Virus record (IMG/VR): IMGVR_UViG_3300030118_006426
Location: 1-21,779 of that record
Reading direction: 5' to 3' (one strand)
From: a virus
Length of the DNA stretch: 21,779 bases
Position numbers and translations under genes: made by a program. Below, in pieces: positions 1-21,779 of this stretch. Numbering within the stretch: the stretch's first letter is position 1; each line of letters starts with the position of its first letter. Below the pieces are notes generated by a model that worked only from the letters and a program-made list of their open reading frames with translations, searched no databases and was not told the DNA's origin.

Positions 1-291
1 GTCTGCAATAGTTTGAGTATCTATACCCTGTCCTAAAACCAATCCAAAAAATGATAATCCACTGGGTGGGTTGGTTGTGAAAGTTATTGTGCTTGCTGCA
101 ATTGTATAATCTGTTCCTGGGTTCTGTACTACGCCACCAAGAGAAACAATTATTGCATTCGCACTTCCTGGAGAAACATTCTGCCCATTAACCTGTAAAG
201 TAAATGAAGCTGTGCCTCCATTAAACCCACTAGATATATCATCTACCTCTCTATTTTGTCCAGGATTAGGGGCTGATCCTATGTATGCCAT
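1..291 (-). CDS. Tail fibre/adhesin-like structural protein, 3' part cut by window edge
   Basis: The reading frame starts at the ATG at 291 and stays open to base 1, so only the N-terminal 97 residues are present. It begins MAYIGSAPNPGQNREVDDIS and continues with a serine/glycine/threonine-rich beta pattern (SFTLQVNG, IIVSLGGVVQNPG, ITFTTNPPSGLSFFG). The same order of motifs (Y-I-G near the N terminus, D-D-I-S-S-x-F-N-G, SxGGVxQ-P, FFGxxxxG) occurs in the protein at 17232-17924, so the two are paralogues. Proteins of this build are found in fibre clusters of marine phages and probably contribute to distal tail or fibre structure. The exact role is inferred. Confidence 0.75.
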   Translation of the reverse strand, partial: MAYIGSAPNPGQNREVDDISSGFNGGTASFTLQVNGQNVSPGSANAIIVSLGGVVQNPGTDYTIAASTITFTTNPPSGLSFFGLVLGQGIDTQTIAD

Positions 292-338
292 CTATTTTTC
301 TAATACTATGTTATAAATATTTTAAATTGACTAATCTT

Positions 339-704
339 CTAACTTGGTTTTGTAGGCCAAGTGACAGATGTTATGACTAACTCACCCTCTTCGTCTAACT
401 TTGGTGATGCACCAACAGGTAAATCTCTAAGAGCTTGTCTATAAGTTTTCCAATCTGCATCATTTGATAAAGTTATATCTCTAGATTGTGTCCAATCACA
501 ATTTGCTAATAATTTATCCCTTTCAACTCTTAAAAGTCTCATAGGTTCAGCATCATTTAATTCTTTTATCTTTGCTGTTACTTCACTCTCTGTTGGTTTA
601 GTATCAGAACTTTCCCACTCAAGACCATCATAGCTTGTTCCTCTTAGAGTATATTCGCTATTAGATTTCCAAACTAATAATGCTTCACTTATTGTATAAA
701 TCAT
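339..704 (-). CDS. Tail fibre assembly chaperone-like protein (Phage_tail_APC type)
   Basis: A 121-residue protein whose C-terminal half carries the recurring motif RDKLLANCDWTQSRD, then W-K-T-Y-R-Q-A-L-R-D-L-P and a terminal V-T-W-P-T-K-P-S. This R-D-x-L-L-x-x-x-D-W-T...YRxxLRDxP pattern is typical of the phage tail assembly chaperone family PF16778, which is usually encoded next to fibre genes and is thought to help fibre folding or assembly. A second copy of the pattern lies at 18003-18398. The start overlaps the stop of the upstream adhesin gene (701-1288) by 4 bases, so the two are probably translationally coupled and may work as a pair. Confidence 0.75.
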   Translation of the reverse strand: MIYTISEALLVWKSNSEYTLRGTSYDGLEWESSDTKPTESEVTAKIKELNDAEPMRLLRVERDKLLANCDWTQSRDITLSNDADWKTYRQALRDLPVGASPKLDEEGELVITSVTWPTKPS

Positions 705-1288
705 GCTTCTATCTCCATCAAAACTATTTCAGCAGGGTGGCCGTCACTATTGGCTCTAACAGCTGTACCCCCTCCTCCTACAGTTCTTGCTATTTGAGTT
801 GCATATGTATGTGTACCAGCTCCTGGTGAATCTTCAGCAACAATGGATGCTATACAACCAGAAGCGATGAAATATGATCCTGAACCAGGGCCACTTGTTA
901 CTACTGACCTCCCACCTGGACCAAAAACATTAGTATAAACACCAGATGTAATTCTAACAAGTTTTAATTGTCCAACAGAAAAACCAGTAGCATTATACTG
1001 TCTTGACTCTAGACATTGAGCTATAAATATTAAAACTTTATTAGCAGCAGTTAAAGTAATATTTGCTGTTAAACCTGTATCTGCAAAACCAGAAGAAGTT
1101 CTTTCAACTTGACTTGAAACTGTAGCATTAACAGTTTGAAGAACTTTTCCAGCAGATATATTTGTCAGTGATGCACCTGAAATAGCAGGTAATGCTCCTG
1201 AAAGCTTTGATGATGTCAAACCTACTATATCTGCATCAACAATACTTCCATCTACTGCGTCTATCAGCTGAGCTTTAGTTTGTGACAT
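701..1288 (-). CDS. Fibre/adhesin-like protein with C-terminal jelly-roll-like domain
   Basis: 195 residues. The N terminus (MSQTKAQLIDAVDGSIVDAD) resembles the linker that attaches many marine phage fibre proteins. The middle contains GKVLQTVNATVSSQ, which matches GKILQIVQKETTDS of the 160-residue protein at 16746-17228. Both proteins end in a nearly identical tail (I-V-L-M-E-I-E-A here, I-T-L-M-E-V-E-A there), so they are paralogues with the same beta-rich C-terminal domain. No enzymatic motif is seen. A role in the distal tail or receptor contact is inferred from similarity in build and from the chaperone gene that directly follows. Confidence 0.7.
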   Translation of the reverse strand: MSQTKAQLIDAVDGSIVDADIVGLTSSKLSGALPAISGASLTNISAGKVLQTVNATVSSQVERTSSGFADTGLTANITLTAANKVLIFIAQCLESRQYNATGFSVGQLKLVRITSGVYTNVFGPGGRSVVTSGPGSGSYFIASGCIASIVAEDSPGAGTHTYATQIARTVGGGGTAVRANSDGHPAEIVLMEIEA

Positions 1289-1326
1289 CTACACGTTATA
1301 TTATTTAAATTAATTTTAAACGCTCT

Positions 1327-1509
1327 TTATCTACGAATTCTTACTGTTTCTATCGCTGGTTTTCCTAATTCTTGTTCAAAATCTTGCTCTACTTCTAGAT
1401 CAGGAATATTTGTACCCGATTGACTATACAGACCTTTTTTTCTTATATAACCATCTACAAAACTTTTACCTCCATTTGCCATAACTGCTGGAAAATCATT
1501 ATCTCCCAT
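1327..1509 (-). CDS. Small hypothetical phage protein
   Basis: 60 residues, beginning MGDNDFPAVMANGGKS, acidic in the middle (DLEVEQDFEQELGKP) and ending in a basic ETVRIRR tail. Function not recognised. It lies one base downstream of the 80-residue gene at 1511-1753 and is probably expressed with it. An internal segment (IPDLEVEQ) loosely resembles IPDFTVDT in the small ORF at 8486-8647, but this is too short to claim homology. Confidence 0.55.
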   Translation of the reverse strand: MGDNDFPAVMANGGKSFVDGYIRKKGLYSQSGTNIPDLEVEQDFEQELGKPAIETVRIRR

Positions 1510-1510
1510 A

Positions 1511-1753
1511 TCAACGACCCATTCTACTTAAAAAATCAGTAACTCTATCTCCAACGGGTGTTTCCTGAGACTTTGCGTTTAGAGGATTTGTTTTTTCTGC
1601 TGCTTGTTTCATAGCATCAGCATAAGGAGCTGAAACAGCTTGCCCTTGCGTCGCATAGCCACCCGGTAATTTAGATTGTCTACGTGGATCTCCTAGATCA
1701 TTATCCATTTCTAATCCTGATTGATCAAATCCGGGAGAGAAAAAATTCGGCAT
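1511..1753 (-). CDS. Small hypothetical protein, first gene of a leftward unit
   Basis: 80 residues, polar, Gln/Ala-rich, beginning MPNFFSPGFDQSGLEMDNDL and ending DRVTDFLSRMGR. There is no membrane segment or recognised domain. It is the first minus-strand gene left of the non-coding control region 1754-2191, so its transcript should start there. A GATAAATA match on the minus strand at 1892-1899 resembles the T4-type late promoter but lies about 140 bases upstream. Function unknown; a minor virion or assembly role would fit the neighbours but cannot be shown. Confidence 0.55.
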   Translation of the reverse strand: MPNFFSPGFDQSGLEMDNDLGDPRRQSKLPGGYATQGQAVSAPYADAMKQAAEKTNPLNAKSQETPVGDRVTDFLSRMGR

Positions 1754-1891
1754 TTTATTAATTTTTTTACTTTTTACTATCTTATCATTTACAAAACTAT
1801 TGAGATTAGAAACAGATTGTATTTAATTTTTTATAAAAATGTACAACCAAAAACCTAACCCTACTTCTACTTTTTTTTAAATTAAATGACT

Positions 1892-1899
1892 TATTTATC
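1892..1899 (-). promoter_or_regulatory. Possible T4-type late promoter
   Basis: The minus strand reads GATAAATA here, matching the NATAAATA core of late promoters in T4-like phages. It points toward the structural-type genes at 1753 and beyond. In such AT-rich sequence a chance match is likely, and the distance to the first gene (about 140 bases) is long. Confidence 0.25.
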
Positions 1900-2137
1900 A
1901 TTTATTAGGTATGGTTAGTCAATTTTTTTATTCTTAATCTTTCAAAACCTTTCTCTCGTAGTCTTTTTACTATGAACACCCAAGTTTATAAAAAAAATAG
2001 CGGTTTTACTCGGCTACGTGTATGTTGAGGATAGAAAGAGAGTGTATATAAATTATTAAACAGTCACATACCTAACCTCACTCTCCTTAGAAGTAAATAA
2101 AATAGGCAAAAAAAATTTGGTTTTGGGTGTTCAATGA

Positions 2138-2166
2138 TTGCCATTGCTATGAAAGGGTTATATACT
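2138..2166 (+). promoter_or_regulatory. Sigma70-like promoter for the HNH-like gene
   Basis: TTGCCA at 2138-2143 and TATACT at 2161-2166 are separated by exactly 17 bases. Transcription would begin near 2173, leaving a leader of about 19 bases before the ATG at 2192. The right arm of the 11-base inverted repeat (2123-2133) lies just upstream of the -35 box. Host-type promoters of this kind drive early genes in T4-like phages, so early expression is inferred. Confidence 0.6.
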
Positions 2167-2191
2167 AAAAATCACACCACCCCCTACTTGC

Positions 2192-3328
2192 ATGCAAAAC
2201 GAAAATCCTTTCCTATACAATCTTTTGACTCCTTATGATCAAATAAAATTTGTAAATGCTTTTAAAACTGCCTTAAAAATAATTGGTAAGGAAAAATGTT
2301 GGTGTATGAAAAAAATAAAACACTCAGCATTCGAAGGCTTCAATACCAGTAAGAAGAATAAATTACAATATCAAGGTAAAGATGCAAGAGAGTTACTTTT
2401 ATATTTAACAGGTAGAAAAGCAAAAGATAATACACAAATAATAGTTAGAAAAGGATATTGTCAATCTCCTTATTGTCTCAACCCTGCTCATTATTATTGG
2501 GGAACAAGGAAAGATGTCGCTTATGAAAATGCCTCTGTAAGTGAAAATAGTATTGATACATTCTTAATAAGTAAATTAAGAAAGGAAAGTGAGAAAGGTA
2601 TCAGTAGTAGAAAATTATCAAAAATTTATAGACTTCCATATCATTCTGTAAGAAGAATCTGTTCTTATGAGACTTATGAAGATGCTGAAAATAGGAAAAA
2701 TAACTATAATGAAAAAGAAATATGGGATAATCTTGCAAAAATTTGTGAAAAAATATTTGTTTCTTTCCCAGAAGAATCAAAAAAATATAAATTAAATTTT
2801 CTCGTGAATCAACAACTTGAGTGTCCTTGGCATATAAAAAATACTGAATCCCACCAAGGTAATTTTGGAATTATGGGAGAATGTCTAGACTGCATGAAAG
2901 AAATAAAAAAAGGTAGATGTCTAGTAGATGTTAGAGAATTTGATTTTAAATGGTATTGGCAAGTAAAAAGATTTTGGGAACAAGTAGAAGTAAGGGATGA
3001 AGATTCATGCTGGCCTTGGAAAGGAGCAACAAGAAAAAATAATACGGAATCTACAGCTTATTTTCCATCTCCTTTTCATTCTGGTAAAACACAATCAGCA
3101 CCTAGAGTCGCTTTTTGGTTAAGTAGAGGTTATACAGGTAAATATCGAATATTTAGTAAAAATACATGTGAGTCATTTTGTTGTAATCCAAAACACCTGA
3201 CTATAAAGGAATTAAAGGATTATGAAGATCCAAAAAAAATTACCTCGATTAAACTAAGTCATGACAACATATTTGAATATTACAAAAATAGACAAAAACT
3301 TAACTGCCAAAAATGTCCAGATTCTTAA
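2192..3328 (+). CDS. Double HNH-like domain protein with central HTH, probably DNA-binding
   Basis: 378 residues. The N-terminal domain has C36-W37, then C90-x4-C95 followed by L-N-P-A-H100 and G-T at 104, as in HNH_3-type homing endonucleases. The C-terminal domain repeats this with CWPWKGATR (273-281), APRVAFWL (303-310) and C326ESFCCNPKH335. In both copies the His normally found two residues before the first Cys is replaced (G88 and N324), so catalysis is doubtful. Between them lie a helix-turn-helix-like segment (about 136-157, KGISSRKLSKIYRLPYHSVR) and a possible zinc knuckle, C211PWH214 with C231LDC234. It could be a regulator built from an HNH scaffold or a diverged homing endonuclease. 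No clear Shine-Dalgarno precedes the ATG; a promoter is at 2138-2166. Confidence 0.65.
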   Translation: MQNENPFLYNLLTPYDQIKFVNAFKTALKIIGKEKCWCMKKIKHSAFEGFNTSKKNKLQYQGKDARELLLYLTGRKAKDNTQIIVRKGYCQSPYCLNPAHYYWGTRKDVAYENASVSENSIDTFLISKLRKESEKGISSRKLSKIYRLPYHSVRRICSYETYEDAENRKNNYNEKEIWDNLAKICEKIFVSFPEESKKYKLNFLVNQQLECPWHIKNTESHQGNFGIMGECLDCMKEIKKGRCLVDVREFDFKWYWQVKRFWEQVEVRDEDSCWPWKGATRKNNTESTAYFPSPFHSGKTQSAPRVAFWLSRGYTGKYRIFSKNTCESFCCNPKHLTIKELKDYEDPKKITSIKLSHDNIFEYYKNRQKLNCQKCPDS

Positions 3329-3987
3329 CAACAATACCAAGTAATACAGGATTTGTTAATCTGCAAAGAGTTCATGCGTATCCTACAGGAGGTTCTGGTC
3401 CAACAGCTTACGGTCCTACATCTTACTATGGATCAGATCCCTTACCTGCAGAGCAAGGAGATAATTTAAATAATCCCATTGATTTAGGTGATTTTTCATC
3501 AATATTTAAAACATTTGAAATAAAAAATACACATGGCGGCCTTACTAGAAAACAATCAACATTTTATAAATTAAATTTATTAATACCCCGAACAGTTCAG
3601 TTCACTCAAAATTTTTCACAGTTTTCATATGAAGAAAACACAAATAAAAACACCTTATTAGCTTTTTATAGAATACATGAAGATGGAAGAAGAGAAGAAC
3701 TTCCTATAAATGATCAAGGATATGTTCATAAAGAGAGTGCTATTGATTACTTAGAAGATGATACAGGAGGTTTAATACTCGATTATCCACAAACCACTTT
3801 AGATAAAGGTATCTATTTAATTTTAATTACAAATGATATTAGATATCTAGAAACTAATTACTCTATAAGTATAAATGTCTCAGTTCTCGATTGGCGTTTT
3901 ATAAGAGAGGAGCCTACAGAATTAATAAATTTTGGTCTTATTACAGATACTGCTGAGTCTTTACTTGATTTTGGATCTTTAATCTAA
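3313..3987 (+). CDS. Beta-rich, possibly PPC-like phage protein
   Basis: 224 residues; the ATG at 3313 lies inside the end of the HNH-like gene (16-base overlap), suggesting translational coupling. The N terminus is Gly/Pro/Tyr-rich (residues 21-48). The core shows a pattern like pre-peptidase C-terminal (PPC) beta-sandwich domains: N-P-I-D-L-G, then STFYKLNLLIPRTVQFT, LLAFYRIHEDGRRE, and LDKGIYLILIT followed by YSISINVSV. There is no signal peptide and no catalytic motif. A virion or particle-associated role is likely from the composition but unproven. Its stop codon overlaps that of the convergent gene at 3984-4574 in a shared CTAA. Confidence 0.6.
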   Translation: MSRFLTTIPSNTGFVNLQRVHAYPTGGSGPTAYGPTSYYGSDPLPAEQGDNLNNPIDLGDFSSIFKTFEIKNTHGGLTRKQSTFYKLNLLIPRTVQFTQNFSQFSYEENTNKNTLLAFYRIHEDGRREELPINDQGYVHKESAIDYLEDDTGGLILDYPQTTLDKGIYLILITNDIRYLETNYSISINVSVLDWRFIREEPTELINFGLITDTAESLLDFGSLI

Positions 3988-4574
3988 ACAATATCCATTT
4001 TACCAGTTTCTGGGTTATATCTCTTAGGTAATAACTCTTTAGGGTCTTGTTTAGCAAATGATGGATCTTTAGTTATAGTTGCTGATGGTCTTCCTTTTGT
4101 TTTTGCTAAGTTGACAGCAGCTAAATATTCTGACTTTGCTAAATCTAGATTTTTTTTAGCAGCTTCCTTTACAAAATCTAATTGACTTTTAGGAGTTGTA
4201 GCTGGAGCTGTCGAAGAACCAGTTGTTTGTGCGATAGTCTGCCCTGATTTTTGTTCAAAAGATCCTGGAGTTGACCTAATATCAAAAGGTCTTGGAGTTG
4301 TCTGAAAACTAGTATCAGGTGTGTTTTTTGGTAAAGAAGCTAAATAAGAAGCTGCTTCATTAAGTCTTATACCAGCCTGTCTTGCCCCTATTTGTGAAGG
4401 TGTACCAACTTCGTCATATCTTTGATCCTGAATTTTTCCTGTTTCTTTCTCTATCCTGCCCATCTGTTCAGCTAAGTCTTTAAAACTCTTTTCAGGTATT
4501 ACTGATTGAAACTGCTGAGGTTGTGTCTGAGCAGGCATTATTACAGTTGGAGGTGATGGTTTGTTTCTGCCCAC
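3984..4574 (-). CDS. Pro/Gln/Thr-rich hypothetical protein, probably virion-associated
   Basis: 196 residues from a GTG at 4574 (MGRNKPSPPTVIMPAQTQPQ). The N terminus is proline/glutamine-rich, followed by a predicted helix (KSFKDLAEQMGRIEKETGK), a low-complexity Thr/Ser/Pro stretch around 85-130, and a second charged helix (DFVKEAAKKNLDLAKSEYLA). The C terminus is ELLPKRYNPETGKMDIV. No enzyme motif. The disordered-helix-disordered layout is common in minor virion and scaffolding-like phage proteins. It follows the 43-residue membrane gene by 2 bases and converges on 3313-3987 with overlapping stops. Confidence 0.6.
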   Translation of the reverse strand: MGRNKPSPPTVIMPAQTQPQQFQSVIPEKSFKDLAEQMGRIEKETGKIQDQRYDEVGTPSQIGARQAGIRLNEAASYLASLPKNTPDTSFQTTPRPFDIRSTPGSFEQKSGQTIAQTTGSSTAPATTPKSQLDFVKEAAKKNLDLAKSEYLAAVNLAKTKGRPSATITKDPSFAKQDPKELLPKRYNPETGKMDIV

Positions 4575-4576
4575 TT

Positions 4577-4708
4577 TTACTTTTTAAATCTAACTTCTAT
4601 ATAGATTCTATCTGAAACAAACTCATATAAGTGTGTGCTACCTATCCAAGCCATAGGAACAAAAATTAAAAGTAAAATTAATTCAGCATAAGTAATTGGA
4701 CGACGCAT
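4577..4708 (-). CDS. Small single-pass membrane protein (43 aa)
   Basis: An ATG at 4708 opens a 43-codon frame: MRRPITYAELILLLIFVPMA continuing WIGSTHLYEF and ending in a charged VRFKK. Residues 9-23 form one hydrophobic helix after a positively charged start, so an inner-membrane peptide with its N terminus in the cytoplasm is predicted. An AGAAAGG element lies about a dozen bases upstream, and a sigma70-like promoter (TTGAAA-17-TAACAT) sits at 4733-4761. The gene stops 2 bases before the next one. Function unknown; holin-like or host-membrane roles are possible but unsupported. Confidence 0.6.
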   Translation of the reverse strand: MRRPITYAELILLLIFVPMAWIGSTHLYEFVSDRIYIEVRFKK

Positions 4709-4732
4709 GATAAAAATAGCCTTTCTAAAACG

Positions 4733-4761
4733 ATGTTAGCCAAAATTGGGAAGATTTTCAA
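4733..4761 (-). promoter_or_regulatory. Sigma70-like promoter, leftward
   Basis: On the minus strand TTGAAA (4761-4756) is followed after 17 bases by TAACAT (4738-4733). Transcription would begin around 4726, about 18 bases before the ATG of the 43-residue membrane gene. The -10 lies in the left arm of the inverted repeat 4733-4740/4768-4775. Confidence 0.5.
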
Positions 4762-4775
4762 AAGTGAGCTAACAT
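4733..4775. repeat. Inverted repeat placing a -10-like TAACAT on both strands
   Basis: ATGTTAGC (4733-4740) and GCTAACAT (4768-4775) form a perfect 8-base inverted repeat with a 27-base spacer. The spacer contains AAAAT...ATTTT, which could extend a hairpin. On the plus strand the right arm gives TAACAT at 4770-4775, with TTGGGA 18 bases upstream (4746-4751). The site may therefore be a symmetric divergent promoter/operator. Confidence 0.5.
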
Positions 4776-5402
4776 TTGAAAAGATATGATCCTCAAATGC
4801 CAGTAGAAATAACAGAGGATTGGCTAGATATCTTAGATACTACAAATTACGCTCCTCTAAAAGATCCAGATAATACATATCAAAGTTATAGATTTAAAAA
4901 TTTAGACATAAATTCAGTAACTACAAAAAATTTTAGAAAAAAATTATGTGACTCTTTGATAGAACAAGTAGAGATATTTATTCCTCCATCAGGAAGCTTC
5001 ACTAATCCTGATTTAAGAAGGTATTTAGAGTTAATTTCAGGATATGAAACAAGCACAACTGATTTAGTACTGGGTCTTTCATTAGCTGATCAAATAAGAA
5101 TTACATTTAGTGATATGAAAACCAGCACTATTTGTGATAGATATCCTGATATTAATCTTGCTGAAAAACGTAGATATAGATGTGTAGCTGAATATTTAAT
5201 TCGACAAGGAGAACTAACAAAATTAAGAGATGAAAACGGAAAATTAATAAAAAAAATTGGAAATATGCAAAAAGCAGTAGTTTTATACAGACCCTTACCT
5301 AAATTATTAGAAACTTTAAGAAAATCAGGCTTAGGAAAATTTGTTAAAATTGACAAAAAGTTAAAAAATGATAACAATGTAGAAGCAGCTAAAACTAAAT
5401 GA
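4776..5402 (+). CDS. Hypothetical protein, first gene of a rightward operon
   Basis: Up to 208 residues from a TTG at 4776; the in-frame ATG at 4797 (MPVEITEDWLDIL) is more likely if transcription starts near 4782 from the plus-strand -10 at 4770-4775. The protein is charged. Its C-terminal part (about 125-195: AEKRRYRCVAEYLIRQGELT, then NGKLIKKIGNM and LLETLRKSGLGKFVKIDKKL) is helical and basic, and could be a winged-helix or other nucleic-acid-binding segment. I do not recognise a family. Its stop overlaps the next start in ATGA, indicating coupling with 5399-5806. Confidence 0.65.
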   Translation: MKRYDPQMPVEITEDWLDILDTTNYAPLKDPDNTYQSYRFKNLDINSVTTKNFRKKLCDSLIEQVEIFIPPSGSFTNPDLRRYLELISGYETSTTDLVLGLSLADQIRITFSDMKTSTICDRYPDINLAEKRRYRCVAEYLIRQGELTKLRDENGKLIKKIGNMQKAVVLYRPLPKLLETLRKSGLGKFVKIDKKLKNDNNVEAAKTK

Positions 5403-5806
5403 CAAGTAGAAGAAGTGAATTACTCAAAAAGTTAATTGGATCTGTTACTGGTGAAGATGAGGCTAAACTTTTTAAATTAACTATAGAAAGAATCTGTGCC
5501 GATATGTGCGAATATTACTACAAGTTTTATCATAATGATGGCCCAGGGGCTCTAGTTTATGTTCCTGATCATGAAGATGAGAAAAAAACTATGTTTTATT
5601 TAACGGTAAGCAACTTAATAACAGCCGTTGATGACCTTAATAAACGAGAAATGGATGGTGCTGCGGATGTTATGAAGCAAGCAATTAATCGAGCAGAGGC
5701 ACTTGATCCCGATAAAGAAGCACTATTTATTATTCAAGATAAAAAACAAATGTCTTTGGTACATTACAAAATTGATAATGAAGGTGCAAGCTTTATACAA
5801 ATGTGA
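5399..5806 (+). CDS. Hypothetical acidic helical protein
   Basis: 135 residues (MTSRRSELLKKLIGSVTGED). Mostly helical and acidic, with aromatic MCEYYYKFYHNDGPG around 36-50 and VSNLITAVDDLNKREMDGAA around 70-89. No domain is recognised. It starts in an ATGA overlap with the upstream gene and ends in a GTGA overlap with the Dam-like gene, so the three genes form one translationally coupled unit. The context suggests a partner or accessory to the following Dam-like protein, but that is inference only. Confidence 0.65.
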   Translation: MTSRRSELLKKLIGSVTGEDEAKLFKLTIERICADMCEYYYKFYHNDGPGALVYVPDHEDEKKTMFYLTVSNLITAVDDLNKREMDGAADVMKQAINRAEALDPDKEALFIIQDKKQMSLVHYKIDNEGASFIQM

Positions 5807-6408
5807 CACAAAAGCCATATTTATCAAAACAAATACATGAATTATCTGATGATTGGCTTACTCCTTGTGAATATTTACCTTACATAGATGCTCTTTTAGG
5901 TGATATTGATTTAGATCCCTGCTCAACTCACAGTGCAAATGTTGAGTTTTTACGTGCAAAAAAAATATATACTCCTAAAGAAGATGGATTAAATATTGAT
6001 GAACCGTGGACTGGGACGGTATATTTATTTCCACCTACAATAGGTCGGTGTTCTTTTTCTAAAGAAAGAAAAACATGGAGATGGAGTGTTACAGCTGGGA
6101 CAGGTGCTAAAGCTCCTAGTGTAATTTGGTTTAGAAAATTAGTTAAAGAATGGAAATTACGTAATATTCGTGAAGCTTTGTTTTATAGTACTTATCCTGA
6201 AATGATGAGAATATGTCCTGAAATATGGGATTATCCTATGTGCTTCCCCACCAATAGAGCTAATCTCATACATGGCAAAGGGCTTTATACATTACAATCA
6301 CCAGTATATTGGGGATATTTTATCTATTTACCTAAGTCAGATTTTGGATTTCAACAAATAGATAAATTTAAATATATTTTTTCACACATAGGTAAAGTTG
6401 TAGGTTAA
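5803..6408 (+). CDS. Phage Dam-like N6-adenine methyltransferase homologue, altered catalytic motif
   Basis: 201 residues from a GTG at 5803 (GTGA overlap with the previous stop). Features of the phage Dam family (PF05869): DDWLTPCEYLPYIDALLGDI (16-35), then DLDPCS (36-41), A52 and YTPKEDGL (56-63), and W69-T-G-T-V. Where family members carry the catalytic N/D-P-P-Y, this protein has F76-P-P-T79. The following region (GRCSFSKERKTWRWSVTAG, about 81-99) replaces the usual short loop. The SAM-binding half looks intact, so the protein may bind SAM but have altered or lost methyl transfer to adenine. It would act on phage or host DNA. Its stop overlaps that of the convergent gene at 6405-6629 in a shared TTAA. 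Confidence 0.6.
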   Translation: MTQKPYLSKQIHELSDDWLTPCEYLPYIDALLGDIDLDPCSTHSANVEFLRAKKIYTPKEDGLNIDEPWTGTVYLFPPTIGRCSFSKERKTWRWSVTAGTGAKAPSVIWFRKLVKEWKLRNIREALFYSTYPEMMRICPEIWDYPMCFPTNRANLIHGKGLYTLQSPVYWGYFIYLPKSDFGFQQIDKFKYIFSHIGKVVG

Positions 6409-6629
6409 TTATCTCTTGGAAATTCTTGATCTTTAATAGATGCAGGATCAGGAAAACCACTGTCATTTAAGTTATTTACAAAAGATCTTAAAAAATTTTT
6501 ACTAGAATTATCATCCACTCCTGGACGTACTCCTCGTCGTCTTTTACTTATATCTGTTTTAGGATTCAATGACTTATAGAACCTATAACGATTGTCAACG
6601 TCGTAACTGCTAGTAAACTGAGGTTTCAT
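6405..6629 (-). CDS. Small basic hypothetical protein
   Basis: 74 residues (MKPQFTSSYDVDNRYRFYKS), with a basic cluster ISKRRRGVRPG in the middle and a C terminus ending FPRDN. No recognised domain. The start lies 24 bases from the divergent gene at 6654, and the 3' end overlaps the Dam-like gene by 4 bases tail-to-tail. It is an isolated minus-strand gene inside an otherwise plus-strand segment. Confidence 0.5.
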   Translation of the reverse strand: MKPQFTSSYDVDNRYRFYKSLNPKTDISKRRRGVRPGVDDNSSKNFLRSFVNNLNDSGFPDPASIKDQEFPRDN

Positions 6630-6653
6630 AGGCTTATTCTACGAGGGATTAAC

Positions 6654-7085
6654 ATGGCATTATCAAAAACAGAAACTAAAATTAGTGAGATCTGTGATGA
6701 TATCAAAGAACTTTTAATATTTAAAAATAGAAAGTATGGTAATTCTGCCCTAAAACCCTGTAGAGTATTTAGTAAATCTTCAGCGGTAGAACAGTTATTA
6801 GTAAGAATTGATGATAAATTAAATAGAATTATGCAAGGTGCTGGGTTACTTGCGAAAGATGAAGATGTATTAAATGATCTAATTGGATATTTAGTATTGC
6901 TTAAAATAGGAATGAGTGAAGAAGAAAATAAAGAAAAACTCGAAATCGCTAGAAGTATTTATGGTGATGGTATCAAAGCAGATGCCGAGCCTGATTTATT
7001 TCAAGGAGGTTTCAAATCTATTACTATTCCCTCAACAATTCCAGACTATTTAAAAAATTCACAGGAGGATGAAAATGCAGTATGA
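6654..7085 (+). CDS. Nmad1/DUF1599-like (MazG-fold) protein
   Basis: 143 residues; a GAGGG Shine-Dalgarno lies just upstream of the ATG. Motifs: K24NRKYGNSAL33, R51IDDKLNRI59 and E70DVLNDLIGYLVLLKIG86. This K-N-x-x-Y-G ... R-I-x-D-K-x-x-R-I ... D-x-x-x-D-L-x-x-Y arrangement matches the nucleotide-modification-associated domain 1 family (PF07659), which has an all-alpha MazG-like fold and is predicted to act on nucleotides or in modified-base metabolism. The last 35 residues are a variable tail. It follows the Dam-like gene closely, so a shared nucleotide or DNA-modification job is plausible but not shown. Confidence 0.65.
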   Translation: MALSKTETKISEICDDIKELLIFKNRKYGNSALKPCRVFSKSSAVEQLLVRIDDKLNRIMQGAGLLAKDEDVLNDLIGYLVLLKIGMSEEENKEKLEIARSIYGDGIKADAEPDLFQGGFKSITIPSTIPDYLKNSQEDENAV

Positions 7086-7248
7086 AGACTTAATAAAAAA
7101 TTATACTCCAGAATTAGAATTACTTGATGCTTTAGATTATCTTAAGGATCAACCTTGGCTCGCTTCGGAGATCCTAGAGCACTTGGCTTCTCGTTCCAAT
7201 ATTGAAAAAACCGTTTTAAAATCTTTCCCGAAGGATCCAGCTCAGTAA
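7075..7248 (+). CDS. Small helical protein overlapping the lysozyme gene antisense
   Basis: An ATG at 7075 with a consensus AGGAGG seven bases upstream opens a 57-codon frame: MQYEDLIKNYTPELELLDAL, continuing DYLKDQPWLASEILEHLASR and ending FPKDPAQ. It overlaps the end of the Nmad1-like gene by 11 bases, a typical coupled arrangement, and runs 107 bases antisense into the lysozyme-like gene. The helical, amphipathic sequence and strong ribosome site favour a real gene. The antisense overlap argues for caution. Function unknown. Confidence 0.5.
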   Translation: MQYEDLIKNYTPELELLDALDYLKDQPWLASEILEHLASRSNIEKTVLKSFPKDPAQ

Positions 7249-7858
7249 ATTTTTTTTCTAAGTACTCAATTGCTTTTACTTGATTAGAAGTACCATTGTA
7301 TGTCTCTGCTAGATTTAACAAACATACCTTTGTATGACATTTATGACGATAAAAAGTAGGTATCTCTTTATCTGCAGCAAAATACATATCAAGTTCAGCC
7401 CGTCTTCTTGCTACCATTAGCTCTCCCCCTGACATCCAATAAGTATTAATATATGGACTCCACTCTTTAATTATTTTTTGTTTAGAGCTATAACTATTTA
7501 TTAATTTTAAAAGATTTGAATTTTTAAAAGCATTAATACCAATACTATGAGCAAAACTCAACAAAGCTGCTTTTCTGTTGGAATTTAAATTTACATATAC
7601 ATAATCCTTTAATTTATTTGAAAAATATTTTAAGTCAATAAAAAACTGTTGGTCTATTTCTTCTTGTGTAGCTTTATCTTTTGCATTTAAGGTATGCCCA
7701 TTTATTTCCTCACTTCCATAACCTATCCTCCAACAATCCTCACCAAACTCTTTGTAAGCTGCATAATTACCAAGACCTAAAAAAGTCCTAGCTGGCGTAT
7801 ATGATTTTGTTAATTTGTAACCTTTTTCAGAAAAAAATGGAAATTTAAGGGACGACAA
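7142..7858 (-). CDS. GH24-like phage lysozyme/endolysin, atypical active site
   Basis: 238 residues from a TTG at 7858, overlapping the upstream gene by 14 bases. The GH24 (T4/lambdoid muramidase) core is recognisable: FLGLGNYAAYKEFGEDCWRI (26-45) followed by GYGS, KATQEEIDQQFFIDL (62-76), RKAALLSFAHSIGINAF (95-111), SNLLKLIN and VARRRAELDMYF (149-160). In classical enzymes the first block contains F-E-G and T-I-G-Y-G; here they read F-L-G and R-I-G-Y-G, so the catalytic Glu and Thr are absent at the expected places. The C-terminal 75 residues (including H172 C174 H175 C179) are an extra domain. It probably acts on peptidoglycan in lysis or entry, if active. Confidence 0.7.
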   Translation of the reverse strand: MSSLKFPFFSEKGYKLTKSYTPARTFLGLGNYAAYKEFGEDCWRIGYGSEEINGHTLNAKDKATQEEIDQQFFIDLKYFSNKLKDYVYVNLNSNRKAALLSFAHSIGINAFKNSNLLKLINSYSSKQKIIKEWSPYINTYWMSGGELMVARRRAELDMYFAADKEIPTFYRHKCHTKVCLLNLAETYNGTSNQVKAIEYLEKKFTELDPSGKILKRFFQYWNEKPSALGSPKRAKVDP

Positions 7859-8228
7859 CAGTTCCTTTATAGCTCACTTCAGAATAACCATCATATGCAA
7901 GTAATACAACATAATCTTTAGCAGCGTTAGTGACTGTAACACCTACAGCTCCTTTACCTTTTCCAGCTTTTTCAATATCGAAAAATTTTTGATATCCGGT
8001 TGGAGCATTACCAGTAGCAAAAGCATCTTTTTGAAATATCTGTACGCTACGAATACCTGATGATTTTAAAATATTCACGATAATATCTCCTGTACCACCT
8101 GGATTTACTTCGAAGCCTCTTACATCGTCACTTCTGTCACCAGTTGTAGATCCACCTACATAGGATATTTCAGAGCCACCATCAACGCTGAATGTATCAA
8201 GAGTGCCTGTTATTGTTCGTGTAGCCAT
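7845..8228 (-). CDS. Beta-rich hypothetical protein upstream of lysozyme
   Basis: 127 residues with many Gly, Val and Thr: MATRTITGTLDTFSVDGGSE, DVRGFEVNPGGTGDIIVNIL, IRSVQIFQKDA, then alternating strands to the VSYKGTVVVP end. The pattern suggests a small beta sandwich, perhaps PPC-like, similar in style to the protein at 3313-3987. No signal peptide or catalytic residues are apparent. It lies between the NblA-like gene (5 bases away) and the lysozyme gene (14-base overlap), so it belongs to the same leftward unit. A particle or lysis accessory role is inference. Confidence 0.6.
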   Translation of the reverse strand: MATRTITGTLDTFSVDGGSEISYVGGSTTGDRSDDVRGFEVNPGGTGDIIVNILKSSGIRSVQIFQKDAFATGNAPTGYQKFFDIEKAGKGKGAVGVTVTNAAKDYVVLLAYDGYSEVSYKGTVVVP

Positions 8229-8233
8229 GTTTT

Positions 8234-8446
8234 TTAAGAAATTTGACCTTCAGTTGATAGCTGAAATTGAATGTTTGCATCTATACCATGATCTTTCAAA
8301 ATGCCAAAAAACATTTGACGATCAATAGCTTTCTGATGTAAAAGCTCAATAAATGCTTCTTCTAATTCTACGCGGTCTAAAGTTTGGATTGCGATTGCAG
8401 CAGCATGAATTGCGAATTCCTGATCTACTGGGAGATTTACATCCAT
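8234..8446 (-). CDS. NblA-like protein (phycobilisome degradation adaptor family)
   Basis: 70 residues, two predicted helices. NblA proteins show a short acidic L-x-x-E/D-Q-x-F start, a helix with paired Leu/Gln/Arg, and an end like LLKHxWG. Here the corresponding pieces are LPVDQEFAIHAAA (5-17), LDRVELEEAFIELLHQKAID (23-42) and FFGILKDHGID (46-56), in register and with the usual length of about 60 residues. NblA docks phycobiliproteins to the Clp protease in cyanobacteria, and NblA genes are known in some cyanophages. A short C-terminal tail (ANIQFQLSTEGQIS) is extra. Assigned from motif spacing only, so activity is not assured. An AAAGG ribosome site lies about 11 bases upstream. Confidence 0.6.
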   Translation of the reverse strand: MDVNLPVDQEFAIHAAAIAIQTLDRVELEEAFIELLHQKAIDRQMFFGILKDHGIDANIQFQLSTEGQIS

Positions 8447-8485
8447 ATAAGTTAAAACCTTTATACATATATTACCAACAGTAAA

Positions 8486-8647
8486 TTAACGAGCAATACT
8501 CTGCATCGGTTGAGCTCTAGTATCTACTGTAAAGTCTGGAATATCAGGTACATCATCAAACAAACCAGTCCTCTTTAGATCTCTCGATTCTATAAACTCT
8601 TGTAATTTTCTCTTTGGGTCTATAGTTTGGTTCATGGATTCTAACAT
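8486..8647 (-). CDS. Small hypothetical protein (53 aa)
   Basis: Frame from the ATG at 8647: MLESMNQTIDPKRKLQEFIE, then SRDLKRTGLFDDVPDIPDF and ending AQPMQSIAR. It is polar with a predicted helix followed by an acidic, Pro-rich tail, in the style of other small phage proteins here. It overlaps by 92 bases, in another frame of the same strand, the membrane ORF at 8556-8723. No clear Shine-Dalgarno. Function unknown. Confidence 0.45.
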   Translation of the reverse strand: MLESMNQTIDPKRKLQEFIESRDLKRTGLFDDVPDIPDFTVDTRAQPMQSIAR

Positions 8648-8723
8648 TTTTTTTAAGTAATACAGAACTTATACCGTAACTACTACCAAATAATACAATA
8701 AAGCTGATAGCAACAGTTCCCAT
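8556..8723 (-). CDS. Small membrane protein (55 aa), overlapping ORF
   Basis: Frame from the ATG at 8723: MGTVAISFIVLFGSSYGISS forms one hydrophobic N-terminal helix, followed by a strongly basic tail (VLLKKNVRIHEPNYRPKEKI, RVYRIERSKEDWFV). This hydrophobic-then-basic layout is typical of small phage inner-membrane proteins. It shares 92 bases with the ORF at 8486-8647 in a different frame. No clear Shine-Dalgarno. Together the two ORFs fill most of the 325-base stretch between the NblA-like and hydroxylase genes. Confidence 0.45.
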   Translation of the reverse strand: MGTVAISFIVLFGSSYGISSVLLKKNVRIHEPNYRPKEKITRVYRIERSKEDWFV

Positions 8724-8751
8724 TTGAAATTTCTGTATTTAATACTATTCT
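8724..8751 (+). promoter_or_regulatory. Weak candidate promoter for the hydroxylase gene
   Basis: TTGAAA (8724-8729) and TATTCT (8746-8751) are separated by 16 bases and would start transcription about 14 bases before the ATG at 8772. The -10 matches only 4 of 6 consensus positions in AT-rich sequence, so this is tentative. Confidence 0.3.
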
Positions 8752-8771
8752 AAAACTAATAAGACTTTTAT

Positions 8772-9566
8772 ATGAATATAGACGAAATTTTAAAAGCTTT
8801 TATGGAGGCTTCTGTTAGTGGAGCCAGTAAAACACAAGTGATAAGAAGTTTTAAGGATATTTATAATCTTAATGATGAACAAGTAGATAAATTAATATTA
8901 TTGTCTAAATTTAAGAAAAAACCAAAAAAATTAAATTATAAAAAATTTTATAATAACAAAATAATTCATGAAGCTGAAAGAATATATTTCCCTTTTACGC
9001 AGATTTATAAGCTTGATAATTTTCTTTCTGATAATGAATGTAGTGAATTAATTTCAATGGTGTCAACGAATCTTAGACCTTCTACCGTTGCAGATCCTGA
9101 AGATACCTGTTTAGTAGATGATTACAGAACTAGTAAAACGTCAGACTTAAATTATTTTACAAATCCTTTTTATTTAAATATTGATAGAAAAATAGCTAAT
9201 TTATTGGATATGAATCCTTTTCTAGGTGAAACAATGCAGGCTCAAAAATATAACGTAGGTGAATACTATAAAGAACATTATGATTTCTTTTCACCTTTTA
9301 ATCGTGAATTTAAAACTTATTGTGAATGGATGGGGCAAAGAACTTGGACTACAATGATTTATCTAAATGATGTAGAAGAGGGAGGTGAGACATACTTTAA
9401 ACGATTAAATCTCAAAATAAAACCGAAAAAAGGCTTATTAATCGCATGGAATAACCTATATATAAATGGATTTCCGAATTACAAAACTATCCATGAAGCT
9501 TTACCTCCAATAAAAGGCACAAAATATATTATTACTAAATGGTGGAGAAGTTGGAGTCTTATCTAA
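8772..9566 (+). CDS. 2OG-Fe(II) oxygenase, prolyl-4-hydroxylase-like
   Basis: 264 residues. A helical N-terminal region (1-50) precedes a P4Hc-type catalytic domain. The iron ligands are H169 and D171 (EHYDFF) and H241 (TIHEALP). K251 in GTKYIITKW lies ten residues after H241, the spacing of the 2-oxoglutarate-binding Lys in prolyl 4-hydroxylases. The conserved strand MIYLNDVEEGGETYF (195-209) is also present. The enzyme should hydroxylate a protein or peptide side chain using O2 and 2-oxoglutarate in the cytoplasm; the substrate is unknown. Such enzymes are frequent cyanophage accessory genes. It is a single plus-strand gene between minus-strand neighbours, and its stop abuts the convergent stop at 9567. 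Confidence 0.88.
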   Translation: MNIDEILKAFMEASVSGASKTQVIRSFKDIYNLNDEQVDKLILLSKFKKKPKKLNYKKFYNNKIIHEAERIYFPFTQIYKLDNFLSDNECSELISMVSTNLRPSTVADPEDTCLVDDYRTSKTSDLNYFTNPFYLNIDRKIANLLDMNPFLGETMQAQKYNVGEYYKEHYDFFSPFNREFKTYCEWMGQRTWTTMIYLNDVEEGGETYFKRLNLKIKPKKGLLIAWNNLYINGFPNYKTIHEALPPIKGTKYIITKWWRSWSLI

Positions 9567-9854
9567 TTACCACTTAACTTTATGTGACCAGTATCTAGCA
9601 GAAAACTTATCAGGATTTGGATCTTGAGCATTATGTCTTGCATAATATGATTTTTTTCTAGCCTTATCTTTCGCAGATTTAGGATTCTTACCAGCACCTT
9701 TTACTCCCTGCTGACCAAATCTTATTATCTTTTCTTTGCCATCTTTACAAGCTTTTACAACATGAGACTTTGTTTTATGACTAGGAGTCTTCTTAGGTTT
9801 ATTACACTTTAAATGTTCTTTTGAAAGTTGTTTAGCTTTTGCTCTCTTTGACAT
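9567..9854 (-). CDS. Lys-rich DUF6321-like protein
   Basis: 95 residues, very basic. The core KEKIIRFGQQGVKGAGKNP (about 40-58), followed by SAKDKARKKSYYARH and a closing SARYWSHKVKW, matches the DUF6321 pattern I remember from cyanophages and other aquatic phages. Two Cys (17 and 36) are present. The charge suggests nucleic-acid binding or virion packaging, but no function is established. The start overlaps the Dps-like gene by 23 bases, so the two are co-expressed. Confidence 0.7.
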   Translation of the reverse strand: MSKRAKAKQLSKEHLKCNKPKKTPSHKTKSHVVKACKDGKEKIIRFGQQGVKGAGKNPKSAKDKARKKSYYARHNAQDPNPDKFSARYWSHKVKW

Positions 9855-10347
9855 TTTTTTCGTTAGAAATCGTATATGTCAGTGAAGATCTAAGATGCCA
9901 CTGATATTTCTTATGTTTACGAGCACGATCTACAGCTAATCCTTGAGTGAGTTCATCACCAAGCATACCACTATACTTTGCTAGTTCTTCAAAATAACCT
10001 GCAAGCATATCGTGAACTACACTTAATTCTAAAACAAGTTTTTCTTCGTCATAAGGGTCACTCATATCTATTTGATTTATTCGTGATGACATTAAATTAT
10101 CCACAGCTAATGGTGTCATTAAGTTTATTGATCTAATATGTTCAGCTATCTCGTCTACACCCTTATGCATTTCATTCTGAATTTCCTCTGTTAAAAGATG
10201 TATTTGATAGAATTTTGAACCATTTAGACCCCAATGAACAAGTCTAGTTTGAGCTAAAACAAAAATACTATCTCGTAATGATTGAACAATAATCTGATCT
10301 ACATACTCTTTGTCTTTTGGATTTACGTTGTGAATTGGAATGTTCAT
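9832..10347 (-). CDS. Dps-like ferritin-family protein
   Basis: 171 residues. All five ferroxidase-centre residues of the Dps family are present with the spacing of E. coli Dps (H51, H63, D67, D78, E82): H38 in LVHWGLNG, H50 in FYQIH, E54, D65 and E69 in VDEIAEHIR. The C-terminal part (GDELTQGLAVDRARKHKKYQW, split around 131-150) matches the last Dps helix. Family members oxidise Fe(II) with peroxide in a 12-subunit shell and often shield DNA. The basic C-terminal tail (RKHKK, NEKNVKESK) could bind DNA. The gene overlaps DUF6321 downstream and shares a base with the gene upstream. It is probably cytoplasmic, protecting DNA or storing iron during infection. Confidence 0.8.
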   Translation of the reverse strand: MNIPIHNVNPKDKEYVDQIIVQSLRDSIFVLAQTRLVHWGLNGSKFYQIHLLTEEIQNEMHKGVDEIAEHIRSINLMTPLAVDNLMSSRINQIDMSDPYDEEKLVLELSVVHDMLAGYFEELAKYSGMLGDELTQGLAVDRARKHKKYQWHLRSSLTYTISNEKNVKESKS

Positions 10348-10535
10348 TAAAGAACTTTTATAATACCTTTCCTTACTTTAGCTGCAATGCTTTGATCTTC
10401 GCCACCCTCTGTTCTTGCTAGTGCGTCAGGCATACGTGCTCTTTGTAATTCAGGCATGTATTGCATAATCTTTAGACTCTTGTCTTTTAGGAATGCTTGA
10501 GCTTTAGCTTGTTGCCCATCCGATGAAACATTCAT
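10347..10535 (-). CDS. Small hypothetical protein between HNH and Dps genes
   Basis: 62 residues: MNVSSDGQQAKAQAFLKDKS, a Met/Arg-rich middle (IMQYMPELQRARMPDALART) and a basic end (AAKVRKGIIKVL). No domain recognised. It starts 32 bases inside the end of the HNH gene and its stop overlaps the Dps-like start by one base, so it is embedded in a coupled run of genes. Confidence 0.55.
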   Translation of the reverse strand: MNVSSDGQQAKAQAFLKDKSLKIMQYMPELQRARMPDALARTEGGEDQSIAAKVRKGIIKVL

Positions 10536-10914
10536 TTGTTATATAAGAAGTAGCTTTATTTGAAGATACAAGGTTAATAGCACCGCTATTATCTTCTATC
10601 CAATGTCTTATTTTAACAAGTCTTTCCTCTGAATATATTAAATTAGAAGAATTATACCAATCCTCTAATGATGTAGAACCTTTAGATCTATTACATTTTG
10701 AACAGGAACATAACATATTGGATTTGACATTATGTCCTCCTTTAAATTTTGGAATAATATGGTCAATTGTGGCAGAATAAGCACCTAGTTTCTCATCACA
10801 ATATGCACATTTCCAATCCCATGCTTCAAATATTGACTGTCTAAATTTTCGTCGGGCATTCTTTGGTGATAGTTCAATTAAGTTTATTAAGAGATCTTGC
10901 TCGCAATTAATCAC
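10504..10914 (-). CDS. HNH endonuclease (McrA-like)
   Basis: 136 residues. Canonical HNH core: C36AYC39, TIDHIIPKFKGGHN (49-62) with the catalytic His of D-H-I, then N65MLC, CSKCNRSKG (70-78). The two Cys pairs form the structural zinc site. Unlike the HNH-like protein at 2192-3328, the catalytic His and the Asn/His positions are intact, so DNA cleavage is expected. Free-standing HNH enzymes in phages act as homing endonucleases or assist packaging. The N terminus (MINCEQDLLINLIELSPKNA) resembles cyanophage homologues I remember. No intron boundary is visible nearby. Confidence 0.85.
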   Translation of the reverse strand: MINCEQDLLINLIELSPKNARRKFRQSIFEAWDWKCAYCDEKLGAYSATIDHIIPKFKGGHNVKSNMLCSCSKCNRSKGSTSLEDWYNSSNLIYSEERLVKIRHWIEDNSGAINLVSSNKATSYITNECFIGWATS

Positions 10915-10969
10915 ATGTAAAATGCAGCCTTGAAAAAACTTTATGCTGCATAAACTTACACAAATGTAA
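10915..10969. promoter_or_regulatory. Short intergenic gap with an inverted repeat
   Basis: ATGCAGC (10922-10928) and GCTGCAT (10945-10951) are perfect 7-base arms around a 16-base loop. Leftward, the hairpin is followed by only a few T residues, so it is a weak terminator at best. It could instead be an operator or leader structure before the HNH gene. Confidence 0.3.
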
Positions 10970-11197
10970 TCAATGTTCCATTAAAGGAACTAACTCAACA
11001 TCCTCTTCTATCTCACAGTCTGATTCTTCTAGCAATCTTAATAAATAATAATGAATTTTCTCAGTGACCCATTTTAAGTCCTCATCTTTGACATCATTAA
11101 ATATTGCATTTAGGGATAAATCACGGGATGGGGTACGAATATGATCCGCTAACAATCTAAGAGCTTTATATCTTTCTTGGTTCATCTCAGATAACAT
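10970..11197 (-). CDS. Small acidic hypothetical protein
   Basis: 75 residues: MLSEMNQERYKALRLLADHI followed by an acidic helical C terminus (LLRLLEESDCEIEEDVELVP). No domain recognised. It starts one base after the stop of the coiled-coil protein at 11199-11423 and is surely co-transcribed with it. Function unknown. Confidence 0.55.
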   Translation of the reverse strand: MLSEMNQERYKALRLLADHIRTPSRDLSLNAIFNDVKDEDLKWVTEKIHYYLLRLLEESDCEIEEDVELVPLMEH

Positions 11198-11198
11198 T

Positions 11199-11423
11199 TC
11201 ATGTTACCTCTGGCTCTACTTCTACTTCAGCTTCAGGTTTATGTTCAACTTCGCTTTTTAAAAATTGAACTATTTCTATAGCTCCTAAAACTTTTAAGTA
11301 AGACTCTTTTGTTTGAGCTAACTCTAAATCTTTTAATTTTACTTCGTTAGACAAACTAGCTTGTTGTTGAGCTAATTGCTTAAGAGTATCATCTAATTTT
11401 TCTAGAGAAACTTTACAAGACAT
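11199..11423 (-). CDS. Small coiled-coil protein with acidic tail
   Basis: 74 residues. Residues 5-55 show heptad-like spacing of hydrophobic residues (LEKLDDTLKQLAQQQASLSN, LELAQTKESYLKVLGAIEIV), predicting a coiled coil. The tail is very acidic and repetitive (EVEHKPEAEVEVEPEVT). An AAGGA ribosome site lies 11 bases before the ATG, and a TATACT box lies at 11446-11451. Probably an oligomeric adaptor; function unknown. Confidence 0.6.
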   Translation of the reverse strand: MSCKVSLEKLDDTLKQLAQQQASLSNEVKLKDLELAQTKESYLKVLGAIEIVQFLKSEVEHKPEAEVEVEPEVT

Positions 11424-11445
11424 AATAAAAATATTCCTTAACTAG

Positions 11446-11451
11446 AGTATA
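11446..11451 (-). promoter_or_regulatory. Candidate -10 box for the small-gene/HNH/Dps run
   Basis: The minus strand reads TATACT here, about 22 bases before the ATG at 11423. The hexamer 17 bases upstream (TAGCTA) is a poor -35. The position is suitable for starting the leftward transcript that continues through the HNH and Dps genes. Confidence 0.3.
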
Positions 11452-11474
11452 GCTAAGTCAATTTTTACTAGCTA

Positions 11475-12023
11475 CTAACAATTATTAAAATCTCTAGCTA
11501 TCTGTCCACCAATATCAGCTCCTTTATCTTGACCAAACATAGTAATCCATCCTGCAGCTATCCAGCCAATTATAGGAATGTTGGTTACAGCTGGAGCTGC
11601 TTTAACACCCATAGAAGCCCCTACAAGCCTTCCTGTTGATTCACCACTTCCTTCTATCTTGTAACATGCTATTTGCTCTTCTGTAAGCTGAGAAGCATCT
11701 TTGGATGAATCTGAAGTTTTGTTCTCACCATTCATCGTAAATTCTTTTCTAATTATTATTTTTTCTTTTTTATTACCAAAAAATCCTTTAGGTGTCTCAC
11801 TATTTGTAACTGTCGTAAGAACCTTGGGATCATTAGCCATGTAAGAAATCTTATATCCAAATTCAGAAGCATCCACCTGATACGTGGTATAAGGACCAAC
11901 GGGTAAATTAATTACAGGAAGATTCGTTTTATTAGATAAATTACTTATTAAACCTATATTCGATATACCTAAAAGGGAAACTAATCCAATAGTTCCCCAA
12001 TTTCTTTTTGGTCTACTATACAT
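11475..12023 (-). CDS. Membrane-associated hypothetical protein with glycine-zipper C terminus
   Basis: 182 residues. A basic start (MYSRPKRNWG) leads into a hydrophobic helix (residues 12-29). A soluble middle region (DASEFGYKISYMANDPKVLT, GFFGNKKEKIIIRKEF) follows. The C-terminal part is Gly/Ala-rich and hydrophobic (GRLVGASMGVKAAPAVTNIP, then IIGWIAAGWITMFG) with GxxxG-like spacing, ending in FNNC. This suggests two membrane contacts around an exposed domain. I remember this family from cyanophages without a known function. It overlaps the holin-like gene by 8 bases, so envelope or lysis involvement is possible. Confidence 0.65.
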   Translation of the reverse strand: MYSRPKRNWGTIGLVSLLGISNIGLISNLSNKTNLPVINLPVGPYTTYQVDASEFGYKISYMANDPKVLTTVTNSETPKGFFGNKKEKIIIRKEFTMNGENKTSDSSKDASQLTEEQIACYKIEGSGESTGRLVGASMGVKAAPAVTNIPIIGWIAAGWITMFGQDKGADIGGQIARDFNNC

Positions 12024-12441
12024 CTTTTTTGTTAGTGCCTTCAGTAACTATCTTAATAGGAGCTTGTTCGATACGCAATATTTGAGTAGGTGCAGTCTGA
12101 GTAGCCTTCTCTATAAGCTTTTCGAAGTCAGCTTTAGTTAAATTTGGAGTTTGATTTTTGTCCATTTTCATAGTGCCATCTCCTCTTTTTCGTGCTGCCT
12201 CTACGCCAAATGTGCTCAAAACCCCCGTCAGAATCGAAGCCGGGAAGGTGATATCCTTGGGTTCTGTGCTATAGCCTGGGATAGTTATGTAGTTTAAGCT
12301 GACGATAAAACCGGACCATCCAACTACGACAAGCCTTACCACGACTGAGATAAAGGCTAATTGTTCCTCTTTATCGTCTATATTTTCTTTAATCTTTTGA
12401 AAAACATTTTTCTTTTGTTGATCTTTTAAATTTTCAGCCAT
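12016..12441 (-). CDS. Two-helix membrane protein, holin-like candidate
   Basis: 141 residues. The charged N terminus (MAENLKDQQKKNVFQKIKEN) is followed by two predicted membrane helices, about 29-50 (AFISVVVRLVVVGWSGFIV) and 65-82 (ITFPASILTGVLSTFGVE), then a polar C-terminal half with a short helix (KADFEKLIEKATQ). Small two-helix proteins with charged ends include phage holins, but the 60-residue C-terminal extension is unusual. The lysozyme-like gene is about 4 kb away, so a lysis role is only a possibility. It is the first gene of its leftward unit, divergent from the exported-protein genes. Confidence 0.6.
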   Translation of the reverse strand: MAENLKDQQKKNVFQKIKENIDDKEEQLAFISVVVRLVVVGWSGFIVSLNYITIPGYSTEPKDITFPASILTGVLSTFGVEAARKRGDGTMKMDKNQTPNLTKADFEKLIEKATQTAPTQILRIEQAPIKIVTEGTNKKDV

Positions 12442-12511
12442 TTTATTTAGGAATTATTTACTAAGTGTAGCTCCATTAAAGTTATGAATAGCAAACAATA
12501 AGAATAAAAAA

Positions 12512-13012
12512 ATGAGGAAATTAATCCCATTATTGATATTGTTTTATGCACCCGTAGCAAAAAGCGATATTACTTCAAAACTCAGCAGCTCTGTACAATT
12601 AACCACAAACGCTGCAGCAACTCAAGTTGAGCGGATAGGAACCACTTATGCGGTTTCGGGATCAGGGGTGGATACAACATACACACCAACAGGTGGTAGT
12701 GCAGTTTCTGATGGACTGGGATCACTGACTATATCATCAGGAGTCGGTGCGATACCTGCGTTAGAAGTTACACAGAAAACAGCTGGCAACAGCTTTTCGT
12801 TCACACAATCCTTTACCCAAGGAGATGCAGTTGCTACAAGTGCTCCCAGTGTAGGGGCAGTAGGTAATTTCAGTAGCCAAACTTCAACAGCATCAGGATC
12901 AGCAGGAGATTTAGCCGGTACAATTGCAACTTCAGGTGCTGTCACTCTGGTAGGAGGCGGTGCTGGTACAAGTGCAATCGGTCAATTTGTAAGTGAAATC
13001 AGTATCAAATGA
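12512..13012 (+). CDS. Exported Ser/Gly/Thr-rich protein, first of three
   Basis: 166 residues with a clear signal peptide: M-R-K then LIPLLILFYAPVAKS, predicted cleavage around residue 18 before DITSKLSS. The mature part is rich in Ser, Gly, Thr and Ala with alternating short strands (AVTLVGGGAGTSAIGQFVSE near the end) and has no Cys. This composition is typical of beta-solenoid or amyloid-like surface proteins. I remember homologues in T4-like cyanophages, of unknown role. It would be sent to the periplasm or outer membrane of the host rather than into the virion by the usual route. It is followed 12 bases later by a second exported-protein gene. Confidence 0.7.
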   Translation: MRKLIPLLILFYAPVAKSDITSKLSSSVQLTTNAAATQVERIGTTYAVSGSGVDTTYTPTGGSAVSDGLGSLTISSGVGAIPALEVTQKTAGNSFSFTQSFTQGDAVATSAPSVGAVGNFSSQTSTASGSAGDLAGTIATSGAVTLVGGGAGTSAIGQFVSEISIK

Positions 13013-13024
13013 AATTAAAAAATC

Positions 13025-13495
13025 ATGCATTTGCAATTTATGAAGAGCAAGATCATGAAGAGCATGAAAAGTGCGATAACTGTGGTCGCTGTAAGCTTCA
13101 TGAGTGCACCTGTAGTCAGCGTACCCTTGGTGCCAAACTTTCAGACTGGTAGTCTTACGTCCCATACAGAAACCACTTCTACGGTAACGGAGACAATAAA
13201 TGTGATAGATTATCAAACTGGCTGGCAATATACCGTAACTGGTAATAACATTAGTACAGATGCCAATAGCTTGGTTCCTCCAGCTCAAAATGTTACTCAG
13301 TCAGTAAACGGAGTAAATTCTACGTGGACAAATCTAGATACAACAAATATGCCAAACTTCACGGTAACGGATTCAAGCAAGCCTTGGCAACTGACAACAA
13401 CGCTCAGTCAACCTGGATTAAAGACTCAAACCATAATTCAGAGAACAACCGAAATAAATTCAGTAACAGATACTGTATCAACCTTCAGTCAGTAA
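13025..13495 (+). CDS. Exported Thr-rich protein, second of three
   Basis: Up to 156 residues. Four in-frame ATGs (13025, 13040, 13055, 13064) precede the hydrophobic signal segment KSAITVVAVSFMSAPVVS; the start at 13055 or 13064 gives a normal signal-peptide length. The mature protein is Thr/Ser/Asn-rich, with VPNFQTGSLTSHTETTSTVT near its N terminus and IIQRTTEINSVTDTVSTFSQ at its end, and no Cys. It looks like an all-beta extracytoplasmic protein. I recall this family from cyanophages, where its role is unknown. Its stop overlaps the probable start of the third gene, indicating tight coupling. Confidence 0.7.
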   Translation: MHLQFMKSKIMKSMKSAITVVAVSFMSAPVVSVPLVPNFQTGSLTSHTETTSTVTETINVIDYQTGWQYTVTGNNISTDANSLVPPAQNVTQSVNGVNSTWTNLDTTNMPNFTVTDSSKPWQLTTTLSQPGLKTQTIIQRTTEINSVTDTVSTFSQ

Positions 13496-14136
13496 AATAT
13501 CTAGTTTTAGCTTTAAATATATTCGGATCGCCTCTATATGCAAATGAAGTAGGAGGGGTGTCTGCAACGGCAAACCCAATAGCAAATTCGTCCGGGAGTG
13601 TATCCAATTTAGCCATACAAAATTTAAGTGGTCCTTATATAACTAACACCCACGGAAATGGTGTGTCCTGTCAAGGTTCTACCCTATCTATAACACCCTT
13701 CATCACACTGCAAGATTCATGGAAAAATCCCTATGAAAAAATGTATAATGATCCAGTATTTGATAACTCGGATACTAATAATGATGGTGTATTAGATAAT
13801 CCTGGAAGTATATTGTATGAGAAGCCTGTAAGAACTGGACAAAAATCTAATCATAGTATTGGATATGGAGTAAGTTTAAATATAACCATACCTTTAGATA
13901 AACGTCACAACGAGGGTTGTTTAGCTGCTGCTACAACTCAAAATAAATTAAACCAACAAATATTAGCTAACAAGCGATTAGATTTTGAAATGGCAAGATT
14001 AAAGCATTGTGCTGAGCAAAAAAAACTTGGAGTAACCTTTCATCCCTCTAGTCCAGCTGCAAAAATTTGCTCAGATATTGTAGTTACAAATCCTCATGGT
14101 GTTATTCCTAATCATCAGCATGAGATTCCGAAATAA
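13492..14136 (+). CDS. Exported protein with Ca-binding-like loop, third of three; start codon unclear
   Basis: About 214 residues if read from position 13492. The segment VKYLVLALNIFGSPLYA looks like a signal peptide with cleavage before NE. No ATG, GTG or TTG sits at its head: the first codon there is GTA (13492-13494), overlapping the upstream TAA. The nearest upstream in-frame starts are TTG 13384 and GTG 13324; the next downstream one (GTG 13558) would remove the signal. The mature part contains two Cys near the middle-to-end, and SDTNNDGVLDNPG, resembling a calcium-binding D-x-N-x-D-G loop. The C-terminal part is helical (LNQQILANKRLDFEMARLKH). The 3' end overlaps the convergent gene by 29 bases. 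Confidence 0.6.
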   Translation, partial: VKYLVLALNIFGSPLYANEVGGVSATANPIANSSGSVSNLAIQNLSGPYITNTHGNGVSCQGSTLSITPFITLQDSWKNPYEKMYNDPVFDNSDTNNDGVLDNPGSILYEKPVRTGQKSNHSIGYGVSLNITIPLDKRHNEGCLAAATTQNKLNQQILANKRLDFEMARLKHCAEQKKLGVTFHPSSPAAKICSDIVVTNPHGVIPNHQHEIPK

Positions 14137-14833
14137 GTTTCTTTTTTCTTTTTAAACCTTTAAATCTTTCTGCTTCTTTTTTACCTAATAAAGCTTTAAT
14201 TCTTTTTATTAATTGCTTTATTAAAGGCTTTATTAATCTTAATAAGATGGGTGTTGAAGCTGCTGCAGCGGTTGCCACGACTGCTATTGCAGCTGTTGTA
14301 CTTACTTGAGATGTAGTTGGTAATAATTTTTCAACTTTTGTGGTATCTTCGTATAAAACTATACAAGTTTTTTTATCCTCACTAAGTTTATGTCCCACTA
14401 CCTTTTCATTTCCATTACGTGTCAGTGCTCCTACTCTAGGTTGATTAGGAGATGGACAAGGGACTTCTGTTTGAGGTTGAGGTATATTATCTAAATTTGG
14501 TTCAGGAGGATCTAATTCTGGAGAAGGTTTAATTGTAGGAGCGGTAGCCTCTTCTACATAAATTAAATTTTCTGGTTGATATTCCATAGGAAAAAAATAT
14601 GGTACATCACCATCACATAAAGTTCTCGTTCCTCTTTTATCTTCTTCAATTAATTTTAAAGAATTTTTATTAGCAGGGTTAAATTTTATACATCCTGGAA
14701 TATCCACAATAGGAGAACCAATCTGTAAACTTACTGGAGGAGTTGTAGGTAAAGAATTTACAGGCGTATGAATATAACTATTTATAGGAATTACCTCTAA
14801 TTTATTTATAAAAATTTCTGGTATTTCAGACAA
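14108..14833 (-). CDS. Pro-rich protein with C-terminal membrane anchor
   Basis: 241 residues. The N-terminal two thirds are Pro-rich and contain the block VDIPGCIKFNPANK, RGTRTLCDGDVPYF and two further Cys (PCPSPNQPRVGALT, KKTCIVLYED). Residues 178-200 (TTAAIAVVATAAAASTPILL) form a membrane helix, and the remaining tail is strongly basic (KPLIKQLIKRIKALLGKK, GLKRKKK). Thus an ectodomain with four Cys is anchored by a C-terminal helix with a cytoplasmic basic tail, or it is a virion protein that contacts membrane. Families like this occur in T4-like cyanophages. It lies 2 bases downstream of the small membrane gene. Confidence 0.65.
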   Translation of the reverse strand: MSEIPEIFINKLEVIPINSYIHTPVNSLPTTPPVSLQIGSPIVDIPGCIKFNPANKNSLKLIEEDKRGTRTLCDGDVPYFFPMEYQPENLIYVEEATAPTIKPSPELDPPEPNLDNIPQPQTEVPCPSPNQPRVGALTRNGNEKVVGHKLSEDKKTCIVLYEDTTKVEKLLPTTSQVSTTAAIAVVATAAAASTPILLRLIKPLIKQLIKRIKALLGKKEAERFKGLKRKKKLISESHADD

Positions 14834-14835
14834 TT

Positions 14836-15060
14836 TTAAAATGGACTAGGAATTTTGGGAATTACATCACCAGTTGCATCAGGTATGGGTAATGAATCTC
14901 CTAAAGCATCTCCTAAACTGTCTGTAACGGCCTCTAATGCCTTTTCTTGTATGCTATTTATAATTGCATCCTTATTTATATAAATAGCTAAACTGACTCC
15001 TACAACAGTCAAAGACACTACGCCTGAAGCAACAGCTATCGCATTAAAAATTTTTTGCAT
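14836..15060 (-). CDS. Small membrane protein with acidic C terminus
   Basis: 74 residues. N-terminal membrane helix (FNAIAVASGVVSLTVVGVSL, 5-24, extending to AIYIN), then an acidic/Gly-rich region (AVTDSLGDALGDSLPIPDAT) ending in DVIPKIPSPF. It is the first gene after the gap at 15061-15126, where a promoter-like pair lies. Together with the next gene it forms a membrane-protein pair. Function unknown. Confidence 0.65.
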   Translation of the reverse strand: MQKIFNAIAVASGVVSLTVVGVSLAIYINKDAIINSIQEKALEAVTDSLGDALGDSLPIPDATGDVIPKIPSPF

Positions 15061-15085
15061 TTTTTTTTAAAAAACTTATATTTTT

Positions 15086-15114
15086 ATTTTACTCTTATAT
15101 TAAAATTTAACCAA
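15086..15114 (-). promoter_or_regulatory. Candidate sigma70-like promoter
   Basis: On the minus strand TTGGTT (15114-15109) and TAAAAT (15091-15086) are separated by 17 bases. Transcription would begin near 15080, about 20 bases before the ATG at 15060. The -35 matches only its TTG half, and the region is very AT-rich. Confidence 0.35.
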
Positions 15115-15126
15115 TACGTTAATTTT

Positions 15127-15384
15127 TTAATATGGGCTAGTACCTAATATATCTGTTTTCCATTGTGCTTTCAGAGCATCTGCATCTGAAGCAGCAGCTA
15201 TACCAGAATCCGCAGGGGCATCTCTTAATGCTTGCTTTTTGGCGACAATAGCTGAAGTATCTGCTGAAGTTTCTAATGCTTTTTGAAATTCAATATCAAG
15301 CTCTGCAAGTTTTGGTTCTCTTGCATTTCTAATATTTGTCTTATGAATTTCTCTGGCTTTTGCCATGTCAATGCCAAATCCCAT
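15127..15384 (-). CDS. Small helical tail-assembly-type protein
   Basis: 85 residues: MGFGIDMAKAREIHKTNIRN, followed by KLAELDIEFQKALE, VAKKQALRDAPAD and ending LKAQWKTDILGTSPY. The K-x-x-L-R-D-x-P element resembles the chaperone-like proteins of this cluster (YRQALRDLP at 339-704), and the family is common next to fibre genes in marine phages. It lies 3 bases from the 66-residue gene upstream. Role in fibre assembly inferred. Confidence 0.65.
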   Translation of the reverse strand: MGFGIDMAKAREIHKTNIRNAREPKLAELDIEFQKALETSADTSAIVAKKQALRDAPADSGIAAASDADALKAQWKTDILGTSPY

Positions 15385-15387
15385 GAT

Positions 15388-15588
15388 TTACTCCGTATAA
15401 GTCCAAGCGTTTCTGAAACTCCTATCTGTAGGAATTACAGATTTATTAACAGTATAAACTGTTCTGTCTTTAGGACAATCTTTATCTTTTATTTGTTCTA
15501 AAGTTAATTCACAATTATCTGATGGAATGACAATAGAAATACCGCCATCATCTCTTGTGTAGATAAATCTGTAATCTGATTTTGCCAT
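15388..15588 (-). CDS. Small protein of the fibre cluster
   Basis: 66 residues: MAKSDYRFIYTRDDGGISIV, then IPSDNCELTLEQIKDKDCPK and ending DRSFRNAWTYTE. Two Cys. The SFRNAW ending and position immediately upstream of a chaperone-like gene match small proteins I remember from marine phage tail-fibre loci. Function unknown; a pairing with the following protein is likely. Confidence 0.65.
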   Translation of the reverse strand: MAKSDYRFIYTRDDGGISIVIPSDNCELTLEQIKDKDCPKDRTVYTVNKSVIPTDRSFRNAWTYTE

Positions 15589-15617
15589 AATGTTTTTATT
15601 TTATTATATCTTAAGTG

Positions 15618-16004
15618 TTATTGATCTCCAATAACAATAACTGTGAACAGTCCTGAATCTACGAAACCTGAACCACTGTATCCAGAAAGTTGAACTTTAT
15701 CTGTATCACAAACTAGACCACCAGTATACTGATTTGCAAAACCATTTATCTGAATAGCAGCTTGAGTGTTATTGTACATAACAGCACAATAATTAGTATT
15801 TGACATAGCGTTTGTGAAGACTATATGGCTAGTCCCAACTGATACATCCGTAACACTACTGACATTAAAACTATCTCTAATAGATTGTGATCCAGTTTGA
15901 TCAAAATTTGCCCATGCTTTTGCTCTTCCCTGTGCAATCTGTTCTGCGGTTGAACTGTTACCACCGCTTGCATCTTGTAGTGTGTTGACTTTAAGTGTTG
16001 ACAT
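15618..16004 (-). CDS. Fibre/adhesin-like protein (MSTLKVNT family)
   Basis: 128 residues. The N-terminal MSTLKVNTLQDASGGNSSTA is the shared attachment segment. It is followed by AKAWANFDQTGSQSIRDSFN and a beta-rich C-terminal domain with SNTNYCAVMYNNTQ. The protein at 16007-16420 has the same order (A-W, D-G-T-G, R-D, F, N-I-N-Y), so the two are paralogues. They probably form trimeric tips or decorations on the tail fibre. Gene spacing is 2 bases. Confidence 0.7.
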   Translation of the reverse strand: MSTLKVNTLQDASGGNSSTAEQIAQGRAKAWANFDQTGSQSIRDSFNVSSVTDVSVGTSHIVFTNAMSNTNYCAVMYNNTQAAIQINGFANQYTGGLVCDTDKVQLSGYSGSGFVDSGLFTVIVIGDQ

Positions 16005-16006
16005 AA

Positions 16007-16420
16007 TTAATTACCAATAAACATGATATGACCAAAATCAATATCAAAATCACTTTCTCTTCTTGCTTGGAATCTACAAGCTGATGTTGTTTTAGTTGTT
16101 GGTGCGGAACTTTGACCACCATTATCGTGTTTTAATCCCCATCCATACGTTGCACCTTGATCATTTATAACTGGCCCAGCACAAGCAACAGAATAATTTA
16201 TATTCGAAAAATTTGTGTCGAAATTAACTGTATAATCTCCTGTACCATTATCAACAAGAGTAGAACAACCAAAGTCATCTCTATATGAAACTGTTCCAGT
16301 GCCATCTATACAGCACCAAGCATTGACAATCCTACCTTTTTCAGTTCCAGAACTATTTTGAAATACTGGTGCTGCTGTTCCTGACTGTGCTTTAACAGTA
16401 TTTACTACTAATGTACTCAT
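16007..16420 (-). CDS. Fibre/adhesin-like protein (MSTLVVNT family)
   Basis: 137 residues. MSTLVVNTVKAQSGTAAPVF at the N terminus, then EKGRIVNAWCCIDGTGTVSY, RDDFGCSTLVDNGTGDYTV and a C-terminal beta region ending DFGHIMFIGN. Several Cys (CC, C, C, C) are spread through the chain, which is unusual among its paralogues. Its start overlaps the stop of 16417-16746 by 4 bases. Likely a short distal fibre or adhesin component. Confidence 0.7.
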   Translation of the reverse strand: MSTLVVNTVKAQSGTAAPVFQNSSGTEKGRIVNAWCCIDGTGTVSYRDDFGCSTLVDNGTGDYTVNFDTNFSNINYSVACAGPVINDQGATYGWGLKHDNGGQSSAPTTKTTSACRFQARRESDFDIDFGHIMFIGN

Positions 16421-16746
16421 GGTTTTGGATTTGCGTCTTTAACAGCTTTAATAGAATTATAGAATGAACTAAACTTAGATTTTAAATCTGCATCAGCATC
16501 TATTGCATGCCAAAGTAAGTCCAGCTGATCACCTATGGAACTATATGTAGTAGAGCCATCAGTTGTTCTATCTGTTTTGTATTTATTAGCAGCAGCTTCA
16601 GCATCTAGTGTAGCTCTTGCAGAATCAATTTTAGATTGAACAAGTGTTATAGATTTACCATCTTTGTCAAATGCACCTGTTCCATCATTAACAGTTACAG
16701 CATTAGGATATGCTTTCCTAATTGCTTGGTGATCTAGATTAGCCAT
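16417..16746 (-). CDS. Tail-assembly-type small protein (SIGDQLD motif)
   Basis: 109 residues: MANLDHQAIRKAYPNAVTVN, helical middle, then YSSIGDQLDLLWHAIDADAD and ending AIKAVKDANPKP. The Y-x-S-I-G-D-Q-L-D-x-L-x-H-A motif is one I remember from many marine and T4-like phage proteins located next to fibre genes; some are considered assembly factors. It overlaps the adhesin upstream by 1 base and the one downstream by 4. Confidence 0.7.
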   Translation of the reverse strand: MANLDHQAIRKAYPNAVTVNDGTGAFDKDGKSITLVQSKIDSARATLDAEAAANKYKTDRTTDGSTTYSSIGDQLDLLWHAIDADADLKSKFSSFYNSIKAVKDANPKP

Positions 16747-17228
16747 TATGCTTCTACCTCCATTAAAGTGATGTACGACCTTGTATAAGAAGCTCCTTGC
16801 AATCCAACAGTAGAACCATCTATACTTTTAAAACCTATTCTGTAAGTTACTGAGCTTGCACCTGGCGTATGTAATACAGTGAAAGTTCCAACACCAAAAC
16901 TGTAAGAACTACTACTACCACTCTTATAATCTCCATATTCTCCTTGAGCAATGTAATTGCTGTTTGTTATAGCTGCATCGTGAAGCGTAATTGCAATTCT
17001 CCTATCCTGATCACCAAAAGCTTGCCATTGTGTGTTCAGTTGTACTAATACTTTATTAGAAGAATCAGAAAGAGTTATTGCTTGTGTTAAACCTGTGTAA
17101 TCTTGAATACTTCCACTGGTTGTAGTTGCACTATCCGTAGTTTCTTTCTGTACAATCTGTAAAATTTTACCGAAAGGAAATGCAGTCCCATCAGTTTCAG
17201 TTATAGCATTAACTTTTAATGTACTCAT
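16746..17228 (-). CDS. Fibre/adhesin-like protein (MSTLKVNA family)
   Basis: 160 residues. N-terminal MSTLKVNAITETDGTAFPFG, followed by KILQIVQKETTDSATTTSGS and a jelly-roll-like C-terminal domain with regularly spaced strands, ending SYITLMEVEA. The C-terminal domain and end match the protein at 701-1288, while its N terminus matches those at 15618 and 16007, so domains have been shuffled among the fibre genes. Predicted to be a tail-fibre component that contacts the host surface. Confidence 0.7.
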   Translation of the reverse strand: MSTLKVNAITETDGTAFPFGKILQIVQKETTDSATTTSGSIQDYTGLTQAITLSDSSNKVLVQLNTQWQAFGDQDRRIAITLHDAAITNSNYIAQGEYGDYKSGSSSSYSFGVGTFTVLHTPGASSVTYRIGFKSIDGSTVGLQGASYTRSYITLMEVEA

Positions 17229-17231
17229 AAT

Positions 17232-17924
17232 TTAAACCACCGTATAAGTAGAACCAGAAGGCACAGTGACAGTGACTCCTCCATTAATTGTTATCGGACC
17301 TGCACTCATGGCGTTGGCTGTAGCACCAAATGTAGTCCCAATTGTGTAGTCTTGTGTTACTTGTGTTGAGTTTTCATAGAAAACCTTGTCAGATCCACCT
17401 CCAGTTGCTGAAGCAGGTGGATCAACATAGGAGAGAACACCAGCACCATTTGTGGACAAAAGCTGGCCTGAACTCCCTGTGCTGGTTGGAAACTGAGCTA
17501 CTTTAGTTCCGTTAGCAACAATACCAATCTGTCCAGAACTTACTCTGAATAGCCCAGTGTCGGTGTCTGAGGAGAACGTGATACTTGGAACTGAAACCGT
17601 GCCGTCAGGAAATGTTCCTCCAGCATTTAAGTAATCTGCACCTGCAAAGATAACTCCGAAAAAGGATTCTCCTGAAGCTGGAGCAGAACTAAAAACTATA
17701 TTGGTACCTGATAATCTAAATCCTGTTGAACCAGAAGAATCAGGTTCCTGAATTACACCACCTACAGAAATTAGTAATTGAGTTTCATATTTTGGAAAAG
17801 GGATTGGAGAAACACTCCCAACTTGTAAAGCGAAAGATGTAGTACTACCATTAAACGAACTTGATATATCATCAATCGTTTTGTAATCATTATTAGCCCT
17901 TATGTCATTACCAATATATGGCAT
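17232..17924 (-). CDS. Tail fibre structural protein (YIGND family)
   Basis: 230 residues. Begins MPYIGNDIRANNDYKTIDDI, then SSSFNGSTTSFALQVGSVSP, ISVGGVIQEPDSSG and a second part with FSSDTDTGLFRVSSGQIGIV and a C-terminal hydrophobic beta segment (ITINGGVTVTVPSGSTYTVV). It contains no enzyme motif. The first 90 residues are paralogous to the fragment at 1-291. The TDTGLFR motif is shared in style with PNTGLIS in the protein at 19834-20235 and is typical of cyanophage fibres. Gaps of 3 bases (next gene) and 78 bases (previous gene). Confidence 0.75.
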   Translation of the reverse strand: MPYIGNDIRANNDYKTIDDISSSFNGSTTSFALQVGSVSPIPFPKYETQLLISVGGVIQEPDSSGSTGFRLSGTNIVFSSAPASGESFFGVIFAGADYLNAGGTFPDGTVSVPSITFSSDTDTGLFRVSSGQIGIVANGTKVAQFPTSTGSSGQLLSTNGAGVLSYVDPPASATGGGSDKVFYENSTQVTQDYTIGTTFGATANAMSAGPITINGGVTVTVPSGSTYTVV

Positions 17925-18002
17925 GATTACTTAAATCTCTTATTACTTCTATTATTTTACAGAGGGTAATTTTTAGAAATTATTACTAATTTTTAAAAAA
18001 TT

Positions 18003-18398
18003 TTAAGTATTTGGACCTTTTGTTGATGGCTGTGTAGGCCATACAACATCATCAGGAGTTTTATCTTTATAAGTCTGAGGAATATCTCTTATAGTTTGTC
18101 TATATGCAGCCCACTGAGCTTGATCGACAGTAGCTCCAGTTGTCATTGTCCAATCAGTAGATCTTAATATACTATCTCTTTTAGATCTAATATCATCCCA
18201 AGTTAATCCATCAGGATCTTCCGCTGTATTAGTCTTAGCCCATTCTAAGTAATCTTGGTAGTCGGTGTTTGCTTCGTCAAATGGGATATAAAGCATATTA
18301 GTACCCTTTCCATCAGATGTAGCAGTTCCTTTTTTAGCTACAAAAATTTCTTTACCTTCGATATTTTTATATATTTTATAAAGTTTTGTTTGTGACAT
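18003..18398 (-). CDS. Tail fibre assembly chaperone-like protein (Phage_tail_APC type)
   Basis: 131 residues. The C-terminal half carries SKRDSILRSTDWTMTTGA, then QWAAYRQTIRDIP and VVWPTQPS, the same pattern as the protein at 339-704. The N-terminal half (MSQTKLYKIYKNIEGKEIFV) differs. It directly follows the 359-residue fibre gene (2-base gap), as chaperones of this type usually follow the fibre they help. The two chaperone-like genes may therefore serve different fibres. Confidence 0.75.
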   Translation of the reverse strand: MSQTKLYKIYKNIEGKEIFVAKKGTATSDGKGTNMLYIPFDEANTDYQDYLEWAKTNTAEDPDGLTWDDIRSKRDSILRSTDWTMTTGATVDQAQWAAYRQTIRDIPQTYKDKTPDDVVWPTQPSTKGPNT

Positions 18399-18400
18399 GA

Positions 18401-19480
18401 TTAAAGCTCCGCAGCAAAGGCAACATGGGCAGAAGCACTGCCTAATCTAAAATATATTCCAGTTCCTGTAGTAGTTGAGTTACCTCCAGAAAATCTAAAT
18501 CCACAGCAATTAATATTGCTGTCCTCAAGGGTGCAATTAGGTTGAAATACAGTAGTGTTATTTGTCACACATTTATAAAAATTTGTTCCTGATGGTGCAT
18601 CCATAGTAGGTACCGCTCTCATTTGACAAGGAAAATGTACAACTCCAATATTTATTGACGAATTATAAGAAATGCCTACACCAACCATTCTATCGTCTGC
18701 TCCTTCAGAATGCATATAATAATATCTTTGACATCTACGTAATTCATCTAAAAATGCTCTGTGCTCGAAATCTGTAGCCACGCTGCCTATTTCTAATTGA
18801 GCACCAGTCATATACCATTCGTTAGAAGTATTATCAAATAAATTAACCTGATTACTTGTTAAAAATACATTTGAACCATTGTAACTACCAAGAGTTGATG
18901 TTGCATAAGTACTACCACCCATCAAACCCCAAGTAAGTTTTAAGCCAACACCATTTGTTGTGTTCCAAGATCCTCCTGTATCAGCAGGGACAGTAATTGT
19001 TTTACGTTCCCAAGTGTCAGCAACATTAATCGTATATTCTTGAATACATGATCTATTTTGAGCAGAATTTTGAAAAGCAACACCATAAGTACCAGTTTTA
19101 TTTGACCTTACATAAAAAGATAATTTACAAGTTTTTGCAGCACTTGTTCCAAAATTTGCAGGGGCGAAGTTATATCCCTCAACCGCATGCATTATTACTC
19201 CATGATCAGTGTTTGCAACAGAAGTGTCAGCAGTTGTTATATCTACTTTATATGAATATGAAAAGTCATCAGGAGTTGTACTACTTTGCGTAATAGTCGC
19301 TGCCCCACCCCCAGCAATTTTAAATTTATATCTATCTAATGTATAAGCATCAGATACAGTAAAACTTGTACCCCTAGCGGCCACTTGCATAGCTCCATTA
19401 ATTATTAAATTTTTATTCTCACCAATCTTGTCAGTTACTGATGTGCCTAGTCTTTCTAATCCAACTTGAGATAAAGCCAT
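18401..19480 (-). CDS. Tail fibre/carbohydrate-binding-like protein, 359 aa
   Basis: The N-terminal ENKNLIINGAMQVAARGTSF is a common element of marine phage fibre proteins. The middle (about 60-230) resembles a carbohydrate-binding-module-like beta sandwich (YSYKVDITTADTSVANTDHG, KLSFYVRSNKTGTYGVAFQN), closed by EWYMTGAQLEIGSVATDFEH. It continues with FLDELRRCQRYYYMHSEG, a usual fibre connector, and a variable C-terminal domain. A consensus AAGGAGG lies 8 bases before the ATG at 19480, the best ribosome site in the cluster, so it is probably made in large amounts. Likely role: receptor or polysaccharide binding. Confidence 0.78.
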   Translation of the reverse strand: MALSQVGLERLGTSVTDKIGENKNLIINGAMQVAARGTSFTVSDAYTLDRYKFKIAGGGAATITQSSTTPDDFSYSYKVDITTADTSVANTDHGVIMHAVEGYNFAPANFGTSAAKTCKLSFYVRSNKTGTYGVAFQNSAQNRSCIQEYTINVADTWERKTITVPADTGGSWNTTNGVGLKLTWGLMGGSTYATSTLGSYNGSNVFLTSNQVNLFDNTSNEWYMTGAQLEIGSVATDFEHRAFLDELRRCQRYYYMHSEGADDRMVGVGISYNSSINIGVVHFPCQMRAVPTMDAPSGTNFYKCVTNNTTVFQPNCTLEDSNINCCGFRFSGGNSTTTGTGIYFRLGSASAHVAFAAEL

Positions 19481-19493
19481 TTGTTATACCTCC

Positions 19494-19832
19494 TTAAGTC
19501 TGTTCTAAGTAACTGACAGTTACGTCTAAAGCACTTGCTGTTCCTGCTCTTACTCTTAAAATATCATTTGCTTCCATAATTACTTTTGAGCCACTTATAA
19601 GCTCTAAAGAACTTCCTGCTGGTACTGGAGCATTTCTTATAAGATGTACATCATCACCAGCGGTAACAAGAAATACATCTACTTGAGCACTGGCTCCGGT
19701 TGTATTTGAAACTAAAACACTTAGAAGAACAATTGTCGCACTTCCACCACATGTTACGACATTCGTATTAGTGCTACTTACAGCATCTGTTACGACATTC
19801 GTCTTTGTGTCACTTTTGAAGGTATTTGCCAT
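19494..19832 (-). CDS. Small structural protein of the fibre cluster
   Basis: 112 residues: MANTFKSDTKTNVVTDAVSS, then IVLLSVLVSNTTGASAQVDV, HLIRNAPVPAGSSLELISGS and a C-terminal ILRVRAGTASALDVTVSYLE. An immunoglobulin-like or jelly-roll beta sandwich is suggested. Proteins with this pattern recur in cyanophage tail regions. No catalytic residues. Separated by only a base or so from the gene at 19834. Confidence 0.72.
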   Translation of the reverse strand: MANTFKSDTKTNVVTDAVSSTNTNVVTCGGSATIVLLSVLVSNTTGASAQVDVFLVTAGDDVHLIRNAPVPAGSSLELISGSKVIMEANDILRVRAGTASALDVTVSYLEQT

Positions 19833-19833
19833 A

Positions 19834-20235
19834 TCAGCCTAAAGCAAGAATTAATGCAATTTGATCGGTAAAGTCTGTAGTACTAGCAGATAATGTACCG
19901 TTTATTGTGACATTACCTGGAATAGTTACAGAACCATTTGAATCTATTGTAAGACGGCTAACTCCTCCAGTAACTAAAGATATGTTGTCAGCTGATGGAC
20001 TTATTAATCCTGTATTTGGATCCCCTTGAAATTTTAAAGAACAATTAGAAACAGATCCTAAACCTAAAGCAGAATTTGATCCATCTTGTCTTAATAAAGG
20101 AAATCCACCATTTGTTATTGCATCATGAATAACAACAGTTCTTATCGAGGTATCAACAGTAACCTCACCATCAGCACCTTTAAAACTTGAATGCTCGGCT
20201 GTTGTTCCTCTTCTAAATTGGACTTGGGTTGACAT
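19834..20235 (-). CDS. Fibre protein with Mtd_N-like head domain
   Basis: 133 residues. The N-terminal QFRRGTTAEHSSFKGADGEV, then TVDTSIRTVVIHDAITNGGF, resembles the N-terminal domain of the Bordetella phage major tropism determinant (Mtd_N, PF18454), used to attach receptor-binding proteins. The remainder (LKFQGDPNTGLISPSADNIS, SRLTIDSNGSVTIPGNVTIN) is repetitive beta structure typical of fibre shafts, ending DQIALILALG. The gene at 20240 ends in a similar ATAIAVALG, suggesting a shared C-terminal cap. Confidence 0.75.
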   Translation of the reverse strand: MSTQVQFRRGTTAEHSSFKGADGEVTVDTSIRTVVIHDAITNGGFPLLRQDGSNSALGLGSVSNCSLKFQGDPNTGLISPSADNISLVTGGVSRLTIDSNGSVTIPGNVTINGTLSASTTDFTDQIALILALG

Positions 20236-20239
20236 AATA

Positions 20240-21779
20240 CTATCCTAAAGCCACTGCTATTGCGGTAGCAAAGCTCTCCGTTGCAAAAGCAGTCGGCATA
20301 TTAATTGTAACTTTGTTACCTGTTGCAGCTGTTGTGATGTTTGTTCCTCCTTCTATATTTAGAGCTTCAGAATCTAAATCAATCGCAATTGATCCTGAAT
20401 CTCCTGTAACATCTAAATCTTCAGCTGTAATTTGAGCATCGACATATGCTTTAATACTTTGCTGAGATGCGACCTTTGTGTCTGAGTTACTAGCAAAATT
20501 ATCTTCATCTAAAAATGCACTACCACTTATTCCTGTATTTAAAACTGGACTTGTTAAAGTTTTATTTGTTAATGTTTGACTTTCTCCTAATAAAACTAAG
20601 GTATCACTAGCATTTGGAACAGTAAGAGTTCTAGTAGTGCTTGTAGCAATTCCTGAAGCGTCAAAAGCTACTTGTTTTGTAGTATCAGTATTATCAATAA
20701 CTCTAAAACCGTTTGCCTTTGCAACAACAGCATCAGATGTTAATGATGTTATTCCAGTCAAAGTTGTAACACTACTTCCAAGAGCAACCGCTGAACTACC
20801 AATTGTAACTGTGCTATTAGCAAGATTACTGTTAGCGATTGAAGATGCAGTAGTAAGAACAGTTCCTGTCTCGGCTGGGAGAGTTATGGTTACATCCGCA
20901 GTCGATGCAGGTCCTTTAAGTGTTGCAGAATTTGTTCCATTATCAGTATCTTCTTTAAAAATTATGCTGCCAGCAGAAGCAGAAGATCCTGTAAGAACTG
21001 GTGCAGTAAGACTTTTATTTGTTAAAGTTTCTGTTCCTGTTGTAGAAACTAATGTGGCATTTGAAACAGCAGTATTAAATTGAGCAAAGGTTCCAGTTAA
21101 AGTATTATTCGCTAAATTTACAGATTTATTTGTTAGAGTCTCAGATCCTGTTGTAGAAACTAAAGTTGCATCAGTAACAGCAGTATTGAACTGGGCAAGA
21201 GTTCCCGATATTGTATTTGATCCAAGAGCTAAAGTTTTATTCGTAAGAGTTACTGAATTATTTAAAGTTACTGGATAAACAATATCGCTTGTTAAGGCAA
21301 CTGTTCCAGCTGCATCAGGAAAAGTTATAGTGCGGTCGGCAGTTGGATCTGTAACAGCTAAAGTTGTTTCAAAGTCATTAGCTGTGGCTCCTTCAAAAAC
21401 TATTTGTCCACTAGCAATTGTTATTGCATTTGCAGCATCAGCAACACCAGATATTAATGTTGTAGAGGCTAAAGATGTTAATCCTGTAAATGTTCCTTGA
21501 GTGGCTCCAAGAGCAACTGCAGTACTTCCAATAGTTATATCATCATTTGCTAATTGAGAATTAGGTATTGCACTAGTTCCTAAAACTCCAGTAGAAGAGT
21601 TATATGTTAATCCATTTCCAGACGCAACACTAATTGAACCTCTAGCTCTTGTGTTTGTAAAATATTGATTTGAACCCTCACTTAAATCTGAAGTACTATT
21701 TCCAGCAAAATCTAATTTATCAGAAGATGAATTCAACTCCTGAAAAAGACCAGAAACAAGTACTAATGCCTTCCTAGTT
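20240..21779 (-). CDS. Long tail fibre protein, N terminus beyond the window
   Basis: At least 513 residues are visible and the frame is open to the right edge, reading TRKALVLVSGLFQELNSSSD before the TTG at 21736, so that TTG is not the true start. Recognisable elements: FTNTRARGSISVASGNGL, ANDFETTLAVTDPTADRTIT followed by FPDAAGTV, and three to four copies of ETLTNKSL-like motifs. Two fused copies of a longer block begin IPNSQLAND and IANSNLANS, and a C-terminal TKVASQQSIKAYVDAQI leads to the closing ATAIAVALG. This is a trimeric fibre shaft of the type found in T4-like cyanophages. The bias toward Thr/Ser/Asn is strong. Confidence 0.82.
   Translation of the reverse strand, partial: TRKALVLVSGLFQELNSSSDKLDFAGNSTSDLSEGSNQYFTNTRARGSISVASGNGLTYNSSTGVLGTSAIPNSQLANDDITIGSTAVALGATQGTFTGLTSLASTTLISGVADAANAITIASGQIVFEGATANDFETTLAVTDPTADRTITFPDAAGTVALTSDIVYPVTLNNSVTLTNKTLALGSNTISGTLAQFNTAVTDATLVSTTGSETLTNKSVNLANNTLTGTFAQFNTAVSNATLVSTTGTETLTNKSLTAPVLTGSSASAGSIIFKEDTDNGTNSATLKGPASTADVTITLPAETGTVLTTASSIANSNLANSTVTIGSSAVALGSSVTTLTGITSLTSDAVVAKANGFRVIDNTDTTKQVAFDASGIATSTTRTLTVPNASDTLVLLGESQTLTNKTLTSPVLNTGISGSAFLDEDNFASNSDTKVASQQSIKAYVDAQITAEDLDVTGDSGSIAIDLDSEALNIEGGTNITTAATGNKVTINMPTAFATESFATAIAVALG
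21032..21253 (-). repeat. Tandem 37-residue (111-base) repeat in tail fibre
   Basis: Two adjacent copies encode T-L-T-N-K-x-x-x-L-x-x-N-T-x-x-G-T-x-A-Q-F-N-T-A-V-x-x-A-T-L-V-S-T-T-G; a third begins at about 21031 but stops after ETLTNKSL. The copies differ at many codons, so the duplication is old at the DNA level. Repeats of this type lengthen the fibre shaft. Confidence 0.6.

Follow-up and report, generated by a model that had tools for sequence, protein, structure and literature searches.

The window analysed here, a 21,779-nucleotide stretch of viral DNA, carries on its minus strand a small gene whose remote but genuine kinship to nblA is confirmed by sequence and profile searches. In cyanobacteria, nblA encodes a small protein that tags light-harvesting antennae for destruction and, according to PMC7966870, connects phycobilisome subunits to ClpC. 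The reading frame runs from an ATG at position 8446 down to 8234, exactly where the original prediction had placed an NblA-like phage gene, and translates into 70 residues, MDVNLPVDQEFAIHAAAIAIQTLDRVELEEAFIELLHQKAIDRQMFFGILKDHGIDANIQFQLSTEGQIS; an AAAGG motif is located 11 to 15 bases 5' of the ATG. The features of the locus are as follows.

7142..7858, minus strand: endolysin gene (Phage_lysozyme, PF00959, E = 5.5e-16); adjoins the nblA orthologue in phage S-EIV1 too
7845..8228, minus strand: 127-aa gene with no Pfam match; adjoins nblA throughout the marine clade, as judged by synteny
8234..8446, minus strand: nblA-like gene, 70 aa plus stop; an open reading frame with NblA as its best match in the PDB and NCBIfam
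8237..8290, minus strand: C-terminal tail, residues 53-70; conserved and specific to the lineage, its end predicted to be disordered
8291..8443, minus strand: NblA core, residues 2-52; gap-free alignment to 3CS5, AlphaFold helices 7-21 and 25-52
8469..8496, minus strand: candidate extended -10 promoter; TTGCTC, 16 bases and TAATAT preceded by TGG, ending 22 bases before the ATG

Among the sequence hallmarks that had pointed to NblA, the D-Q-E-F start (L-P-V-D-Q-E-F in full) and the helical central part were borne out, but LKDHG proved not to be the end of the protein, which continues for another 16 residues (IDANIQFQLSTEGQIS).

Since a PF04485 scan returned no match for the window copy or its contig, homology was tested by other routes. 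Searching 177,635 distinct PDB sequences, four of them NblA, phmmer placed NblA in the top two positions, with 3CS5 from S. elongatus at E = 9.6e-4 and 1OJH from Anabaena at E = 0.26. BLASTP aligned residues 2-51 with 3CS5 without a gap (30% identity and 60% positives over 50 aa). The local alignment score against this structure was 79, compared with 24.3 +/- 4.6 for shuffled sequences (n = 5000, z 11.8), none of which scored as high. The same shuffle test on pairs of solved NblAs gave z values of 11.8 (3CS5-1OJH) and 10.2 (1OJH-2Q8V), and by this measure the window copy appears to align to NblA about as well as the solved NblAs do among themselves. The NCBIfam NblA model NF045916 likewise matched the window copy (E = 1.3e-4), at 22 bits against a curated cut-off of 100, as well as 32 of the 40 lineage members.

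Pooling members strengthened the signal. A profile of these 40 proteins, drawn from two clades, found 3CS5 at 7e-7 and 1OJH at 8.9e-6 in the PDB, the next best match being at 0.46, and hhalign gave a probability of 96% for the lineage against an NblA alignment. Two orthologues, L174 (26.6 bits) and L167 (26.3 bits), exceed the PF04485 cut-off of 25, so that the Pfam search originally suggested as a check failed for the window copy and succeeded only through its relatives. A better match to another small helical family, named at the outset as grounds for giving up the assignment, did not emerge, as no other family was consistently matched. Weak matches to an FF domain, DUF3231, a RelB-like protein and T4 gp19 were inconsistent across members and were discarded. 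A PHROGs search gave no informative match, tblastn with the window protein against 50,697 phage records gave a single chance match only, and a search of plasmids with S. elongatus NblA found nothing.

A first AlphaFold model, made with close relatives only, had a pLDDT of 61 and no useful fold match. With a wide alignment, the model of the single chain showed helices at residues 7-21 and 25-52 and a disordered end, the pLDDT being ~86-90 across residues 11-50. Structure prediction, which had also been proposed as a check, thereby yielded for the single chain the short first and long second helix of the NblA helix-turn-helix, in the same register as the sequence alignment. Foldseek found no PDB match for this better model, so fold comparison carries no weight for or against NblA. 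Together, the sequence and profile searches, the syntenic orthologues above the Pfam cut-off and the predicted helix-turn-helix support the idea of an NblA-like gene in a phage.

At the level of single residues, L51 and K53 of Anabaena NblA are reportedly important for phycobiliprotein binding, in work attributed to Bienert et al., 2006. They align with I49 and K51 of the window copy; K51 is invariant across the marine clade, with alanine taking its place in the S-EIV1 clade. Within the tail, G54, I55, D56, A57, I59 and Q68 are invariant in the marine clade, and the tail is partly common to the S-EIV1 clade.

As to the phage itself, gene content and order indicate that the window is an S-EIV1-like cyanophage. 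Out of 50,697 phage records, Synechococcus phage S-EIV1 alone matched the portal protein encoded by an 82-kb relative (52% identity across 99%), several window genes have S-EIV1 counterparts that follow the same order, and the relatives and S-EIV1 alike have a family-A polymerase encoded in a single frame. This portal match to a cultured cyanophage, together with psbA on 6 of 15 long related contigs, is why we regard the lineage as cyanophages. Distant DNA matches had initially led us to assume a T4-like myovirus, which the portal, the polymerase and the gene order ruled out; a search for the T4-like capsid family gave no match and was uninformative, the control being silent as well. Searches found no Terminase_6N, no integrase in either S-EIV1 or the longest contigs, and, on the 15 related contigs, neither a bilin reductase of the pebS/pcyA family nor cpeT. 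An S-EIV1-like prophage has been described from S. elongatus UTEX 3055 (PMC9239245).

S-EIV1 provides a cultured counterpart of the gene. Its protein AHV82245.1, 106 aa long and annotated as 'hypothetical', is encoded beside the lysozyme gene, and the window family profile retrieves it at E = 8e-5 among 1403 ORFs. Used alone as a query, AHV82245.1 matches only NblA in the PDB (1OJH, E = 0.016) and only NblA in Pfam (E = 0.014).

About 120 environmental contigs, as well as S-EIV1, carry the gene at this same locus. Scans with the window protein, its alignment and S. elongatus NblA recovered close homologues in 88 viral contigs, and a scan with the S-EIV1 protein added 31 contigs in which the gene is again found beside the endolysin. 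One further homologue contig, filed under a Bacteroidetes MAG, came from a genome scan; L098 (QQUU01000116.1, 11,452 bases), from such a MAG, has the gene order of the S-EIV1-like lineage and looks like a misbinned cyanophage. When loci were fetched through the endolysin instead, 23 of 24 carried nblA, the remaining one being a 403-base fragment, but this is not an independent sample since nearly all these contigs were known from the nblA scans.

Gene order around nblA hardly varies, the 127-aa gene and the endolysin gene being grouped with it as immediate neighbours; in the window, nblA ends 5 bases before the 127-aa gene, which in turn overlaps the endolysin gene. The region upstream of nblA holds a 53-aa gene (8486-8647), a 2OG-Fe(II) oxygenase gene (8772-9566) and a Dps-like gene (9832-10347), which are found in some relatives and undetected in others, forming a variable cassette beside the fixed nblA. 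In 88 of 90 loci, an intact nblA frame spans at least 85% of the gene, and contig ends truncate it in the remaining two. In the low-GC clade, its mean pN/pS is 0.144, below the values of the 127-aa gene (0.243) and the endolysin gene (0.273). Thus, nblA is under strong purifying selection, a gene that is maintained and not decaying.

Conservation extends to the sequence upstream. The pattern TTGNNN, 16-17 bases and TAnnAT preceded by TG-N occurs in all 63 distinct marine-clade upstream sequences, ending at a near-constant 22-23 bases before the nblA ATG, and the extended -10 pattern has just two occurrences in the whole window. A plain consensus promoter scan of the window did not list the element at 8469..8496, and we therefore regard it as a candidate promoter whose backing is its conservation.

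The host of the window's low-GC clade is probably Prochlorococcus, as judged from the psbA genes of relatives and from GC content. The window itself has no psbA. The psbA proteins of four related contigs (G001-G004) fall with those of Prochlorococcus phages, in a clade with support of 99/97 that also holds S-SSM4; because phages swap psbA, this host assignment is an indirect one. In G004, a 73-kb contig (L091 / L123), psbA breaks into two frames near residue 269, which may reflect a frameshift, a misassembly or a genuine interruption of the gene. The GC content is 34% in the window and reaches 47% in related contigs. Contigs L078 and L079 (~47% GC), L098 (46%), L080, L082, L083 and L088 are clearly above the window in GC while largely sharing its gene order, suggesting that the hosts of related phages may differ widely in base composition. 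Prochlorococcus has neither phycobilisomes nor nblA (PMC7439483), so that, with such a host, the question becomes what substrate an adaptor for antenna degradation would have in a cell without phycobilisomes. Given the grouping of the marine psbA genes with Prochlorococcus phages, the proviso in the original prediction that a Prochlorococcus host without phycobilisomes would call for another target was apt.

We consider it rather probable that the phage NblA serves as a substrate adaptor between host ClpC and pigment-binding antenna proteins. The helix-turn-helix product would dimerise like NblA, bind ClpC and act as the adaptor. Where the host is a Synechococcus with phycobilisomes, it would set off their breakdown, so that amino acids are released and excitation is reduced; for the low-GC clade, residual phycoerythrin or some other protein of the host would be the target. 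Other phage NblAs cause phycobilin loss when expressed (PMC9602691). Against such an adaptor, we count the PF04485 miss, the gap between 22 bits and the NCBIfam cut-off, the silence of Foldseek and a probable host devoid of phycobilisomes and nblA. A tentative extension, possible but no better than that, is an NblA-type Clp adaptor under strong selection in Prochlorococcus phages, its target being leftover phycoerythrin or a non-phycobiliprotein and the tail being part of the change.

Rather doubtful is a retargeted NblA which would keep its Clp-binding side and deliver cargo other than phycobiliproteins, the conserved tail helping to set the new specificity; such cargo might be a chlorophyll antenna protein of Prochlorococcus, a defence protein or a regulator of the host. 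It would accommodate the grouping of four psbA proteins with Prochlorococcus phages, the conserved extra tail and the strong purifying selection on the gene despite the lack of phycobilisomes and nblA in Prochlorococcus. However, the host was deduced from psbA, which phages exchange, and from GC only, and S-EIV1 itself infects a Synechococcus. In addition, some Prochlorococcus retain phycoerythrin genes, which would leave a phycobiliprotein as a possible target.

That the phage protein instead works as a decoy or inhibitor, occupying ClpC or pairing with host NblA so as to block proteolysis and protect antennae or phage proteins, we deem very unlikely. It would be in line with conservation of the core fold alone, and with a residue matching Anabaena K53 that differs between the marine and S-EIV1 clades; yet the phage NblAs assayed so far promote phycobilin loss and do not block it (PMC9602691), and Prochlorococcus offers no NblA for pairing. 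Barely credible, finally, is a small helical lysis-region or virion protein with a coincidental likeness to NblA, as the constant proximity to the endolysin, the missing PF04485 match of the window copy, the silent Foldseek search and the weak FF and DUF3231 matches of some members are outweighed by NblA being the best match of marine and S-EIV1-type queries independently, by two orthologues above the Pfam cut-off, by the lack of any other consistently matched family and by an order relative to the endolysin that varies between clades.

Taking the NblA-type adaptor as the preferred reading, how does the family relate to what is known? Phage NblA has been described from freshwater phages, cyanopodoviruses, some cyanomyoviruses (S-TIM5/S-SCSM1) and one uncultured marine lineage (PMC9602691), and a survey table lists S-EIV1 without nblA (PMC5332604). 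We rate the window family as a divergent new branch of the already known phage NblA, of which an earlier mention in the literature is possible. The uncultured marine lineage, which is a different phage group, was reportedly described by Nadel et al. in 2019. S-SCSM1, a T4-like phage infecting both Synechococcus and Prochlorococcus, is a reported nblA carrier (PMC9602691), which lowers the novelty of finding the gene in a Prochlorococcus phage. What stands out is that nblA is fixed across an entire lineage that has been little studied, occupying one locus in a cultured freshwater phage as in many marine contigs. Control over antenna proteolysis in the host thus looks like an old core strategy of this lineage and not a recent acquisition.

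Compared with cyanobacterial NblA (PF04485, NF045916; 3CS5, 1OJH, 2Q8V), the whole helical core of the window copy aligns without gaps, with the turn at the same place and a common L-x-x-x-x-F start. It differs in being phage-encoded, in its identity of ~30% or less, in scoring below the curated cut-offs, and in an extra 18-residue tail that has no counterpart in the solved NblAs. The freshwater phage NblAs (Ma-LMM01, MaMV-DC, PaV-LD), known here by description, are expressed during infection with phycobilin loss, and published trees are reported to place them far from the NblAs of marine phages (review PMC9602691). NblAs of the S-TIM5/S-SCSM1 type belong to another phage group, and the S-SCSM1 type has no detectable similarity to the window family. 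The published NblA of S-SCSM1, ORF237 (L097 8452-8616), was not clearly above shuffles against the solved NblAs and had no PF04485 match, its assignment resting on HHpred alone. Cyanopodovirus NblAs of the S-RIP2 and KBS-P-1A type, small phage proteins assigned to NblA and likewise from another phage group, align with the window copy at z 4.6. The KBS-P-1A protein AGH57737.1 (L075 2031-2210), annotated as 'hypothetical', is clearly NblA-like (PF04485 19.9 bits; z 11.9 to 3CS5). S-EIV1 and ~31 related contigs encode beside the lysozyme gene a syntenic orthologue that is 95-108 aa long, has an acidic end, is ~25-30% identical to the window copy and matches NblA independently.
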